Source: Kribbella antiqua
GTDB lineage: Bacteria; Actinomycetota; Actinomycetes; Propionibacteriales; Kribbellaceae
Length of the DNA stretch: 64,000 nucleotides
NCBI RefSeq assembly: GCF_004345665.1
Contig: NZ_SLWR01000013.1
Location: 62,001-126,000, forward strand
Direction of reading: 5' to 3'
Under the pieces are notes generated by a model. The model had not been told where the DNA came from and did no database searches. It worked only from the letters and a program-made list of their open reading frames with translations. Made by a program: the position numbers and the translations under genes. How positions within the stretch are numbered: position 1 is the first letter of the stretch; the number at the start of each line of letters is the position of its first letter. Below, one piece after another: positions 1 to 64,000 of the stretch.

Positions 1-16
1 TACTCGGGGATGTCAC
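1..16 (-). CDS. start of an ABC transporter permease (partial, runs off the edge)
   Basis: Only the first five codons are in the window. A GTG overlaps the TGA stop of the ATPase gene by 4 nt (GTGA), the usual arrangement for a translationally coupled permease. The identity is inferred from the neighbour; the sequence itself is too short to recognise. Confidence 0.3.
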
Positions 17-948
17 CGTGGCACCTCCGTCGGTGTCTCGGCGCGGAACTCGACCGCGTTGCGCGTGAGTTCCAGGTAGGCCTCTTCCAGCGTCGCGTGA
101 TGCGCCGACACCTCGGAAAACGGCACGGTGCTGTCGTTCAGCAGCGTCACGATGCGATCGGGGCCGATCCCGGAGACCGTGATGGTGTCCCGGCCCACGG
201 CCGCCACGGTGGCGCCGGCCCGAACGAGAGCCGTCGTCGCGCCCGCCGGGACCGTGGTCCGTACGGCGACCCGGTTCCTGGAGGCAGCCTCGATGAGGCC
301 GGTCACGCTGGTATCGGCGATGACCTTGCCGCGCCCGACCGCCACCAGTTGATCGGCGGTGTCCTGCAGTTCGCTCATCAAGTGGCTCGACACGAGGACA
401 GCGCGGCCCTGCGCGGCCAGCGACCGCAGGAAGCCACGCATCCAGACAATGCCTTCCGGGTCCATGCCGTTGAAAGGCTCATCGAGCATGATGATCGGCG
501 GGTCGCCCAGAAGGGCCGCGGCGATCCCGAGTCGCTGCCGCATGCCGAGCGAGTACCCGCCGGCCTTCCGCCTGGCGGCCGAGGAAAGGCCGACCTCCTC
601 GATCACCTGGTCCGCCCGCCGTCCGGGGAGGCCCTGTGAATGTGCCAGCCACAGCAGGTGGTTACGAGCGCTCCGGCCAGGGTGCAGCGCCGCCGCGTCC
701 AGCAGTGACCCGACATGGGTCAACGGACGCCGGAGGCGGCGGTACGGCCGGCCGTCGATCAGCGCGGTGCCCTCATCAACCGCGTCCAAGCCGAGGACTA
801 CCCGCATCGTGGTGGACTTTCCGGCGCCGTTCGGCCCGACGAAGCCGGTCACCAGCCCCGGGTGGACAGCAAAGGACATGCCGTCGAGGGCCAAGGTCGT
901 GCCGAACCGCTTGCGCAGTCCGGCGACGATGATCCCTGGGGCGCTCAT
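13..948 (-). CDS. ABC transporter ATP-binding protein
   Basis: Cytoplasmic ATPase subunit of an ABC exporter of the drug/antibiotic (CcmA-like) type. The 311-aa product has a Walker A loop GPNGAGKS at about residues 38-45, the signature YSLGMRQRL near 133, a Walker B ending in MLDEPFNGMDP, and a switch histidine in VSSHLMSELQ. The C-terminal 90 residues are the variable domain common in these exporters. The permease probably follows past position 1, overlapping by 4 nt. It is divergent from the response regulator at 1126, so the 177-bp gap probably holds promoters for both. The exported substrate cannot be told from sequence. Confidence 0.93.
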   Translation of the reverse strand: MSAPGIIVAGLRKRFGTTLALDGMSFAVHPGLVTGFVGPNGAGKSTTMRVVLGLDAVDEGTALIDGRPYRRLRRPLTHVGSLLDAAALHPGRSARNHLLWLAHSQGLPGRRADQVIEEVGLSSAARRKAGGYSLGMRQRLGIAAALLGDPPIIMLDEPFNGMDPEGIVWMRGFLRSLAAQGRAVLVSSHLMSELQDTADQLVAVGRGKVIADTSVTGLIEAASRNRVAVRTTVPAGATTALVRAGATVAAVGRDTITVSGIGPDRIVTLLNDSTVPFSEVSAHHATLEEAYLELTRNAVEFRAETPTEVPR

Positions 949-1125
949 CGCAGTGAGCTCACGGTTCGCAATGGATTCATGTCGATGGTTGTACGCGGCA
1001 CCCGGTTTCAGCCCGGTCGCAGCCGCTGCGACCTGGCTGAGACCTGGAATCTGGCATCGTCAAGGCATGGCACCTCGACCCCGCGGCCGGTTCCGCTGCC
1101 CCGCCCGCACGACGACCGGCGGTGA

Positions 1126-1794
1126 GTGGCGGTGAGGGTCCTGGTTGTCGAGGACTACGAGGTCCTTGCCCGCTCCATCGGAACCGGGCTGCGCCGCGAG
1201 GGCATGGCCGTCGACGTCGTACTGGACGGAACCGCCGCCCTCGACTGCCTGGCCGTCACCCGCTACGAGGTGGTGGTCCTCGACCGCGACCTGCCCGGCG
1301 TCCACGGGGACGAGATCTGCCGGCAACTCGCCCACGGCTTCTGCGAGACCCGCGTTCTGATGCTCACCGCCTCCGACACGATTGAGGACCGCGTCGACGG
1401 GCTCAGCCTCGGCGCCGACGACTACCTGCCCAAGCCGTTCGCGTTCGCCGAACTGGTCGCCCGCGTCCGTGCTCTGGCCCGCCGCGCCACCCGGCCGGTC
1501 CCGCCCACCCTGGCATGCGGGGACATCACCCTCGATCCTGCCCGCCGCACCGCGTTCCGGGCCGGTCGGCGCCTCGAGCTGAGCCCCAAGGAGTTCGCAC
1601 TCCTCGAATGCCTGCTTGCCGCACCCGGCCTGGTCATCTCCGCCGAGGAACTGCTCGAACGCGTCTGGGACGAGGCAGCCGACCCCTTCAGCAGCGCCGT
1701 CAAACACACCATGCACCGGCTGCGGGCCAAGCTCGGCGACCCGCCCGCGATCGAGACCATCCGCGAAGGCGGCTACCGCATCGGATCGTCATGA
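1126..1794 (+). CDS. OmpR/PhoB-family response regulator
   Basis: DNA-binding response regulator, 222 aa. The receiver domain (about 1-118) has the acidic pair E9/D10, phospho-acceptor D53 in VVVLDRDLPG and the conserved lysine K103 in DDYLPKPF. The C-terminal winged helix (about 128-220) ends in the typical IETIREGGYRI. A GTG start at 1126 or 1132 is possible; I took 1126. The stop overlaps the histidine kinase start by 4 nt (ATGA), so the two are coupled. Given its position divergent from the ABC exporter, the pair may sense envelope stress or a drug and control that exporter; this is inference. Confidence 0.93.
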   Translation: MAVRVLVVEDYEVLARSIGTGLRREGMAVDVVLDGTAALDCLAVTRYEVVVLDRDLPGVHGDEICRQLAHGFCETRVLMLTASDTIEDRVDGLSLGADDYLPKPFAFAELVARVRALARRATRPVPPTLACGDITLDPARRTAFRAGRRLELSPKEFALLECLLAAPGLVISAEELLERVWDEAADPFSSAVKHTMHRLRAKLGDPPAIETIREGGYRIGSS

Positions 1795-2945
1795 CTTCCC
1801 AGCGGCTCACCAGAAGGTCCTTGCAGACGCGGCTCGCGCTCGCCTACGCGACGGGCATCTACGCCGCGGGGGCCGTGGTGCTCGTATCCGTCGTCGTCCC
1901 GCTCGCCGGCGTCCAGTCGGCCACACCCAAAGGCCAACCCTCGTCGGGCGCCATCACGGGAACCGGAAACGGAATCAGCCTGCCCCAGCTCCTGACGGGA
2001 TCCGCCGTCGCTCTGGTCGTTCTGATTCCCGTCGCCCTGGCTCTCGGCTGGTTCGTCGCCGGCCGGTTCCTGCATCCGCTGCGCGCCATCACCGCCACCG
2101 CCAAAATCATCTCCGCCGGCGATCTCCACCGGCGCCTCGACCTCGGCGAGCCCACGGACGAGCTGACCGAGCTCGGCCACACCCTCGACGACCTGTTCGC
2201 CCGCCTTCAAGCCTCCTTCGACGCCCAACGCCACTTCGTCGCCAACGCCTCCCATGAGCTGCGTACCCCCCTCGCCGGCCTGCGCACCCTCCTCGAAGTC
2301 GCCCTGGCCGACCCCGACGCCGACGCCGAGACGCTGCGGGCGGTCTGCCAAGAAGCCCTCGCCCTCGGCGGACACCAGGAACGGGTCGTCGAGGCACTGC
2401 TCGTCCTCGCCACCAGCGAGCGCGGAATCTCTCGCTGGGATCGCCTCGACCTCGCCCAAGTCGTCGAAGGAGTGCTCGCCTCCCGCAGCGACCAGGCAAC
2501 GGAGAGAGGCATTCACCTCGCCGGACACCTATCGCCCGCCGTGATGGCTGGGGACCCCCGACTTATCGAAAGCCTCGTCGCCAATCTCATCGACAATGCC
2601 ATCCGCCACAATCACGCACACGGGTACGTGACGATCACCACTCAGACCTTCGGCACGCAGGTGACCCTGACGATCGCCAACAGCGGGCCGGCCATCCCCA
2701 ACAACGAGGTCCACCGCCTCTTTCAACCGTTCCAGAAACTGGCGTCCGATCGTAACGGCCGCAGCGATGGCTACGGTCTCGGCCTCGCCATCGTCAACGC
2801 CGTCGCCCAGGCTCACCACGCCACCCTCACCACCAGCGCACGCCCCGAAGGTGGCCTGTCCATCGCCGTGCGGTTCGCGCACGGATCTCATCCAAACCTC
2901 GAACATCAAGCGGGCGACTACGCAGACCGAGCGCCGGCGACGTGA
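1791..2945 (+). CDS. sensor histidine kinase (HisKA type)
   Basis: Membrane sensor kinase of 384 aa, partner of the upstream regulator. Transmembrane helices at about 17-40 and 70-92 flank a short (about 30 aa) extracytoplasmic loop, followed by HAMP (about 92-145), HisKA with H155 in NASHELRTP, and HATPase with the N-box LVANLIDNAIRHN (about 262-274) and G-box DGYGLGLAIV. The start is the ATG overlapping the regulator stop; longer reading in the same frame only copies the regulator region out of frame. The small sensor loop suggests intramembrane or partner-protein sensing rather than ligand binding. Confidence 0.92.
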   Translation: MTSQRLTRRSLQTRLALAYATGIYAAGAVVLVSVVVPLAGVQSATPKGQPSSGAITGTGNGISLPQLLTGSAVALVVLIPVALALGWFVAGRFLHPLRAITATAKIISAGDLHRRLDLGEPTDELTELGHTLDDLFARLQASFDAQRHFVANASHELRTPLAGLRTLLEVALADPDADAETLRAVCQEALALGGHQERVVEALLVLATSERGISRWDRLDLAQVVEGVLASRSDQATERGIHLAGHLSPAVMAGDPRLIESLVANLIDNAIRHNHAHGYVTITTQTFGTQVTLTIANSGPAIPNNEVHRLFQPFQKLASDRNGRSDGYGLGLAIVNAVAQAHHATLTTSARPEGGLSIAVRFAHGSHPNLEHQAGDYADRAPAT

Positions 2946-3033
2946 TGCAGACCTATGTGGGCGTACTGATGCGAGCGCAGACATAGCACCTGTAGGTCTT
3001 TGATCACGTGGTCGCGGTGGTACCCAAGGGAAC

Positions 3034-3870
3034 ATGCGTCGTGGACATGTCCACGACACAAACGGCCAAGCAATACAGCACACTTCCACCTGCCGGCTAA
3101 AGATAAACGGCGAGGTGGTGATCCTGCTCGACGGGAAACTTAGCTTTGACGCACTCCAGCGGCGCCTGGTCACGGCTCCGTCGAAGGCGCGGAAGCTGGT
3201 CGCCGAGGTGCCGGCGTCGTACGTCGCGTTCGACGTGCTGGCGGCGGCCGGCGTCGATCTGCGCACGCAGCGCTGGAGCGTACGCCGTGGCCAATTGGAA
3301 AAGCTCGCGTCGAATTGGGCCGCTCCGTTGCAACTGTCGCCGGTCACTGACAGCCTCGCCGAGGCCCAGGAGTGGTTCGACGTACTGCCCGACGCGATGG
3401 GCATCGAGGGCCTGGTGGTCAAGGGTGCTGCGACCCGGTACGCCGGCGGTCAGCGCGGCTGGGTCAAGGTCAAACGAAGAGCCTCCTACGACGTGCTCGT
3501 CGGTGGTGTCCTGGGACCGATCAACCGACCCGAGGTCGTCATCGCGGGCCGCTACACTGCCGACGGCGAGCTCGTCATGGTCGGCCGCACGGTGCCACTG
3601 ACCGCAGCGCAGTCGGCAGAGCTCGGCGCTGTACTGCGGCCCGGCGGCAGCAGGCACCCCTGGCCTGACGAGGTCACGTCGTACCGGTGGGGTGGGAAGG
3701 ACTCGAAGAAGCCGCTGAGCAAGGTGCGGCCCGAGACTGTGATCGAGGTTGCCGCGGATGCCGCTGTGCAGGCCGGCCAGTGGAGACACGGGCTTCGGTA
3801 CCTGCGGTACCGAGCAGAGCTGGGTCCAGAAGACGTTCCGACGATTTCTGGTACTGCTGCGGACGAGTGA
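3034..3870 (+). pseudogene. 5'-truncated ATP-dependent DNA ligase (LigC/LigD ligase-domain type)
   Basis: The reading frame (278 aa) matches the C-terminal two thirds of an actinobacterial ATP-dependent DNA ligase: GEVVILLDGKLSFDALQRRL, motif III region AFDVLAAAGVDL, motif IV IEGLVVKG, motif V GWVKVKRR, then an OB-fold with YRWGGKDSKKPLSKVRPE. The N-terminal adenylation segment with the catalytic lysine (motif I, KxDG) is absent. The first 24 residues before about 3106 look unrelated and include a 20-bp palindrome. Without the nucleotidyl-accepting lysine it cannot be an active ligase, so I call it a relic of a non-homologous end-joining type ligase. Confidence 0.8.
3038..3057. promoter_or_regulatory. 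perfect 20-bp palindrome
   Basis: GTCGTGGACA followed directly by its exact reverse complement TGTCCACGAC, with no spacer. It lies just at the open 5' end of the truncated ligase. It could be a dimer-binding operator left from a former neighbour or a recombination site; no T-run follows, so it does not look like a terminator. Confidence 0.5.
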
Positions 3871-4140
3871 TGTGATTACCCGGCTCGGTCCGAGCGTAGT
3901 TGCTGCCATCGAGCTGGTGCTGCTCATCGCGTGCTCGTGGAGGTTCGAGTTCGCGCACGCGCGACTTGGGACCGCTATCTGGACCTCGTGGGCGGACGAC
4001 GGACCCGAGGTGGCTCGACGACACGGCGGGGCGGCTGCTCGACCGAGCCGCCACCGTGGCCGTCGAAGCGACACGATGCTCCCCGCACCCCGACGGCCGC
4101 ACGGCAAACAGAACGTGAACAACTCGAATGGTCACGCTGG

Positions 4141-4749
4141 CTAGTGCAGGCCGCGCATCAGCAGGGCGGCTTGGGTTCGGTCGCTGACTTGGAGCTTGGA
4201 CAGGACGTTCGACACGTGGTTCTGGACGGTTTTCAGCGACAGGCCTAGCTCGCGGGCGATGTCGGTGTTGCTGCGGCCTTGGGCGATGAGCGCCAGTACC
4301 TGCGACTCTCTGTCAGTGAGGGTCGCCGCGACGCCGCGGTTGGTGTGCAGGAATCGCTCGGCGGCACCTGGACCCAGTACGACCCCGCCGGCGGCAACCG
4401 TTCGGATCGCGGCGACCACGTCCTCCTGGACGGCGCCCTTCAGCAGGTAGCCGCGGGCACCCATTCGCATCGCCGCCGCGACACTGTCGTCGTCGTCGAC
4501 CATCGTCAGCACCAGGACCGCCGGGGCCGGGTCGAGCAGGACTAGCTGCCGTATCGCTTCGAGCCCTGACATACCGGGCATGTTGAGATCCATCAGCACG
4601 ATGTCGGGCGAGAGCTCGCGTGATCGTCGTACGCCGGATGCCCCGTCGCCGACCGCGTCGAGCAGTTCGACTGTGGGGATCGTCTGCAACAGACCGGCCA
4701 GGCCGTCGCGGAACAGCGGATGATCGTCGACAACCAGTACCCGGATCAT
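4141..4749 (-). CDS. NarL/LuxR-family response regulator
   Basis: 202-aa regulator: receiver domain with D8/D9, phospho-acceptor D54 in VLMDLNMPGMSG and K in GYLLKGAV, then a LuxR helix-turn-helix from about 140 (LTDRESQVLALIAQGRSNTD, then GLSLKTVQNHVSNVL). ATG at 4749 overlaps the kinase stop (ATGA), so it is expressed from the same message as the kinase and the upstream membrane protein. Transcriptional effector of that system; targets unknown. Confidence 0.93.
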   Translation of the reverse strand: MIRVLVVDDHPLFRDGLAGLLQTIPTVELLDAVGDGASGVRRSRELSPDIVLMDLNMPGMSGLEAIRQLVLLDPAPAVLVLTMVDDDDSVAAAMRMGARGYLLKGAVQEDVVAAIRTVAAGGVVLGPGAAERFLHTNRGVAATLTDRESQVLALIAQGRSNTDIARELGLSLKTVQNHVSNVLSKLQVSDRTQAALLMRGLH

Positions 4750-6743
4750 GCCCGTACCCTCCCGATCGGCAGCAGGGCACGCACGGTGGTGCCGCGACCG
4801 GGCGCGGGTACTACCTCAAGTTGCCCGCCAATCTCCTCGGCCCGTTCGCGCATGCTGCCTAGCCCCACCCCGTCGGTACGCGGTGTGATCAGGCCGCTGC
4901 CGTCGTCGACGACACACACCTCCAGACGGCCGTCGAACCGCCGTACGGCGACTTGCACCCGAGCCGACCCGGAGTGCCTGGCGGCGTTGGTGACCGCCTC
5001 TTGCACGATCCGGTAGACGGCCACCTCGACCGCCGCGGGCAGGCCGGCGTTCTCTTCCACATCCACCGTTAGCGACAGACCTTCCCGGGAGAACCGCGCC
5101 GCGAGCTGGTGGATCGCCTCGGCCAGTCCGAGGTTGTCCAGCGCCGCGGGACGCAGTCCCTCGACGATCCTGCGCACGTCGACCACGGTGTCCTGGATCC
5201 GGCTGCGGAGCTCGAGCAGGCCCGACCGTGTCGCGTCCTCGGCGGCCGTGTTGCGGAGTGTGTCGACTTGGAGCAGCAATGCGGCCAGCGTGGGGCCGAG
5301 TCCGTCGTGTAGGTCCCTGCGAAGCCGCCGACGCTCCTCTTCGCGCGCGAGCACGAGCCGCTCCTGCGCGGCACGGACGGAGGCCAGCAGGCCGTCGGCG
5401 TGTACGACGGAACCGAGCTGTGCCGCCACAGTGGTCAGCAATGCGCGGTCGCCGTCACGCAGGGGTCGCTTACGCCAGCGGAGTGCGCCGACAGGTTCGC
5501 CGTACGCCGTGAGCACGAGCTCGTCCAGATCGTCGGGGCGCTCGCCGGACGACGCCAGAGTATGACCGCCGCGACCCGTGATCTCGACGTACCGGAGGCC
5601 GAGGTCGGTCGCGAGCTCACCCGCCAGGGAGTCCAGCAGGGCGCTGACGTCACCCGCATCGGCCAGCCTCCGCGCCGTACGGTCCAGGACCTCATGTGGC
5701 TGTGCCCACTGGCCGAAGGTGAGCTGATTGGCTGCCCGCTGGAGGCCGTCGCGCAGCGGCGCGAAGCTGACGGCGACCACTCCGGCGGCGACCCAGGGCA
5801 GCCAGATCGCGCCCTGCTGGCGGAGCAGCGCACCGACCCCGCCGACGACGAGTGCGTAGAGAGCCGCGATCAGGAGCCAGAGACTGCCGTACGTGACCGA
5901 GCGGTTGACCACGAGCGGCAGGTCGTACAGCCGCCGCTGCAGTACGGCGGTTCCGATTGCCACCGGCAGCGGGAGCGTGCAGAGACCGAACAGCCACGGT
6001 CCGGCGGAGTCGGTGAAGCTGGCGCCGAACGCGAGTACGGGTGGCACGAAGGCCAGTCCGAAGATCAAGGTCTGCTGGCGGCCTAGCGAACCGCTGAGGC
6101 GGTACTGCTGTACCAGGCAAGCCACTGTCAGACCCACGGAGACAACACCGAGGAACAGGCTGATCCCCGCCAGCGCGCCCATCGGGGTGACCATGACGTG
6201 TGGCAGACCGATCGGGCTGTCGATTCCGGCGAACTCGAGCCGGGTCAGGCGCGGCGACAGCAGTAGGGTCGCGGCAAAGCACCCGAGCGCTGCGCCGACG
6301 ACGGCGCGAGTTGTCCGGCGTAGCCGGGTTGGCCGAGCGGTGCCGTCAGGAAAGACCAGCGGCAGCCACAGCACCAGGACGAGCCAGGCCAGACCGCCCA
6401 GCGTGCTACCGACGGCCGAGGCGAGCGCGCCAGACCTGTCGGCCGGATCGGCCCGTAGAGCCTGGGTGCCCGCGTCTACGAGCGCCTGGCCTGGACCCCA
6501 TGCTGCTGCGGCGAGCAATGCGATCCGTCCGACCGGGCTGCCGGCACGGTGCCACACGATCAGTAGCCCGACTGCGGCGTACGCCACGACAACAGCGCCG
6601 ACGGCGGCCTCGTCCCGCCGGTCGGTGCCGGGAGACGAGACCGCGATCGCTACAGATTCTCCGGCCAGCGCCACCAGCGCGGCCAGGACAGCGACTGACC
6701 TCCGCATGACCACAGAGTGACCGACGACGGAGCCTGTGTACAT
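4746..6743 (-). CDS. NarL-system sensor histidine kinase (HisKA_3)
   Basis: 665-aa membrane kinase. The N-terminal half has about nine to ten hydrophobic helices; a GAF-like cytoplasmic linker follows. The HisKA_3 box RRDLHDGLGPT lies around residue 470, and the HATPase domain has YRIVQEAVTNAARHS and VDDGSGL. I start at ATG 6743, which overlaps the stop of the preceding membrane gene as TGATG; ATG 6707 (MRRSVAVL) is a plausible alternative 12 codons in. Longer in-frame reading only runs back into the preceding gene. Same architecture as the kinase at 28944. Confidence 0.9.
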   Translation of the reverse strand: MYTGSVVGHSVVMRRSVAVLAALVALAGESVAIAVSSPGTDRRDEAAVGAVVVAYAAVGLLIVWHRAGSPVGRIALLAAAAWGPGQALVDAGTQALRADPADRSGALASAVGSTLGGLAWLVLVLWLPLVFPDGTARPTRLRRTTRAVVGAALGCFAATLLLSPRLTRLEFAGIDSPIGLPHVMVTPMGALAGISLFLGVVSVGLTVACLVQQYRLSGSLGRQQTLIFGLAFVPPVLAFGASFTDSAGPWLFGLCTLPLPVAIGTAVLQRRLYDLPLVVNRSVTYGSLWLLIAALYALVVGGVGALLRQQGAIWLPWVAAGVVAVSFAPLRDGLQRAANQLTFGQWAQPHEVLDRTARRLADAGDVSALLDSLAGELATDLGLRYVEITGRGGHTLASSGERPDDLDELVLTAYGEPVGALRWRKRPLRDGDRALLTTVAAQLGSVVHADGLLASVRAAQERLVLAREEERRRLRRDLHDGLGPTLAALLLQVDTLRNTAAEDATRSGLLELRSRIQDTVVDVRRIVEGLRPAALDNLGLAEAIHQLAARFSREGLSLTVDVEENAGLPAAVEVAVYRIVQEAVTNAARHSGSARVQVAVRRFDGRLEVCVVDDGSGLITPRTDGVGLGSMRERAEEIGGQLEVVPAPGRGTTVRALLPIGRVRA

Positions 6744-7423
6744 CACACCCGCGGGATGTTTCTCCGCAACAGCACCACGGCCAGCCCGATCCACCAGACG
6801 AGCCAGAGCATGGATACGGCGTTGTGAGCCAGCGGAGTGGCCAGCAGTCCGACTCCTCCGACCGCCACACCGCCCCACCCGATCCACCGAGTGTGTAGCC
6901 GTTGCAGCAGCGCAGCGATCCCGATCGCAAGCGCCATAGCGGCACTCATGGCGACCTGGAGGACATGGCCGAAGTTGCGGATGTCGCTGACAATTGCGAT
7001 CGCACTCGGGTCGCCGCCGTGATGGGCGGCGTACAGGGCCGCGGCACCTGGTGCGAAGCCGACGGCCAGTGTGGAAGCGACATAGCCGATTCCGAGTGCG
7101 GCGAAGGTCTGTGCGGCCAGTCGGCCTCCCGTCGTACGTTGCGAGAACAGCCAGGCGACAAGCACGATGGCGGGCATCAGGACAAGGAACGACAGCGCCT
7201 CGACGTAGCCGGCGCCCAGAGCACGGCCGACCGACGCGCCGCCGTAGATGTCGACGAGCCTGCTCGGCGCGATGCCGTGCTCGGCCGCGGCAACGCCTTC
7301 GAAACTGAACGCCGCAAGCATCAGCACGACGTGCCCGAGCGCAAACCCGCCCGCAAAACGCCTGTACGACGCCGTCGCATCAGCCTCCTGCTTGGAGCGC
7401 GGAGTGGTGGAGAACTGGACCAT
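6743..7423 (-). CDS. multi-pass membrane protein, first gene of a two-component operon
   Basis: 226-aa protein with about six hydrophobic helices and no recognised catalytic motif; it resembles DUF4386-like membrane proteins in size and layout. ATG 7423 has a GAGGGGG ribosome site 7-8 nt upstream, which decides against the longer frame to 7588. Its stop overlaps the kinase start by one base (TGATG). A membrane protein sits beside the second NarL-type pair too (31040), so it may be the sensor accessory or a regulated product. Function unknown. Confidence 0.8.
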   Translation of the reverse strand: MVQFSTTPRSKQEADATASYRRFAGGFALGHVVLMLAAFSFEGVAAAEHGIAPSRLVDIYGGASVGRALGAGYVEALSFLVLMPAIVLVAWLFSQRTTGGRLAAQTFAALGIGYVASTLAVGFAPGAAALYAAHHGGDPSAIAIVSDIRNFGHVLQVAMSAAMALAIGIAALLQRLHTRWIGWGGVAVGGVGLLATPLAHNAVSMLWLVWWIGLAVVLLRRNIPRV

Positions 7424-8006
7424 CGGAAAACCCCCTCGATCGAACTGGACACATCGAGGTTCTCCACCAGCCGCCCCTAGCGAATCAGGCGCACTCCCGC
7501 CCGAACCGGGAAAAACTCCCGCCTGGGATTGCTCACCATCCGCGCACGGCGAGGCCGTTCGCGGTTGGTGAGTCTCGCTATGGGGCAAGGCAGATCAATT
7601 CAGCGCTGTTCCGAAATAGCCCAAGACGTTCTGAATTCTTGTGAAGACGATGGCGGACGAGCACTGCCGCTGGCGCAGGTGAAATTCTTGGCCGGGTTCA
7701 CCGGACCTGTGACGATTCCGCTGTACCGCAGGCCTGGTGCGGTAATGTAAACGGGCCCTCCGCTCCGTCACATCCCATATTCAGCGACTCCGTGGCGTCT
7801 GGTTGAGGAGCGTCGGCATAGGTTCAAATTCCCCAGCGACGTCAAATTCACTAGTTGCCTGACCTGTTAAAAGAGTCCGGAGGATGCCGCCAGTCGCCTA
7901 TTGCCCGCTGAAGGGTGGTTGAAGGCGCAGGGCTTGCTTACGCTTCCGACGCGATGACCCGGCGACTGGTGACGCCGGGGCACATGTCTCTTCCGCGGGG
8001 AGGACG
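7424..8006. other. gene-poor stretch, AT-richer than surroundings
   Basis: 583 bases with no coding sequence I can support. It holds the ribosome site of the membrane protein at its left end, a short inverted repeat CGGGA-AAAAC-TCCCG near 7508, and a T-loop-like string GGTTCAAATTCC near 7821 that does not fold into a tRNA. A 73-codon open frame at 7529-7750 has no homology or ribosome site I trust. Confidence 0.5.
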
Positions 8007-8258
8007 TCACCGGCTCAGGGGTCGGTCGTGCCGGACCGAGTTGACGACGGCCAGGATGGCTTGTGCTGTAGGGGCGGCGTACTCCTCCTCGAGGACCAGG
8101 TCTGTGTGGGTGGCGCCGGCGACGATCTGCTGCGCGCTGTTGGTCGACAGCGTCAACATCTTGTTCTGCGCCGCCATCCAGGAGGCCGGGTGTTCTCCGG
8201 CTGTCAGGACGATCAGCGGTTTGTCGGCGAAGTCGCGAAGTGACGCAGCCTCCTGCAT
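8007..8258 (-). pseudogene. C-terminal fragment of an alpha/beta hydrolase
   Basis: The residues KPLIVLTAG, LSTNSAQQIVAGATHTDL and ILAVVNSVR are the typical last 80 residues of an alpha/beta hydrolase, including the catalytic-histidine strand (GATH). No lid, nucleophile elbow or N-terminus is present; upstream the frame runs into unrelated sequence at about 8260. A gene tail left after a deletion or rearrangement. Confidence 0.7.
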
Positions 8259-8533
8259 TGAGGTGCTGCTCCCGGCATCCTGACCACCGCGGCACCGGCC
8301 GCCGCGTCGGGTGCCTGATCGGCGGTGACCTGGCCGACGGCGGACAGGATTTGGGCCAGATGGGTAACGGTGCTGCGCAGGTGCTCAATGTCGTCGAGTT
8401 CGCGAAGCCGGCTCTGGATGGCTTCAGCAAGACCTGCGATGCCGCGGCCGACGATCGGTAGCGGCACCGCGGCGGTGCGGGCCGATTCGATGACGTCGGC
8501 GCCAGGCGTCTCGTCCGCGAACGAGACGACCAT
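8213..8533 (-). pseudogene. fragment of an unrecognised protein fused to the hydrolase tail
   Basis: The first 85 or so codons (from about 8533) look like real protein: a strand VVSFADE, then IVGRGIAGLAEAIQSRLREL and a coiled helix IEHLRSTVTHLAQIL. I do not recognise the family. There is no ribosome site at the ATG, and from about 8265 the frame simply crosses the junction with the hydrolase tail. It is probably a piece of a larger sensor or regulator. Confidence 0.3.
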
Positions 8534-8557
8534 TCAACCGCTGCGCACCGGGAAGAC

Positions 8558-8625
8558 AAGCACCGAGACCGAGGCCGCCATCTACGAGTGGATCGCCTGA
8601 TACAACCACACCCGGCTGCACACGC
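8558..8625 (+). mobile_element. scrap of an IS3-type transposase C-terminus
   Basis: Plus-strand translation gives TETEAAIYEWIA, a stop, then YNHTRLHT. This resembles the end of IS3-family OrfB transposases (alternating helix then WYNxxRLHxxLGY), with the W of that motif replaced by a stop. Nothing else of the element is present and there are no end repeats. The surrounding 8534-8836 gap otherwise holds only an 11-bp tandem duplication (CCATGCACGCG, 8625-8646). Confidence 0.4.
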
Positions 8626-8836
8626 CATGCACGCGCCATGCACGCGCCGTGTCCGGTCGTCCTCGTGCCCGTCGAGGAGGCGGTTTCCACCGCCCGCGTC
8701 CCGGTGGGGTTTCGGGCTAGACGCTCGATTCCCAGGTGTGATACGCCCGCTATATCACCTCGCGGCGTCGTTCGCCGAGCGATGTAACCCAGCAACGTCG
8801 ACCGGCGTCGCACCGCTGCTCGCGAGGGAGGCCCCG

Positions 8837-9829
8837 ATGTCCGCTGGAGCGCCCCGCAGGCGTGCTCGCCGCTGGCCGATGGCACTACGCCCCGCCGGAC
8901 TGCTTGCCGGGGCGATCCTTCTCCTCCTTGCCCTTGTTCCGCGGGCCGGCGCCACGTCGGCTGCAACAGTCCCCAGCCCGGAGCTCGGCCAGGTTCCCGG
9001 GGTCGCCACTCTCGGAAGCGGGGTGGTATCGCCCCGCATCGACGTCTTCTACCAGCAGGTGAACCACCGGCTCACGCTCGTCAGCGGCTCGACGTCCGGG
9101 TCGTTCACACTTCCGGCGACCGACCTTGGCGGGGTGCTGACCAGCGGCCCGGCGGCCATTGTCCGGCAGCCGCCGATCGAGTTCATCGACGAATTCGTGT
9201 TTGCCCGCGGGGCGGACAACGCCGTCTGGTACCGGAGCTTTTCAGACGGCCTGGGTGAGTGGCTGGCGTGGAGGAGCCTGGGCGGCCGGGCACTGGGTGC
9301 CCCGAGCGTCACATGTACCAGCCCAACCTCTCCGTTGATCGTGTATGTGCGGGGCGGGGACAATGCGCTGTGGCGGCGCCCGCTGGGCGGCAGCTGGAGC
9401 AGCCTCGGTGGTCGGCTGGCGTCCGATCCGGGTGCGCTGCCGGCGGTCCGCGGTCAATGCCCCAATCGGGAGGATATCTTCGCTCTCGGTACGGACCTCG
9501 CTGTCTGGGAGCGGGTCTCCGGCGGCTGGCGCCGGGTGGGCGGCCGGTCGACGGTGGCTCCCACTGCTGTCCAACTGTCCAGCGGCGAAACCGACCTGTT
9601 CGTCCGCGGGACTGACAACGCGCTGTGGATGAACACGCGCGCGCCGGGCGCGACGACCTGGGCCGGCTGGCGACGGCTCAGCGGCATCCTCACCTCGGCG
9701 CCCGTCGCGAACGTCTTCCCAAGCAGCCCGCAAACTCGGGTGATCTTCGTCCTGGGCGCCGACGGCAATCTATGGCGGTGTCGCAACGTGGTGGGCACCA
9801 CGTCCTGTGTCTGGTCGCAGGTGCCCTGA
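8837..9829 (+). CDS. secreted PLL/tectonin-like beta-propeller (lectin-type) protein
   Basis: 330 aa. ATG 8837 follows a good ribosome site (GGGAGG); the longer in-frame start reads through a transposase scrap. Residues 1-38 are a signal peptide (arginine-rich start, AGAILLLLALV core, cleavage near RAGA-TS). The rest is five to six blades of about 45 residues with the repeating core F-V-R-G-x-D-N-A-L-W followed by a W...LGG turn, as in Photorhabdus PLL-type fucose-binding lectins. There is no catalytic domain. Expected outside the cell, binding a glycan; the ligand is unknown. It stands alone between decayed sequences. Confidence 0.8.
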   Translation: MSAGAPRRRARRWPMALRPAGLLAGAILLLLALVPRAGATSAATVPSPELGQVPGVATLGSGVVSPRIDVFYQQVNHRLTLVSGSTSGSFTLPATDLGGVLTSGPAAIVRQPPIEFIDEFVFARGADNAVWYRSFSDGLGEWLAWRSLGGRALGAPSVTCTSPTSPLIVYVRGGDNALWRRPLGGSWSSLGGRLASDPGALPAVRGQCPNREDIFALGTDLAVWERVSGGWRRVGGRSTVAPTAVQLSSGETDLFVRGTDNALWMNTRAPGATTWAGWRRLSGILTSAPVANVFPSSPQTRVIFVLGADGNLWRCRNVVGTTSCVWSQVP

Positions 9830-9843
9830 CAGCCGACCGAACC

Positions 9844-10180
9844 TTAAGGCGGGTCCACCAGCATCACGCCGCCGACGATGTCCAGCTGCCATAGCTGCAT
9901 CGGCGCCGGCCGTTGCCACTGCACATAGGACTCACGCGGACACTTCCGCGGCTGCGGCACGATCAGATCCTGCCAGACCAGGATCCGGTTGATCATCGCC
10001 CAGACGGCAACCACAGATCCGTGCCCGGGCGCCTCATCCACTCCAACCGGATCGGCCTGTCACCCCATCGCGGATGCCCACGCCGCAGCTTCGCGCCCCT
10101 CACCTCGACGCCCGCATCCACCCGGTACGGACACGACCTCGGCCGATGGGCCGCAGTTGCAGCTACAACCTGACGACGCA
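9844..10180 (-). mobile_element. IS481-family transposase remnant, frameshifted
   Basis: Minus-strand frame A (from about 10175) reads RPRSCPYRVDAGVE and LRRGHPRWG, the usual HPRWG region of IS481/IS3 transposases. The continuation SVVAVWAMINRILV, PQPRKCPRESYVQWQRPAPM and LWQLDIVGGVMLVDP is in the next frame. So there is a frameshift near 10020, and both the helix-turn-helix N-terminus and the DDE core after the first Asp are missing. No terminal inverted repeats are visible. Confidence 0.75.
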
Positions 10181-10199
10181 CGGGAGTCGGGGTTCGACT

Positions 10200-10395
10200 G
10201 AGTGGACGGAGTGCGAATCGACCAGAGTGTGGAAGAACCGTCGGCTTGACTGTGACCGGCCATTCTCGACTGGCGGTCCGAGGCTGCGGCAGCTCGCGAT
10301 CGGGGCCGAGGTGGCGCGCTGGAACGAGGCCCGTCACATCATTCGCGACACCGACGGGACGATCGTCGAAATCAATATCTACGGGTCCGGCCGTA
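10200..10395 (+). pseudogene. DUF2188-like gene remnant
   Basis: Plus-strand VWKNRR, GAEVARWNEARHIIRDTDG and TIVEINIYG match the short DUF2188 family (pattern: ETYYENGxWKN, a central Ala-rich helix, HIIxNxDGTIxExNxYG), whose intact copy is at 57822. There is no start codon or ribosome site before the WKN motif, and no stop after the NIYG end; the frame runs on into antisense of kup. A dead copy. Confidence 0.55.
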
Positions 10396-10525
10396 CCCGC
10401 TCCGATCACCGGTCAAGACGGTGCGCCCAGCTGTCGAGTCGCCATGACATCACTCGCCTGGTCCTTGCCTGCTTGGGGGGTTGCAGTGAGCCGGCCCAGG
10501 CGTGGTCCGGCGCTGTGGGCGGTTG

Positions 10526-12403
10526 TCAGAGGTCCAGCTCTCGGCCGACGGTGACGGTGCGGTGGCGGGGCAGGCGCAGCTGGACGACTCGGTCGGTCGT
10601 GAGCTCGTCGAGGAGGAGGAAGAGCCGCTGGCGCCAGCGCGCCAGCGGGCTGGCGCGGTTCAGTTGCGGGTGCGGGGTGGAGACGAAGTAGTAGGCGGTG
10701 TCGGGGTCGATGTGGGTGAGTCCGGCGTCCTGCTTGCCAGCCTCGTGGAGGACGGCGACGATGTCGAGCCGTTCTTGGTAGCCGAGGGTGACGTCGACAG
10801 AGACGACGCCGTCGTACGGGTGGCCGAACTCACCGACACGCACCCGGTTCTCGTGCGGCCGCGCAGTGGGAGTATCGGCGAGCTGCCAGCTCAGGATCAG
10901 CACCCGTTCGGGCAGGAGGTGGCCGAGCTCGAGCAGGGTCCGCAGGGCGAGGGGCGCGATGGCGGCGTCGTCAGTGAGGAAGATGCCGGTGCCTGGCACC
11001 CGCGTCGGCTCGGCCTGTTGCAGGTCGCGGACGAAATCGGTCGGGGACAGCTCTACCCGGCTCCGGGCTTGCGCGAGGCGGGCGCGGCCTGCCCACCATG
11101 TCCACATCACCACGAACAGCACGCCGCCGATGAGGGCAGGGAGCCAGCCGCCGGAGAGGAACTTCGGGATCGCCGCCGCGAAGAAGCAGGCGGCCACTAC
11201 ACCGAGGAGAGCACCTGCGGTCGCGCGCAGCCGAGCGTGGTCGCGGACCACGGTCAGAGTCAGGTAGAGGGTGACTGTGGTGAGGATGGTCAGGCTGACG
11301 GCGAGTCCGTAGGCCGCGGCGAGTCGCTCGGAGTTGCGGAAGAGGAGGACGATGGCGAGCACGGCCGCGCCGAGGCTCCAGTTTGCGGCCGGGAGATAGA
11401 TTTGGCCGGCCTCCGCGGCGGAGGTGTGCCGGGTGCGCAGGTATGGGAACAGGCCGAGGCCGCCCGCCTGGTGGAGCACCGTGAACCCGCCCGCGATCAC
11501 CGCCTCCGACGCGATGATGGTGGCCGCGGTGGCCACGACCAGCACTGGGATCCTCGACCATGACGGCACGACCCCGTAGAACGGGTTGGCCGCGTTCGAG
11601 GGGTCGCGTAGCACCGCCGCGGTCTCGCCGAGGTAGGCCACAATCAGTGCCGGCAGGACCAGGCCGAGCCAGGCGCGGGTGATCGCGGCCCGGCCGAAGT
11701 GTCCGAGGTCGGCGTAGAGCGCCTCGGCGCCGGTGACCACGAGGATCACCGACCCCAGCGCAACGAACGCCGTCAGCGGGTCCTTCGCCGCAAACAGCAC
11801 CGCATGATGCGGGGACAGCGCGGCGAACGCCTGCGGGCCCCGGGCGAGGGAGACTGCGCCGGTGATGATGAGCAGCAAGAACCACACCACCATCACCGGC
11901 CCGTAGAACCGGCCGATCGCGCCGCTGCCGATGCGCTGTAGCACGAAGACCCCGGCCAGGATGGCCAGCGCCATCGGCAGCACGATGCCGCTCAGTGACG
12001 GGCTGGCGACCTTGAGCCCTTCGGCGGCGGAGAGGACCGAGATCGCCGGCGTGATGATGCTGTCGCCGAGGAACAGAGCCGCCCCGATCATCGCGACGAA
12101 CGTCGCCGCGACCAGGAGCCGGCCGTTCCTCAGTGCCCGGCGCAGCAGCCCGAATAGAGCCAGCAGCCCGCCCTCGCCCTCGTTGTCCACGCGCATGAGC
12201 AGGCTTACGTATAGCCCGGTGACGACCAGCAGCAGCGACCAGATCACCATCGAGGTCAACCCGTAGACGGTGTCGCGGTGGAGGTCATCGCCCTCGCCGA
12301 GGACCGTCCGCATCGCGTACAGCGGGCTCGTCCCGATGTCGCCGAACACGACCCCGAGCGCGCCGATGATCCCGGCAGGGCCCGCTGCTCGTCGCTGTCC
12401 CAC
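10526..12403 (-). CDS. kup: KUP-family potassium uptake transporter
   Basis: 625-aa membrane K+/H+ symporter, normal length for the family. The N-terminus carries the hallmark LGVVFGDIGTSPLYA, followed by NEGEGGLLALFGLL, about twelve transmembrane helices to residue 430 or so, and a cytoplasmic C-terminal region. Start taken at GTG 12403; a GGTGGG lies about 12 nt upstream, so the ribosome site is only fair. It brings in potassium, for example in osmotic adjustment. It stands alone between a DUF2188 relic and a LigD relic. Confidence 0.93.
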   Translation of the reverse strand: MGQRRAAGPAGIIGALGVVFGDIGTSPLYAMRTVLGEGDDLHRDTVYGLTSMVIWSLLLVVTGLYVSLLMRVDNEGEGGLLALFGLLRRALRNGRLLVAATFVAMIGAALFLGDSIITPAISVLSAAEGLKVASPSLSGIVLPMALAILAGVFVLQRIGSGAIGRFYGPVMVVWFLLLIITGAVSLARGPQAFAALSPHHAVLFAAKDPLTAFVALGSVILVVTGAEALYADLGHFGRAAITRAWLGLVLPALIVAYLGETAAVLRDPSNAANPFYGVVPSWSRIPVLVVATAATIIASEAVIAGGFTVLHQAGGLGLFPYLRTRHTSAAEAGQIYLPAANWSLGAAVLAIVLLFRNSERLAAAYGLAVSLTILTTVTLYLTLTVVRDHARLRATAGALLGVVAACFFAAAIPKFLSGGWLPALIGGVLFVVMWTWWAGRARLAQARSRVELSPTDFVRDLQQAEPTRVPGTGIFLTDDAAIAPLALRTLLELGHLLPERVLILSWQLADTPTARPHENRVRVGEFGHPYDGVVSVDVTLGYQERLDIVAVLHEAGKQDAGLTHIDPDTAYYFVSTPHPQLNRASPLARWRQRLFLLLDELTTDRVVQLRLPRHRTVTVGRELDL

Positions 12404-12521
12404 ACCGCGCCGGTACCCACCTTCGGCCAGCCGACCAGATGCGGCACCGGCGAAACCGCGCGTGCGGGCGCGACCACAGGCGCGGCGTCGCGAGCGCGAA
12501 CAACTCGAAAATGGTGCTCAG

Positions 12522-13006
12522 TCAGAGCGGGCCAAGCACTGCCGCGGCGGTGGTCCGGGTCCGGGTGATGAGGCGGCGGGCGGGTGCCATCTTGACCAGC
12601 GTCCAGCGAGAGCGCTCACCCTTTCCGATCCGGGTCAGCGAGTAACCACTAGCGAGCTTCTCACCCTCCGGCCCAGACCTTCACGTGGCCTGTCCGGATC
12701 TCCTCGTCGACAGGCTTGCCGGCGACGTTGCGGTAGGTGCCAAGGTTCCACACGATCTCCGGCCCCGCGCCGTACTGCTCCTCGGGGACGATGCCCTCGA
12801 ACTCGGCGTACTCGAGCGGGTGGTCCTCCGTCGGCAACGCTCGAGGCGGAAGTCGTAGTGCAGGCTCGAGGCGTCATGTTTCTGTACGACGAAGCACGGC
12901 GCGCGCGAGGACCGCGTGCTCCGGCATTCCGCGGCCCGCCCGGCTCCGGCGCACGACGCCAATCCCGCTTCCGCTTGTAGTCCTTCAACTGGTTCTGCTT
13001 GCTCAC
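12522..13006 (-). pseudogene. LigD-type 3'-phosphoesterase domain protein, multiply frameshifted
   Basis: GTG 13006 opens with SKQNQLKDYKRKRD, the standard start of stand-alone LigD phosphoesterase proteins. The next pieces FVVQKHDASSLHYDFRLE, then PTEDHPLEYAEFEGIVP and QYGAGPEIVW, then EKLASGYSLTRIGKGERSRW are each in a different frame. At least three shifts break a protein of about 160 aa. The metal-binding H of QKHDASSLHYDFRLE is still encoded, but no single frame covers the domain. Together with the truncated ligase at 3034 this is a second broken end-joining-type gene. Confidence 0.8.
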
Positions 13007-13022
13007 GGCATCCAGTCGAAGG

Positions 13023-13625
13023 TCATGCTCCGCGCTTGAGTGCGGCGGCGATTTTGACCACTCGCTCGGCCTGTACGGCGGCCGCGGTCCGGATGGTCTG
13101 GTCGATCTCGCCCCGGCCGGAAACGTGGGAGGTGCCGTAGGGGTTGCCGTCTTCGAACTTCACCGGGTCGGTGTAGCCGGGTGGGACCAGGATGCCGCCC
13201 CAGTGGTAGATGGTGTTGTAGAGCGCCAGCAGCGTCGACTCCTGGCCGCCGTGCTCGGTTTGTGACGAGGTGAATCCACTGTAGATCTTGTCGGCGAGCA
13301 GGCCTTGCTCCCACTGCGGTCCGAGGGTGTCCATGAACTGCTTCAGCTGTGCGGCGACGTTGCCGTAGCGAGTCGGTGACCCGAAGATCACGGCATCGGC
13401 CCACACCACGTCGTCGGCGGTGGCCTCCTCGATCTCCGCGGTTCGCTCGAGATTGGCCTTCCAGTCCTGGTTCGCCTCGATCGCCTCCGGTGGTGCCAGT
13501 TCGCGCACCTTGCGCAGGCGCACCTCGGCACCGGCCTTCTCGGCGTGCTGTGCGATCGTCCGGGCAATCTCCGCGATAGTGCCGGTGGACGAGTAGTAGA
13601 TGACACTCACCCTTGTGGTGTCCAT
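13023..13625 (-). CDS. wrbA: NAD(P)H:quinone oxidoreductase, WrbA type
   Basis: 200-aa flavodoxin-fold enzyme that reduces quinones by two electrons using FMN and NAD(P)H. The FMN phosphate loop is YYSSTGTIAEIA at about 10-21. Other family marks are FGSPTRYGNVAAQLKQFMD (about 80-99), GFTSSQTEHGGQESTLL and the C-terminal YGTSHVSG loop. An AGAGGAGG ribosome site precedes the ATG. Single gene; a role in oxidative stress fits the other stress genes nearby. Length and motifs are normal and it looks intact, unlike its neighbours on both sides. Confidence 0.92.
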   Translation of the reverse strand: MDTTRVSVIYYSSTGTIAEIARTIAQHAEKAGAEVRLRKVRELAPPEAIEANQDWKANLERTAEIEEATADDVVWADAVIFGSPTRYGNVAAQLKQFMDTLGPQWEQGLLADKIYSGFTSSQTEHGGQESTLLALYNTIYHWGGILVPPGYTDPVKFEDGNPYGTSHVSGRGEIDQTIRTAAAVQAERVVKIAAALKRGA

Positions 13626-13848
13626 ATCAGCCTCCTCTGATCAGGCGACTTGCCTGTTGCCGTCCGGGCTAGCCGCCGCGGAGCCAGACCCGGTCGTTGC
13701 CGCGGCATGCCCGGATCTGCGTGCGCAGGAGGCACAGCCGCAGATCGTGCTGTTTTGCTGGATGCAGTGACCAGTACCCGGCAGTCGCAGCGACACTCGT
13801 GGCAGCTCTCGGCCAAGGAGTTGTGGTCCCAGGGACCGGTCAGCGCCG

Positions 13849-14218
13849 TCAGAGCGGGTATCTGGAGCGGCCGATCCAGGATCTTGGATAATTCCAGTAG
13901 TCGTGCAGGTCTTCGTAGAATTGGGGCTGGGTCACCACTGCCGGGTCGTAGAGCGGTGCCCCGGCGTTGTAGGTGCGCTCCCGGCCGACGTGTACGGCGT
14001 CGGGCTCGACGCGGGTGATCGCCTCGACCGGGATCAGTTGTCGTTTCTCGCCGAGGCCGGGGAAGCCACCGGAACCGACTTCGAGGAACCGGACGCGGCG
14101 CTCGACGTCGTCAATGGTCAGTCCGTCCGTCGTCGCCGTTGCTGCCGGCAACCTTCCGGCCACGGACATCGTCGCCGGCGTCGGCCAACATCAGAGTGGT
14201 GTCGTCAAGCCGGACGAG
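13849..14218 (-). pseudogene. PRC-barrel protein, frameshifted
   Basis: The N-terminal part LVRLDDTTLMLADAGDDVRG and KVAGSNGDDG is in the frame of the CBS fragment upstream. The rest (LTIDDVERRVRFLEVGSGGF, then EKRQLIPVEAITRVEPDAVH, then AGAPLYDPAVVTQPQFYEDL) is one base out of frame. The shift lies near 14110. Joined, the two pieces give a normal-length PRC-barrel protein of the stress-associated actinobacterial type. Another broken copy lies at 22030. Confidence 0.7.
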
Positions 14219-14479
14219 TCCGCCTGGCACGGCGGCTGCGCTGCTCCCGGAGATCCGTTCGACTGTGTCGCGGGTTTCGTCGGGGGGTGCGCGTGCGACA
14301 TCGGCCTGGGCCAGCATGCCGACCAATTCGTGTCCGTCGATCACCGGCAGCCGCCGGATCTGGTGCCGGGCCATCAACGCCAGCACGGCCTCGGCACTCT
14401 CATCGGCGCCGATAGTGAAGGGTTTGCCCTGAGCCAGATCACCGGGCCCGCGTTGTGTGCGGACTATCACTGCCACCAA
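14111..14479 (-). pseudogene. CBS-domain protein reduced to its second CBS domain
   Basis: Residues 14-78 (LAQGKPFTIGADESAEAVLA, then RRLPVIDGHELVGMLAQADV) are the second CBS motif of the common two-CBS stress proteins. The first CBS domain (with the MTxxVxxV start) is missing, replaced by about 12 unrelated residues, and only a TTG could start it. After residue 78 the frame continues into the neighbouring PRC-barrel gene. Truncated at the 5' end and fused at the 3' end. Confidence 0.65.
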
Positions 14480-14485
14480 ACACCC

Positions 14486-14788
14486 TCAGGCCGCCAGCAC
14501 GATCCAGTATCCACAGACCGCGACAGCGATCGCCGCCCACGTCGCGGCGGCCAGGACGGTCGAGGCTGAGAGACTCTGCCCGGGCTTCCGCCGTGGCCAC
14601 GCCACATTGAAGTAGATGCTTCCGCCGACTGCGGCGGCCATCAGGCAGATGCCTGCGGTCATCTCGACATTGACGTACAGCAGAGCGAGCATGACTCCGC
14701 CCGCCGCGAGGAGACCCATTACCGTCATCCACAGCAGGTGATATCTGGTCATGATGTCGGTCCCACCAATGCTGCCGAGTCTGGCCAT
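14486..14788 (-). CDS. small membrane protein, unknown function
   Basis: 100 aa with three hydrophobic helices (about 13-37, 42-60 and 77-98) separated by short loops, one carrying WPRRKPGQS. ATG 14788 or ATG 14752 (MTRYHLLW) could start it; neither has a strong ribosome site. No family recognised. Being flanked by two truncated genes, it could be a survivor or itself a remnant. Confidence 0.5.
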   Translation of the reverse strand: MARLGSIGGTDIMTRYHLLWMTVMGLLAAGGVMLALLYVNVEMTAGICLMAAAVGGSIYFNVAWPRRKPGQSLSASTVLAAATWAAIAVAVCGYWIVLAA

Positions 14789-14844
14789 GCGCGCTCTGCC
14801 TGCTGCCCGTTTGGACGGCTGACGACCTGCCGTGCTCTACCGCA

Positions 14845-15558
14845 TCAGCTTTGACGACTGGGGTCTTGTTGTTTCTGCTCTCTGGAGCGAGCGCGTTGTG
14901 GACCATCCTCGTCACGACAGCGAGGGCACTGCAAGCGCGCCGAGGCAGCGTCAACTCTTCTTCGCCGCGGCCTTTCCGCCCTTGCGGCCGGCCTCCTTCT
15001 TCTGTGCCGTCGTACCGCCCTGCTTGCTGTCGCCGCCCTTGCCGGCCCGCTGTCGAGTTCGGACTCCAGATGCGGAGCGTCTTTCATGAGCGCTGCGCCG
15101 ATCGCGTCGGCGAGGAACTGCGCCTGGTCACGATCGGGCAGGTCCGGGCTGTCCTGGTGGGCCGTCATCACCCCGATCACCTGATCACCGGGACGCATCG
15201 GTACGGCGTAAACGGTGGTCACACCGGGTATCTTGCGTGCGGCGTTGGTGAACAACGGCCACTGTCCGAGGTCGAAGCGCAGATCGCTGACGGTGATTGC
15301 CCCCGTCTGGTAGGCGGTCGGCCCAGGGCCTTCGCCCAGCACATCTTGCAGGTCCTCCAACCGTGCCGCCACGTCGTCGGTGGTGCACAGGGTGACCCGG
15401 CTCGGTTCGGTGTAGGACAAGGTGATCGCCGCGCCGTCTCCACCCACCATTGCGAGGTAGGCCCTGCACAGGCGCGCCTCCAGCGGCTGATCAGAACTGC
15501 CGTCGGCGATCAGCCTGGCCAAGCGCACGAGCAGGGTGGTCCGCTCCACATCATTCAT
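14845..15558 (-). pseudogene. GAF-domain (GAF-ANTAR type) protein, 3' end lost and fused to another gene
   Basis: Residues 1-165 form a GAF domain typical of actinobacterial GAF-ANTAR RNA-binding regulators (LARLIADGSS, then GPGPTAYQTGAITVSDLR, then YAVPMRPGDQVIGVMTAHQ). The C-terminal ANTAR helices that should follow FLADAIGAALM are gone. From about 15060 the DNA is instead the 3' end of a KGG-type basic protein gene read in the wrong frame, giving a long Arg-rich tail. The same gene order (GAF-ANTAR then KGG protein) is intact at 60632-59561, so an internal deletion is the simplest cause. Confidence 0.7.
14951..15058 (-). pseudogene. 3' end of a KGG-type basic protein gene (DUF7218-like)
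   Basis: Minus-strand frame reads AGKGGDSKQGG, TTAQKKEAGRKGGKAAAKKS and a stop. That is almost residue for residue the tail of the intact protein at 59561-59785. Only the last 33 or so codons remain; upstream it abuts the GAF domain at about 15060. Confidence 0.75.
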
Positions 15559-15605
15559 CTGTCCGTCCCGAGTCGCAGTCCATCGCCCGCCCCGGTCTCG
15601 GCACC

Positions 15606-15830
15606 GATTCGGGGTATCTCCACCATCTCGGCATCCGTCGCGGATTGTACCGATCTCGAGGAGGCCGTCGAGGCGGTGATGGAGTTCGCTCTACAGGCGC
15701 TGGGCTGCACACATTCCGGCATCGCGCTGACACAACGGGCAGCTCTTGCGACGAGCGACCGGATGCGTTCACGGTCGACGACGAGGAGGTCGCGCACGTC
15801 CTGGCGCGGTCGCCTCGGCGACTATGCTCG
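15606..15830 (+). pseudogene. GAF-ANTAR protein relic with internal deletion
   Basis: Plus strand: LEEAVEAVMEFALQALGCTH and SGIALTQRA in one frame, then RPDAFTVDDEEVAHVLAR in the next. In the intact gene at 59889 these two segments (VEETVEAVVQFALQALNCSH and EPDAFSQDDEAVAHILARHA) are about 90 residues apart; here they are joined at about 15757. There is no start codon and no ANTAR domain. Confidence 0.65.
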
Positions 15831-15899
15831 CGCGGCCTCACACAGCCGGGCTTGCAGGTTGTCGCGACCTTGGGTGGAACTTGCAGACTTATGGCCGCG

Positions 15900-16292
15900 T
15901 CAGGTTCCTGCGTGCTCGTCGATCAGCGCCTGCTGGGAGACGTTGAGGTGGACGTCGTCGCCGCTGACTCGGGCGATCTGATCAGCGGCTACGTAGATGT
16001 CGCGGTCCAGGACGCCCTTGCTGTCGACTTTGACGAAGCCCTTGCGCAGGAGTCGTGCGGCGAGTGGTTCGGGTACGTCGGGCTCGCCGCCGCCGATGAG
16101 GCGTCCGAGTACGCCGACCAGTCCGCCTTCCGGGTGCTCGCCCTGCTGGCCCGCTGTCGTGACCGCGTCGGCATCACCCATCTTGACGAGTTCGACGCGT
16201 CCCAGCTCGGTACCGGTCTGGTCGACGACTCGCATGTCCTCGCGAACCTTGGTGATCGCATCGTCGCCGGTGCCGGAGATCGGCTCGGTCAT
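15900..16292 (-). CDS. PRC-barrel-like (DUF2171-type) small protein
   Basis: 130 aa. ATG 16292 has a GAGGAGG ribosome site 6 nt upstream, so the longer frame to 16463 is rejected. REDMRVVDQTGTELGRVELV near the start and DIYVAADQIARVSGDDVHLN near the end are the beta strands of a PRC-barrel-like fold. The middle has a Gly-rich segment (GVLGRLIGGGEPDVP). Such proteins are common in actinobacterial stress clusters, but their role is unknown. This copy appears intact. Confidence 0.72.
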   Translation of the reverse strand: MTEPISGTGDDAITKVREDMRVVDQTGTELGRVELVKMGDADAVTTAGQQGEHPEGGLVGVLGRLIGGGEPDVPEPLAARLLRKGFVKVDSKGVLDRDIYVAADQIARVSGDDVHLNVSQQALIDEHAGT

Positions 16293-16522
16293 GGTGCCCT
16301 CCTCAGCTGAGGTCAGTCCTGTTTTCCCGGTTGCCAACGTCAAACCTGTGGCCCGGGCCAGTCCTGGCTTCGCAACCGGCGGCGGCCGGCTGAGCGGAGT
16401 TCGTAATCCGGTTGAGGGCTTTAGGGGACTAGTGCGGTACGGCGGCTCGGTGGCAAACTGCATCAGCGGGTCTGTTGAGCAGTCAGCAGCCAGAGAAGGT
16501 TTCGCGCTGACTGGGAGGGCTG

Positions 16523-16726
16523 ATGACGGTCGGTGGCGTCGACACGTACTACGACTACGACGAAAAGCAGTGGAAGAGCCGAAAACTCGGCGGGGGACCG
16601 ATCCGTCGCGGCCCGGTGTGCCCGTCGCCGCGGACAGTGTCCAAGGAACAGCACGGCGCCAGTGCTGGTCAAGGCGCCATCACAGTTGTGCGCACACTTC
16701 CCGAAGCCAGCGCCGAACGCCGTTGA
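16523..16726 (+). CDS. short ORF with a DUF2188-like N-terminus
   Basis: ATG 16523 follows a GGGAGGG ribosome site. The first 20 residues (VDTYYDYDEKQWKSRKL) match the start of DUF2188 proteins. The expected HIIxNxDGTI end is absent, and the rest is unlike any family I know in any frame. Probably a chimera or remnant of the family seen at 10200 and 57822. Confidence 0.35.
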   Translation: MTVGGVDTYYDYDEKQWKSRKLGGGPIRRGPVCPSPRTVSKEQHGASAGQGAITVVRTLPEASAERR

Positions 16727-16756
16727 TCGCTGCCGTCGGTGAAGGGGCCGGCGACG

Positions 16757-17542
16757 TCACGGCCGGCGCCAGTCGTCTTCTTTCAGGTGGCTGCCGGCCA
16801 TGGGGCCCATCTGGAGCATGCCGCCGTCGGCGACGATGCTGGCGCCGGTGATGTACGACGCCTTCGGGGAGGCGAGGAACGCGATCACGGCGGCGATCTC
16901 GCGGGCGTGACCCGGTCTGCCGAGCGGAACTCCGGGTCGATGCTTGTCGCGGGGATCCTCGTCGGTCTGGCCCGTCATAGGGGTCGCTATCTCGCCGGGT
17001 GCGACTGCGTTCGCGGTGATGCCGTGGTGGCCGAGTTCGAGGGCCAGGGTCTTGATCAGCAGGCCGAGGCCGCCTTTGGCCGCGTCGTACGGCGCTGCGC
17101 CGACGCGGGGCTGATGTTCATGGACGCTGGTGACAGCGATCAGCCGGCCGCCGTTGCCGGACGCAATCATTCTCCGGGCGGCTCGTTGCAGGCACAGGAA
17201 GGCGCCGTCGAGGTCGACACTGATGACCTTGCGCCAAGCGTCGTACTCGAGATCGACGGCGAGTTCGCCGGTTCCGGTGCCGCTGTTCGCGACGAGTACG
17301 TCGAGGCCACCGAGGTCGTCGGCCAGTTTGTCGATCACGTCAGCGGCGTCGGGAAGGATCTCGAGGTCGAGATGCTCGACAACGGCGCGGCGGCCGAGGT
17401 CGCGTACTTCGGCCGCGGTCCCCTCGGCGCCGGTGTGATCGCTGTGCCAGGTGACTCCGATGTCGAAGCCGTCCTTGGCCAGTTCCACCGCTGTGGCCCG
17501 GCCGATCCCGCTGTCGGAACCGGTCACGATGGCTTGAGGCAT
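16757..17542 (-). CDS. SDR-family oxidoreductase
   Basis: 261-aa classical short-chain dehydrogenase, cytoplasmic, NAD(P)-dependent. Cofactor loop TGSDSGIG at 7-14, structural NSGTG near 86 (usual NNAG altered to ANSG), catalytic S139, Y152 and K156 (PYDAAK), and the C-terminal YITGASIVADGG. It is closest in style to glucose 1-dehydrogenase/3-oxoacyl reductase-like proteins; the substrate is not predictable. Intact; ATG start at 17542. Confidence 0.9.
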   Translation of the reverse strand: MPQAIVTGSDSGIGRATAVELAKDGFDIGVTWHSDHTGAEGTAAEVRDLGRRAVVEHLDLEILPDAADVIDKLADDLGGLDVLVANSGTGTGELAVDLEYDAWRKVISVDLDGAFLCLQRAARRMIASGNGGRLIAVTSVHEHQPRVGAAPYDAAKGGLGLLIKTLALELGHHGITANAVAPGEIATPMTGQTDEDPRDKHRPGVPLGRPGHAREIAAVIAFLASPKASYITGASIVADGGMLQMGPMAGSHLKEDDWRRP

Positions 17543-17615
17543 GCCGGGCCGGTACCCTCGCCGGAGGTGCGGAAAACGACCAGGCCTGCGGTGTGTTCCC
17601 GGCGCACCTCTGTGG

Positions 17616-18392
17616 TTAGCGCGGTTGGCATTGCGGACACCAGGCGGTGCCTCTGCCGCCTACGCGGCCGTGGGCGAGGGTGGTCCCGCAGCGGGGGCAG
17701 GAGCCGGACTTCTCGTCGCGGCGGCCGGTCAGCCAGGTCTTTCGAGGTGGAACCCGTCCTTGCGGGATGGACCGCCGCAGGACAGTGCGCATCCTGGCAT
17801 GGAGCCGGGCGAGGTCCTCGGGCTCCAGTTCGGCACATGACCGTCGCGGGTGAATACGTGCCCGCCACAGGATCTCGTCGGCCAGGAGGTTGCCGAGCCC
17901 GGCGACAACGACCTGGTCCAGGAGCGCCGGCTTGACCTGGCGACGCAGCCCGGTGAGCTGGTCCCGGAGTTCGGCGAGGGACAGTTCCGCCGCATCGGGT
18001 CCGAGGTTGGCGAGCACTCGCCGTACGTCGTCCTGGCTGTGGGCCAGGCGAAGCCCGTGAAGTTTGCGCATGTCCCGGTAGGACAACTCGCTGTCGGCGA
18101 AAGCGAAGACGATGCGATCGTGGCGATGCCGGATGGTTGCCCAATGCAATGACCCGGTCATCCCGAAGTGCAGGAGCACGGCCTTCTTCGAGCTCGCAAT
18201 GGGAACGATGAGGTACTTGCCATGCCGCCACGGTTGACCGAACTTTCGGCCGTGCAATGCCTGCTGGAGTGCCTCGATGCTGACGCCACGCAGTACTCCG
18301 GCATCGAGGACGTCGACGCGACGGATCCGGCGCCCGACCGCATGGTCGGAAATCACTCGGCGGAATCCTTCGACGTCGGGTAGTTCCGGCAC
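17616..18392 (-). CDS. Fpg/Nei-family DNA glycosylase
   Basis: 258-aa base-excision repair enzyme (glycosylase/AP lyase). The start is GTG 18392, because the mature protein must begin M-P-E-L-P: the catalytic proline P2 and E3 follow the start directly. A conserved lysine is in GRKFGQPWRHGKYL, the H2TH domain in the middle (LLDQVVVAGLGNLLADEILW), and the C-terminal zinc finger CPRCGTTL...GRGTAWCPQCQ. The finger and P2 are intact, so it should be active. Fpg versus Nei cannot be decided reliably here. The alternative longer start at 18434 would bury the catalytic proline. Confidence 0.9.
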   Translation of the reverse strand: MPELPDVEGFRRVISDHAVGRRIRRVDVLDAGVLRGVSIEALQQALHGRKFGQPWRHGKYLIVPIASSKKAVLLHFGMTGSLHWATIRHRHDRIVFAFADSELSYRDMRKLHGLRLAHSQDDVRRVLANLGPDAAELSLAELRDQLTGLRRQVKPALLDQVVVAGLGNLLADEILWRARIHPRRSCAELEPEDLARLHARMRTVLRRSIPQGRVPPRKTWLTGRRDEKSGSCPRCGTTLAHGRVGGRGTAWCPQCQPR

Positions 18393-18467
18393 GCTGTCGG
18401 CGTACCCACCTGAGGGCAGGCCGACACTCTGCATGGTTTGCCGAGGTGCGCTAACGGCAACGGCCGA

Positions 18468-18736
18468 TCACGGGATGACGGTTGACGCCTCGGCCGCGAG
18501 GTGGGAGATCATCATGTCCGCGCGTCGCGGGCGAACGCGAGGGCTACCGCACGTCCGATGCCCGAATCGCCGCCGGTGATCAGGGCTCGTCGTCCGGTGA
18601 GCTTGCCAGCGCCCCGGTGCGTCCCTTCGCCGTAATCGGGCTCGGGCTCCATCGCACCGCTCTGTCCAGGGTGTTCCTGCTGATCGGGCTGCTGCAGCTC
18701 CGGTCCGCCGTACCGCGTTCGTGGATCTGTGCTCAT
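18468..18736 (-). pseudogene. N-terminal fragment of a stress-type SDR
   Basis: ATG 18736 with a GGAAGG ribosome site opens with MSTDPRTRYGGPELQQ, then ALITGGDSGIGRAVALAFAR, the usual 60-residue start of YdaD/YhdF-type general-stress SDRs. After AFARD a frameshift follows (ADMMISHLAAEAS continues in the next frame) and then a stop near 18468. The cofactor loop is there, but the catalytic half is gone. Confidence 0.75.
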
Positions 18737-18825
18737 TGTGTGGCCTTCCTTGTCCGGCGCTGCGGTGGCGGCCCAGCCCGCCGTACTGGCCGCGCGCAGA
18801 CGTTGTCTCGGCCGCGGCCGGCGGC

Positions 18826-19014
18826 CTACATGAGTGGGTCGGCGTCGGGCCGGCCGGGCAGGTCCGGGTTGGGATCGAAGTCCGGATCCCGGTCCGGGTC
18901 GGGTGCGCTGTCCGGGTCGGCGTCGGGATCGGGTGCCGGCAGGTCGGGGTCCACATCGGGCTCCGGGAACGGTCCGACGGGATCGTTAGGATCCTGCGGG
19001 AAAGGCGTCGACAT
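18826..19014 (-). CDS. Asp/Pro-repeat small protein
   Basis: 62 aa, from ATG 19014 with a strong AAGGAGG ribosome site. After MSTPFPQDPND the sequence is almost only D, P, A, N and L arranged as DPD steps (PDVDPDLPAPDPDADPDSAP and on). No signal peptide, no hydrophobic core, very acidic: likely disordered. Such proteins occur beside stress genes in actinobacteria, but no function is known to me. The good ribosome site argues it is expressed. Confidence 0.6.
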   Translation of the reverse strand: MSTPFPQDPNDPVGPFPEPDVDPDLPAPDPDADPDSAPDPDRDPDFDPNPDLPGRPDADPLM

Positions 19015-19383
19015 GACGGGCCTCCTTTCGCTTGTTGAGCCACCCAGTACCCCGCGTCGATGCACCGGCCGCGATCGCCCCCTTACACATCCGTGTGTCC
19101 GGGATGCAAGCGTCGTTGCCACAACCACCGAGTCAACCCGGCATCGTTGTCACCTGCGCAACCGATCGTTCGACCGCCTCTCACGAGTGCGATGAGCTTG
19201 GGGGAGTGGAAGTGCGCCTACTCGCGAGGTAGCTGCTCATTGGGGTCCTCGTGCGGATTGCAGTCGGGTTCTTCGTCGGGCGCCCCGGAGGGACCGGTGG
19301 AACCAGCGTGTCGGTTTGTGAGCGATGGTTTCGCGTGGCCGGGCCACGGGTACCACAGGGTGGCTCTGGCACGAGGAGGAACC
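19015..19383. other. intergenic region between two divergent small stress genes
   Basis: 369 bases holding the ribosome site of the Asp/Pro protein at the left and the sigma-B-type promoter plus ribosome site of the hemerythrin gene at the right. No further gene seen. Confidence 0.5.
19327..19353 (+). promoter_or_regulatory. sigma-B-type stress promoter of the hemerythrin gene
   Basis: GGTTTC, a 15-nt spacer, then GGGTAC. This matches the actinobacterial general-stress sigma consensus (GNNTT, 14-16 nt, GGGTAY). It ends 30 nt before the start codon at 19384. Confidence 0.6.
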
Positions 19384-19959
19384 ATGGCGATCGTTACCCC
19401 AGGAGATCAGGACGACTTGGTCACAGTGATCACGAAGGACCACCGTGACGTCGAGCTGATCTTCGCCGAACTCGAGTTGGGACACGGCACGCCGCAGCAT
19501 CGCAGAGATCTGGCCGATCACATGACCACCGAACTGGTTCGTCACTCCGTGGCCGAGGAGATGTACATGTACCCGGCGGCACGAAGGTCTCTGCCTGACG
19601 GTGACAAGGTCGCGGATCACGAGATCGAGGAACACGCCGAAGTGGAGCGCAAGCTCAAGAATCTTGAGGGCGTGCGGGCGACCGATCCGCATTTCGACGA
19701 CCTGGTCGCCCGGGTGATCGCCGACGTCCGGCACCACGTTCGGGAGGAAGAGGAACAGCTGCTGCCGCGACTGCAGGAAGCCTGCACTGTGGAAGAACTG
19801 CTCGAGCTCGGACGGATGGTGGTCCGGGCCAAGGACTCCGCGCCGACCAGGCCGCATCCGGCGGCGCCGCACAAACCGCCCGCCAACCTGATCCTTGGGC
19901 CGGGCGTCGGCATGATCGACAAGCTGAGGGACGCCCTCACCGGCCGCAACCGTGCCTGA
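19384..19959 (+). CDS. hemerythrin HHE-domain protein
   Basis: 191-aa cytoplasmic protein; a four-helix bundle binding a di-iron centre. Likely ligands: H20 (ITKDHRDVE), H54/E58 (VRHSVAEEM), H79 and H84 (DHEIEEHAEVER), and H117-118/E122 (RHHVREEEEQLLP). The C-terminal 50 residues are a proline-rich tail with PHPAAPHKPPAN. ATG 19384 with a GAGGAGG ribosome site decides the start; the longer frame to 19060 lacks one. The stress-type promoter upstream fits a role in oxygen, NO or iron sensing, which is known for relatives but not shown here. Confidence 0.9.
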   Translation: MAIVTPGDQDDLVTVITKDHRDVELIFAELELGHGTPQHRRDLADHMTTELVRHSVAEEMYMYPAARRSLPDGDKVADHEIEEHAEVERKLKNLEGVRATDPHFDDLVARVIADVRHHVREEEEQLLPRLQEACTVEELLELGRMVVRAKDSAPTRPHPAAPHKPPANLILGPGVGMIDKLRDALTGRNRA

Positions 19960-20140
19960 CCTGTCGATGTCGGTCACCGGCGGCGAACAATTCCTTGGCT
20001 GCGGCAACCGCCACGTTCGCGGAATGCGGCGCTGAGCTTGCGGCGACCTGCGCTTGTGTCCGTCGAAGCAGAGCGGGAACAGGTGTTGGGTTGAGCAGAT
20101 GGCGAGCGTTGGTTCGTCAACTGAGTAAGGGTTGGAGAGG

Positions 20141-20620
20141 ATGAGCGTGGCATCGATGGGCCGGGTCTTGATCCGAGGCGCCGCCGCGGGGGCAGCAGGA
20201 ACCACTGCCCTGAATGCCATGACCTACATGGACATGGTGGTCCGCGGGCGCCCTGCCAGTACGACGCCGAGCCGTACCGTGGAGGAGGTGGCGGCTCGTC
20301 TCGGTGTGCCGGTCCCTGGCTCTGGCCCGCAGCGATCAAACCGCGTGTCCGCATTGGGCGCTCTTGGGGGACTCCTGACGGGCGTGGGTTCGGGCGCCGC
20401 ACTGGCCGTCGTACGCGCAACGGGTCCGCGTCGCAGTCCGCTCGCAGTTGGCGTGATCGCGGTGGCTGGTGCGTTGCTCGGTGGCAACGGACCGATGATC
20501 GCTCTCGGAGTCACTGATCCACGCGACTGGTCGGCGGCCGACTGGGCCGCCGACCTGATCCCGCACCTCGCCTACGGGCTCGTCACCGGCTGGGTCCTGG
20601 ACAGGTTGGACCGGGGCTGA
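20141..20620 (+). CDS. putative membrane protein
   Basis: 159 aa with two to three Gly/Ala-rich hydrophobic helices (GAAAGAAGTTALNAM near the start, ALGALGGLLTGVGSGAALAVV, and ALLGGNGPMIALGV) and a conserved-looking C-terminus DWAADLIPHLAYGLVTGWVL. I do not recognise a named family; such proteins are common in actinobacteria. A GGAGAGG lies directly before ATG 20141, so ATG 20156 may be the true start. Confidence 0.7.
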   Translation: MSVASMGRVLIRGAAAGAAGTTALNAMTYMDMVVRGRPASTTPSRTVEEVAARLGVPVPGSGPQRSNRVSALGALGGLLTGVGSGAALAVVRATGPRRSPLAVGVIAVAGALLGGNGPMIALGVTDPRDWSAADWAADLIPHLAYGLVTGWVLDRLDRG

Positions 20621-20678
20621 GCGCGCGTCGACCACGAGGGCTACGCACAAGAGATCCTGCGCAGCGGCGGCAACGCGC

Positions 20679-21278
20679 TTAGTCCGCGTTTCGGCGCTGC
20701 GGGCCGACGCCCTCGGGGATCTGATCGTGAAGGTGCGGGATGTAAACGAGCTTCTGCGTCCGACCGTCGAGCACGGTCGACTCGATGAGTTCCAGGTCGA
20801 GCTCGGCCCCGTCGTGGAGGAGGGCCGCTTCCCCGGCTCGACCTGAGACGGCGGGGAACATGATGATCTCGAGCCGGTCGACAAGGCCGGCGGCAAGCAG
20901 AGCGCGGTTCAGCGCGACGCTGCCGTGCGATCTCATCGGGACGTCCGTGGTGCGCTTCAGACGCTCGATCGCGGTCACCGCATCCTCGTTGAGAACCGTC
21001 GAGTTCTGCCACCCGAGTGGCTCTTCCAGCGTGCTGGAGAACACGATCTTCGGCAGCTCGTTCAGGCTGTCGTAGTAAGGCTCGTCATACTCGACCACGA
21101 ATTTCCGGAACTGCCGGAACGTCGTCGCGCCGAAGACGAGCACCTGGTCCTGCGCGAACGTGCGCACCCGGTCCTCGCGGACCTCGGGGCCCTCCTTCCC
21201 CCAGTATCCGGGCCAGCCTCTGGCCATGCCGTAGCCGTCCAGGCTGCAGAAGAAGTCGACGGTGAAGGTGGTGCTCAT
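20679..21278 (-). CDS. dihydrofolate reductase-family protein (RibD C-terminal type)
   Basis: 199 aa. Starts TTFTVDFFCSLDGYGMA, the usual strand-loop of bacterial DHFR-like reductases of the YwjB/YyaP type; VLVFGATTFRQF and the conserved glycine-rich GSVALNRALLAAGLVDRLEI loop follow. Cytoplasmic NADPH-binding fold; the substrate is unknown and most relatives are not true DHFR. ATG 21278 follows GGAAAGGGAG; the frame to 21380 is longer but lacks a site. Last intact gene before the tRNA-Lys scar. Confidence 0.85.
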   Translation of the reverse strand: MSTTFTVDFFCSLDGYGMARGWPGYWGKEGPEVREDRVRTFAQDQVLVFGATTFRQFRKFVVEYDEPYYDSLNELPKIVFSSTLEEPLGWQNSTVLNEDAVTAIERLKRTTDVPMRSHGSVALNRALLAAGLVDRLEIIMFPAVSGRAGEAALLHDGAELDLELIESTVLDGRTQKLVYIPHLHDQIPEGVGPQRRNAD

Positions 21279-21664
21279 GGCGCTACTCCCTTTCCTCACA
21301 CCACCCAGGTGGGCGGCTTCACAACTTCTACGAACACGACCAGCCCGATCCGACACCTGCATCGAAACGGGTCCCATCATCGGGCCGGCCGGAGCGACGC
21401 CGGCGCGAGTGTGACCGGCGGGCGTCCATAGACCCGCGGTGGCCGCGCCGCGTCACGCCGTCGGTCACGAAGTCCGGCTGCCGTACTAGGCTCGACACCG
21501 GTGCGAGCCGGACGACTTCCACTCCCGCGCACCCTTTTACACACCGCAATCAGCGCGAAAGGACGATGAGAGATGAGAACGCCTACGCCAACCCCAGCCG
21601 CTCAATCCCTTAAATACAAGACCTCTTGCGCTCCGCTGGCAATCGATGATCAAACTGGGCTGGG

Positions 21665-21701
21665 AATCAGCGGGTTCGGGGTTCGAGTCCCTGTCTGCGC
21701 A
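21665..21701 (+). other. 3' half of a tRNA-Lys(CUU) gene, candidate attachment site
   Basis: From A21665 the sequence follows tRNA-Lys from just after the anticodon: AATCAGC (3' anticodon stem), GGGTTC variable loop, T-arm CGGGG-TTCGAGT-CCCTG, then 3' acceptor strand TCTGCGC and discriminator A. The 5' half (D-arm, acceptor GCGCAGA) is absent; upstream is unrelated. A break exactly in the anticodon loop is where tyrosine-recombinase elements commonly cross over. The intact tRNA gene should lie beyond the left end of the window if this is the displaced chromosomal 3' end. Confidence 0.75.
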
Positions 21702-21706
21702 CATCA

Positions 21707-21739
21707 GCCCCAGGTCACGCGAGTGTCCTGGGCTTCTTT
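21707..21739 (+). terminator. rho-independent terminator of the tRNA-Lys remnant
   Basis: Stem GCCCCAGGTCAC / GTGTCCTGGGC with a GCGA loop (one bulge, one mismatch) followed by TTCTTT. It starts 6 nt after the tRNA 3' end, the normal position for an actinobacterial tRNA terminator. Confidence 0.7.
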
Positions 21740-22029
21740 GTGCCCGTCGCACACCACTTACGCACCACTTTCCCGGATCTCCGCAGCGAACTGATCCGTC
21801 GGCCTCGCCTCCACCTCCTCCCTCCGAAGACCTGGATGGCGTCGGCAGCCTTCATCCGATCGTGACTGTGCGTCACATCACATCGGTTCGCATCGTTGCC
21901 GACGTCTCGGCTTCCCCACGCCGACACCCCTTGAGCGGCCAACCGTCGTACCAGTGCTCGGACCGCTTCGCGGATCGCCAGGCGCCGGTCGGCCGCCTCG
22001 GTCAGGTGGTACATGGAGCCGGCCATCGG

Positions 22030-22173
22030 CCGGTCGACGCGATCACGCAGGTCGATGACGTCGTACATATCTCAACGGAGCGCACAAAAGTTGCCGGAGG
22101 CCCCATCTACGATCCGAGCGTCGTACCTGAGCGGTCGTACTACGGCATGGTCTACGGCCACTTCCCTGGTTCG
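22030..22173 (+). pseudogene. PRC-barrel protein tail
   Basis: Plus-strand PVDAITQVDDVVHISTERTK, then GGPIYDPSVVPERSYY and VYGHF, is the C-terminal third of the same PRC-barrel family as the broken gene at 13849. There is no start, no N-terminal barrel half, and the frame continues without a normal end. A relic just right of the tRNA scar. Confidence 0.65.
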
Positions 22174-22338
22174 CCGACTCGACGCCGCGCACCGGCGCCC
22201 ACGCAAGGGAAGGTCGGCCCATCATTCGGACTATTTTCGATGCCATGGCGGATGAGGTTGCGGGTCGCCTGGTGACCCTCCGATGAACGATGCGCCACTC
22301 ACGCTGGTCCGACTACGAGACGTTTCTGTGGGCGGCGT

Positions 22339-23334
22339 CTAGCCCAGCGTCCGGGGTAGGCCGAAGTACGGTGCGAGCGCTGCCTCGAATCGAGTCAGCT
22401 CGCAGATCCGGTCGCCGGCGAGGCCGACTACGTAGACGCCGGTGACGTGCAGGAGGCCGGTGACGGGGTCTCGGCGATAGTCGCCCCACGCCGGCTGACC
22501 GTTCGCGCGGACAGGCACCAACTGGTCGCTCTCCCTCCAGTGGAGGTAGACCGCAGTGAAGAAGCGGTGCACCGCAGCGGTTCCGCGGTACTCGAACGGC
22601 AGGGGCGGCATCCGCATCCACGCGTCGTCGGTCATCAGCGCGACAAGCGCGTCGATGTCATGTTCGGTGAAGGCCGCGACGAAGCGGTCGAGCAGCGCCC
22701 GCTCCTCCGACCCGCCGGGCGGGGGTGGGGGTGGATCGGTCGAGCGGGACGCGGCCATCGTCGCGCGGGCACGCTTGAGCGCGCTGGTGACAGCGTCCTC
22801 GGTGAGCCCCAGCAGTTGCGCGGTCTCACTGGCGCGGTATCCGAGCACGTCGCGCAGTAGCAGCACGGCGCGCTGGTTCGGGGGGAGCAGTTGAACGGCG
22901 GTGACGAACGCAAGCGAGATCGCCTCGCGTGACTCGTAGCGGGCCTCGGGCCCGGGCGCCTGGTCGGACAATCCCCCCAGTAGCACGTCGGGGAAAGGCT
23001 GTAGCCACAGCACCTCACCCAGACGGGTCGGCTCCGGCGGCCGTACCGGCAGCGGTGCCGCCGTCACAGGCCGCCGTCCGGACGAGCGCAGCAGGTTCAG
23101 GCACCGGTTGGTGGCGATGCGGTACAGCCAGGTGCGGACCGACGAGCGGCCCTCGAAGCCGTCGATGCCGAGCCACGCCGCGAGCAGCGTCTCCTGCACC
23201 GCGTCCTCGGCGTCCTGCAGCGAACCGAGCATCCGGTAGCAATGCACCTGCAGCTCGCCACGGTGCGACTCCACCAGGGCAGCGAACGCGTCCCGGTCCC
23301 CGCCCCGCGCCCGCTGGAGCAGTTCTGCCGACAT
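22339..23334 (-). CDS. ECF sigma factor with C-terminal SnoaL-like domain
   Basis: 331 aa. Region 2 is at about 8-75 (RMLGSLQDAEDAVQETLLAAW) and region 4 at about 145-200 (LPPNQRAVLLLRDVLGYRAS, then ALKRARATM). A Pro-rich hinge leads to a SnoaL-like domain (LLDRFVAAFTEHDIDALVAL to the end). This is the SigG/SigJ-like group, in which the tail replaces an anti-sigma factor and tunes activity. There is no anti-sigma gene beside it, in line with that. Divergent from the SDR at 23472, a likely target. ATG start at 23334; GGTGG lies a few bases before it. Confidence 0.9.
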   Translation of the reverse strand: MSAELLQRARGGDRDAFAALVESHRGELQVHCYRMLGSLQDAEDAVQETLLAAWLGIDGFEGRSSVRTWLYRIATNRCLNLLRSSGRRPVTAAPLPVRPPEPTRLGEVLWLQPFPDVLLGGLSDQAPGPEARYESREAISLAFVTAVQLLPPNQRAVLLLRDVLGYRASETAQLLGLTEDAVTSALKRARATMAASRSTDPPPPPPGGSEERALLDRFVAAFTEHDIDALVALMTDDAWMRMPPLPFEYRGTAAVHRFFTAVYLHWRESDQLVPVRANGQPAWGDYRRDPVTGLLHVTGVYVVGLAGDRICELTRFEAALAPYFGLPRTLG

Positions 23335-23417
23335 CAGCCACCTCCCATCGAATCATCTCTCCTGGTACAGACCCCGGCGGGCACCGGAACTGGTCGCGGC
23401 CGCGGCGCCCAGTTTCG

Positions 23418-23432
23418 GACACGTGCCGTGTC
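23418..23432. promoter_or_regulatory. inverted repeat between sigma factor and SDR genes
   Basis: GACACG-TGC-CGTGTC, perfect 6-bp arms, in the 137-bp divergent gap. Possible operator or part of the sigma-dependent promoter region; short enough to be chance. Confidence 0.3.
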
Positions 23433-23471
23433 TGTCCTTGTGAAGTCGACGCAACTATTCAGGAGGATGTA

Positions 23472-24197
23472 ATGACGATCGAAGACAAAGCAGTCCTGGT
23501 GACCGGGGCCAATCGCGGCATCGGGCAGGCCCTGGTCGAGGAGGCCTTGAGGAGAGGCGCGAAGCGGGTGTATGCCGGTACGCGCCAGCCCCTGACCCAC
23601 CGGGATCAGCGCGTCACGCCCCTGACCCTGGATGTGACCAACGCGGCCCAGATTCGGGCAGCAGTCGAGAGCGTCGAATCCCTCGACGTCCTCATCAACA
23701 ACGCCGGCGTGGCGCTCTACACCGACCTCAGCAATCGCGCGTCCCTCGAACAGCACCTCGCCGTCAACCTCTTCGGCATCTACGACATGACCCAGGCCTT
23801 CCTGCCGCTACTGACTCGTTCTCGGGGAGCGATCGTCAACGTGCTCTCGCTCGCGGCCTTGGCCGCCGTGCCGCTCGATCCGACCTACGCGATCTCGAAG
23901 GCGGCTGCGTTCTCCCTCACACAATCGCTGCGCACGGCCTTGGCCGAACAAGGCGTAACGGCACACGCCGCCCTGCCCGGTCCTGTCGACACCGACATGG
24001 GCCCAAGGATCGACATTCCGAAAGCCTCACCGGAGTCCGTCGCGCGAGCCATCCTCGACGGCATCGAGAACGGCGACGAGGAGATCTTCCCCGATCCCGT
24101 ATCCGGGTCCGTGGCGGAGGGCTGGCGCACCAGTGCGTCCAAGGCGCTCGAGCGGCAGTTCGCCCTGCTCGTAGCACCACAGCCCATCAACTCATGA
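23472..24197 (+). CDS. SDR-family oxidoreductase
   Basis: 241-aa classical short-chain dehydrogenase. TGANRGIG at 11-18, NNAG at 76-79, catalytic S126, Y139 and K143 (YAISK). AGGAGG lies 6 nt before ATG 23472, so the much longer in-frame extension (back to 22929, antisense to the sigma gene) is a shadow. Substrate unknown. Head-to-head with the ECF sigma gene, so co-regulation is likely. Confidence 0.92.
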   Translation: MTIEDKAVLVTGANRGIGQALVEEALRRGAKRVYAGTRQPLTHRDQRVTPLTLDVTNAAQIRAAVESVESLDVLINNAGVALYTDLSNRASLEQHLAVNLFGIYDMTQAFLPLLTRSRGAIVNVLSLAALAAVPLDPTYAISKAAAFSLTQSLRTALAEQGVTAHAALPGPVDTDMGPRIDIPKASPESVARAILDGIENGDEEIFPDPVSGSVAEGWRTSASKALERQFALLVAPQPINS

Positions 24198-24418
24198 GCA
24201 GAGAAAGAGGACGGCTCAATCGTCATGTCGCGCGACACCCCAGCTAACGACAATCGGTCACCACCCCTGACCGCCAGGTCGCCGCGTCAGCTCGCTACGA
24301 AGGCTTAAGGACGCGTGAGGCTCGATGGCTGGGATGCGAGGGTCCGAATGGTGGTCCGTGGTGCGGAGTCGGCTCAGGTGGGTACCGATGGTGCACCGTT
24401 GCCATCTGGAGGAATGCG

Positions 24419-25231
24419 ATGAGTGAGGATGCAGAGCTGGTTCCGTTGTCGGATGAGGAGCTGAATGCCCAGGTCGGCAGCATGTTGCCGGATAAGGAGG
24501 TCGTTTCGATCCTCGACCTCAACGTCGATCTGGCGCTTGCCATTGATGCGGCGGCACCGATCGAGTTGGCGGTGGCCGCGAACGCGAATGTTGCCGCGCC
24601 GATCGACGCGGCTGTCGGCGCGAACATCTTGTCCAGTGGCTCCGAGGCTCAGGCACTGGCCGACCAAGGTGTCCTGATCACGCAGGGCATTGATGCGGAC
24701 GCGACGGCGCACGCTGTCCAGGTCAGCGGAATCGATCAGTCCAACGACGTGGTCGATGCCGGGTCCTCTACCCCGGTGGTGGGCGGCGCCGCCGACAGCA
24801 CGTCCACGAGTGATGCGCCAAGTACGGGGTCTGAGCCGGCTAGTGGCGCGGGCACGGCCGCCGGTGGCGCCGAGACACCTTCGGAGGAGAGCACTGGGAT
24901 AGCTGGCGGGGAGCCTGCGGCCGATCCTGCGGCGGGTGCGGTTGTTCCGGATACTGGGTTGGAGACTCCTGACACGAGCCAGTTGCTGGATGGCAGCCTG
25001 CTGGCTGTCAACGTCGATGTCGATGCCGACGTCGACCTTGCCGCTCCGATCGCTGGTGCGGTGGCGGCGAACGCGAATGTGGCGGCTCCGATCGATGCCG
25101 CCGTCGCGGCCAACGTGGGCGCTGTCGACAGTCAGTCGGTGGCGGTCGCGCAGCAGGACGCGATCATCAACCAGGACATCACTGGCTCGGCGGACGCCAG
25201 CGCAGAGCAGACTTCCGAGATCGAGCAGTAA
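24419..25231 (+). CDS. two-module Ala/Asn-rich protein, putative peptide precursor of an M50-protease system
   Basis: 270 aa with a clear GGAGG ribosome site. Acidic leader-like start (MSEDAELVPLSDEELNAQ, then LPDKEVVS), then module 1 (30-107), a Ser/Thr/Gly/Pro/Glu-rich linker (108-192) and module 2 (193-270, to the end). Both modules share a core AVAANANVAAPIDAAV flanked by NVD strands and end in I-D-Q or I-E-Q. No cysteine, no signal peptide, no membrane helix. It lies 33 bp upstream of a membrane M50 peptidase with a PqqD-like domain, so I infer it is the substrate or partner of that protein. I know no named family for it. Confidence 0.8.
   Translation: MSEDAELVPLSDEELNAQVGSMLPDKEVVSILDLNVDLALAIDAAAPIELAVAANANVAAPIDAAVGANILSSGSEAQALADQGVLITQGIDADATAHAVQVSGIDQSNDVVDAGSSTPVVGGAADSTSTSDAPSTGSEPASGAGTAAGGAETPSEESTGIAGGEPAADPAAGAVVPDTGLETPDTSQLLDGSLLAVNVDVDADVDLAAPIAGAVAANANVAAPIDAAVAANVGAVDSQSVAVAQQDAIINQDITGSADASAEQTSEIEQ
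24506..25228 (+). repeat. two 78-codon direct repeat modules
   Basis: Module 1 is 24506-24739 and module 2 is 24995-25228. The central AVAANANVAAPIDAAV is identical in both; synonymous codon differences show an old duplication. Confidence 0.75.
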
Positions 25232-25264
25232 CCCAGGGCAGTGTCCGGTCTGGAGGATTCGCCG

Positions 25265-27811
25265 GTGCGGGCCAGTGGGGCTTGCGTCGCGCGTGCGGTC
25301 GACTCGACCACCAGCTGCGTGACGTCGATCGGTGTGCCCGTCCGAGCGGCTGATGTGGTGCTGTTGGGTGAGATGTCCGGATCGGGTTATCGCACCCCGC
25401 CGGCGCTGGTCCGCCGCGCGGACGGGCAGATCATTCAGCTGACCAGACTGTTGTATCTGGTGCTGGAGGCGATCGATGGTCGTCGTGACGACGCGCAGAT
25501 CGCGGAGCTGGTCAGCGCGAGTTATGGCCGGTCTGTGTCGGCGGCCAATGTAGCGGCCCTGATCCGCAGGCTGCAGCCTCTTGGTCTGGTGCGCGGCGCG
25601 GATGGGTCGGAGCCGCGTGTGCGTAGGGCGAATCCGCTGCTCAGGCTGCGGTTCAGGTACACCGTCACCGACCCGCGTCGAACCGAGCGGATCACCCGGC
25701 CGTTTGCGCGGCTGTTCAATCCGCTGCCCGTGGTGGGCTTCGTTGCGGCGTTCGTGTACGTGTGCTGGTGGCTGTTGTTCGACAAGGGGCTGGCGTCGGC
25801 CGCGTATCAGGCGTTCCACGAGCCCGGCTTCTTGTTGCTGGTCTTCGCGGTGACCGTGCTGTCGGCGGGATTCCACGAGTTCGGCCACGCGGCGGCCGCC
25901 CGGTACGGAGGATCGACGCCGGGCGCCATGGGCATGGGGTACTACCTCTTCTGGCCCGCCTTCTACACCGACGTCACAGACTCCTACCGGCTCGGGCGTG
26001 GCGGGCGCCTGCGCACCGACCTCGGCGGCTTGTACTTCAACGCCATCGTTGCGGTGGCGACCGTCGTGATCGCCCAGGTGACCGGGTACGACGCACTCCT
26101 GCTGGTCGTGGTGACACAGATTCTGCAGATGATCCGGCAGCTGCTGCCGACCATTCGCTTCGACGGCTATCACGTGCTCGCCGACCTGACCGGCGTCCCC
26201 GACCTGTACCACCACATCAAGCCGACCCTGACCGGTCTGCTGCCCTGGCGCTGGCGAAACCGCCACAACCGGGCGCTCAAGCGATGGGCACAGGCGGTCA
26301 TCACCGTGTGGTGCCTCACCGTCGTGCCGCTGATGCTGGTCGTGTTGGCCATGACCGTGGTGATGCTGCCCCGGGTGCTGGCCACCGCCAAGGCAAGCGT
26401 CGAGGAGCAATGGCGGATGCTTGCCGGCGGCTGGCACGACGCGGACCTTGTCGAGATCCTGGCCCGTGGGCTGGCCATCCTCGCGCTGGCGCTGCCTCTG
26501 CTCGGCCTGGGGCTGCTGCTGTGGCTGATGGTCAGCAGGATGGTGAGGTCGGTGTGGCGGCGTACGGCGGGCAAGCCCGCGCAGCGTTCAGTCGCCGCGG
26601 TCGTCGCGTTGACGATCATCGCGGCGCTCGGGTGGGTTTGGTGGCCCCACAGCGACCGGTACCGGCCGATCACCCCGAACGAGCGTGGCACGATCACAGA
26701 TTTCGTCGATCGGGCAGAGCCTGCGACCTCGCAGCCTCCCACCGGCAGTGGCCAGCTGAGCGAGGGGGACGTGAATCGGACCCAGGTCCTGTGGCCAGCC
26801 GGGGTGAAGCGACCCAGCCGTCAAAGCCCGACGTTGGCTCTCGTCATGGTGCCTCGTACCTCGGGCAGTGCTCGCGTGGGCGCACCGTCGACCTCATCGC
26901 CGACCGCCGTCGCACCCACAGCCGCTGCATCCCCGAACGACGCCTCGAGCGGCCTGCCTGGAGCAAACGACCCGCAATCAGATGGGGCTCCGGTGTGGGT
27001 GTTCCCCTTCGACAAGCCACTTCCTGCGGAGCCAGGCGACAACCAAGCGCTCGCCGTCAACACCACAAACGACACCGTGATCTACGACATCGCCTTCGCT
27101 TTGGTCTGGCTCGATGCTTCCCCAGATCCGGTGACGAACACCAACGAGGCCTACGCATTCGCAAGCTGCACGCACTGCGCGGCGGTGGCAATCGCCTTCC
27201 AAGTAGTGCTGGTCATCGGCAACGCGGACATCGTCGTACCCCAGAACCTCGCCGGAGCGCTGAACTACAACTGCGTGCAGTGCCTGACCTACGCACTCGC
27301 AACCCAACTTGTCCTGACATTGGACCAGCCACTCTCGGTCGATGGCATTGCAGCTCTCAACCAGGTCTGGGCGCAACTGGCAGACTTCACGCGTTCGATC
27401 CAGCAATACCCGCTATCCGAACTACGCGACCGGCTCACCTCCTTCGAGCAACAGATCCTCGGCGTCATCGCCGCCGACGGTGCGCTGACCACGCCTGACA
27501 CGCCCCAGGCAGCAACGCCGACAGCACAACCAGGACAAGACCCGACCGACGCCGGCGACCAGTCACCCACCACCGAGACCCCCACACCCTCGCTCAGCCC
27601 GAGCGAACAGCCACAGGTCGCGCCCACGAGTACCCCGACGACAACGACTCTCCCAGCGCCCACACCAACTACCTCCGCAACCAGCCCGACGGATCAGACC
27701 ACACCAACTCAGATCACACCGGATCCATCCACCACACCGACCAAGACAGAAACGCCCGCCGCCACGCCCACCAAGACAGAAACGCCGACCACCACGCCGA
27801 CGTTGCCATGA
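25265..27811 (+). CDS. PqqD-like/M50 membrane metallopeptidase with two-CxxC C-terminal domain
   Basis: 848 aa from GTG 25265, chosen because GGAGG lies 8 nt before it; GTG 25241 is 8 codons longer without a site. Residues about 25-110 are a PqqD/RRE-like winged helix (LVRRADGQIIQLTRLLY). The M50 site-2-type core has HEFGH at 204-208 and the second motif FDGYH with D300, amid about six membrane helices to 495. An outer domain (about 500-760) carries C635/C638 and C670/C673 (SCTHCAAVAIAFQVVL, NCVQCLTYALATQLVL). The last 90 residues are Thr/Pro-rich. Relatives such as YydH cut peptides; the task here is inferred to be processing of the upstream two-module protein. Confidence 0.85.
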   Translation: MRASGACVARAVDSTTSCVTSIGVPVRAADVVLLGEMSGSGYRTPPALVRRADGQIIQLTRLLYLVLEAIDGRRDDAQIAELVSASYGRSVSAANVAALIRRLQPLGLVRGADGSEPRVRRANPLLRLRFRYTVTDPRRTERITRPFARLFNPLPVVGFVAAFVYVCWWLLFDKGLASAAYQAFHEPGFLLLVFAVTVLSAGFHEFGHAAAARYGGSTPGAMGMGYYLFWPAFYTDVTDSYRLGRGGRLRTDLGGLYFNAIVAVATVVIAQVTGYDALLLVVVTQILQMIRQLLPTIRFDGYHVLADLTGVPDLYHHIKPTLTGLLPWRWRNRHNRALKRWAQAVITVWCLTVVPLMLVVLAMTVVMLPRVLATAKASVEEQWRMLAGGWHDADLVEILARGLAILALALPLLGLGLLLWLMVSRMVRSVWRRTAGKPAQRSVAAVVALTIIAALGWVWWPHSDRYRPITPNERGTITDFVDRAEPATSQPPTGSGQLSEGDVNRTQVLWPAGVKRPSRQSPTLALVMVPRTSGSARVGAPSTSSPTAVAPTAAASPNDASSGLPGANDPQSDGAPVWVFPFDKPLPAEPGDNQALAVNTTNDTVIYDIAFALVWLDASPDPVTNTNEAYAFASCTHCAAVAIAFQVVLVIGNADIVVPQNLAGALNYNCVQCLTYALATQLVLTLDQPLSVDGIAALNQVWAQLADFTRSIQQYPLSELRDRLTSFEQQILGVIAADGALTTPDTPQAATPTAQPGQDPTDAGDQSPTTETPTPSLSPSEQPQVAPTSTPTTTTLPAPTPTTSATSPTDQTTPTQITPDPSTTPTKTETPAATPTKTETPTTTPTLP

Positions 27812-27897
27812 TCATTGAATCCCGAGCGCGATAGACCAGCGCACGCGATCGGACCACAGTCCGGCGATATCTGCACCACTGCCAAAACACCCGCCGT

Positions 27898-28074
27898 GTC
27901 GGTGCTATCGTGTCCGGCCTGCTGATCGGCCTCGGCGGAGTGACCACGCTCGGGTACGGCGCCGTTTTCGCGGCCTGCGCCGTTCTCACCGTTCTGGCCC
28001 TGATCCTGATGCTCTTCAGCACACCTGCTGGACGACGTGACAATCGGCATCAGCCGGGCATTCACCAACACTGA
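27898..28074 (+). pseudogene. C-terminal tail of an MFS transporter
   Basis: Plus strand: VGAIVSGLLIGLGG, then GAVFAACAVLTVLALILMLF and a charged end before TGA 28072. It looks like the last helix or two of a major-facilitator protein. Nothing upstream continues the frame. Confidence 0.45.
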
Positions 28075-28213
28075 TATCGCGCTCCTGGCCCCCGACGATG
28101 CTCAGCTCTAGACCGAGCCCGGTTGGCTTCAAAGATGCCCTCGGCGGATTCCGCGACCCCACCAACGTACGACGTTCCCTCCGGGAAGCCCTCGCCCGGT
28201 CGGCAGCACCGCC

Positions 28214-28280
28214 CGCCGCGACCTAGGCGAAGCCCTCGGCTGGCCCCAGAACAAACTCGCCCTCGTCGAAACCGGCGGGT
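28214..28280 (+). pseudogene. XRE-type helix-turn-helix scrap
   Basis: Plus strand: RRDLGEALGWPQNKLALVET, the helix-turn-helix core of XRE regulators (usual form LGWSQSKLSRIE). No start or remaining domain. Confidence 0.35.
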
Positions 28281-28308
28281 CAAGTCGATCGACGTCGTGA
28301 CTCGTTGC

Positions 28309-28947
28309 CTAGGCGCCTCCGAGACCGGCATCGCGCGCTCGGATGACCGCCTCGGTACGACTGGCGACACCTAGCTTCGCGAACGCGGACGACGTCAGGT
28401 TGTTGACGGTCTTGAGGGAGAGTCCGAGCTCGGCGGCGATCGCGGCGTTCGATAGCCCTCGGGCGAGATGGTGGACAGCCTCGCGCTCACGCCGTGTGAG
28501 CTCCGGGAATGGATCGACCGCGGGGTCGGGGGCCGTCAGCTTCGACAGGACATGACGCGCGACCGCCTGACTGAAGATGGCCTCGCCGGCGCTCACGGCC
28601 GTGACCGCACGCACGATCTCGTCCTTGGTGGCGCCCTTGAGGAGGTAGCCCCTCGCTCCCGCGCGCAGGGCCCGGCTCATGGTCCGTTCGTCCTCGGTCA
28701 TGGTCAGGACGAGCACGGCCACGTCAGGGGCGACCCTGGTGATCTCACGTGTGGCTTCGAAACCGTCCATGTCGGGCATCCCGAGGTCCATGATGACCAC
28801 GTCCGGATGCTCGGTCACGGCCACGCGCACTGCCTCGGCGCCGGTGGCTGCTTCGGCGACGAGGTCCATGTCGGGCAGCTGCTCAAAGAGGGCGCGTAGG
28901 CCGTCACGGACCACGGGGTGGTCGTCGGCAACCATCACCCTGATCAC
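28309..28947 (-). CDS. NarL/LuxR-family response regulator
   Basis: 212 aa. Receiver with D8/D9, D54 in VVIMDLGMPDMDG and the lysine of GYLLKGAT; LuxR helix-turn-helix (LTRREREAVHHLARGLSNAA, then GLSLKTVNNLTSSAFAKLGV). The GTG start at 28947 overlaps the kinase stop by 4 nt. Partner of the kinase at 28944; similar system at 4141. Confidence 0.93.
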   Translation of the reverse strand: MIRVMVADDHPVVRDGLRALFEQLPDMDLVAEAATGAEAVRVAVTEHPDVVIMDLGMPDMDGFEATREITRVAPDVAVLVLTMTEDERTMSRALRAGARGYLLKGATKDEIVRAVTAVSAGEAIFSQAVARHVLSKLTAPDPAVDPFPELTRREREAVHHLARGLSNAAIAAELGLSLKTVNNLTSSAFAKLGVASRTEAVIRARDAGLGGA

Positions 28948-30881
28948 GGCTCGACTCCGAGGGGCAGTACGGCGGTGACGAGACCGCCGTGGGGAGTGGG
29001 CCCGGCGTCGCAGGAGCCTCCGACCTCAGCGGCGCGAGTGTGCATCGAGCGCAGGCCGACGCCAGGACGCCACGCGGCGACCGGGTTTCCGTCGTCGGCG
29101 ACGGTCAGGCTGAGGGAACGGGTGTCGGTTGCTAGGGACACCACGGCGGACCGGGCTGTCGAGTGGCGCACGACGTTGGTCAACGCCTCGCTGGCGATCC
29201 GGTATGCCGCGACCTCGACGTCCGGCGAGAGCTCAGGGAGGCTGTCGGGTGCATGGACCTTCAGGGAGACCGGGCCCAGCTCGTCACATTGCCGACGCAG
29301 CGCGCCGATGAGCCCGAGCTGGTCGAGGGCAGGAGGTCGGAGACCGTAGACGAGTTGACGCACGTCGTCGATAGCCTCGCGCAGCTGGTCGGCCAGCTGA
29401 GTAGCGAGCTGCTCGGCCTTCTGCGGGTTCGTTCGTGCCGCGAGCGCCGTGCCGTCGGCCTTCAGTGCTGCCCCAGTGAGGGTCGGCCCGAGGCTGTCGT
29501 GCAGTTCCCGATGCAGGCGGTTTCGCTCCTCGGCCGCGGCGGTGAGCACATGGTCCCTCGAAGCCCGCAGCTGCCGGCTGAGCCGCGTTGCGTGAAGTGC
29601 CACCGCGAGCGGCCCGGACAGCAGATCCAGGATGGTCTGGTCCGCGTGCGACAGCTGTCGCTCTCCACGGCGTACTCCGATCTCGAGGCTTCCCTGCGAC
29701 TCGCCGGCGTGGAGGAGAGCGAGGCGCTGCACTTCGCCGTCAGGTTGACCCGACGTGAGCCGCTGACCGTCCGTCCCAACCAGTGACGCGTAGGGGAGCC
29801 GCAGGGCTTCGCGCAGCGCATCGAGCATCGTGCTCAGATCCTCACCCGCCAGATGCTGGCCGACGGCAGAGACGGCTTGGACCGGGTCGCGGCGCGCGCC
29901 GTAAAGCGCCTGCTCGACGCGTCGTTGCACGCGGAGCCTCAGCGGGTTGAATCCGAGCGCGACGGCCAGCGCAGCCAGGATGGGTGCGCCTGCCGCGGTC
30001 AGCACGAGGTTGAGCACGGCCACGATAGCGGAGTAGGCCAGGACGACGATCCCGGTCAAAGTTCCGTAGACGAGGACGCGTGACAGGGCCAGGCGGACGT
30101 CGAACAGCCGGTACCGCAGCACGGCGATGGTGACTGCGGTCGGGATCAGCGCAAAGCTGAGCAGGAGGAGGATCTCGCGGCCGGTGGGCAGGGAGAACCA
30201 GGACGGCACGTTGATGACGAGAGCCAGCACCACGGCGGCGAGCAACCACTGGAGCTGCTGCCTGACCGTCTCGTCGCCGCGCTTGTAGCGCACGGCGAGG
30301 GCCGCCAGAGACAGGAACACCACGATGGGGGCGAGGAGCCCGGCTGCCGCCTCGCCCCATTCCCACCACGGGGACACCAGATACGACGACGCGCCGTACT
30401 CCGGAGTCGGTCCAGTGCTGGTGGTTCCGATCAGCGCCGTCGCGAATGTCAGCCAGCCCAGGGCCCGCCACCTGGGGCTGAGTGGTGAGCCGGTTGGAAA
30501 CAGCTGCAGGGCGAGTGGCAGACAGAAGAACACTCCCCAGCCCCACGCGAAGGAGAACACGGTGACGATGGCGCGCATCACCGGCTCGGGCCAGCCGGCG
30601 TCCTGGCCACCGATCACCAACGGCGCTATGGCGGCGCTCACGAGGGGAGCGATACCAAGCCCCAGGAACAGCCATCCGATGGGATGTTCAGGCTTCGCCC
30701 TGGCCACGAGGTAGCCGCACGGTGCTGCGGACAAGCCGATGACGAGGTTGCTCAGCAGGTAGCTCGCGACTGCGTCGTCCCCGTTAAGGCGCACGACCAA
30801 GCCGCCACCGACGGCAACGCCGGCGAGCAGCACGCTGACGAAGAACGCTCCGTCGGCGAGCGTGACGCGTCCCCTTGCCAT
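28944..30881 (-). CDS. NarL-system sensor histidine kinase (HisKA_3)
   Basis: 645 aa with about nine to ten N-terminal membrane helices, a GAF-like linker, HisKA_3 with LHRELHDSLGPTLTG (H near 458), and HATPase (YRIASEALTNVVRHS, VADDGNPVA). ATG 30881 is the likeliest start; the ribosome site is weak, and an in-frame GTG about 10 codons upstream is an alternative. It overlaps the regulator by 4 nt. Divergent from the membrane protein at 31040, a possible target. Signal unknown. Confidence 0.9.
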   Translation of the reverse strand: MARGRVTLADGAFFVSVLLAGVAVGGGLVVRLNGDDAVASYLLSNLVIGLSAAPCGYLVARAKPEHPIGWLFLGLGIAPLVSAAIAPLVIGGQDAGWPEPVMRAIVTVFSFAWGWGVFFCLPLALQLFPTGSPLSPRWRALGWLTFATALIGTTSTGPTPEYGASSYLVSPWWEWGEAAAGLLAPIVVFLSLAALAVRYKRGDETVRQQLQWLLAAVVLALVINVPSWFSLPTGREILLLLSFALIPTAVTIAVLRYRLFDVRLALSRVLVYGTLTGIVVLAYSAIVAVLNLVLTAAGAPILAALAVALGFNPLRLRVQRRVEQALYGARRDPVQAVSAVGQHLAGEDLSTMLDALREALRLPYASLVGTDGQRLTSGQPDGEVQRLALLHAGESQGSLEIGVRRGERQLSHADQTILDLLSGPLAVALHATRLSRQLRASRDHVLTAAAEERNRLHRELHDSLGPTLTGAALKADGTALAARTNPQKAEQLATQLADQLREAIDDVRQLVYGLRPPALDQLGLIGALRRQCDELGPVSLKVHAPDSLPELSPDVEVAAYRIASEALTNVVRHSTARSAVVSLATDTRSLSLTVADDGNPVAAWRPGVGLRSMHTRAAEVGGSCDAGPTPHGGLVTAVLPLGVEP

Positions 30882-31039
30882 GACGCCATGATGACGCTCT
30901 CGCACCCCATCCGATAGGGAACTGCCTCCCGGGGCAGCCGGGCAGCCGCCCGGCCCCCGGAGGATCCACTCCACTGAACGGCGGTCTCGATTCCCTCCAG
31001 GATTGCTCCGAGAAGCACTCACCGACGTCTGGAGGCACC

Positions 31040-31765
31040 ATGAGCACCATCCCGACCAGCGCGACTCGCTCGGCGAGCCCAGATCGGGCTGCCGGCGTAC
31101 GGGATCTCAGGGCGTTCCAGCGGAAGGTGGCTGCCGCTGTGCTCCTGGTCCCGGCATTGAGCATCGGCTTCGCCAGACTCTTCCAGGTCGACGACACCGA
31201 CACCCGGAAGGCATTGGAACTCGTCGCCACCGACCCAGGCCGGCAGTTCACCTTTGCGCTGCTCGGTTATGTCGGCATCCTCACGATCGTGCCAGCCTTC
31301 CTTGCCGCCGCGAGACTGGCCAGGCGCCGCCGCCCTGTGCTGGCGATGATTGCGCTCGGGGTCAACCTGCTGGCCTATTTGGGATCGTGGGCCATCGGTG
31401 CCGTCGACAACCTCTACCTGGTCGGCGGGAAGCTACCGGTCGAGCAGCGGGACACCGCTGCTGTCGTGATCGACAAGATGTGGGCCGAAGGTCTCGCCGG
31501 TGTCAGCACCGGAGTGTTCGTGCTCGGGCACGTTTTCGGAGCGATCCTGATGGCATTCGCCCTCCGGGGGAGCATTCCGACGATCGGCTGGGTCGCGATG
31601 CTGCTCACCACTCCTGCACACGTCGTCGCGTTCGTCGTGCTGCAGATGCCGGTCTTGGACATGGCCGCGTGGATGCTCATGGCGCTCAGCTTCGGCTACT
31701 GCGCCCTCACCATCCTGCGGACCGCCGACGACGAGTGGGACCTGCCGCCGCGTCGCCAACGCTGA
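31040..31765 (+). CDS. multi-pass membrane protein next to a two-component system
   Basis: 241 aa with about six hydrophobic helices and charged ends; no catalytic motif recognised, DUF4386-like in appearance. ATG 31040 has a TGGAGG ribosome site. It is divergent from the kinase, mirroring the membrane gene that heads the first NarL operon, and could be a regulated target or accessory sensor. Function unknown. Confidence 0.8.
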   Translation: MSTIPTSATRSASPDRAAGVRDLRAFQRKVAAAVLLVPALSIGFARLFQVDDTDTRKALELVATDPGRQFTFALLGYVGILTIVPAFLAAARLARRRRPVLAMIALGVNLLAYLGSWAIGAVDNLYLVGGKLPVEQRDTAAVVIDKMWAEGLAGVSTGVFVLGHVFGAILMAFALRGSIPTIGWVAMLLTTPAHVVAFVVLQMPVLDMAAWMLMALSFGYCALTILRTADDEWDLPPRRQR

Positions 31766-31874
31766 GCACGCCAGCGACTCCGGCCGCCGCTGAGCTACCA
31801 GGGCCGATACCCGGCCGGACCCCAAACCCACACCGAGTTAGACATTCGTGGAAGCACCTCAGGAGGTGGTCGAC

Positions 31875-32324
31875 ATGAACCCCAGTAGCGAGACCGAGCG
31901 CAACAAAGCGGTGATCTGCCGTTTCGTCGAGGAAGTTCAGAACAAGCAGGACTGGGCCGCATACGACGAACTCAACGACCCTGACTTCGTAAACCTCAGC
32001 GCGCCGCCCGGAGCACCGGCCGACCGCGAAGGTGGAAAGATCTTCCTCCAGGCGCTCGCGGCGGCTTACCCGGATGCGATGTTCACGATCGACGACATGT
32101 TCGCCGAGGGCGACGCCGTGATCACCAGAAAAACGTTTACGGGGACCAACGAGCGTGAGTTCATGGGAGTGCCCGCCACAGGTCGACGGGTCAGCCTCCA
32201 GTACGTGGACATCATGCGTGTCCGTGACGGCCGGATCATCAATCACTGGAATGTCTTGGACCAGCTCAGCTGGATGGTGCAGCTCGGCTTGATCCCTGAC
32301 CCCTCCGGTTCGTCGTCCGCGTAG
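31875..32324 (+). CDS. SnoaL-like (ester cyclase family) protein
   Basis: 149-aa NTF2-like alpha+beta barrel. NKAVICRFVEEVQNKQDWAA, then DDMFAEGDAVITRKTFTGTN, then GRRVSLQYVDIMRVRDGRII and NHWNVLDQLSWM follow the SnoaL-like pattern. AGGAGGTGG lies 7 nt before ATG 31875, so the earlier GTG is rejected. Cytoplasmic; in relatives the fold catalyses polyketide cyclisation or serves as an isomerase/hydrolase, but most genomic copies have no known substrate. Confidence 0.88.
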   Translation: MNPSSETERNKAVICRFVEEVQNKQDWAAYDELNDPDFVNLSAPPGAPADREGGKIFLQALAAAYPDAMFTIDDMFAEGDAVITRKTFTGTNEREFMGVPATGRRVSLQYVDIMRVRDGRIINHWNVLDQLSWMVQLGLIPDPSGSSSA

Positions 32325-32364
32325 CCGGTGGCCCGGTGGGACTCGAACCTGGCACGGAACCGTG

Positions 32365-33273
32365 TCATTTCACCGTGATGATGAGCCTGCCGCGCGTGCG
32401 CTCTGCGAAGGCGGCGGGGGCGGCGGCCAGGTCGCGGACGGCCGTGACAAGCGGTGTGAGCCGCCCATCGCGGAGGCGAGCGGCCAACTGTGCTAACTGT
32501 TCGCGGTTGGGCTCGACGACGAAGAAGAATGCCCGGCCGTCGCGGGGATGGATTGTCGGGGGATCGGCGACGGTGACGAGGGTGCCGCCGGGCCGTAAAA
32601 GGGTGGTGGAGCGGTCGCGGACCTCGCCGCCGATGACGTCGAGCACCACGTCGACCTCGCCGGCGTCCTCCAGGCGGTCGCTGTCCAGATCGAGGAACTC
32701 GTGGACGCCCAGGGTGCCGGCCAGGTCCCGGTCGGAGGCTCGGCCGGTGCCGATGATGCGGGCTCCGGTCTCGCGGGCCAGTTGTACGGCGACCGAGCCG
32801 ACGGAGCCGCCGGCGCCGTGGATGAGGACGGTTTGGCCTGTGTGCAGGTGGGCGTGGTCGTACAGCGCTTGCCAGGCGGTCAGGCCGGGCATCACCAGTG
32901 CGGCCCCGGCGGTGTGGTCAACGTCAGCGGGGAGCGGAGCCAGGTTGCGGGCCTCCACGGCGGCATACTCGGCGAGCGAACCGTTGCGGCGCCAGTCGGT
33001 CAGCCCGAAGACTCGCTGACCGACGGTCACACCGGTGGTGCCATAGCCGAGCTCGACGACCACACCGGACAGCTCGTGGCCGAGGACGCTCGGGGTGCGG
33101 TCGCGGCCGGCGCGGTCGGTCCAGGTCCCGGGCCACTCGGGCTCGCCGCGGAGAAAGCCGGCGGCGTGGACCTGCACGATGACGTCGTTCTCGGCGGCGT
33201 CGGGGTAGGGCAGCTCGGTCAGGGACAGCCCGTAGCCCTCGACTTCGCGGTCCCGGACAGTGATGGCACGCAT
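32365..33273 (-). CDS. zinc-independent MDR-family NADP-dependent oxidoreductase
   Basis: 302-aa quinone-oxidoreductase-like medium-chain reductase. The GroES-like half has GHELSGVVVELGYG and the DWRRNGSLAEYA turn; the Rossmann half has HGAGGSVGSVAVQLARETGA near 150-170. The cysteine zinc ligands of alcohol dehydrogenases are missing, as in QOR enzymes. AAGGACC precedes ATG 33273. Likely reduces quinones or enones with NADPH. Single gene. Confidence 0.88.
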   Translation of the reverse strand: MRAITVRDREVEGYGLSLTELPYPDAAENDVIVQVHAAGFLRGEPEWPGTWTDRAGRDRTPSVLGHELSGVVVELGYGTTGVTVGQRVFGLTDWRRNGSLAEYAAVEARNLAPLPADVDHTAGAALVMPGLTAWQALYDHAHLHTGQTVLIHGAGGSVGSVAVQLARETGARIIGTGRASDRDLAGTLGVHEFLDLDSDRLEDAGEVDVVLDVIGGEVRDRSTTLLRPGGTLVTVADPPTIHPRDGRAFFFVVEPNREQLAQLAARLRDGRLTPLVTAVRDLAAAPAAFAERTRGRLIITVK

Positions 33274-33439
33274 GAAGGTCCTTGCAGTGGTCGTTGTGCT
33301 GGCTCCACTCGACCCTACGCAGCCGCCGCCCGCGATCGGAGGGCCATTCGGAGGCGGTTTCGATGGGCCACCTAGGCGGGAGTGGGCCCATGATCGTAGG
33401 CCAGCCCGGCCGTACTCAGCGGCTTGCGCGACCTCGCGG

Positions 33440-34729
33440 TCAGGACAGGATGAAGTAGCGGAGCCAGAGGTATGGGGCTGCGACGAGGATCGTGATCGCG
33501 GTGATCACGACGCCCTTGCGGGTGAAGTCCCAGAAGCTGATCGGGTTGCCGGCGCGGAGGGCGATGCCGATGACGACGACGTTGGCGCTGGCGCCGATCG
33601 CGGTGGCGTTGCCGCCGAAGTCCGCGCCCGCGGCGAGTGCCCACCACAAGGCCTGCGCGTGGCTGGGGTCGGAGACGTTCTTGGCGAGTTCGAGGACGAC
33701 CGGGCTCATCGTGGCGACGTACGGGATGTTGTCGACGATGCCGGACAGGACCGCCGACACGGTCAGGATGAGCATCACCGCGAGCAGCGGCTTGCCCTCC
33801 GTCGCCTTGCCGACCTGGTCGGCGAGGTCACTGATCACCCCGGTCTTCACCAGCGCACCGACCATGATGAACAAGCCGGCGAAGAACAGCAGGGTCTGCC
33901 ACTCGACGCTGCCCATGTAGTCCTTGGTCGGTACGCCGGAGGTCAGCACCAGCAGGCCGGCCCCGAGCAGCGCCACCACCGACGGCTCGACGTGGAACAC
34001 CGCGTGGCCGACGAACCCGGTGAAAACGAGGAGCAGTACGGCGCCGGACTTGAGCAGCAGCCGAGTGTCCTGGATCGCCTCGCGCTCGTTCAGCCGCAGC
34101 ACGTTGTCCACCCGGTCCGGGTCGGCGGTGAACGAGCCCTTGAACAGCCAGGGCAGTACGAGCGTGAACACGATCAGCTCGATCACGACCAGCGGTGTCA
34201 TGTGCGCCAGGAAGTCGTTGAAGGTGAGGCCGGACCGGCTGGCGATGATGATGTTCGGCGGATCACCGATCAGGGTGGCGGCGCCGCCGATGTTCGAGGC
34301 CATCACCTCGGCGATCAGGAACGGCACCGGGTCGATCCCGAGCCGGTCGCAGACCAGCAGCGTGACCGGTGCGATCAGCAGCACGGTGGTGACGTTGTCG
34401 AGGAAGGCCGACGCGGTCGCGGTGATCAGCGTGAGCAGGATCATCACCCGCAACGGCGACCCCTTGGCTCGCTTGGCCGCCCAGATCGCGACGTACTCGA
34501 AGACGCCGGTACGGCGGAGCACGCCGACGATGATCATCATCCCGAGCAGCAGGAAGACGACGTTCCAGTCGATGCCGGTATCCGGGGAGTAGAACGCGTG
34601 CTCGGAGTCGGTGACGCCGAGGGCGAGAAGGACGGCTGCACCACCCAGGGCTGCCAGCAGCTTGTGGGTCCACTCGGTCGCGATCAGGACATACGCAACG
34701 ACAAAGACCACGACGGCGACGACGGTCAC
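33440..34729 (-). CDS. ArsB/NhaD-family anion or Na+/H+ transporter
   Basis: 429 aa, about eleven to twelve membrane helices. Two halves each carry the family signature: [16 protein letters not shown] with [16 protein letters not shown] in the first, and [17 protein letters not shown] with [17 protein letters not shown] in the second. This is the ion-transporter superfamily that includes NhaD, ArsB and P-protein; the substrate is unresolved (Na+, arsenite or organic anion). It starts 19 bp after the CBS-domain gene at 34749, so the CBS protein probably gates or regulates it. Confidence 0.88.
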
Positions 34730-34748
34730 GTCATCACCCGGCCGTCAC

Positions 34749-35180
34749 TCAGTGCGGTGCGACCACCAGCTCCAGGAGCCGGGACGCGGTGATCGCGCCC
34801 ACGATCTCCTTGTCCTTCACGACAGCAACGAGGGGGCATCGCAACCGGGCCATGATCGCGGCCACCTCGAGGACTGTGTCGTCGTGATTCACCACCGGGA
34901 GCTCGAGCGGCTCCGACGGCAGCAGTTTGCGGACGGTCACGCCGGAGAGCTTGTCTGCCACCTGGTCGGCCAGCGACTCGTCGATCACCCGGGCCAGCGA
35001 CGGATCGTCCTGCACGTAGCTCGGTACCAGGAACCGGACCACCTGCGACGCCGGCAGCACCGAGTGAGGTTTCCCCTTCTCGTCGACCACAATCAGCCCC
35101 GGCAGTCGCCGCGAAGCCAGCAACTCGACCGCCTCGCGTGCATCCGTGTCCAGGTTGACCACCGGGTAGTCCTCGGCCAT
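34749..35180 (-). CDS. CBS-domain protein
   Basis: 143 aa, two CBS domains: about 5-50 (YPVVNLDTDAREAVELLASR then LPGLIVVD) and 80-140 (ELPVVNHDDTVLEVAAIMAR, then VGAITASRLLELV). ATG 35180 chosen; GTG 35195 gives five more residues with equally poor ribosome site. Followed closely by the ArsB/NhaD transporter, so it may sense adenine nucleotides for that carrier. Cytoplasmic. Confidence 0.82.
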   Translation of the reverse strand: MAEDYPVVNLDTDAREAVELLASRRLPGLIVVDEKGKPHSVLPASQVVRFLVPSYVQDDPSLARVIDESLADQVADKLSGVTVRKLLPSEPLELPVVNHDDTVLEVAAIMARLRCPLVAVVKDKEIVGAITASRLLELVVAPH

Positions 35181-35474
35181 CTGCTGTCCGTGCACACCTG
35201 CACGATACGCCGGTCAAACGAGGCTTGGGCAATGTCGCAGGGCCATTACCGTGGCCGTGTGCTGCCGCCAGCGTCATGCCGCCTCCGAGGATCGTCGACC
35301 AGCCCGCACCCCGGCTGGAGGCGGGCACTGCCGACCAGGCTTCCCGGCACACCGGCCCCAAGCCTCTCCTATCCGGCGGTGCCGGCGCAAACGATCAGGA
35401 ACGGCGAGTCTGCCGGGCGCCGAAGCCATTGCCGTCAGCAACAGTCCGGCGTGCTCGCGACTCCGGCCGGTGCA

Positions 35475-36155
35475 TTACGCCATGGCGAGCCTGTCGGCCA
35501 GGGATTCGAGGTCGGGAGCGGTCAGGTCGGCCGGCAGGAACGCCTGCGGATACGGCGTCCGCCTGCGATCCAGGTAGTAGCCCAGCAGCCCGGCCCGCCG
35601 AGCTCCGTCGATGTCCCACGGGTGTACGGCGACCAGCGCCATCCGATCCACCTCTGTCTTGCAGACCTCGGCGGCGTACCGGTAGGCCGCGGCGTCCGGC
35701 TTCCAGCGGCCGGGCTTCTCGACGTCCAGGCGATGCTCGAGCAGTTGGAGAACTCCGGCCTCGGCGAACATCTGTTCCGACATCGCCGCCGCGCCGTTGG
35801 TCAAGGTGATCAGGCGGAACCCGAGTTCGCGTAGCCGCGTGAGCCCGGGAGCAACGTCCGGATGTGCATGCAGTTGGGTGAATCCGGACAACACACTGCT
35901 GATCACCTCGTCGGTCGCGTCGAGCCCGGCGCCGACCAGCATCGAGTGGAGCAGGTCGCTGCCGATTGTGCGGAAGGCGGCGTACGAGCCGGCGGCTGTG
36001 AGTGCGAATCCGTCCCGGAGCGTGGCTGCGAACCAGGCGTCCAGAGCATGCCCGGGCATCCCCACGGCCTCGAAACGGGCGCGCAAGGGTTCCAGATCGG
36101 ACAGGGTCTCGTTGACGTCCAGTACCAGTACTTCGGGCCGTTGGTTTGTCACCAT
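35475..36155 (-). CDS. haloacid dehalogenase type II (HAD superfamily)
   Basis: 226 aa. Nucleophile D13 in VLDVNETLSD, motif II TLTNG (Thr/Asn), lysine in VEKPGRWKPD, and acidic motif AVHPWDIDGARRAG. The length and DVNETL start match L-2-haloacid dehalogenases, but many such proteins have other substrates. ATG 36155 follows AAGGGG. Head-to-head with a TetR gene over a shared perfect operator, so it is very likely repressed by it. Confidence 0.88.
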   Translation of the reverse strand: MVTNQRPEVLVLDVNETLSDLEPLRARFEAVGMPGHALDAWFAATLRDGFALTAAGSYAAFRTIGSDLLHSMLVGAGLDATDEVISSVLSGFTQLHAHPDVAPGLTRLRELGFRLITLTNGAAAMSEQMFAEAGVLQLLEHRLDVEKPGRWKPDAAAYRYAAEVCKTEVDRMALVAVHPWDIDGARRAGLLGYYLDRRRTPYPQAFLPADLTAPDLESLADRLAMA

Positions 36156-36163
36156 CGCGGCAT

Positions 36164-36201
36164 ACCCCTTATCTTGGATTGGTCGTTCCAAGATAAGGGG
36201 T
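36164..36201. promoter_or_regulatory. 15-bp perfect inverted repeat, TetR operator
   Basis: ACCCCTTATCTTGGA, 8-nt spacer, then the exact reverse complement TCCAAGATAAGGGGT. It fills most of the 51-bp gap between the dehalogenase (minus) and TetR (plus) genes, so one bound dimer pair could block both promoters. The TetR protein 5 bp away is the obvious ligand. Confidence 0.75.
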
Positions 36202-36206
36202 GTGGC

Positions 36207-36803
36207 GTGCCGGATGTCAAACACTTCGACGCGGATGAAGCGCTGGCAGCGGTCGAGCTGCTCTTCTGGCGTCAGGGGGTGACCGCGACCGGGATCCAGG
36301 ACATCGTGTCCGCGACCGGGCTGAGCCGGTCGAGTCTCTACAACGCCTTCGGCAGCAAGGAAGAGCTCTACGCCGCAGCGCTTCAGAGGTATCTCGACGA
36401 GCGCTCCCGGCCGATGTTCGACCGACTCGCCTCCGACGATCGCGGCCTGCCGGCAATCGCCGACTTCTTCGACCGCCTGATCCGCCTCCGCTGCACAGGT
36501 CGTCATGCTCGCTGGGGTTGCCTGATCTCGAATGCCCACACCGAGCACTCCAGCGAACCCGCTCGGTTGCTGCTCGACCAGCACCACGGAGGCCTCCGCG
36601 CTGCATTCGAGGCGGCCCTGGAAGTTGCCCGAGGCAAGGGCGACCTCCGCCCGGGCCTCGATCAGGCCGGGGCCGCCGAGATGCTCACCCTCCTCGCGTA
36701 CGGCGTCAACCTCCGCTCCCGGTCCGGCGCCGCACCCAAGGACCTGAAGGCGGGCGTCGAAACCTGCCTCCACACACTCGCAAAGCACCCGCTCGGGTTC
36801 TGA
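36207..36803 (+). CDS. TetR-family transcriptional regulator
   Basis: 198 aa. N-terminal HTH: VTATGIQDIVSATGLSRSSL then YNAFGSKEELYAAAL (about 20-60). The C-terminal ligand domain of the AcrR/TetR_C_16-like type has RHARWGCLISNAHTEHSS. GTG 36207 with AAGGGG upstream. It begins 5 bp after the inverted repeat that also covers the divergent dehalogenase promoter, so it is probably a local repressor and autoregulator. The inducer may be the dehalogenase substrate (inferred). Confidence 0.9.
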   Translation: MPDVKHFDADEALAAVELLFWRQGVTATGIQDIVSATGLSRSSLYNAFGSKEELYAAALQRYLDERSRPMFDRLASDDRGLPAIADFFDRLIRLRCTGRHARWGCLISNAHTEHSSEPARLLLDQHHGGLRAAFEAALEVARGKGDLRPGLDQAGAAEMLTLLAYGVNLRSRSGAAPKDLKAGVETCLHTLAKHPLGF

Positions 36804-36821
36804 GCGAAACTCGACAGACTG

Positions 36822-38219
36822 TCAGACGGGGGCCGCCTCTCCGGCCGAGGTGACCGCCGCCGCCATGGAGCGGGCGTGGGTTGTGGTGAGGACGATGAGG
36901 GCTGCGGTGAGGTGGAGTAGTCCTTGCCGGAGCTCGTGGCCGAAACTTGCGTACGCCAGGTACGACGCCACAGGTACGGCGAGCCACTCGGCCCGGCCGG
37001 CCAGTACGGCGAGTGCGATCAGCGGAAGGCCGTACCAGGGATAGGTCGGCGTGGTCAGCAGGAGTGCGGCGCCGTACAACCAGCAGCAGGTGACGGCGAT
37101 CGGTTGCCGGCCGTGCAGGCGGATCGCCAGCACCGCGAGGGCGATCGCGAGGACTCCTGTCACGATCTGCCGGGCCGCGGGAGGCAACACCAGCGCGAGG
37201 ATCGCCGAGCGGGAGCTGCCGTCGGAGAATCCTTCCTGGCCGAGATAGCCGGGCAGGAATCCGAGCACCAAGGTGCCCACGGCAAGCACCTGTGGAAGGT
37301 AGCTCGCAACGAAGGCGCCCACGGCAACGATCGGGGTGGTGAGGCTCTGCCGCCGGAGCGCTGTAAAGGCCGGCAGGAGGAGCAGTGGCAGGAGTTTCAC
37401 GCCCGCGGCCGCGCCGAGCAGGAGACCGGTGACAACCGGTCTTCGGCGAACGGCGGTGACGAGTGCCGCAACGATGAGGCCGGCCGCAAGAACGTCGACG
37501 TGGGCAGCGCTGCCGGCTTCGAGAGCGACCATCGGGGACCACCCCCACAGCACCGCCCAGCGAGGGTCCCGGTCGCGACGCCGTAGCTCGGTGGCCAGGA
37601 GTGCTGTCACACCGACCGCGAGCGCCGCGGCAGCCAGTTGGAGTCCGAAAGTCCCCGCCGACCACGGGGTGAGGAAGGCCACGACGGTGAAGTAGGCCTG
37701 GGCGACCGGCGGGTAGATCGTCGGCACCCGAGGACGATTGATACGTGTTCGGGGATCATCGGCCGACACTGCGGCAAGCGCGGCCGCATCATGCGGGACG
37801 CGCGGTGGACCGGTGACGCCAGTTCGATCCTCGGGCGAAAGGCCGGGGAAGAGTATCGGGTCACGAAGCCGCGCCAGTGAGTCGTCCAGCGGTACATGAG
37901 AGTACGGCGAACTACCGGAGAGCTGGACACGTCCGTCCCAGACGTAGCGGTAGGCGTCTGTACTGGTGATCGGCGCTAGGGTCAGACCGGGGAGCTGGCA
38001 GGCCCCAGCGAAGAGAAGGACGCCGAGCAGCACCCGGGGACCCGGTCGATGACGGGTGATCAGCCAGGTGATCCCACCTAGTAGGAGCGTCGCCGCGAGC
38101 AGAGTGAGGTTCGGCCACCAACTCGCAGCGGCGGTGGTTATCACAGCCGTGCTACCCATCAAGGCGATCAGTCCACCGACCGCAAGCGGCAGGCCTTGCC
38201 CGCGGGACGCCACGGACAT
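36822..38219 (-). CDS. GT87-type membrane glycosyltransferase (last gene of the operon)
   Basis: 465 aa with about eleven membrane helices. ATG 38219 overlaps the previous stop as TGATG. The periplasmic DAYRYVWDGRVQLSGSSPYS and the later TIYPPVAQAYF and AAAGVKLLPLLLLPAF stretches are the signature of GT-C/GT87 mannosyl or glycosyl transferases that use polyprenyl-phosphate sugars. Likely acts on the outer face of the membrane, adding a sugar to a lipid or wall glycan built by the upstream cytoplasmic enzymes. The acceptor is unknown. Confidence 0.85.
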   Translation of the reverse strand: MSVASRGQGLPLAVGGLIALMGSTAVITTAAASWWPNLTLLAATLLLGGITWLITRHRPGPRVLLGVLLFAGACQLPGLTLAPITSTDAYRYVWDGRVQLSGSSPYSHVPLDDSLARLRDPILFPGLSPEDRTGVTGPPRVPHDAAALAAVSADDPRTRINRPRVPTIYPPVAQAYFTVVAFLTPWSAGTFGLQLAAAALAVGVTALLATELRRRDRDPRWAVLWGWSPMVALEAGSAAHVDVLAAGLIVAALVTAVRRRPVVTGLLLGAAAGVKLLPLLLLPAFTALRRQSLTTPIVAVGAFVASYLPQVLAVGTLVLGFLPGYLGQEGFSDGSSRSAILALVLPPAARQIVTGVLAIALAVLAIRLHGRQPIAVTCCWLYGAALLLTTPTYPWYGLPLIALAVLAGRAEWLAVPVASYLAYASFGHELRQGLLHLTAALIVLTTTHARSMAAAVTSAGEAAPV

Positions 38220-39523
38220 CACTGAGTCCGGTGAAGCTCGGCCACCGGGGCTCGACTCCGGCGGGAGACTTCTGCCCCACGGCGGAAGGTGAGGAACACT
38301 CGGCCGCCCGCACGCCATTCCTCCGCCGCGATGAGCCCGGCGGTGCGCGCGTACCGGACCACCGCGCGACTGCCAACCCTTGCCCAGGGCAAGGGATTCG
38401 ACCGGCGCCCGGACACGCCGCGCAGCACGATCGCACTGGTGTCGTCGAGAGTGTCGTCCGGATCGACTTCGACCAGCACCAACCCGTTCGGCCGGACAAG
38501 CTCAGCGCATCGCCGCAACAAGACGTCCGGGGCGCCTCCGATCCCGATGTTGCCGTCCATCAGCAGGGCGCTTCCCCAGCGACCTTCCCCAGGAAGTGGC
38601 TCGTTCACCGCCCGGCGCAGAGCCGCGGCCCCTCGACTGGTGGTAAGCCGGACGGCGTGCGCCGAGATGTCGACGCCCAGCGCCGGGATCCCCTGCTCGG
38701 TGAGCGCGAGGACGATCCGCCCGGGACCACATCCGATGTCCAGCACTGGTCCCTCGCAGCGGCTCAAGGCGATGCGATCCACCGCGTCAGCGGGCGCCCG
38801 CCAGCGATCCAGGTCGGACAGCCCCGGAACAGTGCGCCCGTCGGAGCCGGTGACAACCACTCGCCCGCCTTCGAGCGCCCGCTCGAAGAGCAGGACGGGA
38901 TGGGCCGCGTGCTGTAGCCGGCGGTGCAGCCGCGACATTCGCAGGTGGGGAAAGCCGGCGGCGATCGCGGCCGCGTCCTCCGGGGTGTCCATGTCGCGAA
39001 GCGTCGGCAGCAACTTGACCCGGTACCCGAGGAGCTCGAGCCTGGCCAACTGGGCGGCGCCGGTGTACTCGGTCGACATCGGTACGCCGACGAGTGCGCG
39101 CCGATCGGGCTCGCGAAGGCCAAGACACCAATAGCCGCCGTCCTCGGTCAGCCCCAGTACGGCATCGTGCCCCGACCAGTCGGCTCCGAGGAGCGCGGGA
39201 GTCACCTGCGGGGTGTCCATGCCGATCAGGAGCATCGGCGATCCGTCGTACGCGTCCTCGAAAGCCGCGGCCAGGCGCTCGTCGAGTCCGTTGCCGTGCT
39301 GGGCGATCACGCAGAACCCGTCCGGCAGCCATGGCCCGGCCATCCCGTCCAGCGCGAGTACGTGGCGCGGCACTGGCGTCTTCCGTACGGCGGCCAAGGT
39401 GTCGGCGAGCGAGGCCCGGGCTAGGGCGGCTGCTTCGTCCGGGGTGAACTCTGTCTGCAGACGGGTCTTCACCTTGCCAGGCAGAGGTTCCTTCGCGATC
39501 ACGATCACCGTGCCTGCGTTCAT
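38219..39523 (-). CDS. DUF2064 nucleotidyl/glycosyl transferase fused to a SAM methyltransferase
   Basis: 434 aa, two enzymes in one chain. Residues 1-200 are the TIGR04282/DUF2064 transferase fold (VIVIAKEPLPGKVKTRLQTE, then LLIGMDTPQVTP, then EDGGYWCLGLREPD), related to CofC and GT-A folds. Residues about 245-434 are a class I methyltransferase with VLDIGCGPGRIVLALTEQGI. ATG 39523 overlaps the GT2 stop by 4 nt. Fusion suggests a metabolite passed between transfer and methylation; both substrates unknown. Usually these domains are separate genes. Confidence 0.85.
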   Translation of the reverse strand: MNAGTVIVIAKEPLPGKVKTRLQTEFTPDEAAALARASLADTLAAVRKTPVPRHVLALDGMAGPWLPDGFCVIAQHGNGLDERLAAAFEDAYDGSPMLLIGMDTPQVTPALLGADWSGHDAVLGLTEDGGYWCLGLREPDRRALVGVPMSTEYTGAAQLARLELLGYRVKLLPTLRDMDTPEDAAAIAAGFPHLRMSRLHRRLQHAAHPVLLFERALEGGRVVVTGSDGRTVPGLSDLDRWRAPADAVDRIALSRCEGPVLDIGCGPGRIVLALTEQGIPALGVDISAHAVRLTTSRGAAALRRAVNEPLPGEGRWGSALLMDGNIGIGGAPDVLLRRCAELVRPNGLVLVEVDPDDTLDDTSAIVLRGVSGRRSNPLPWARVGSRAVVRYARTAGLIAAEEWRAGGRVFLTFRRGAEVSRRSRAPVAELHRTQ

Positions 39524-40167
39524 GCGGACAGCACCTTGGTCATGTCCTTGACCGCCCGTACGGCGCCAAGCGGCGTACCGGTGACCTTCGAACGACCTGA
39601 CCGTGGCAGGTAGTCCACCTCGACCTCGTCGATCCGCCAACCGGCATCGGCTGCCTTCACCACCGTTTCCAGCGGATATCCGGATCGCCTGTCGGTCAAC
39701 GCGAGCTCCAGCAACGCCTCGCGGCGGGCGGCGCGCATCGGGCCGAGGTCGTGCAGGCGGACCCCGGTACGGCGACGGATGCGGCGGGCGAGTTCGGCGT
39801 TGGCGAGACGGAGGTGCCAGGGCCACGCATCGCGCGTGACCGGGCGGCGGCGTCCCAGCACGAGATCGGCCCGGCCGGCGATCACCGGAGCGGTCACCCG
39901 GACAAGCTGACGCGCGTCCAGTGAGGCGTCCGCGTCGAGGAACGCCACCACCGGGGCGGTCGCGGCTTCCAGACCCGCGTGACACGCAGCGCCGTACCCA
40001 CGAAGCTCACACGAAATCACGGTCGCGCCCAGCCCGGCGGCGATCCCAGCCGAGCCGTCGGTCGAACCGTTGTCAACGACAACGGCCCGGACGCCCTCCG
40101 GCAATCGGTCGAGCACCCACGGCAGAGCAGCGGCTTCGTTCAGACACGGAAGGACCAGGTCGATCAC
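39520..40167 (-). CDS. GT2-family glycosyltransferase
   Basis: 215 aa, short GT-A enzyme of the dolichyl-phosphate-sugar synthase kind: DLVLPCLNEAAALPWVLDRL, VVDNGSTDGS, FLDADASLD (DxD metal site), and DLGPMRAARREALLEL. GTG 40167 overlaps the epimerase stop by 4 nt. There is no membrane helix, so it probably works at the inner membrane surface making a lipid-linked sugar for the GT87 enzyme. Confidence 0.9.
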   Translation of the reverse strand: MIDLVLPCLNEAAALPWVLDRLPEGVRAVVVDNGSTDGSAGIAAGLGATVISCELRGYGAACHAGLEAATAPVVAFLDADASLDARQLVRVTAPVIAGRADLVLGRRRPVTRDAWPWHLRLANAELARRIRRRTGVRLHDLGPMRAARREALLELALTDRRSGYPLETVVKAADAGWRIDEVEVDYLPRSGRSKVTGTPLGAVRAVKDMTKVLSA

Positions 40168-41189
40168 GACTGCGGCTCGCTTACGGTGGAGGCGATGCCG
40201 GCGGCAAGGTCGTACGACGGCTTCCAGCCCAGCTCGGCCTTGATCCGGTCGGAGCTGGCGGTGATGTGCCGGACGTCACCCAGGCGGAACCGCCCGGTGA
40301 TCACCGGCGCCGGTCCGCCGTACGCGCGGGAGAGCTCAGCCGCCAGCTCCCCGATGGTGTGGACGGTCCCGCTCCCGACGTTGTACGCCGCGACCTGTGG
40401 ATGGTCGGCCACGGCGGCCGCTGCCACGGCCGAGGCGACGTCGCGGACGTGGACGAAGTCGCGGCGCTGCCGGCCGTCTTCGAAGACCTGCGGCGGTTCG
40501 CCCCGCTCGAGGCTCGAGCGGAACAACGCCGCGACTCCGGCGTACGGCGTATTGCGCGGCATCCCCGGGCCGTAGACGTTGTGGAATCGCAGCGCCGCGA
40601 CCCGGCCGCCGGTCTCTCGGGCCCAGGCCGAGGCGAGGTGTTCACCGGTCAGCTTGGATGCCGCATACGCGTTGCGTGGATCGGGACAGGCGTCCTCGTC
40701 GACCAGCCCCGGCTGGAGGAACTCCCCGCAGTACGGACAGGGCGGTTCGAAGTCTCCTTGCGCCAGATCCTCGATTCGCCGGGGCCCGGGAGCGACGCGG
40801 CCGTGACGGGCGCATTCGTAGCGACCTTCGCCGTACACGACCATCGAGCTCGCATAGACGAGGTGCTCGATCCTGAGGCGGCCCATCTGCCGGAGCAATA
40901 CCGCGGTGCCGAGGCTGTTGCTGCTGACGTAGTCGTCGATGTCGTTCAGGTCGACGCCGAGCCCCACCTTCGCTGCCAGATGCACGACGACGTCCACGCC
41001 CGCCAGCGCGGCGGTGACCGCATCGGCGTCCCGTACGTCGGCCACGACGAGGTTCTGCACCGCCGGCGGCTGATCGTGAACGTCGGCGCGGAGGGAGTCG
41101 AACACGGTGACATCGTGGCCGCCAGCAACGAGTTGGGCCAGCACGGGCCGGCCGATGAAGCCGGCACCTCCGGTGAGCAGGACCTTCAC
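40164..41189 (-). CDS. NAD-dependent sugar-nucleotide epimerase/dehydratase
   Basis: 341-aa extended SDR. NAD loop LLTGGAGFIG at 4-13, YxxxK pair Y175/K179 (AYAASK), and RRDFVHVRDVASAV typical of UDP-glucose 4-epimerase-like enzymes. An unusual insert before the active site carries C126, C151, C154 and C168 (CPYCG), a possible zinc site. GTG 41189 overlaps the MTAP stop (GTGA). Makes the sugar nucleotide for the two glycosyltransferases; which sugar is not predictable. Confidence 0.88.
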   Translation of the reverse strand: MKVLLTGGAGFIGRPVLAQLVAGGHDVTVFDSLRADVHDQPPAVQNLVVADVRDADAVTAALAGVDVVVHLAAKVGLGVDLNDIDDYVSSNSLGTAVLLRQMGRLRIEHLVYASSMVVYGEGRYECARHGRVAPGPRRIEDLAQGDFEPPCPYCGEFLQPGLVDEDACPDPRNAYAASKLTGEHLASAWARETGGRVAALRFHNVYGPGMPRNTPYAGVAALFRSSLERGEPPQVFEDGRQRRDFVHVRDVASAVAAAAVADHPQVAAYNVGSGTVHTIGELAAELSRAYGGPAPVITGRFRLGDVRHITASSDRIKAELGWKPSYDLAAGIASTVSEPQS

Positions 41190-41977
41190 GCGGACCGCCG
41201 ATCGGCCGCGGTTCCGTCGAGTGCATGACGGCACGTACAGTCGACATCCGGTTTGGGCAGCTGGGCGATCACGTCGGCGAGGAGAACCTTGAGTCGCTCG
41301 ATGCTCCGGCCGAACACTTCGAAGACTTCAGCCTGGGTGACGCCCTCCCCGGCCGCCACGCCGGCGTCGTGGTCGGTGACCACCGCGAGCGAGGTGTAGC
41401 AGAGCCCGAGCTCGCGGGCGATCGACGCCTCGGGTGCACCGGTCATGCCGACCACGGACCAGCCCTGCGCGGCGTGCCACTGCGACTCCGCGCGGGTGGA
41501 GAACCGCGGACCGTTGATCACCACCATCGTGCCGTCCGGAACCACGTTGCCCAGAGCAATCACCGTGGCTCGGCCGGCCGGGCAGTACGGGTCGGCCGGC
41601 GAGGTATGGACCACCGGATGCGGCGGACCGTCGTACAGGGTGTGTTCGCGGCCCCAGGTGCGGTCGACGAACTGATCGGGTACGACGAAGGTGCCGGGGG
41701 TGAGCTCGGGACGCAACGACCCGACCGCGCAGGGACCGAGGACCTGCCGGACGCCGAGCGCGTGCAGGGCCCAGAGGTTCGCGCGGTAGTTCACCCGGTG
41801 CGGCGGGAAGCGGTGGTCGGCGCCATGCCGAGGGATGAAGGCCACCTGGCGGCCGTTCACGTCGCCGACGACGGGAGCCTCACTGGGCAGGCCGTACGGC
41901 GTCTCGACCGGCACCGGACGTGCGTCCTGCAGAAACGAATAGAAGCCGGATCCACCGATCACACCGATCTCTGCCAT
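41186..41977 (-). CDS. mtnP: S-methyl-5'-thioadenosine phosphorylase family protein
   Basis: 263 aa, purine nucleoside phosphorylase fold: IGVIGGSGFYSFL at the start, then VAFIPRHGADHRFPPHRVNY, CAVGSLRPELTPG, the MGSPEF-like GMTGAPEASIARELGLCYTS, and VTDHDAG. It would cut MTA (from polyamine synthesis or SAM use) to adenine plus methylthioribose-phosphate. Start at ATG 41977; GGGTCGGGG precedes. Placed in a coupled glycan operon beside a methyltransferase, which is an odd setting, so a relative acting on another purine is possible. Confidence 0.85.
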   Translation of the reverse strand: MAEIGVIGGSGFYSFLQDARPVPVETPYGLPSEAPVVGDVNGRQVAFIPRHGADHRFPPHRVNYRANLWALHALGVRQVLGPCAVGSLRPELTPGTFVVPDQFVDRTWGREHTLYDGPPHPVVHTSPADPYCPAGRATVIALGNVVPDGTMVVINGPRFSTRAESQWHAAQGWSVVGMTGAPEASIARELGLCYTSLAVVTDHDAGVAAGEGVTQAEVFEVFGRSIERLKVLLADVIAQLPKPDVDCTCRHALDGTAADRRSA

Positions 41978-41987
41978 GGCCCCGACC

Positions 41988-42404
41988 CTAGGGCTGCTCA
42001 TCCCGCCGGTGACTCGATCCGGCCGATCCGTCAGCGCGCCGTAACCGGATGACCAGTGCCAGCACGCCGACCAGAACGATCGTCGCCTCCAGCACCAGCC
42101 AGTCACGGAGGTAGTTGCGCGACAACACGGTCGGATTCACGCCCTTGCCTTGGCGGAGCAGCAACGGAATCGCGATGAGCGTGGTGACTCCGACGTACAG
42201 GAGCGTCGCGCGGACAGTCGTCCAGCGGGTCAGTAGCCATCCGGCGCCGATGGCCAGCGGGATCAGAAGGAAGTCGTCCACCAGTACGGCGCCGCCCAGC
42301 CAGAGCGGCAGCCGGATCAGGGCGTCGGTGCTCAAGCTATGCAGCAACAACCACAGGCCCCACAATCCGCAGGCGACACCGCAGACGGCCATGACCTTCC
42401 TCAC
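41988..42404 (-). CDS. small membrane protein of the operon
   Basis: 138 aa with four hydrophobic helices (about 5-22, 33-54, 60-80 and 105-125). GTG 42404, overlapping the oxidoreductase stop (GTGA) with GGAGG upstream, sets the start. No family recognised. Position between the Mo-enzyme and MTAP suggests a membrane accessory. Confidence 0.75.
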   Translation of the reverse strand: MRKVMAVCGVACGLWGLWLLLHSLSTDALIRLPLWLGGAVLVDDFLLIPLAIGAGWLLTRWTTVRATLLYVGVTTLIAIPLLLRQGKGVNPTVLSRNYLRDWLVLEATIVLVGVLALVIRLRRADGSAGSSHRRDEQP

Positions 42405-43540
42405 GGCAGCACCTCCAAACGGTGGACCCACTTCGTCTGCAGGACTCCGGGCCGGTTGGGCGCGATGATCCGGGCGGGGAAGCCGTGGTCGAGGTCCAGA
42501 TCGCTGCCGTTCAGCCGGAGGGCGAGCAGGGTCAGCGGATCGGCGGCGAACTGCGGCGGAAGTTCGCTGGTCGTGTAGAAGCCGTCCTGCTCCATCGAGA
42601 TGACGCGCACACGGGAGGACATCGGCGCACCGCACAGCGCCAGCAGGTCGCGGATGCGGACACCTTCCCACCGAGCTCCCTGACTCCAGCCTTCCACACA
42701 GGCGATCGGCAACGCGGATCGGTTCTGCGGCAGAGCGCGCAACTCGTCAAGCGAGTACTCGAGCTGCTTTGGCCCCCTGACGGTGAGTCGCCAGTCGGCA
42801 TCGACGGCGGTCACTCCGGCGTCCCGGGCCGTTCGGTTCACCGGCAGACCTTGCGGGCCGATCCCCGGCTTGCGTGGTGCCAGTACGGCGATCGACCCGA
42901 GAACCGGCGCCGATTGGCCGACCGAGGCGATCCCGACCAGTGCCCCGGCGCCGGCGACGGCTCTGAACATACTGCGCCGGCTCAGGCCGGTTCCCTGGCT
43001 TGCTTCGCGGTCGGCCGCGGTCCCGCGCCAGTGGCTCGTGATCAAGGGGAACTTGATGGCCAGGTGGACGAGCAGGGCGCCGACGATGATCCAGGCGAGG
43101 GCGTAATGGGTCTGCCGGAACGGGAACGGCCACGGATACCACTGCAGGGTGTTCAGGAACCCGGTGAACAGTTCTAGTGCCAGCGCCGACACCAAGACCA
43201 GGATGGACAGCCGCTCGACGATCATGCCCGCGGCTTTCCGGCTCGGTGGCCACGGTGGTCTGGCGAACAACTTCGGATAGACCGTCCACAACTTCGCCAG
43301 CAACAACGGAACAGCCATGGTTCCGCTCAGCACATGCAAACCCTGTGTCACCCGATAGAGCGACGCCGGCCGGGTGGGGATGAACAGCCAGCCGGGTCCG
43401 GACTGTTGCAGATGGCTGAACAGCCCGGTCAGGAAGCAGACCGCCACTGCGACCCCGAGCCACCGCCCGATTACGGTCGCCACCCGCGGATGATGCAGCG
43501 GAGATGAGAAGGACTGCTCCGTCGGAACGCGCAAGCTCAT
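42401..43540 (-). CDS. membrane cytochrome b-like / sulfite-oxidase-like molybdopterin oxidoreductase fusion
   Basis: 379 aa, first gene of the operon. Residues 20-170 are four membrane helices with histidines H43, H69, H145 and H159 placed as in b-type heme proteins. RR188-189 in LSRRSMFRAVAGAGALVG is an internal twin-arginine-like motif. Residues 240-379 are a sulfite-oxidase/YedY-type domain with the Mo cysteine C281 (IACVEGWSQG). It resembles MsrQ and MsrP joined in one chain. Probably reduces or oxidises an S- or N-oxide outside the membrane using quinol. Confidence 0.85.
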   Translation of the reverse strand: MSLRVPTEQSFSSPLHHPRVATVIGRWLGVAVAVCFLTGLFSHLQQSGPGWLFIPTRPASLYRVTQGLHVLSGTMAVPLLLAKLWTVYPKLFARPPWPPSRKAAGMIVERLSILVLVSALALELFTGFLNTLQWYPWPFPFRQTHYALAWIIVGALLVHLAIKFPLITSHWRGTAADREASQGTGLSRRSMFRAVAGAGALVGIASVGQSAPVLGSIAVLAPRKPGIGPQGLPVNRTARDAGVTAVDADWRLTVRGPKQLEYSLDELRALPQNRSALPIACVEGWSQGARWEGVRIRDLLALCGAPMSSRVRVISMEQDGFYTTSELPPQFAADPLTLLALRLNGSDLDLDHGFPARIIAPNRPGVLQTKWVHRLEVLP

Positions 43541-43736
43541 GCATCCATCACAACCCGGGTGCGCGCTCTGGTGGATCGTCCGAGCGCTGACGGTTCCCTT
43601 ACGGGCGGGAATCCGTCGCAGCCATCCGGCCGATGGTGAAGAACTCAGCGGCTCCTCGTGTAACGCCTGGCTCGTGGCCGGCACTGATCCAACAGATGTG
43701 TCCGTGTCGCGGAACTGCTCTGAAGGAGACGTCACG

Positions 43737-44441
43737 ATGCCCGAGTACGACGACCTGCGCGCACTGTTCATCAACTGCACCCTGAAGCGCTCACCGGCGG
43801 TCAGCCACACCGAGGGCCTGCTCGAACTCAGCCGGCGGATCATGGAGAAACAAGGCGTCGAGACCGAGGTGATCCGGGCCGTCGACCACGACATCGCCAC
43901 CGGCGTCTGGCCCGACATGACCGAGCACGGCTGGGCAACCGACGCCTGGCCGGCCATCCAGGAGAAGGTGATGGCGGCCGACATCCTGGTGATCGCCGGG
44001 CCGATCTGGCTGGGCGACAACAGTTCGGTGACCAAGCGGGTGATCGAGCGGCTCTACGGCAACTCCTCGATCCTCAACGAGGCCGGTCAGTATGCGTACT
44101 ACGGCCGCGTCGCCGGCTGCCTGATCACCGGCAACGAGGACGGCGTGAAGCACTGCGCGATGAACATTCTGTACTCACTGCAGCACCTCGGGTACACGGT
44201 CCCGCCGCAGGCGGACGCCGGCTGGATCGGGGCGGCCGGGCCGGGTCCGTCGTACCTGGACGACGGCTCGGGCGGTCCGGAGAACGATTTCACCAACCGC
44301 AACACCACCTTCATGACGTGGAACCTGCTGCATCTGGCCCGGATGCTGAAGGACGCCGGCGGGATCCCGGTGCACGGGAACCAGCGGTCGGAGTGGGACG
44401 CCGGCTGCCGGTTCGACTTCGAGAACCCGGAGTACCGCTGA
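43737..44441 (+). CDS. NADPH-dependent FMN reductase-family flavoprotein
   Basis: 234-aa flavodoxin-fold protein: ALFINCTLKRSPAVSHTEGL at the start (FMN phosphate loop), IVIAGPIWLGDNSSVTKRVI, and GCLITGNEDGVKHCAMN. GAAGGAG precedes ATG 43737; the longer frame overlaps the Mo-enzyme antisense and is rejected. Cytoplasmic oxidoreductase, partner unknown. Followed 25 bp later by an ECF sigma gene on the same strand. Confidence 0.88.
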   Translation: MPEYDDLRALFINCTLKRSPAVSHTEGLLELSRRIMEKQGVETEVIRAVDHDIATGVWPDMTEHGWATDAWPAIQEKVMAADILVIAGPIWLGDNSSVTKRVIERLYGNSSILNEAGQYAYYGRVAGCLITGNEDGVKHCAMNILYSLQHLGYTVPPQADAGWIGAAGPGPSYLDDGSGGPENDFTNRNTTFMTWNLLHLARMLKDAGGIPVHGNQRSEWDAGCRFDFENPEYR

Positions 44442-44465
44442 CCGTTCTCCTGTACCGTCGGCTGG

Positions 44466-45107
44466 ATGGGGGTGGTGTTGCCGGCGGACGACGTACTCGT
44501 GGCCGGTCTGCGGGCCGGGGACGAGGAGATGTTCGCGTGCGTGCTGAACGGCTGGTCCGGCTCGATGCTGCGGCTGGCGCGGTCCTTCGTGTCGACTGCG
44601 GCGAGTGCGGAGGAGGTCGTCCAGGACACCTGGCTCGCCGTCCTCGAGGGCATCGGGAGGTTCGAGGGCCGGTCCTCGCTGCAGACCTGGGTCTACCGGA
44701 TCCTGGTCAACATCGCCCGCAAGCGCGGCTCGCGGGAGCACCGGACCGTCCCCTGGACCAGCCTGGCACCGTACGACGGCCCGACGGTCGACCCGAGCCG
44801 GTTCCGCGACGGGGACGACCGGTACCCGGGCGGCTGGCGAGTCTTTCCGGAGCATTGGCCGAACACGGAGAACGAGGTACTCGCGCACGAGGTGAGAGCG
44901 ACTGTGGCCGCGGCGATCGAGAGCCTGCCGGTCCGGCAGCAGGTGGTGCTGACCTTGCGCGACATCGACGGACAGAGCGCGGAGGACGTGTGCGCCTTGC
45001 TGGACATCTCGATGGCCAATCAGCGGGTCCTGCTGCACCGGGCCCGCGCGGCGGTCCGCGGCCGGCTCGAGCAGTACTTCGCCTCGACGGCTGGAGTTGA
45101 GCGATGA
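44466..45107 (+). CDS. ECF-family RNA polymerase sigma factor
   Basis: 213 aa. Region 2: MLRLARSFVSTAASAEEVVQ, DTWLAVLEGIGRFEGRSSL; region 4: IESLPVRQQVVLTLRDIDG then VCALLDISMANQRVLLHRAR. The stop overlaps the start of a zf-HC2 anti-sigma gene (ATGA), the classical sigma/anti-sigma pair. The ATG at 44466 lacks a strong ribosome site; TTG/GTG starts inside are possible. Regulon unknown; the antiporter downstream may belong to it. Confidence 0.9.
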   Translation: MGVVLPADDVLVAGLRAGDEEMFACVLNGWSGSMLRLARSFVSTAASAEEVVQDTWLAVLEGIGRFEGRSSLQTWVYRILVNIARKRGSREHRTVPWTSLAPYDGPTVDPSRFRDGDDRYPGGWRVFPEHWPNTENEVLAHEVRATVAAAIESLPVRQQVVLTLRDIDGQSAEDVCALLDISMANQRVLLHRARAAVRGRLEQYFASTAGVER

Positions 45108-45331
45108 CGTGCGCCGAGCTGGTAGAGCTCGTCACCGCCTTCCTCGACGGTGCGCTGGACCCTGAGACAGAGCAGCGGTTCGTCGAACACCTCGCGATCT
45201 GCGACGGCTGCGAGACCTACGTGGAGCAGCTGCGGCAGACCATCGCCGAGGTCGGCAAAGTGCAACCGGAGAGCCTGTCCGACGAGACCCGCGACCGGTT
45301 GCTGACCGCGTTCCGCAACTTCCACGTGTAA
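45104..45331 (+). CDS. zf-HC2 anti-sigma factor (soluble, 75 aa)
   Basis: Zinc-binding anti-sigma domain: C3, H29, C33 and C36 in EHLAICDGCETYV form the H-x3-C-x2-C motif. No membrane helix; the chain stops after about 40 more residues, so it is the soluble ZAS type, like RsrA-group redox switches, possibly sensing oxidation. ATG overlaps the sigma stop (ATGA). Confidence 0.88.
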   Translation: MTCAELVELVTAFLDGALDPETEQRFVEHLAICDGCETYVEQLRQTIAEVGKVQPESLSDETRDRLLTAFRNFHV

Positions 45332-45374
45332 CAGAAGGGTCGTCCGGCGGCACTGATCTCTGCAGGGAGGGATC

Positions 45375-46574
45375 ATGCCGGACGTCGAATTCACCAACCT
45401 GTTCGCGGTCGCGTTGATCGCACTGCTCGCGCCGCTGCTGCTCGGGCTGGCGCCGCGCCTGCGGGTGCCGGCCGTCGTACTGGAGATCGTGGCCGGGATC
45501 GTGGTCGGTCCGCACGGGCTCGGGCTGGTCGACGTGGACGAGCCGGTGCAGATCGTGTCGCTGCTGGGGCTCGGGTTCCTGCTGTTCCTGGCCGGGCTGG
45601 AGATCGACGTACACCGGCTTCGTGGTCGTGTGCTGCGATTGGCGGCGCTCGGGTATCTGGTGACGCTGGCGCTGGGAACCGTTGCTGGGTTGGGATTCTC
45701 AGCAGCTGGATGGGTCCGGAGCCCGCTGCTGTTGGCTGTGGCGCTGTCCGCGACCTCGCTCGGTTTGGTGGTTCCGGTGCTCAAGGACGCCGGGAAGGTT
45801 GACAGCACGGTCGGGCAGTTCACGATCGCCGCTGCCTCGGTCGCCGACTTCGCCGCCGTACTGGTGCTGTCGCTGGTGTTCTCGACCGAGGGTGGCAGCG
45901 CCGGCGAGCGGTTGGTCATGGTCGGGCTGTTCGCGCTGCTCGTGGTGGTCGCCGGGATCGTGGTGGCGACGGCCGGGCGGTCTCAGCGGATCGGGGGTGT
46001 GTTGGTGCGGTTGCAGGACACAACGGCCGAGATCCGTGTTCGCGCCGCGGTCGTGCTGCTGGTCGCCTTCGTCGCACTGGCCGAGCAGTTCGGGTTGGAG
46101 ACGATCCTCGGCGCGTTCCTGGCCGGCGCCGTCGTCGGACTGGTCGACCGCGACGCGAGCTCGCACCCTCGCTTCCGGATCAAGCTCGAAGCGCTCGGGT
46201 ACGGCTTCCTCATCCCGGTCTTCTTCGTCACCAGCGGTCTGCGACTCGACCTCGGCGGGTTGGTCGACGACCCGGCCGCCCTCGCCCGGGTTCCGCTGTT
46301 CCTGCTTGCGCTGCTCGTCGTACGCGGTGCCCCTGCCCTGCTGTCGATCCGCTCCCTCGGCGGCCGATCGACGGCAGCCGTAGGACTACTGCAGGCGACG
46401 TCGTTGCCGTTCATCGTCACCGCGACGCAGATCGGCGTACTGACCGGGTTGATGGCTCCTGTCACCGGCGCCGCTCTGGTTTGCGCCGGTTTGCTGTCGG
46501 TCCTGATGTTCCCGTCAATCGCCCTGCTGCTGCTCAAGCAACCGGTCTCCGCGGCGAGCATCCCTCCCCGATGA
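45375..46574 (+). CDS. CPA2-family cation:proton antiporter
   Basis: 399 aa, about twelve helices. LRVPAVVLEIVAGIVVGPHG and LGFLLFLAGLEIDVHRLRGR are the usual KefB/NapA signatures; the unwound-helix region near ATSLGLVVPVLKDAGK; EQFGLETILGAFLAGAVVGL later. No C-terminal RCK/TrkA-N domain, so it is the short form. GGAGGG precedes ATG 45375, 43 bp after the anti-sigma gene. Exchanges Na+ or K+ for protons. Confidence 0.9.
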   Translation: MPDVEFTNLFAVALIALLAPLLLGLAPRLRVPAVVLEIVAGIVVGPHGLGLVDVDEPVQIVSLLGLGFLLFLAGLEIDVHRLRGRVLRLAALGYLVTLALGTVAGLGFSAAGWVRSPLLLAVALSATSLGLVVPVLKDAGKVDSTVGQFTIAAASVADFAAVLVLSLVFSTEGGSAGERLVMVGLFALLVVVAGIVVATAGRSQRIGGVLVRLQDTTAEIRVRAAVVLLVAFVALAEQFGLETILGAFLAGAVVGLVDRDASSHPRFRIKLEALGYGFLIPVFFVTSGLRLDLGGLVDDPAALARVPLFLLALLVVRGAPALLSIRSLGGRSTAAVGLLQATSLPFIVTATQIGVLTGLMAPVTGAALVCAGLLSVLMFPSIALLLLKQPVSAASIPPR

Positions 46575-46597
46575 CAGGCTTTCTCATTCATCGCGCT

Positions 46598-46628
46598 GGT
46601 ACCGCGTGGCGTGTAGCCACGCGGTACC
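46598..46628. terminator. hairpin between convergent genes
   Basis: GGTACCGCGTGGC, loop GTGTA, then the exact complement GCCACGCGGTACC: 13 perfect pairs in the 69-bp convergent gap. No T-run, as is common for actinobacterial bidirectional terminators. Confidence 0.75.
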
Positions 46629-46643
46629 CGACCTGTTGTTGGG

Positions 46644-49292
46644 TCACGAGCACAGTAGTCCCAGGACCTGCGCCGTGCCTGGGTGTCCCGGGCTGGGTGA
46701 GTAGCCGGGGTTGACTCGGACGATGGCGATTGCGGGCTTGGTACCGCCGATGATGTTCCCGCTCTTGACCACCTTGGACGTGACCAGTACGGCGGTGTAC
46801 TGCGGGAGGGCGTTCGATGGTGGCGGGCTGTTGCCCGGCAGGGTGCGCCAGTTGCCGCCACAGGTGGTTCGCCCGGCCGGATCGTTGGAGAAGCCTTTGA
46901 AGCTGTTGGGGGCGGTCCCGCCACTGACCGAGTTGGCGAGGTACCACGTGTCGCTCCAGAAGGTCGCCGTTGCTCCGACGGTGGCGTTGCCGTCACCGAT
47001 GACGAAGTTGCCGCCCGGTGTCCAGGTGAACACCACCACTGACGCGCTCGTTGCTGATGGCAAGTAATATGCGTCGCCGGCGAATGCGGCCGACACCGTT
47101 GCCGGTCCACCGGGCTGGTTCACTGATGCGATCGTGCAGCTGGCTGTACCAGCGGCGGTGGTCACTCCGGAGCAGGACTGTGCTCCCGGTCCGGTGCCCA
47201 AGGTGAGTTGGACGGTCCGGCCGGCCACCGGCGTCGGGTCGTCCTCGGTGAGGCGAGCCGACAGAGTCGCCGGATCACCGTTGCCGACGAACGCGGGACC
47301 TGTGTAGGCCAGCGTGGTCTGCTCCTTGTTGAGGGTGAACGCGACGCCTGGCGAGGTGGTCGCCTCGTACTGTGCCGAGCCTGCGAAGCTCGCTGTCGCG
47401 GTATACGGTCCGGGCACCTGCTGCGGGGTGAAGCCACAGGTTGCCACGCCGCTTGCGTTGGTCACGCCAGTGCAGGTGTCGGTGCCGAACCCGATGGTGA
47501 GGGTTTGACCCGGCACGGGTGCGGATGTCAGCGCATCCCGCAGCGTGCCGCTGACCGTCAGCGGATCGTGGTATTCGCCCCTGGTCGGTCCGGTGTACGC
47601 CGCCACTGTCGCGTGCTTCTGCCAGGTCACTGTCACCGGCGTGGTCTCGCCGGCGTCTTGGACAGTGTCCTCGTCGAGGTCTGCCCAGATGGTCACGGTG
47701 TCAGTCCCGGCGGAGCCGTTGGAGTACGAGAACGTCGCCTGGCCGGCCGCGTTCGTCGTACCGGTTCCGGTCGTGTCCGACGGCGTACCACTGCTGGCTA
47801 CCGTGAAGCGAACCGGGATGAACTGTTCGTTCTCTCCATGCGCACCGGTGACCTTCGCGGTCACGGTGGTGGTCTGTCCCCAGGCCAGCGGATTGGGGCT
47901 TGCCGTGCCCGCGACCGTTGTGGGTGGCGAGAAGTCGACCCGAGCGCTCCAGCCGTCGGTGGCCCCGCCGACTCCGGCTCGGCCGTCACCCCACGAGGGG
48001 TGTACGACGTTGTCCGGGCCGACGTCGACCGCCAGGTAGTCGCCGAGGAAGCCGGTTGCCTCCGGTGTCGGCTGTGAATTCACCTGTACGGCGGTGAACG
48101 TCGGCGTCGCGGCCACTGCGCCGTACGACAGGAAGACGTTGTGGTTGTTCGTCTCGTCGTCGTTGCTGTAGTACGCGACATGGACCCGGCCCTGCGCCAC
48201 GTCGACCCAGGGCATGAACTGGCCGTCCGGATCCGCCTCCACGTCGACGTCCGAGGGTGCCGTCCAGCCCGCGTTGTCGATCGCGGACGAGATCAGGATG
48301 TCGGCGTCGCCGCCGTCGGCGTCGGTGTAGTCCGCCCAGACGACGAAGGCGCGGCCGGTCGCGGCGTCGACGTCGATGCTCGGGAAGGACCGGGTCCGGA
48401 AGCCGGTCGCGAGCGCGGGGTTGACGTTGTCCAGGGTCGCGACCTGGACCGGCGCACCGAAGTTCTGCCCGTCGTCCGTCGAGCGCGCGACCCAGACCGA
48501 CGAGTCGGCGCCGTCGCCGATACCGTTGCAGAAGGTCGTCCAGGCGACGTACAGGTCGCCACTGTTGGCCTCCTGGGCTAGTTCCGCGCCATGGTTGAGG
48601 CAGCCGTTCTGCGCCGCATCGGTCGACAGCACCAGCGGTGCCGAGAAGGCGAAGCCGTCGCCCGCCCCGTTGAGATCGCGGGAGAACACGACCTCGTTGT
48701 TGTTCGTGCCGCCGAACGGCGTCCAGGCCACGTAGACGTTGTCGTTGTTCGCCCGGTCGACGAGGATGAACTCCTTGTCATTGCAGATGGTGGTGCCGCC
48801 GGCCGCGACCACACCGTTGGCGGGATCGGTCCAGTTGGTGCCGTCGTCGGTGGACGAGGTGACGAACAGGGTGCACGGATCTTCGCTGTCGCGGTGGGCC
48901 AGCGCCGAGTAGTAGATCCTTCCCCCGGCGCCGAAATCGACCGCCGGGTCGCTCATCAGCAGGGTGTCACCGTCGCCACCGACGTCGGTCACAGTCAGGG
49001 TGCCGAAGGGCAGGTTGCCGTTGGTCCAGTTGCGTCCTCCGTCGGTGGAGGTGTACCACTCCTGGCTGTTGCCGCCCCCGCGCTCGTTCGCACCGGCAAC
49101 CAGATGGTTGGCGTTGTTCGGGTCGACGACGATGTGCAGCTCGCGCTCGTTCGCGGCGAGATTGGCCATCGACACGTCTCGGATGACCGGCGTGGTCACA
49201 TGGTTGGCAGCCGCCGGCCCGGCGCTCACACCCAGCCAGGTCAGCGGTATCAGGCTGCAGGCGACTGCCGCCCGCAATAGTCGGTGTGTCAC
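46644..49292 (-). CDS. large secreted protein: sialidase-fold propeller plus Ig-like repeats
   Basis: 882 aa from GTG 49292 (GGGGGG upstream). Signal peptide 1-30 (LLRAAVACSLIPLTWLGVS, cleavage near AAA-NH). Residues about 40-450 are a BNR/sialidase-like propeller with Asp-box-type turns (STDDGTNW, STDDGQNF, STDGGRNW). Residues about 460-740 are three Ig-like/Big_3-type domains, then a conserved C-terminal block (WYLANSVSGGTAPNSFKGFS) that ends in Cys. Extracellular, probably binding or cutting a glycan; the arginine triad of true sialidases was not confirmed. Confidence 0.82.
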   Translation of the reverse strand: MTHRLLRAAVACSLIPLTWLGVSAGPAAANHVTTPVIRDVSMANLAANERELHIVVDPNNANHLVAGANERGGGNSQEWYTSTDGGRNWTNGNLPFGTLTVTDVGGDGDTLLMSDPAVDFGAGGRIYYSALAHRDSEDPCTLFVTSSTDDGTNWTDPANGVVAAGGTTICNDKEFILVDRANNDNVYVAWTPFGGTNNNEVVFSRDLNGAGDGFAFSAPLVLSTDAAQNGCLNHGAELAQEANSGDLYVAWTTFCNGIGDGADSSVWVARSTDDGQNFGAPVQVATLDNVNPALATGFRTRSFPSIDVDAATGRAFVVWADYTDADGGDADILISSAIDNAGWTAPSDVDVEADPDGQFMPWVDVAQGRVHVAYYSNDDETNNHNVFLSYGAVAATPTFTAVQVNSQPTPEATGFLGDYLAVDVGPDNVVHPSWGDGRAGVGGATDGWSARVDFSPPTTVAGTASPNPLAWGQTTTVTAKVTGAHGENEQFIPVRFTVASSGTPSDTTGTGTTNAAGQATFSYSNGSAGTDTVTIWADLDEDTVQDAGETTPVTVTWQKHATVAAYTGPTRGEYHDPLTVSGTLRDALTSAPVPGQTLTIGFGTDTCTGVTNASGVATCGFTPQQVPGPYTATASFAGSAQYEATTSPGVAFTLNKEQTTLAYTGPAFVGNGDPATLSARLTEDDPTPVAGRTVQLTLGTGPGAQSCSGVTTAAGTASCTIASVNQPGGPATVSAAFAGDAYYLPSATSASVVVFTWTPGGNFVIGDGNATVGATATFWSDTWYLANSVSGGTAPNSFKGFSNDPAGRTTCGGNWRTLPGNSPPPSNALPQYTAVLVTSKVVKSGNIIGGTKPAIAIVRVNPGYSPSPGHPGTAQVLGLLCS

Positions 49293-49314
49293 AGTTCCCC
49301 CCACGTTGGTTGTG

Positions 49315-49920
49315 TCAACAACTGGTTGATCGCAAGGCCAAGCGGCCGTCGGCTACTTGCGATGGAATCGCCAGCCCGCGCCCGAATCTCCAGCCCCCGG
49401 TCTGGTCGCGGAACCACACTTGGTCGTCGCCAGTGCGGTCAGTGATGCGTGGCGTGTGATCGACCTCGCGCGCGTCCCGGTCGCTCAGCTTGACGGTGTC
49501 TGTTGAGCCGAACAGCCGGCCATCCGGGAACAGTCGAGCCGCGGCTCCCGGCGGGATTGCGCCATCGGTCGAGATGCGTGCGGAGATACCGGTCGATGCC
49601 GATCGAACGGTCCAGCAGGCGAGGTCCACCGCTTCGCTGGTGCCGTTGAAGAGCATCACGTACTGGCCGCCGGGGGACCGGTCCTCAGAAGCGACCTCGA
49701 CCGCGATGATCCGGACCAGACCGTCGGGGCGAGGTGTGGCCTGACTGGCCGAGGGCTGCGGCGTTGTCGTCGAGGTGCTTGCCGTCGGCAAACTTGGTGC
49801 TGACGTGGCAGGCGTCGGCGTCGGGCCGCCTCGGTCGGCACCGTCGTCGCTGCACGCCGGCACCGCGAGCAACGCGCTCGCGGCGAGCAGGCATGCAGCC
49901 GTACGTCCCCGTGCAGTCAT
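49315..49920 (-). CDS. lipoprotein with lamin-tail-like (LTD) domain
   Basis: 201 aa. Type II signal peptide ending LLAVPAC (lipobox, Cys near 23), then a Thr/Ser/Pro linker and from about residue 68 an LTD-type beta sandwich (GLVRIIAVEVAS, QYVMLFNGTSEAVDLACW, RLFGSTDTVKLSD). CGGGGG precedes ATG 49920. Anchored outside the membrane; LTD domains in bacteria usually accompany nucleases or adhesins. The stop lies 22 bp before the big secreted protein, so the two form one transcript. Confidence 0.8.
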   Translation of the reverse strand: MTARGRTAACLLAASALLAVPACSDDGADRGGPTPTPATSAPSLPTASTSTTTPQPSASQATPRPDGLVRIIAVEVASEDRSPGGQYVMLFNGTSEAVDLACWTVRSASTGISARISTDGAIPPGAAARLFPDGRLFGSTDTVKLSDRDAREVDHTPRITDRTGDDQVWFRDQTGGWRFGRGLAIPSQVADGRLALRSTSC

Positions 49921-50258
49921 AGCCGTCCCCCGCCCGGGTGCTGTCGCACGGTTCGCGCGGCCCCCGCACCACGGGCATGAAACCGAAGGTAAGCCCGGGC
50001 GCGGGAACACAGCAAGAGCGAACGGCTGCCCTTCTGGGCACATTCGTCCCGCCCAACGCGCGGGCAGGACTTTGGTGCTTCGGGCAATTAAAGATGAAAC
50101 GATCGCGGATGTGTACGGATGGCGGCGCGCACTCGGAGTGCTAGACGAGAAATCGATTGCCGGGAGAGATTGGTCTCTGAGGTCTTGTCATTGGTGCTGT
50201 GCGGGCGTTGTGTCGGAGCTGATCTCATTGCTCGGGGGCATTGATCTCAGGAGGGTCC
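49921..50258. other. divergent intergenic region
   Basis: 338 bases between the lipoprotein (minus) and the secreted propeller protein (plus). Holds the ribosome sites of both and an AT-richer segment near 50080-50160 that probably carries promoters; no further gene seen. Confidence 0.45.
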
Positions 50259-51989
50259 ATGCGCCGTACTCGCGGCATGGTCCTGGCTGCGGTCGCGTGC
50301 CTGGCCCTGACCGGGACCGGGCTCGCCGCGGCACAGCCGGGTGCAGACACGGAGGTCACCGTCGGCAGTCCGTCGACGCCCTTCTCGCAGAACAAGCAGA
50401 ACGAGCCTGGTCTCGCGGTCGACGCCCACCAGCCGTCGCTGCTTGCCTCCGGCGCCAACGACAACATCGACCTGGAGGCCTGTGCTGCCGGTGACCCGGC
50501 GACCTGCCCGTTCACCCCGGGCGTAGGCGTTTCGGGTATCACGTTCTCGACGAACGGTGGCCAGAGCTGGGTCCAACCGACGTACACGGGCTGGAGTGCG
50601 CGTCATTGTCTTGGCCCGGCGGCGTGTGTGCCGAGGGTCGGGCCGATCGGGACGTTGCCGAACTACTTCGAGAACGGCATGGTGTCGAACGGTGACCCGG
50701 AGCTCGCGTTCGGTCCACGGCGTGGTGCGAACGGTGTCTTCTCTTGGGCGAACGGATCCCGGTTGTACTACGGCAACATCGCGACGCCGTTCCCCGGTAA
50801 CCCGGGCTTCCCGGGTGCAGGTGCCATCGCAGTCTCCCATCTGGACGCCACTGGACCGGGCAACCGGCTCGCCGGAGCGCTTGCCGGTGACAACAGTGCC
50901 TGGTCGGCACCGGTGATCGTGTCGAAGCAGAACTCGGCGCTGTTCTCCGACAAGGAACAGCTGTGGGCGGACAACGCGGAGTCCAGCGACTTCTTCGGCA
51001 ACGTGTACGCCTGCAACGTCGGCTTCCGCGGTGTGGGTTCGGGAGCACCCGAGCCGGTCCTATTCGCGGCGTCCAGTGACGGCGGACTGACGTGGCGGAC
51101 CAAGCAGTTGTCGCCGGCAACGAACAACGCCCAGACGGGTGGCCGGCAAGGCTGTACGATCCGGACCGACAGCACCGGGACCGTGTATGTCGTCTGGGTC
51201 GGCACCGACATCAGGACCCGGCAGGGCGTGTTCTTCCAGGCCCGTTCCTTCAACGGTGGCGCGAACTTCGAGCGGCCGCGCGCGATCGCGATCGTGACGA
51301 ACATCGGGCAGCTCGACCCGGTACAGGGCCGGTTCACCATCGACGGCGTGGCAGGAGCGCGGACGAGCACGTTCCCGAGCATGGACATCGCCAACGGCGC
51401 GCCGACCGGAACCGACGCGACCGACGAGATCGTGGTCACCTGGTCCGACGACTCGGCCGGCACGAACGACGAACGCGCGTACGTCATCCACTCGACGAAC
51501 GGGGGCGACAGCTACACCGGCCGGACGGTGGCGAGTGAGGGTGGGGACCGGGCGAACCAGCCCGCGATCGCGATCTCGCCCGATGGAGCCGACGTGTACC
51601 TGACCTACAACGCGTTCCTGGATCTCTGGCGGACGACGACCGCGGATCCGCGGCGGATGCTCGGCGTGGTCCGGCACGCGAACTCCTCGACCGGCCCCTT
51701 CACGACGCTGCACCGCGGAGCCATCGGCGACGCCCGCGCGTCCAGTGCGAACGGCCTGACCAGTGAGTTCCTGGGCGACTACAACTACGCGGTGGCGACC
51801 GATGCCGCCGGTGTGGCCGTCTGGAACGACACCCGGGACGCCGCGGTCTGCCCGGCGATCAACGCCTACCGGCAGTCGCTCGTCGACGGTACGCCGATCG
51901 CCGCACCCGCGCCGGGCACGGCCTGTCCGCCAACCTTCGGCAACACCGACATCTGGGGAATCGCAGCAGCCGACCCAACGGCTGACTGA
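50259..51989 (+). CDS. secreted sialidase-fold (BNR-type) propeller protein
   Basis: 576 aa. AGGAGGG lies 5 nt before ATG 50259. Signal peptide to about residue 27 ([20 protein letters not shown]). The rest is a six-bladed propeller: [63 protein letters not shown]. It shares this layout (and the LGDY...VWND end) with the propeller of the 882-aa protein at 46644, so the two are related. Extracellular; ligand unknown. Confidence 0.82.
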
Positions 51990-51998
51990 CCAGCACTC

Positions 51999-52032
51999 GT
52001 CTCCGGAACGCCCGCACGGGCGTTCCGGAGAC
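51999..52032 (+). terminator. strong hairpin after the propeller gene
   Basis: GTCTCCGGAACGCCCG and its exact complement CGGGCGTTCCGGAGAC around a 2-nt centre (16 pairs, effectively 15 with a 4-nt loop). It begins 10 bp after the stop codon; no T-run. Confidence 0.75.
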
Positions 52033-52075
52033 CGCGTCGCGCAGTGATTCCGGCGGAATTACGCAGCGTGATCCG

Positions 52076-52330
52076 TCAGCTTCCTTCGACCACTGGATAG
52101 ATCTCGTCCGCGACGAGACCGTGCGCCTCCCGGTGAACTGTGATCGCCGACTCGGCGTCGGGTGCCTCAACGAGGCAGAACACCTTGCCGTCCTTCTCGT
52201 CCGCCCAGTAGCGCAGGTACTTTACGCCGTACTCGTCCTGCGTCTTCAGGTCGGCAAGGTGGGCGTCGGCGACGTCCTTGACCGTCGCGCCCTCGGGCAG
52301 ACTCCGGTGCACGTCCATGAACAGTGCCAT
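52076..52330 (-). CDS. DUF4242 small protein
   Basis: 84 aa. ATG 52330 has GGAGGAG upstream. MALFMDVHRSLPEG then TVKDVADAHLADL and EYGVKYLRYWADEKDGKVFC and LVEAPDAESAITVHREAHGL match DUF4242 (ferredoxin-like fold; some members bind nickel). Cytoplasmic; function not known. Divergent from the AraC regulator at 52396. Confidence 0.85.
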   Translation of the reverse strand: MALFMDVHRSLPEGATVKDVADAHLADLKTQDEYGVKYLRYWADEKDGKVFCLVEAPDAESAITVHREAHGLVADEIYPVVEGS

Positions 52331-52395
52331 GGCACTTCTCCTCCCCAATCTCTGAGCCGGACTGGTCCAGCTCACGCTGTGTCATGATCAGTGTC

Positions 52396-53415
52396 ATGGC
52401 CGACCAGGGTCCGTACCATGACCGTTCCGCCGCTCTCGCTGACCGAGAAGCCACGCTCTCGCACGCTCTGTCGAGGCTTCACCTCGAGGGCGCGGTCTTT
52501 CTTCGCGGCGAGTACACCGAGCCCTGGGCCTACGAGTCGCTTCCGCCCCAGGATGCGGTGGCGGTGCTGGCCCCGGATGCCCGCCGGGTGATCCTGTTCC
52601 ATGTCGTGGCGACGGGCCGGGCGTGGATCGAGACTGTCGAGGGCGAACGGCACTGGGCCTCGGCGGGCGATGTCATCGTCCTGCCGTACGGCGACAGCCA
52701 CCGCATGGGCGGCACCGAGCCGGCCGTATGCGTCGCCGTGTCCGCCCTGATCGACCCGCCACCGTGGGAGCGGATGCCGGTCATCCATCACGGCGCGGGC
52801 GGTGCGGAAACGCACCTGGTCTGCGGTTACCTCGCCTGCGACGATCCGCTGTTCGACCCACGGATGCGTGCACTGCCAAGCGTGTTCGTAGTCCGCCCGG
52901 ATGGTGCGGCGCGGCTCTGGGTGCGCGCGAGCATCGACTACGCGGTGCAGCAGACCGCGCTGACTCGCCCGGATCACTTCGAGGCTCCGACGCGCATCCC
53001 GGAACTGCTGCTGGCAGAGGTACTGCGACTCCACCTCGCGGACTCGCCGGCCGGGGAAACCGGCTGGCTGCGGGCGTTGCGCGACCCGGTGCTGTCGCCG
53101 GCGCTCGCCGCCATGCACGCCTCACCAGAACGGAAGTGGACCCTCCTGGACCTCGCCCGGGCCGCGGGTGTCTCCATCTCGCTCCTCGACGAGCGGTTCC
53201 GCTCGGTCCTGGGCCTGGCGCCCATCCGCTACCTCACCGGCTGGCGCATGCACCTCGCGACCGATCTGCTGCGGTCGAGCGATCTTGGCGTCGCGGCAGT
53301 GGCACGGCGGGTCGGCTACGAGTCCGAGGAGGCGTTCAGCCGCGCGTTCAAGCGCGAGACAGGCGAGGCGCCGAGCATCTGGCGCACCGCGCGCTTCAGC
53401 CGCGCCCCCAGTTGA
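52396..53415 (+). CDS. AraC-family transcriptional regulator
   Basis: 339 aa. N-terminal cupin (AraC_binding_2/cupin_6 type: VFLRGEYTEPWAYESLPPQD, HWASAGDVIVLPYGDSHRMG, VCGYLACDDPLFDP) and C-terminal double HTH (LARAAGVSISLLDERFRSVL, GVAAVARRVGYESEEAFSRA). ATG 52396 or ATG 52384 may start it; neither has a ribosome site. Tail overlaps the alpha/beta hydrolase gene at 53396 by 20 bp (convergent), with DUF4242 divergent: either could be a target. Confidence 0.88.
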   Translation: MADQGPYHDRSAALADREATLSHALSRLHLEGAVFLRGEYTEPWAYESLPPQDAVAVLAPDARRVILFHVVATGRAWIETVEGERHWASAGDVIVLPYGDSHRMGGTEPAVCVAVSALIDPPPWERMPVIHHGAGGAETHLVCGYLACDDPLFDPRMRALPSVFVVRPDGAARLWVRASIDYAVQQTALTRPDHFEAPTRIPELLLAEVLRLHLADSPAGETGWLRALRDPVLSPALAAMHASPERKWTLLDLARAAGVSISLLDERFRSVLGLAPIRYLTGWRMHLATDLLRSSDLGVAAVARRVGYESEEAFSRAFKRETGEAPSIWRTARFSRAPS

Positions 53416-54286
53416 TCGCAAGGAAGTCGGTGAGGGCTCGGGCCAGGTTTGCGGGGGCCTGCTCGGCGATGTGGTGGGTGGACTTGATGCCGTGCCCTTC
53501 GACCTTGCGGCACCAGGGGCGCCAGACTTCCACCGGATCTCCGTAGATCTGTTCCAGATCGTCGTCGGTCGACCACAGGACCAGGGTCGGGCACTCGATC
53601 CGGCGGCCGGCTGCGCGGTCTGCGGCGTCGTTGCCACGATCGATCCCGAGGCCGGCCCGATAGTCCTCGAGCATCCCGTGCACCGTGGCAGGATCGCGGA
53701 TCGCCGCCAGGAAGTCGGCGTGGTTCTCCGGGCCGAGGACCTGCGGCGCGTTCGTGGTCCAGGCGCCGTACCAGGTCTCCGGATCGGCGCAGATCACCCG
53801 CTCGGCCGGCTTTTCCGCTTGTGCGAAGAACCACCAATGCCACCACGCGGCGGCGAACTCGGCTCCGCATCGCTCCAACGCCTCGATCACCGGTACGCCG
53901 TCCATCACCACCAGCGCGGACACATTCTCCGGATGATCCAGAGCAGTCCGATAGGCGACGTGGGATCCGCGATCGTGCCCGGCGACGGCGAACCGCCGAT
54001 GCCCTAAGAGGTCCATCAGGCCGACGATGTCGCCGGCCAGCGCACGTTTCGAGTACGGCGTATGGTCCGGATCCGTGAGCGGCTTCGCTGACCCGCCGTA
54101 CCCGCGCAGATCCGGGCACACGACGGTGAACCCCGCGTCCACCAACCGCGGGGCGACGTCGTACCAGGTGGTGTGCGTGCGTGGATGACCGTGCAGCAAC
54201 ACAACCGGCGGACCCGAACCACCGTGCCGCACGCGCACGCGCATGCCCGCGACGTCGACCTCTTCCAGCAGGAACCCTTCGAACAT
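53396..54286 (-). CDS. alpha/beta hydrolase, haloacetate-dehalogenase/epoxide-hydrolase type
   Basis: 296 aa. Oxyanion motif HGHPRTHTTW at 32-41, nucleophile D105 in GHDRGSHVAYR, and the catalytic-histidine region STHHIAEQAPANLAR near 270. An aspartate nucleophile with the HGxPxTHxxW start is typical of fluoroacetate dehalogenases and soluble epoxide hydrolases. The three residues are present. Shares 20 bp at its 3' end with the AraC gene. Substrate not certain. Confidence 0.88.
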   Translation of the reverse strand: MFEGFLLEEVDVAGMRVRVRHGGSGPPVVLLHGHPRTHTTWYDVAPRLVDAGFTVVCPDLRGYGGSAKPLTDPDHTPYSKRALAGDIVGLMDLLGHRRFAVAGHDRGSHVAYRTALDHPENVSALVVMDGVPVIEALERCGAEFAAAWWHWWFFAQAEKPAERVICADPETWYGAWTTNAPQVLGPENHADFLAAIRDPATVHGMLEDYRAGLGIDRGNDAADRAAGRRIECPTLVLWSTDDDLEQIYGDPVEVWRPWCRKVEGHGIKSTHHIAEQAPANLARALTDFLAINWGRG

Positions 54287-54332
54287 CTTCCCGCTGTACC
54301 CAGTGCGTATTCCCGGCGCGTGGATGGTTTGG

Positions 54333-54572
54333 TCAGCTGCCGGCCGTCTCTTCTTCCGTTAGGCGGCGGGCCAGCAGCTCCTTGCCCTGGTCGCCTGCCT
54401 TGCGGTTGCTCTGCTGGATCTTGCGGAACCACTTGGCCAGTTCGTCGTCACCGGCCGCTTTGGCGTCCGCGATGTAGGTGTCCATCTGCCAGGTCCAGTG
54501 CAATGATGCCTGCAGCACGGTCACCAGGTTGTAGTTCTTGTCCTTGACTGTTCGCTCGGGCTCCGGTGCCAT
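54333..54572 (-). CDS. conserved small hypothetical protein
   Basis: 79 aa. ATG 54572 preceded by GGAGGAGG. EPERTVKDKNYNLVTVLQAS, then WQMDTYIADA and LAKWFRKIQQSNRKAG look like two amphipathic helices of a small soluble bundle common in actinobacteria. Function unknown. Followed by the hydrolase gene 46 bp downstream. Confidence 0.75.
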   Translation of the reverse strand: MAPEPERTVKDKNYNLVTVLQASLHWTWQMDTYIADAKAAGDDELAKWFRKIQQSNRKAGDQGKELLARRLTEEETAGS

Positions 54573-54630
54573 CACGCCTCCTCCGTCGCTTCGACCGTTG
54601 CGTACCCCGGGTACCCTCTCGTCGGCCGGT

Positions 54631-55098
54631 TCATGTCGAGTCGCGTCCCACAGTGAAGCGTTGTTGGTAGAGCGCCTTGGCTTGGTTCAGGGCCCTCGTC
54701 GTGATGCGCGCCAAGGGCCGGACCTGTACCACCAGCGGTTCGTGGTCGGGGCCGTATCCGGCGATCTCGCCGGTGAGGAGCCAGGGGTAGCGACCTTCCT
54801 GCTCACCGAGTTCGGCGTACTTGCAGACTCGCCGGGCGATCCACTCCTCGGCTGGGCGCGGCCACCATGGTTCGGGCTCGACGGTGGTCGCGGAAAGGCC
54901 TGGAAGTTCGACACCGGCTTCATAGTCGCGGCTCGGTCCGCTGTCGGCGTCCGCCTGGGGCCCTTTGGAGTACCTCAGCAGTACGCCGGTGTGGTTCTGG
55001 ACGAAGCGGACCAGTTGATGCAGGTCGTCCAGGGGCGGCGGTTCGGAGAGATCCGCATCGCCCGCGAACAGTCGACCGCCGGCACTGCTGTCACTCAT
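54631..55098 (-). CDS. DUF6098-like protein
   Basis: 155 aa, soluble. LDDLHQLVRFVQNHTGVLLR, the aromatic WWPRPAEEWIARRVCKY, and WLLTGEIAGYGPDHEPLVVQ are the motifs I associate with DUF6098. ATG 55098 chosen; the frame extends 8 codons without a ribosome site. Function unknown. Confidence 0.75.
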   Translation of the reverse strand: MSDSSAGGRLFAGDADLSEPPPLDDLHQLVRFVQNHTGVLLRYSKGPQADADSGPSRDYEAGVELPGLSATTVEPEPWWPRPAEEWIARRVCKYAELGEQEGRYPWLLTGEIAGYGPDHEPLVVQVRPLARITTRALNQAKALYQQRFTVGRDST

Positions 55099-55132
55099 GC
55101 GCGCCCAGTACCCAGACAGCACGCCTTGAGGG

Positions 55133-55909
55133 CTACTCCGCGAGCTCGACGAGTAGGCCGTAGTGGTCGCTCGGGGTTGCGTCGGGCTGGTCGAAGATTC
55201 GGGTGCAGGTGAGGATCGGCAGGGTCGGGCGTCCGTGGTCGCCGCAGCGGACCAGCACGTGGTCGATGCCGCGGAACGGCCATTCTCCGTCCACGAAATG
55301 CGGGTTCTCCGGGACGTAGGTCTCCAGCCGCTCGTCTCGATGCGTCGCCTCCCAGGCGTTTCGGTAGCAGACGCTCAGGTCGTCGATCACGTGCCGGCCT
55401 GTCCAGAAGCGGAGGCTGTCCGCTGATTCCTCCGCGTCCAGGTCGCCGGCCACGACGGCGTGACCGGGGAACGTGGCGACCAGTTCCTCGAGTTGCCGTG
55501 CGACGAGCGCAGTCTGCAGGCACCGCTCGCGCTCGTGGTCGACCTGGTAGTCCGGGAAGTGGTTCGCGACCCAGATCCGTCCGAACGGTGCGAGGATCTC
55601 CGTGACAAGCGCCGTACAGGCGAAGTCGCCGGTTCGCTCTGACACGTTGAGGTCGAGCTCCAGTACCTGTCCGATCGGCCATCGGCTCGCTGTGGTGATG
55701 CCTTGGCCGTCGTACTCGCGTTCGGAGGAATGCGCGAGGTGATAGCGCGGGCCGAGCATGGCCGTCACCTGGTCGACGTCGTCGGTGAGGATCGTTTCCT
55801 GCAGCGTCAGTACGTCGGCCTCCAGCAGTTGGAAGCCCTTCTGGAAAACGGGCAGGCGAGCATCCCAATCGCCACGCGTGCCCCAGACATTGAGTGTTGC
55901 CAGCCGCAT
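55133..55909 (-). CDS. endonuclease/exonuclease/phosphatase-family protein
   Basis: 258 aa, four-layer EEP fold. MRLATLNVWGTRGDW, LTLQETILTDD (metal Glu), VWVANHFPDY, VVAGDLDAEE, IDHVLVRCGDHG and the C-terminal TPSDHYGLLVEL (catalytic D-H). Metal-dependent phosphodiesterase; substrate could be DNA, phospholipid or inositol phosphate. No signal peptide. ATG 55909 begins 12 bp after the decarboxylase stop, so same transcript. Confidence 0.87.
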   Translation of the reverse strand: MRLATLNVWGTRGDWDARLPVFQKGFQLLEADVLTLQETILTDDVDQVTAMLGPRYHLAHSSEREYDGQGITTASRWPIGQVLELDLNVSERTGDFACTALVTEILAPFGRIWVANHFPDYQVDHERERCLQTALVARQLEELVATFPGHAVVAGDLDAEESADSLRFWTGRHVIDDLSVCYRNAWEATHRDERLETYVPENPHFVDGEWPFRGIDHVLVRCGDHGRPTLPILTCTRIFDQPDATPSDHYGLLVELAE

Positions 55910-55920
55910 GGAACTCTTGC

Positions 55921-57375
55921 CTATGCCTTGACTACGCGGAGGGTTTTCACGGTGGGGTCGGCCGCGTCGGGGATGGGCATGGTGGCTTCGGTGCCGGAGC
56001 GGAGGTAGTCGATGACGCCGGCGGAGATGCATTCGCCGGGCAGGATGGCCGGGATGCCCGGCGGATAGGGCGTGACCTGCTCGGCGGCGATCCGGCCGAT
56101 TGACTCGTCGACCGGTACGACGTCGTGCGCGGCGAAGAACGCCTCGCGTGGCGACATCACCTGCTCCAGTTCGAGATCACGCGGCTCCGGCAGTACGACG
56201 CTCTGCGGCGACGGCAGCGAGGTCCGGGTCAGATCGGCGAGCGCCGACACCAGCCGATCGGCGCGCTCCTGGTCGTCGGCGAAGCTGAACTGCGCCAGGA
56301 TCCGGCGGTGGTCCGACAGCCCGACATTGATCGCCGGCTCCTGGCGCAGCCAGTCGGCCGCCTGATAACCGGAGATCCCGGCGTCGAGGGTGTCGATCAT
56401 GATCTGCAGCCGGTCCAGATCGTGTGACGCCTCCTTCGCCACCAGCCGGTCCTCGAACACCCGCAGACCCGGCAGGCTGTCGATCTCACGACGGGTCGCG
56501 TGCGCCAGCTTCAATGCCGAACCGAGCAGCTCGTGACCGTGCAGCACCATTTGCCGCCGCCACCCGTCCATGGCGGCGTACAGCAGCACGTTCGGGCTGG
56601 TCGTGGACAGCAGGTCGGCGCTTTCCTTGAGCCGGACCGGGTCGATCAGATCGCCCTGCAGGTGGAAGACGGAGCCTTGCTCGAAGCCGGCGCCCATCTT
56701 GTGGACCGACACCACGCAGACGTCCGCGCCGGCGTCCATCGCCCAGGTCGGCAGCTCGTCGTGGAACGGCAGATGCGCACCCCACGCCTCGTCCACGATC
56801 AGCGGCTTCCCATGCCGATGGCAGATCTCCGCGATTGTCTTCAGGTCACTGCAGGTCCCGTACGGCGACGGACTGGTGACCAAGGCACCGACGGCGTCCG
56901 GGTTGTTGCTGAAGGCATCTTCAAATGCTGCCGGGCTCGGCGGATGGGCCAGGTGCAGCTCCCGGTCCCACCTCGGCCGCACCCAGACCGGCTGGATCCC
57001 GGTCAGCACCAGACCGGCGATCACCGACTTGTGCGCGTCCCGGCCGACGAGCATGGTCTCGCCCGGTGCGGCGACCGCCATCATCGCGCTCTTCACCGAC
57101 AACGAACTGCCGCAGGTCGAGAAGAACGCATGCTCGGCACCGACCGCGTCGGCCATCAGCTCCTGCGCCCGGGCGAGGACCTTCTTGCCGGACTGCCGGT
57201 CGTCGAGTCCACCAGTGGCGAGCACGTCCGACCGGAACACCTCCGCGCCGAGCACCCGCCGTACCGCATCGTCCACACCTCGGCCCTGTTTGTGGCCGGG
57301 CGGGGAGTAGTTCGCGTAATCGCGCTCGTGATACTCCGCCAACGCCTCCAGCACCGGGCTCTCGTTGTGGTCCAT
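55921..57375 (-). CDS. Orn/Lys/Arg decarboxylase-family PLP enzyme
   Basis: 484 aa, fold type I. PPGHKQGRG at the start, STCGSSLSVKSAMMAVAAPG (phosphate binding), VDEAWGAHLPFHDEL (Asp to the pyridine N), and the Schiff-base lysine K226 in VSVHKMGAG; GIPAILPGE near the end. Decarboxylates a basic amino acid, or acts in a related reaction such as in polyamine or SpeA-type metabolism. ATG 57375 with GGGTAC upstream. The N-terminal wing domain of enterobacterial enzymes is absent, as in the short Gram-positive type. Confidence 0.87.
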   Translation of the reverse strand: MDHNESPVLEALAEYHERDYANYSPPGHKQGRGVDDAVRRVLGAEVFRSDVLATGGLDDRQSGKKVLARAQELMADAVGAEHAFFSTCGSSLSVKSAMMAVAAPGETMLVGRDAHKSVIAGLVLTGIQPVWVRPRWDRELHLAHPPSPAAFEDAFSNNPDAVGALVTSPSPYGTCSDLKTIAEICHRHGKPLIVDEAWGAHLPFHDELPTWAMDAGADVCVVSVHKMGAGFEQGSVFHLQGDLIDPVRLKESADLLSTTSPNVLLYAAMDGWRRQMVLHGHELLGSALKLAHATRREIDSLPGLRVFEDRLVAKEASHDLDRLQIMIDTLDAGISGYQAADWLRQEPAINVGLSDHRRILAQFSFADDQERADRLVSALADLTRTSLPSPQSVVLPEPRDLELEQVMSPREAFFAAHDVVPVDESIGRIAAEQVTPYPPGIPAILPGECISAGVIDYLRSGTEATMPIPDAADPTVKTLRVVKA

Positions 57376-57500
57376 GCCGGGCAGGTACCCGAGGCAACGA
57401 TCCTCAGTCACGCATCGGTGTTCGGCCTGGGGTACCGGACGAGAGCACAGCGTATCCCCGCGGACGTGCACGAAGCCGAGCATCGATTGGAGCACTGCCG

Positions 57501-57755
57501 ATGTCGATCTGGGAGCGGTTCAAGCGCTGGCGCCTTGCCCACACGGTCAACGAAGCGGACGCGCCGGCGGACACCAGTACTGCGATGACGCGAGCCGAAG
57601 GCGGCGACCCACGAGGAGGTACGCCGACCACCACCGGCACCGGCACCAGCGGCGAATTCGTCGGACGGGTCGCAGGTGACGACCCCGACACCGGCCCGTC
57701 CGGCGCGGAGGCACGACGAAAACCCAACGAGAGCAACCCAGACGACACCCGCTGA
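57501..57755 (+). CDS. small hydrophilic protein, unknown
   Basis: 84 aa, from ATG 57501 with TTGGAGC upstream. Starts MSIWERFKRWRLAHTV, then a Thr/Gly/Asp-rich, mostly disordered chain ending RRKPNESNPDDTR. Divergent from the decarboxylase. No family recognised. Confidence 0.55.
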   Translation: MSIWERFKRWRLAHTVNEADAPADTSTAMTRAEGGDPRGGTPTTTGTGTSGEFVGRVAGDDPDTGPSGAEARRKPNESNPDDTR

Positions 57756-57821
57756 CCCTCGTCGCTTCCGGAGCCGACGGCGTCACTCCCGAGCTTGGCC
57801 GGCGCCGGGTTCGGGGTGCGG

Positions 57822-58049
57822 TCAGCTGGCGTAGCGTTGTCTGTGCTGGCGGTAGGAGTTGTGTTCCGCGGTGGTGCCGTCGGGGTTGGTGATGATGTGG
57901 TCGACGCCGTACCAGGAGGCCACGATTGCTCCTTGGCTGATTTGGCGTTCCCTCCCGCCGCCGGCGGCGAACGGTTCGGTGCTGTGGCGCCAGCGGGTCT
58001 TCCAGACGCCGTTCTCGCAGTAGGTCTCGACGTCGTCAATGGATGCCAT
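57822..58049 (-). CDS. DUF2188-like small protein (intact copy)
   Basis: 75 aa. AGGGAGC lies 5 nt before ATG 58049. IDDVETYCENGVWKTRWRHS then VDHIITNPDGTTAEHNSYRQ is the DUF2188 pattern. It overlaps the J-domain gene's end by 14 bp. Damaged relatives are at 10200 and 16523. Role unknown; the family is common in stress clusters. Confidence 0.75.
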   Translation of the reverse strand: MASIDDVETYCENGVWKTRWRHSTEPFAAGGGRERQISQGAIVASWYGVDHIITNPDGTTAEHNSYRQHRQRYAS

Positions 58050-58452
58050 GGTTGCTCCCTGTCGGGCGACGCGGACCTCTGGTCGACCCGTTGGTAGTCT
58101 GCGTCGGCGGTTGCCAGCGGACTGGTCCTACGCGGATCGCCGGCTCGACCCGAGGCGTCGTCGAGGTCCGCCGAGCCGCATGGACGCGCGGTGGAGGTGA
58201 GCTGGTGGCCGGCCTGGTTCGGGTGCGGTCGTAGGCGGCGCGGCGGATGGGGTCGCGGAGGGTGGCGTAGGCGGTGAGGATCTGCTGCAGGCGCTGGTCG
58301 GCGTCAGCGTCGGCGTCAGCGTCTGAGTCTGCTGGTGTGCGGGTGTCGGGATGGAGTTGGCGGACGAGGCCGCGGAAGGCGTGGTCGAGGTCGTCGTCCG
58401 AGGCGGCGACGGTCACCCCGAGGATCGCGTATGGATCGGTCATCGCGCTCAT
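58036..58452 (-). CDS. short J-domain (DnaJ-like) protein
   Basis: 138 aa. J domain at about 5-77 with the HPD motif at 34-36 (RQLHPDTRTP) and the helix YATLRDPIRRAAYDR. The C-terminal 60 residues are Pro/Arg/Thr-rich with no zinc or substrate-binding domain. Helix II-III loop carries a DADADADA insertion. May stimulate an Hsp70 (not in this window) for the stress cluster that includes Hsp20. Confidence 0.82.
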   Translation of the reverse strand: MSAMTDPYAILGVTVAASDDDLDHAFRGLVRQLHPDTRTPADSDADADADADQRLQQILTAYATLRDPIRRAAYDRTRTRPATSSPPPRVHAARRTSTTPRVEPAIRVGPVRWQPPTQTTNGSTRGPRRPTGSNHGIH

Positions 58453-58647
58453 CTCCGTCGCGGAGTGGACCGGGGTGATGCGGCGGCCCGCTGCGGAGCT
58501 GTCGTCCTGGGAAGGACAGGCGGCGGGAATGGGACGTCACCGCCGAGTCGAGGGTGTGACGGGCGGGCGGCCGCATCACCGGGTCAGGATTCGTCGATTG
58601 TCGGAGCTGCTCACCTCCTCCCGGCAGGGAAGGTGGGTCAGTTGCCC

Positions 58648-58920
58648 TCAGCGCCGCGGAGGGCCGCGCTCGCGGCGCTGAGGGCTTCGCGTCGGCGCGA
58701 GACCGAGTCGGAGGCGGGGCCGGCCCGGCCACCTGGATGGTGGCCGAGGGGCCCATCCGCCTTCAGGTGGGCAGGGCTTGTCCAGGGGCGGCTCGTACGG
58801 CGATTCCCAGCAGGCGGCGATCAAGGCGTCGAACTCGGCGCGCAGCAGGTCGTCGTCGCCGAGGGCAAGGTCGAGGAAGGCCTCGGCCTCGTCGAGTACC
58901 TGCTGGCTGGTCATCGTCAT
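58648..58920 (-). CDS. small conserved hypothetical protein
   Basis: 90 aa from ATG 58920. The first 45 residues (MTSQQVLDEAEAFLDLAL, DDDLLRAEFDALIAACW) form helices of a small actinobacterial family. The remaining half is Pro/Arg-rich and may be an altered tail. Between the J-domain and Hsp20 genes. Confidence 0.6.
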   Translation of the reverse strand: MTMTSQQVLDEAEAFLDLALGDDDLLRAEFDALIAACWESPYEPPLDKPCPPEGGWAPRPPSRWPGRPRLRLGLAPTRSPQRRERGPPRR

Positions 58921-58969
58921 CGATCTCACCCCATCGACAACAGGCCCTATCGGGAAGCGTTCGAGTCGG

Positions 58970-59413
58970 TCAGGCGTCGATCTGCTTGCGGTCGCTGTCC
59001 GCGGCCGAGATCGCGATCTTGCGCGGTTTGGCCTGCTCGGCGATCGGGATCCTGAGCGTCAGTACGCCGGTCTCGTAGCTGGCCTCGATGCGATCGGCGT
59101 CCAGGGTGTCGCCCAGGAAGAGTTGCCGGGAGAACACCCCGAGCGGACGCTCGGCGACCTGCATCTCCACGCCTTCACCGAGCTCGAGCGGTCTGCGTTC
59201 GGCCTTCACCGTGAGTACGTTGCGTTCCACGTCCAGCTCGATCGCGTCCGGCGAGATGCCGGGCAGGTCGAACGAAACGACGTACTGATCACCCTGCCGG
59301 TAGGCGTCCATCGGCATCGCGGTGGGTCGTGACCACGTGCCCGGCGACTGGCTTCCGAAGAACTGCTGGGTCAGCCGGTCGAATTCCCGGAATGGGTCGG
59401 TGCGCATCAACAT
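58970..59413 (-). CDS. Hsp20/alpha-crystallin small heat-shock protein
   Basis: 147 aa. Short N-terminal arm (DPFREFDRLTQQFFGS), alpha-crystallin domain about 40-128 (YVVSFDLPGISPDAIELDVE, GVFSRQLFLGDTLDADRIEA, YETGVLTLRIPIAEQAKPRK). The C-terminal IxI is the ISA-like KIAIS. A GAGGTG ribosome site precedes ATG 59413. ATP-independent chaperone. The upstream region carries a promoter and two TGTCA-type dyads, so heat-regulated repression is likely. Confidence 0.93.
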   Translation of the reverse strand: MLMRTDPFREFDRLTQQFFGSQSPGTWSRPTAMPMDAYRQGDQYVVSFDLPGISPDAIELDVERNVLTVKAERRPLELGEGVEMQVAERPLGVFSRQLFLGDTLDADRIEASYETGVLTLRIPIAEQAKPRKIAISAADSDRKQIDA

Positions 59414-59467
59414 CGTCCCTACACCTCCTCAGTCGTCAACTCATAGGTGGTGTCAATACGCACATCC

Positions 59468-59496
59468 CTTATAACATGTCAACGGAACGATGACAA
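59468..59496 (-). promoter_or_regulatory. hsp20 promoter (housekeeping sigma type)
   Basis: Read on the minus strand: -35 TTGTCA (59496-59491), 17-nt spacer, -10 TATAAG (59473-59468). Expected start of RNA about 48 nt before the ATG. The -35 lies within the first TGTCA dyad. Confidence 0.65.
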
Positions 59497-59522
59497 GACT
59501 CAATGTCATCCAAGCGCTGACA
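59477..59522. promoter_or_regulatory. two RheA-type operator dyads upstream of hsp20
   Basis: TGTCA-N9-TGACA occurs twice: 59477-59495 and 59504-59522, centres 27 bp apart. The geometry equals the operator I recall for the Streptomyces albus hsp18 repressor RheA (TGTCATC-N5-GATGACA): site 1 is TGTCAAC-N5-GATGACA, site 2 is TGTCATC-N5-GCTGACA. Site 1 overlaps the -35 box, so bound repressor would block transcription. Confidence 0.6.
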
Positions 59523-59560
59523 AGATGGAAAGGGGAGACCCGGGCGGGTTCCGGCTGCGG

Positions 59561-59785
59561 TCAGCTCTTCTTTGCTGATGCCTTTCCGCCCTTGCGGCCG
59601 GCCTTCTTCTTCTGGGCCGTTGTGCCGCCCTGCTTGCTGTCGCCGCCCTTGCCGCTCTGTTTGCCGCCGCGCTCGCTCGACTTCGGCGCGTTGGCGATCT
59701 TGGCGGCGCGCTCCTTGGACATCCCTTTGTCCTTGAGGGCTTCGTACTGCTTCTCGTTCTTGACGTTTGCCGACTTACCGGGCAT
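59561..59785 (-). CDS. KGG-type basic small protein (DUF7218-like)
   Basis: 74 aa with GGAGG before ATG 59785. KQYEALKDKGMSKERAAKIA at the centre, then a Lys/Gly-rich tail (GKGGDSKQGGTTAQ, KKKAGRKGGKASAKKS) resembling nucleic-acid-binding tails. Small stress-associated protein of unknown role. Its tail alone survives at 14951 fused to a GAF gene. Confidence 0.78.
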   Translation of the reverse strand: MPGKSANVKNEKQYEALKDKGMSKERAAKIANAPKSSERGGKQSGKGGDSKQGGTTAQKKKAGRKGGKASAKKS

Positions 59786-59888
59786 CGGTACCTCCTGGAC
59801 CAATCGGCCGTTGCCCACACCATCGTGGTGGCGAGGACTCGATCAGTTCGGCCGGTACCCAGCCTCGGCCCAGACATCACCTCGGTGG

Positions 59889-60632
59889 TCAGTGCGGCAG
59901 GCGGCGGGTGTCGATCAGTCGCTGGGCGACGTCGCGCAGTTTCGTGTTGGTGTCCTGGGAATAGCGCTTCAGGATTGCGAACGCCTGGTCGCCGTTGACG
60001 TCGTACCGCTCCATCAGGATGCCCATCGCCTGCCCGACCAGCTTTCGGGCGTCCACAGCCCGGGCGAGCGTTTCCTGGTCCCGGGCCGTGGCGACCGCGA
60101 CCGAGGCGTGCCGGGCCAGGATGTGCGCGACAGCCTCGTCGTCCTGGCTGAATGCGTCCGGTTCGACGCTGTACAACCCAAGTACGCCGACTGTGCCGGT
60201 TGCGGTTGTCAGCGGTACGTCGAGGACGCTGCGAACTCCGAGCGAACGCACCTTGGCGGCCCAGTCAGGCCAACGCGTCTCGGTCTCCGTGTCACGGACG
60301 AGGAGCGTGGTGTGCTCGCGCATCGACTGCACCAGTGGGCCGTTGCCGCCGGCCATCTGCCATTGATAGATCTCTACCACGACTGGATCGGTGGCGGCCG
60401 GCACCTCGGGCCGTCCGCCGCGGGTGGCCAGTGCCACGCCCGCATGCGAACAGTTGAGCGCCTGCAGCGCGAACTGTACGACCGCTTCCACGGTCTCCTC
60501 GACACCCCCGGATTCGTGCAGTTCCGCCGCCAACCGGGCAAATACGTCCGCCACTCCGTCCACGGACGAACCGAGCACAGGAAAGGCATAGCCGTCGACC
60601 GGCGCCTTCTGACCATCCTCCATGCCGCCCAT
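59889..60632 (-). CDS. GAF-ANTAR domain RNA-binding regulator
   Basis: 247 aa. N-terminal GAF domain (about 25-165: VEETVEAVVQFALQALNCSH, GVRSVLDVPLTTATGTVGVL) senses a small ligand; C-terminal ANTAR (about 180-245: ARKLVGQAMGILMERYDVNG, AFAILKRYSQDTNTKLRDVA) binds nascent RNA hairpins and prevents termination. ATG 60632 with GGGGGAA upstream, ATG 60623 as alternative. Upstream of the KGG gene in the same direction. A damaged copy of the same gene type is at 15606. Confidence 0.85.
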   Translation of the reverse strand: MGGMEDGQKAPVDGYAFPVLGSSVDGVADVFARLAAELHESGGVEETVEAVVQFALQALNCSHAGVALATRGGRPEVPAATDPVVVEIYQWQMAGGNGPLVQSMREHTTLLVRDTETETRWPDWAAKVRSLGVRSVLDVPLTTATGTVGVLGLYSVEPDAFSQDDEAVAHILARHASVAVATARDQETLARAVDARKLVGQAMGILMERYDVNGDQAFAILKRYSQDTNTKLRDVAQRLIDTRRLPH

Positions 60633-60751
60633 TTTCCCCCGCGCGACCGCAAGACACACTGCCGACCCACCATGCCCGTCGAAGCGCGTCGGCGAAGTAA
60701 TTGCTGGGGACAACTGAGTTCGCGCGTCAGTGGGAACACAACGTGACGATT

Positions 60752-60846
60752 GCTTCGCGCTGAGCGCCCATGCCCGCTGCCTGGCCGAGACCCGGCTTTC
60801 GAGCTTGGCTGCACTCGACCTGGTCGAGGCGTGCTCAGCGCGAAGC
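60752..60846. repeat. nested inverted repeats downstream of the epoxide hydrolase
   Basis: GCTTCGCGCTGAGC at 60752-60765 and its exact reverse complement at 60833-60846 (14 bp, 67 apart). The right arm abuts a perfect 12-bp palindrome CGAAGCGCTTCG (60841-60852) touching the stop codon. Inside lies CTCGAC-CTG-GTCGAG (60813-60827). Probably a terminator or a small palindromic insertion. Confidence 0.5.
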
Positions 60847-60852
60847 GCTTCG

Positions 60853-62049
60853 TCAGCGCAGTGAGCGGAATGCAGCTCGCACTTCAGCGGCGAAGAGGTC
60901 GGGCTCCTCCCAGGCGGCGAAGTGGCCGCCCTTGTCGACCTCGTTGAAGTAGCCGAGGCCCGGGTAGACCGTCTCGACCCAGCTGCGCGGGGCGGCCCAG
61001 ATCTCGCCGGGGAACGTCGTGAAGCCGACGGGAACCGTGACCGGCGGGGGAGTATGGCCGGCCGCTCCGTGCAGGAACTGTCCGAACTCCCAGTACCACC
61101 GGGCGGCCGAGGCGCCGGTGCCCGTCAGCCAGTACAGCGCGATGTTGTCGACAACGCTCTCCCGGGTGAGATGGCCGACGGGCGCGCCGTCGACGAAAGC
61201 ACGGGAGATCTTGTAGTAGCTGTCGGTGTCGTGGTCGAGCATCCAGGCCGCCAGCCCGATGGGTGAATCCAGCAGGGAGTAGCCGATCGTCTGCGGCCGG
61301 GTGGATTGCTCCAGGAAGTAGCCGAAGCCTTCGTTCGTGAACGTCTTCAGCGCGGCGTGCGCCGCGCGTTCCTGCTCGGATTCGGCGGGCAGGAGATCGA
61401 CGATGCCCAACGCCGTCGCGAGCAGGTTGACGTGGATGCCGACCAGCCCGTCGGGACCTTGGCGGCCCATCGCGTCGGTGACCGCGGCACCGACATCGCC
61501 TCCCTGGGCCACGTAGCGCGGGTAGCCGAGGCGATCCATCAGCTTCGCCCAGGCTTGTGCGATTGGGCCGTTCTCCCAGCCGAGCTCGCTCGGCTCGCCG
61601 GAGAAGCCGTACCCGGGCAAGGACGGCAGTACCAGGTGGAACGCGTCCTCAGGGTTGCCGCCATGAGCGGTCGGGTCGGTGAGGGGGCCGATGGTGCCGA
61701 GCAGCTCGAGGACTGAGCCTGGCCAGCCGTGGGTCATGATCAGTGGCAACGCGTTCTCATGCCGCGACCTGACGTGGATGAAGTGGATCTCTACTCCGTC
61801 GATCTCGGTCTTGAACTGCGGCAGCGCGTTCAGTCTCGCCTCACACTTGCGCCAGTCGTATTCGCTCGTCCAGTAGCGGGCGAGTTCCTGCAGCGTCGCC
61901 AGCTGCACGCCCTGCGAACGGTCTTTGACGAGCTCCTTGGTCGGCCAGCGCGTCGCCGCGACACGCCGGCGCATGTCGTCGATCTGCTCCTGCGGAATCT
62001 CGATCTGAAACGACTGAATGTCGGTCGTGGTGTCGAGGGTGGTGCTCAT
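60853..62049 (-). CDS. epoxide hydrolase (EHN-domain type)
   Basis: 398 aa. N-terminal EHN domain (IQSFQIEIPQEQIDDMRRRV, then RWPTKE), alpha/beta hydrolase core with HGWPGS at 107-112, nucleophile D185 in AQGGDVGAAV, and the catalytic histidine in KGGHFAAWEEP near 380. AGGAGG precedes ATG 62049; the longer frame back to 63273 is antisense to the transporter. Opens epoxides to diols; no signal peptide. Divergent from the TDT transporter. Confidence 0.9.
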   Translation of the reverse strand: MSTTLDTTTDIQSFQIEIPQEQIDDMRRRVAATRWPTKELVKDRSQGVQLATLQELARYWTSEYDWRKCEARLNALPQFKTEIDGVEIHFIHVRSRHENALPLIMTHGWPGSVLELLGTIGPLTDPTAHGGNPEDAFHLVLPSLPGYGFSGEPSELGWENGPIAQAWAKLMDRLGYPRYVAQGGDVGAAVTDAMGRQGPDGLVGIHVNLLATALGIVDLLPAESEQERAAHAALKTFTNEGFGYFLEQSTRPQTIGYSLLDSPIGLAAWMLDHDTDSYYKISRAFVDGAPVGHLTRESVVDNIALYWLTGTGASAARWYWEFGQFLHGAAGHTPPPVTVPVGFTTFPGEIWAAPRSWVETVYPGLGYFNEVDKGGHFAAWEEPDLFAAEVRAAFRSLR

Positions 62050-62244
62050 GACGCCTCCTGGGCTGATGCGGTTGGTGACGCCACCGAGCCTGCTCTGGTC
62101 CTCGGTACGGCGCGCCCGTGGAAAGCACTGGTCTGCTCCCGGGTCTGCACGGTGCGCCAGGGGCAGGGCCAGGGTGCCTCCCTGGTTCGCCGCGAGGGTG
62201 CCAACGGCGATCGTGCTCTTACCGTCGATCGAGAGTGGGACACG

Positions 62245-63276
62245 ATGAACGCCACGAGTACAACTCCTGCAGTGCTGGATGCATCGACCGCTGACGACAA
62301 GCCGAGGGGTTCGGCCTTGCCGATCGCGTTGTTCTCGATCCCGCTGGGCCTTGCCGGGCTGGGCGGTGCGTGGCAGGCCGCGGCCCAGTTGCTGGGCGCG
62401 TCCGCGGCGCCTGCCGATCTGGCGTACGCGGCCTCCGCCGTCGTTTGGGCGACGTTCACCGGCATCTATGTGGTGCGCGCGATCCGCCACGATTCGGGCA
62501 GGTTCAAGGTGGACCTGCGCCATCCGTTGTTCGGCCCGCTCACTGCTTACATCCCGGTGATCGCGATCCTGCTGGTGGCGCACTACGCGGCCGGCCTCGG
62601 CGAGGCCGCACGGTGGCTGACCTACGTCGCTGTTTCCGCGCTGGCGATCAATGCCGCCGCGCTGGTGGCGCACTGGCTGCGCGCACCGTCGGACGAGGAG
62701 GCCGTGCATCCGGGCTACTTCCTCCCGGTGGTCGCGGGTCCGTTCATCGCCGGCATCGGACTGGCCGCCGTGGGCGACCGTACGGCGGCGATCGGGGTTT
62801 TCGGCATCGGCCTGTACTTCTGGATGCTTCTGGGAGCCGTCATCACCAGTCGCCTGTTCTTCCGCACGCCGATGCCGCAGCCCTTCACGCCGGTCCTGTC
62901 GATCCTCCTCTCGCCACCCGGAACAGCCAGCCTGGCGTGGTTCGCGATCAGGTACGGCGAGATCGACCAGCTGCAAGCCGCTGTCGGCGGAATCACCCTG
63001 TTCACCCTGCTGATCCAGCTCTTCTTCGTCTCCGATTACCTGCGCCTGCCGTTCACCTCCCAGCACTGGGTCTTCACCTTCCCGCTCGCGGTGCTGGGCA
63101 ACATCGGGGTCCGCTGGTCCGCCGGCCTCGGCTTCGACGGCTGGGAAATTGTCGCCTGGGTGATCCTGACGATCTCGACGGCCGCGATCCTGGCCATCCT
63201 CGGCGGCACCGTTCGCGACTTCATTCGGGCCCTTGCCGGCCGGCGGACCAGCGCAGGTAGCCACGAGCGCCACTGA
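62245..63276 (+). CDS. TDT-family (TehA/SLAC1-like) transporter
   Basis: 343 aa with ten hydrophobic helices: FSIPLGLAGLGGAWQAAAQL at the start, GYFLPVVAGPFIAGIGLAAV in the middle, FDGWEIVAWVILTISTAAIL near the end. This is the TDT family, which includes TehA and SLAC1 anion channels and C4-dicarboxylate/tellurite carriers; substrate unknown. GAGAGTGGG lies before ATG 62245. Confidence 0.88.
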   Translation: MNATSTTPAVLDASTADDKPRGSALPIALFSIPLGLAGLGGAWQAAAQLLGASAAPADLAYAASAVVWATFTGIYVVRAIRHDSGRFKVDLRHPLFGPLTAYIPVIAILLVAHYAAGLGEAARWLTYVAVSALAINAAALVAHWLRAPSDEEAVHPGYFLPVVAGPFIAGIGLAAVGDRTAAIGVFGIGLYFWMLLGAVITSRLFFRTPMPQPFTPVLSILLSPPGTASLAWFAIRYGEIDQLQAAVGGITLFTLLIQLFFVSDYLRLPFTSQHWVFTFPLAVLGNIGVRWSAGLGFDGWEIVAWVILTISTAAILAILGGTVRDFIRALAGRRTSAGSHERH

Positions 63277-63303
63277 CGGCCGTCGCAGCCGAGTCGCGGG
63301 GGT

Positions 63304-64000
63304 TTACCCGGTGGCCTTCAGATACGGGGCCAGGAAGGTGTCCAGGACCTCGAGCATCTGTGCGGGCGCTTGCTCGGCGACCCAGTGGCCGGCGCCGGCG
63401 ATGACCGCGGTCTGCACATCGCTCGCCGCGGGCTTGATTCCCCCGGCAGCTGCGGGACCCCAGCTGTTTTCCCCACCGATTCCGAGAACCGGAATCGTCA
63501 GCTTTGTCATCTGCCGCTCCCCGTTCTGCGCCAGGATGGCGTCCCAGGCTCGGTAGAGACCGAAGCTGGCTCGCAGGGCGTCTCGGTCTCGGTTGTACAG
63601 ACTGACGTAGTACTCGATGGCGTACTCCGGCAGCGTCGTCCCACCGCCCTGAATGGCGAACTCGTAGCGGTAGTAGGCGTTGGCGTTGCTTCTGACCATG
63701 TCGACGATCAGCTCGTCGTTGACCCGGTTGAACGGGATGTGCCAGAGCCTGTTGTTGAGGAACTCGGGGAGGAACAGGGGTGGCGGGTCGTGTTCGGGGT
63801 CCACCACTCCGGGTGGTCCGGGGATCTCGGCGACGACCAGGCGGTCGACGCGGGCGCGGTGGTCGGCGGCCAGCGCGTAGCTGATGATGTAGCCGGTGTC
63901 GTGGCCGACGGCGGCGAACCGGTGGTGGCCGAGTTCGGTCATGAGAGCGGCCAGGTCGTCGGCGAGGGTGGCCGCGTCGTACCCGTCCCGGGGCTTCTCG
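63304..64000 (-). CDS. alpha/beta hydrolase (partial, start beyond the window)
   Basis: At least 231 codons, still open at base 64000 (EKPRDGYDAATLADDLAALM). Nucleophile elbow GHDTGYIISYALA (Asp nucleophile), cap region IPGPPGVVDPEHDPPPLFLP, histidine loop VIAGAGHWVAEQAPAQML near the end. The Asp elbow suggests epoxide-hydrolase or dehalogenase-like chemistry. Convergent with the TDT gene at 27 bp. Confidence 0.85.
   Translation of the reverse strand, partial: EKPRDGYDAATLADDLAALMTELGHHRFAAVGHDTGYIISYALAADHRARVDRLVVAEIPGPPGVVDPEHDPPPLFLPEFLNNRLWHIPFNRVNDELIVDMVRSNANAYYRYEFAIQGGGTTLPEYAIEYYVSLYNRDRDALRASFGLYRAWDAILAQNGERQMTKLTIPVLGIGGENSWGPAAAGGIKPAASDVQTAVIAGAGHWVAEQAPAQMLEVLDTFLAPYLKATG

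Follow-up and report, generated by a model that had tools for sequence, protein, structure and literature searches.

Does the 3' half of a tRNA-Lys gene, standing with a terminator of its own in the Kribbella antiqua genome, mark the edge between inserted DNA and the chromosome, or a boundary of some other kind? The fragment lies in the window, by which we mean the whole 64-kb stretch of DNA that was analysed (C13:62001-126000, in an 8.1 Mb draft genome of 28 contigs, G000). At its centre are two features:

21665 to 21701, + strand: core, tRNA-Lys(CUU) positions 37-73, identified by comparison with the intact gene (35/37 bases identical)
21705 to 21739, + strand: element-borne terminator hairpin after the tRNA 3' end (fold z = -3.85; almost every tRNA or fragment site is followed by a like hairpin)

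The two mismatches were T for G at tRNA positions 66 and 68, on the 3' strand of the acceptor stem, and the match is thus not exact, as the first-pass annotation had it. Two other claims made there, a missing 5' half and a proper terminator, were borne out: just 8 of 36 bases upstream of the fragment agreed with the gene, and the hairpin had a folding energy of -20.2 kcal/mol, which none of the shuffled sequences equalled. When the fragment and terminator were compared with the whole 8.1 Mb genome, the sole other match was the intact tRNA-Lys(CUU) gene (E = 2.1e-14), a value that puts chance resemblance out of the question. Neither ARAGORN nor Rfam called a tRNA within the 64-kb window. Taken as a scar left at the attachment site of tRNA-Lys(CUU)-targeting elements, the fragment is supported.

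The site was then surveyed in 37 other Kribbella genomes, all of which gave tRNA-Lys(CUU) matches (37/37); sequence checks divided the sites into 21 intact tRNAs and 24 fragments, the window included. Fragments of the same kind were present in at least 18 of the 37 genomes, some of which had two, and in a comparison of 24 fragment sites, 20 were free of mismatches over positions 39-73. Wherever a complete genome was examined, the fragments had the orientation of the intact tRNA and followed it at distances of 14 to ~290 kb downstream. They were often clustered. Fragments were located at +17.7 kb (G029) and +17.4 kb (G025), and pairs at +17.7 and +32.5 kb (G018), +191 and +214 kb (G020) and ~+275 and ~+288 kb (G002). 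Two fragment sites each downstream of tRNA-Lys, as in G002, G018, G020 and G021, correspond to several elements of the same specificity in series. When relatives were examined for an empty site, none had a clean conserved right flank, the DNA downstream being variable in all. By eye, a 13 kb island in G002 (L105, G002:C2:2780675-2791693) encodes a large SMC-like protein resembling defence proteins of the Wadjet type, together with an AbiEii-like nucleotidyltransferase. At another locus (L098, G029:4898955-4901129), the integrase frame runs, close to its end, into a LysR-like regulator, a fusion that has lost the catalytic tyrosine region.

Most fragments in the genus are flanked by the same two conserved arms, which are also readable in the window:

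21527 to 21568, + strand: left (distal, P) arm with the arm-type repeat GCACC-CTTTTACACACC, a conserved block in most fragment sites of the genus
21748 to 21771, + strand: right (P') arm repeat CGCACACCACTTACGCACCACTTT, conserved 3' of intact tRNAs and of integrase-preceding fragments
21862 to 21876, + strand: palindrome GTGACTGTGCGTCAC in the int upstream region, a candidate operator, from comparison with the int loci of relatives

The conserved block of the left arm reads GCACCTCTTTACGCACC-TCAATCAGCGCGAGAGGATGG in most Kribbella fragment sites. The left flank (21527-21650) was conserved among fragment loci only, not upstream of intact tRNAs, and the right flank, up to ~21955, at fragments and intact tRNAs alike. 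In many fragments the right arm leads to a codirectional tyrosine-integrase ORF within ~300 bp. The GTGACTGTGCGTCAC palindrome stands ~107 bp ahead of the int start in tRNA-Lys(CUU) elements; it was present in 18 of 24 fragment sites and occurred a single time in the 221 kb contig C13. The integrase-side arm and the int-upstream palindrome of the window together occupy 21740-21955. A reading of this right flank as the C-terminus of a convergent integrase was dropped, since alignment showed the upstream region of a codirectional one. Similar repeats (GCACC..TTTAC(G/A)CACC) were found in both window arms, as expected of arm-type binding sites, the putative role that we infer for them. Since the left flank is fragment-specific and the right flank leads to an integrase in relatives, the window site is laid out as distal arm, core and integrase arm, the plan of an attP or of a boundary where two elements are stacked.

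The arms also bear on a simpler origin, namely a tRNA pseudogene produced by ordinary gene duplication, or an error of assembly. A 3' half alone, in a draft assembly of 28 contigs, would suit either; conserved recombinase arms on both sides, a pattern repeated across the genus and decay by two substitutions make such an origin extremely improbable.

The DNA to the right of the scar contributed two further features:

28083 to 28276, + strand: integrase relic, family residues ~280-368 (tblastn E = 2.6e-9; HMM E = 6.8e-8 in a six-frame search of the window)
33438 to 35396, strand not given: ArsB/CitMHS-type transporter gene and its neighbour (Pfam CitMHS/ArsB; 83% nucleotide identity to G037)

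The relic lies 6.1 kb right of the scar, on the same strand; it is frameshifted, keeps part of a nested XRE domain and has lost int codons ~1-280, and no integrase ORF stands directly beside the scar. An integrase remnant therefore exists in a window that had been described as having no integrase. The counterpart of the transporter segment in G037, another Kribbella genome, is found 48.5 kb downstream of tRNA-Lys. Both arms, the relic at +6.1 kb and this homology to the G037 zone indicate that the right side, too, is island DNA. The earlier reasoning that the terminator side should be the chromosome is not supported, on the same grounds (integrase arm, palindrome, relic and G037 zone DNA), and the terminator is no marker of chromosome because the attachment site of every element has a tRNA 3' half and terminator of its own. 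No far attachment site could be found for the older element on the right.

On the left, blocks of C13:4.9-41 kb aligned at 73-92% identity with the first 27 kb that follow the intact tRNA-Lys in G037, from ~446 bases after the tRNA onward, and in G030 some of the same left-side genes lie ~5 kb downstream of tRNA-Lys, behind an integrase relic. The expectation that inserted DNA would lie to the left thus agrees with the presence there of DNA that belongs to the tRNA-Lys zone in G037. The left genes of the window include a K+ transporter, a hemerythrin, an SDR and similar cargo. From L003:4919-7151 onward, genes for a sensor kinase, a response regulator, an oxidase and stress-type functions (assigned by eye) are conserved beside tRNA-Lys in G030 and G037. 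A full-length tyrosine recombinase of another type (C13:57387-58565, - strand; L005:17387-18565) lies outside the window, 25 kb left of the scar, with no adjacent tRNA. A search for an FtsK/SpoIIIE-type transfer gene (PF01580) gave no match on C13 or C17.

With both sides described, the far end (attR) of a single island, having the insert at left and the original chromosome at right, appears unlikely. The orientation of the fragment, its terminator and the G037 tRNA-Lys zone DNA at left all fit such an end; an integrase-side arm, an int-upstream palindrome and an integrase relic to the right of the core largely contradict it, as does the segment 33438-35396, which is likewise G037 zone DNA. 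Of the first-pass proposal of a far attachment site of a tRNA element, the scar accordingly stands and the edge between inserted DNA and chromosome does not, the right side being island DNA.

The sole intact tRNA-Lys(CUU) found in the genome is on a contig other than that of the scar (C17:22825-22898, - strand). The immediate upstream neighbour of tRNA-Lys in relatives is an oxidoreductase gene; here that gene is at C13:193212-194609 (- strand), without a tRNA, ~110 kb from the fragment and on the opposite strand, and on C17 the similarity upstream of the intact tRNA ends ~67 bases from it. With the tRNA on C17 and its usual 5' neighbour on the opposite strand of C13, a rearrangement must be assumed, and since the locus is broken and rearranged, the original distance from tRNA to fragment can no longer be read. 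It would come to at least 106 kb were C17 and C13 to meet at their starts. No overlap between the two starts was found; the C13 start is near an IS3-like transposase (by eye). Synteny placement of the C17 5' flank and of the glcD neighbour returned no orthologues at the chosen cut-offs (15 and 20 relatives).

The only integrase near the intact tRNA-Lys is a relic of convergent type, and no codirectional integrase stands beside the tRNA. This convergent relic (C17:21617-22051, + strand) belongs to the same broad family and is separated from the tRNA by a small ORF (C17:22193-22729). The 17.7 kb island behind tRNA-Lys in G029 is filled by a transport/catabolism operon (L097/L098, 4884198-4897991), and the same operon lies inverted beside tRNA-Lys here (C17:7357-21145), with proteins 83-98% identical.

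A rearranged locus raises the thought that an attP-bearing region, or an excised circle, was put in by homologous or IS-mediated recombination, and that the site was never an island-island boundary at tRNA-Lys. The arm-core-arm order is indeed that of an intact attP. However, tandem boundaries in relatives have the same order and on one side adjoin islands of 13-275 kb, and tRNA-Lys zone DNA is present on both sides of the window site, which leaves an insertion of this kind very unlikely.

The site is most probably an attP-like junction, now decayed, between two islands stacked in the 3' half of tRNA-Lys(CUU). This reading brings the tRNA fragment together with the two arms and the relic of the window, with the matching junctions that retain intact integrases in relatives, and with zone DNA to the left and right of the site. 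Against it stand the 6.1 kb that part arm from relic, for which it gives no account, the rearrangement that it has to assume, the lack of overlap between the C17 and C13 starts, and the failure to find either a far attachment site for the older element or a codirectional integrase beside the intact tRNA. On the mechanism proposed, the attP of each element would have the tRNA 3' half and its terminator set between a left arm and a right arm, the latter with the int promoter region. A tyrosine integrase would recombine attP with the tRNA gene, so that the tRNA is rebuilt at one end from the 3' half that the element brings, and the original 3' half, now displaced, remains at the other. A newer element entering the rebuilt tRNA would shift the older one downstream, and the resulting boundary would again run left arm, core, right arm, as the boundary in the window does. 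The left of the scar would then be the distal end of the newer island and the right the integrase end of the older, whose int gene would have lost its first half, the remainder now lying 6.1 kb off behind other DNA. We infer in this way both the order in which the islands entered and the steps of recombination, as well as a former joining of C17 and C13 near their starts.

The same arrangement as the window scar is seen at a second tRNA of this genome. A 38-base perfect copy of the 3' end of tRNA-Lys(UUU) at C12 ~188828 (+ strand; L162:1194-1231) lies ~58 kb downstream of the intact gene (C12:130791-130863), in the same orientation, with an integrase relic of the same family ~300 bp further on (C12:189135-189611).

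Intact integrases of this family, when aligned, had ~470-476 residues, with R229, K268, H416, R419 and Y452 invariant. A clean insertion of ~84 residues with an XRE-type helix-turn-helix separated the first arginine box from the HxxR box in the catalytic domain; Pfam recognised it as HTH_31 (XRE-type, 332-387), splitting the Phage_integrase domain into two halves. An AlphaFold model (mean pLDDT 78, pTM 0.57) placed a five-helix unit at the inserted region; Foldseek searches with the model matched integrases overall, with the Tn1549 and lambda integrases as the best structural matches (PDB 6emz, 1z1b), and the regulator ClgR over ~78 residues. To our knowledge, a nested XRE-type domain like that in the Kribbella family exists in neither the Tn1549 nor the lambda integrase. 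In members of the same integrase family from other actinobacteria there is no insertion, and residues 322 and 407 are joined almost directly. Most of the island integrases carry the nested domain (e.g. L133:1501-2928), a form almost confined to Kribbella; the exceptions were one Pedococcus locus that has it and two Kribbella integrases, L179 and the convergent one of G008, which lack it. A limited literature search found no account of Kribbella islands or of the nested XRE domain, and the latter may be new.

The palindrome was considered as a general trait of XRE-bearing integrases and dropped, being specific to the tRNA-Lys(CUU) group and absent from other XRE-bearing relatives. It is conceivable, if doubtful, that the XRE domain binds GTGACTGTGCGTCAC in the attP right arm, in which case the recombinase would regulate itself, with an operator at each stacked junction.

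Stacked tRNA-Lys elements are already known from Frankia, where tandem actinomycete integrative elements in tRNA-Lys, Fean5518 and Fean5534, are conjugative AICEs shown to excise (PMC3218068). The likeness is that a single actinobacterial tRNA-Lys gene holds a stack of two elements whose tyrosine integrases are related (PMC3218068); unlike the Frankia AICEs, the window site is decayed, C13 and C17 bear no FtsK/SpoIIIE-type gene, and spacing in Kribbella relatives reaches ~275 kb. Genomic islands are likewise known to accrete in tandem at a single attachment site, for example ICESt1-related elements (as cited in PMC3218068). Successive site-specific insertions there also displace older elements and leave att sites between them, whereas host, integrase family and cargo differ, and the pattern here extends to about half of the sampled Kribbella genus. 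The Kribbella site is a further, decayed case of this known kind, here traced across a genus.

Throughout a genus of soil actinobacteria, large islands have landed again and again at one tRNA-Lys gene. The nested DNA-binding domain is a testable oddity of the island integrases, through which recombination may be tied to its own regulation, and old junctions are still readable after the integrase has decayed, so that past insertions can be counted and ordered.

Follow-up and report, generated by a model that had tools for sequence, protein, structure and literature searches.

The precursor and protease genes

The window, by which we mean the whole analysed stretch of 64,000 nucleotides from Kribbella antiqua, carries two adjacent open reading frames on the plus strand, placed as the original prediction had them (Table 1). 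The first codes for a putative precursor which has no family match in Pfam, NCBIfam or PHROG. The second codes for a protein in which a PqqD/RRE-like domain, an M50 domain, its last membrane helix, a two-CxxC domain and a Pro/Thr-rich tail follow each other in this order. For this protein a GTG at 25266, with a GGAGG 8 nt upstream and lying 34 bp past the precursor stop, is a likelier start than that of the longest reading frame.

Table 1. Features of the precursor and protease genes, counted from the first letter of the window.
Feature	Position	Strand	Basis or remarks
Precursor ORF	24419-25231	+	270 aa, ATG start, GGAGG upstream
Precursor leader, acidic N-terminus MSEDAELVPLSDEELNAQVGSM, end motif LPDKEVVS	24419-24508 (motif 24485-24508)	+	aligned with 12 other precursors
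Precursor module 1 (SILDLNVDLALAIDAAAPIELAVAANANVAAPIDAAVGANILS...SGIDQ)	24506-24739	+	homologous to short single-module precursors of other genera
Precursor linker, Ser/Thr/Gly/Glu/Pro-rich, variable	24740-24970	+	length and dN/dS in Kribbella orthologues
Precursor module 2 (LLAVNVDVDADVDLAAPIAGAVAANANVAAPIDAAVAANV...SEIEQ)	24971-25228	+	alignment with module 1
RRE-M50-CxxC fusion protein, longest ORF	25241-27811	+	GTG start at 25241; NCBIfam matches
PqqD-like/RRE domain, putative leader-binding winged helix	25328-25621	+	RRE families recur as best matches
Intramembrane M50 (site-2 protease) domain	25700-26644	+	HEFGH 25874-25888, DGY 26162-26170; both conserved family-wide
Last membrane helix of M50 domain	ca. 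26588-26644	+	
C-terminal two-CxxC partner domain, predicted extracellular	26996-27469	+	CxxC profile match, E 1.8e-67
Two CxxC motifs	27167-27178 and 27272-27283	+	
Low-complexity tail, Pro/Thr-rich	27490-27808	+	sequence reading

Within the leader the L, P, E and S of LPxxE..S are invariant in the window precursor and the 12 others aligned with it. The two near-copy modules that had been predicted can be regarded as a true duplication: their local alignment scores 180, while none of 1000 shuffles exceeded 72. A relative with 82% identity is found in K. pratensis (locus L003). Among three Kribbella genomes dN/dS amounts to 0.02-0.05 for module 1 and 0.08-0.28 for module 2, whereas the linker, 74-101 aa long in the three orthologues, evolves faster (0.34-0.43); the protease gene has values of 0.22-0.25. 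Judged from these ratios, purifying selection acts on both genes.

In the second protein the HEFGH motif and the distal Asp of DGY lie among membrane helices, as expected for an M50 peptidase, and HExxH is present in all 55 members of the protease tree; the predicted peptidase identity stands. The protein matches the NCBIfam models daptide_HExxH (E 1.2e-31, 110 bits) and YydH/LiaK (E 6e-10, 39 bits), while its Pfam PqqD match falls under the Pfam cut-off. With an alignment of 16 RRE domains, ApyI, PqqD and the daptide protease recur as best matches, all below curated cut-offs, and a PDB search with the same alignment returned a PqqD crystal structure as a weak top match (E 0.1). The recurrent RRE matches, the sub-threshold PqqD match and the daptide protease match together support, as a putative assignment, the winged-helix domain of a leader-grasping kind that had been proposed for the N-terminus. 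Membrane topology is a prediction throughout; Kyte-Doolittle counting gave no safe topology, and it was used solely to tell whether the last helix is there or missing.

Distribution of the family and linkage to a leader

The survey is a sample and no census. It comprises 38 Kribbella genomes, 100 genomes of the phylum and 247 of the class, evenly sampled; related genomes are counted several times in its figures, and the loci L018 and L003 belong to the same organism. Seven RRE-M50 regions were aligned, and with the resulting profile the protease was detected in 43 of the 247 class genomes (19 of 104 genera). The profile matched nine of the 100 phylum genomes, one of which (G060) gave a weak match and proved to be a non-member. 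No relative was found in the viral contigs searched. When a full-length type B Kribbella protease (see below) was used as query against plasmids, the matches were swamped by its fused MinD/ParA domain. The plasmid copies are annotated as hypothetical proteins.

Neighbourhoods were compared at 60 loci, of which 55 are assessable; L091 and L092, distant non-members, and three loci with the protease at a contig start were left out. Without exception these 55 show an upstream ORF that bears the leader, mostly less than 1.2 kb from the protease, and only at L062, which has a divergent precursor, is it not on the protease strand. The leader pattern, LPx[RK]xx[LMVI], was fixed after the loci had been inspected, as were the precursor types; the leader of L060 has the same motif except for Ala at the last position. 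As controls, the motif was found in 6/60 cases on the opposite strand, in 3/60 farther upstream and in 2/60 downstream.

Co-occurrence points the same way. A precursor profile from types A and C detects 23 of the 247 class genomes, 22 of them with a protease profile match (P 1.5e-18). The remaining genome, G212, has an RRE coding sequence directly behind the precursor, cut by the contig edge, and if it is counted on this ground the figure is 23/23. In G144 the precursors lie at one contig end and the protease at the end of another contig. The same gene pair recurs in two further Kribbella, and at least one of these has other genes on its flanks. The original prediction had named two observations that would speak against itself, a precursor mostly without the M50 gene and an M50 gene mostly beside other partners; the sampled genomes contain the opposite in both cases, and the gene order is constant across the loci with L062 as the one exception.

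Precursor types and the protease tree

Six precursor types can be distinguished. Type A, to which the window precursor belongs, has a single long protein with two modules. Type B, in other Kribbella and some other genera, consists of short peptides, usually two, and type C of one to three short peptides of about 65-82 aa, e.g. MAENKDQAIDLTDEEIEQESGEELPDREAMSLINANLAAPVNAAVALNVLSDSSTAYANAEQTAIINQST. Type D is the Streptomyces type with cores KFSFNKTTNVTKHIAN...SVAxSxASQSIxVxQ, type E has cores such as ...NSPGSNNSYIENHSEPQIAYSS...NQW, and type F comprises Gly-rich and odd precursors. The leader is common to all types while the cores are wholly different between clades (Ala/Asn-rich in A and C, the NVTKHIAN pattern in D, others in E, Gly-rich in F), which is a hallmark of leader/core logic. 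Thus the family has what generally characterizes RiPP-like systems, a leader that is conserved on a core that varies, with the gene of the acting enzyme next to that of the precursor. The type C peptides can be aligned to the first module of type A, which contains one insertion. The earlier statement that no core peptide is recognisable has to be given up, as both modules have homologues among the short precursors with a single module that occur in other genera.

Six changes suffice to place the six types on the tree of the protease (minimum 5; shuffled mean 33.6). Type A forms a single clade with a support of 100/100, comprising seven families.

The CxxC domain as a third component

The CxxC domain was found by profile search in 31 of the 247 class genomes, every one of which also has the protease (P 6e-30). 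Eleven of the 12 protease genomes that lack it have type E precursors and one has type F; the partner is therefore not essential to the protease step. In all 16 type A loci, which form one clade, the long two-module precursor coincides with a CxxC domain in cis with the protease, whereas in types B, C and D the domain is a separate protein beside the protease, typically with a signal-peptide-like start. The type B protease of Kribbella lacks the last membrane helix and is fused to a MinD/ParA ATPase instead. Because of these two features it fits that the C-terminal end of the protease lies in the cytoplasm in Kribbella type B and outside the cell in type A.

Neither Pfam nor NCBIfam has a family that matches the domain, and no convincing structure match was obtained. 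A profile test of homology between the precursor cores and the CxxC repeats yielded scores above shuffles mainly in Kribbella type B, which weakly supports such a relationship. The two motifs had been predicted as a C-terminal domain of the peptidase. They are indeed present, but the region can be taken as a separable partner domain and not as part of the peptidase, since it is encoded in trans in the loci with short precursors. In the same way the idea of a self-contained precursor/protease pair is well supported by the linkage, but is incomplete in that the CxxC domain makes a third component. By comparison of the loci, the pair in the window can be read as the fused version of a family which elsewhere has short precursors and a separate secreted CxxC protein.

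Gene neighbourhood

Neighbours in the window are genes for a hemerythrin, a RibD_C protein, a sigma factor, a two-component system, a SnoaL protein and a CitMHS permease, and a zinc-type quinone dehydrogenase lies 4.5 kb away. As had been noted for this locus, a radical SAM gene is missing among the window neighbours scanned and a dedicated ABC exporter near the pair; neither is conserved beside the protease across the loci. ABC ATPases within 7 kb of the protease in nine loci of three families are at most a hint, because the ABC ATPase family is so common. Nor is any modifying enzyme conserved near the protease across loci; such enzymes might be encoded elsewhere in the genome. Conservation of neighbours is in all these cases a lower bound, as low-GC3 genes escape the simple gene caller used.

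Comparison with known systems

The closest described counterpart is MpaP, the daptide protease (NF041824, daptide_HExxH), for which leader removal by an RRE plus site-2 protease has been proposed (PMC10036551). Both are actinobacterial, with an N-terminal RRE fused to the site-2 protease and leader-bearing precursors adjoining. The daptide leader is ELExMEAP and daptide precursors end in an invariant Thr (PMC10036551), whereas the leader here is LPx(R/K)E and the window precursor ends in ...SEIEQ; in the other precursors of the family the last residue is mostly Q, N, H, R, G or W, and T in some of type C. Unlike daptides, the window family has the additional CxxC partner and a long two-module precursor. 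A set of MpaB (RRE partner), MpaC (alcohol-dehydrogenase type), MpaD (transaminase) and MpaM (methyltransferase) is neither present among the window neighbours nor conserved across loci. With the score of the window protease and those of its tested relatives (106, 98, 84 and 77 bits) against a cut-off of 300, and with leader, C-terminus and gene content deviating, we do not assign the family to the daptides.

Epipeptide systems (YydFGHIJ/EpeXEPAB) have a radical SAM epimerase, and their protease is not known to carry a fused RRE. In contrast, the window family has its RRE fused to the protease and no conserved radical SAM gene. Epipeptide membership was rejected, as the YydH/LiaK score stands against a cut-off of 225 and no radical SAM epimerase is found beside the precursor among the neighbours scanned. 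What is shared with YydH/EpeP/LiaK (NF058609) is an M50 membrane protease, and for EpeP cleavage plus export of the peptide has been proposed (PMC10885120).

TmcP, likewise an S2P-clan protease acting on a leader (DUF3267, PF11667), strips it from the membrane-inserted TMcin precursor in a Gram-positive BGC studied in Staphylococcus aureus; no RRE is mentioned for it (PMC13252029). TMcin systems differ from the window family by a precursor with a transmembrane helix and by genes for an ABC transporter, an escort and a DsbA-like protein, and TMcin membership was rejected because PF11667 is not among the Pfam matches of the window proteins. YydH/LiaK and TmcP can be regarded as analogues in function that act with different partners. 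From these comparisons the protease domain is placed nearest to the leader-removing S2P proteases of daptides and epipeptides. The genes read as a pair working like a RiPP leader and its protease, yet belonging to none of the described RiPP classes tested (daptide, epipeptide, TMcin). A literature search for the family motifs gave no match, most subscription journals lying outside it, and the RRE-Finder main text has no mention of M50.

Proposed mechanism and product

Leaving the role of the product aside, we consider it likely that the locus encodes a RiPP-like leader/core system made of a leader-bearing precursor, an RRE-M50 membrane protease and a dedicated CxxC partner. The precursor would be made with its acidic leader ending in LPDKE, and the N-terminal RRE, as known from its family, would grip this leader on the inner side of the membrane. 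The M50 domain would then make its cut close to where the leader meets the core, either at the membrane or within it, as has been proposed for EpeP and MpaP. Because no exporter is conserved, the core would leave through the protease itself, a route suggested by the anatomy of the protein. The released product would be one or two Ala/Asn-rich modules, probably beta-structured, which meet the CxxC domain outside, tethered to the protease here and as a separate secreted protein in other lineages. Tentatively, anchoring, folding or nucleating the product at the cell surface seems the most likely task of the CxxC partner.

For the product a beta-forming surface assembly is our preferred guess, because the window modules show alternating hydrophobicity (170-degree moments of 0.32 and 0.34 against 0.21 +/- 0.04 in shuffles, about 3 SD above them) and no helical moment in the same computation. 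This computation does not find the beta periodicity in the cores of types B, D and E. Contrary to the beta reading, an AlphaFold model of the precursor is helical at low confidence (pLDDT 51.9); the protease model reached a pLDDT of 34.9, the input being the window and K. pratensis sequences in both cases, and the quality of the two models is too low for use. The 'modular coat' suggested earlier for the pair is possible. Curli, a bacterial functional amyloid in which CsgA is paired with CsgB, would work alike with repeated Ala/Asn/Gln-rich beta-prone units and a second related secreted protein. However, the window precursor has no Sec signal, its leader would be removed by the RRE protease, and neither curlin homology nor a Pfam match was found.

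Alternative explanations

An antimicrobial product, somewhat doubtful though it is, is nearly as likely as the surface assembly. It would be a secreted antimicrobial or cannibalism peptide of two or more components (the two modules in the window, two or three short peptides at other loci), with the CxxC protein protecting the producer or acting as chaperone of the toxin. The nearest proteases act on peptides of antimicrobial classes (daptide, epipeptide), several related precursors are present per locus, the cores are strongly clade-specific and the CxxC partner is strictly linked to the system. Against this, module 1 evolves extremely slowly, unlike an arms-race peptide, the long two-module precursors exceed the known products of RRE-S2P proteases in size, and neither an immunity gene nor an ABC exporter is conserved beside the protease.

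Regulated proteolysis is the best-known role of site-2 proteases. The precursors could accordingly be signalling substrates, cut by the M50 domain in regulated intramembrane proteolysis, with a pheromone or regulator as the released fragment instead of a structural or toxic product, and the two-component system downstream in the window (28309-31022) as well as the MinD/ParA ATPase of the type B protease could be seen in this light. We regard this as improbable, since two-component genes are not conserved as neighbours across the loci, no anti-sigma or receptor partner is conserved either, and duplicated long modules with a secreted CxxC partner are ill-suited to a short pheromone. Less credible still is that the locus represents a daptide or epipeptide system whose modification enzymes have been lost or are encoded elsewhere. 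The two NCBIfam matches and the MpaP-like architecture speak for it; all tested family members stay far below the daptide cut-off, the precursors have neither the ELExMEAP leader nor a consistent C-terminal Thr, and modification genes are missing from the neighbourhood. That an Ala-rich low-complexity protein merely precedes an unrelated membrane peptidase by chance, conceivable from the Ala/Asn composition and a single locus before the survey, is refuted by the recurrence of the pair in two other Kribbella and many other families, by its complete linkage and co-occurrence and by purifying selection.

Implications

We conclude that this undescribed actinobacterial gene set, with a protease present in about one in six of the sampled class genomes, probably represents a peptide-export system of a new kind. 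If this is right, RRE-guided intramembrane proteases are also at work in systems that have no modifying enzymes linked to them, a minimal device of two or three genes would suffice to export peptides by way of their leader, and actinobacteria are predicted to contain surface or antimicrobial peptides of a class not seen so far. A far-reaching version, which we find rather unlikely, is a new phylum-wide mode of leader-directed secretion, in which an RRE plus S2P protein would recognise, cut and export otherwise unmodified Ala/Asn-rich peptides that polymerise on a co-evolving CxxC nucleator at the cell surface; if true, RiPP logic would be linked with the assembly of functional amyloids or coats. 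As both modules and both enzyme parts are co-fused in Kribbella antiqua, their roles are directly testable.

Genomic surroundings of the pair

The NarL-type response regulator and HisKA_3 histidine kinase next to the pair show no conservation beside other members of the protease family. Genes resembling those for gas-vesicle GvpF/L proteins (likeness judged by eye) neighbour the K. pratensis pair at a distance of a few kb; they are not found near the pair in the window. Because the flanks differ, the two-gene unit appears to have been relocated, or its flanks rearranged, between K. pratensis and the window.

In genome G264 a type A CxxC-domain ORF adjoins neither a protease nor a precursor gene and is probably the leftover of a decayed type A locus. 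The same genome also has a type B locus.

Coordinates of the pair's neighbours and of features at related loci
Feature	Position	Strand	Remark
Sigma-70 factor with C-terminal SnoaL domain	window 22339-23334	-	upstream of pair
NarL-type response regulator + HisKA_3 histidine kinase	window 28309-31022	-	convergent, downstream of pair
Copy of the pair, K. pratensis	L003:340-2809
Stand-alone type A CxxC ORF	L140 (G264:C4), about 5989-7104
RRE-M50 protease with MinD/ParA-type ATPase fusion	L020:9073-11442	+	example
Module-like small protein, type C	L080:5506-5688	+
Module-like small protein, type C	L086:5443-5649	+
Module-like small protein, type C	L143 (reverse complement), 2068-2256

Variant loci

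In four Kribbella genomes (L019-L022) a related RRE-M50 protease carries at its C-terminus a MinD/ParA-type ATPase in place of the CxxC domain. The CxxC domain has its own gene there, and behind that gene comes a small lipoprotein-like one (138-144 aa), whose product has two Cys in addition to the lipobox. Type C loci encode, upstream of the precursors, an additional small protein (RRTIRRSxNGINVVADVNAVVATxxGxxSSS..VTQ), which is module-like but lacks the LPDRE leader. Type E loci (L099-L109) often encode two leader-bearing peptides with cores unlike each other, one of them with the core ...GGFMPILITLMPSINxIxQ; these paired peptides look like two-component products.
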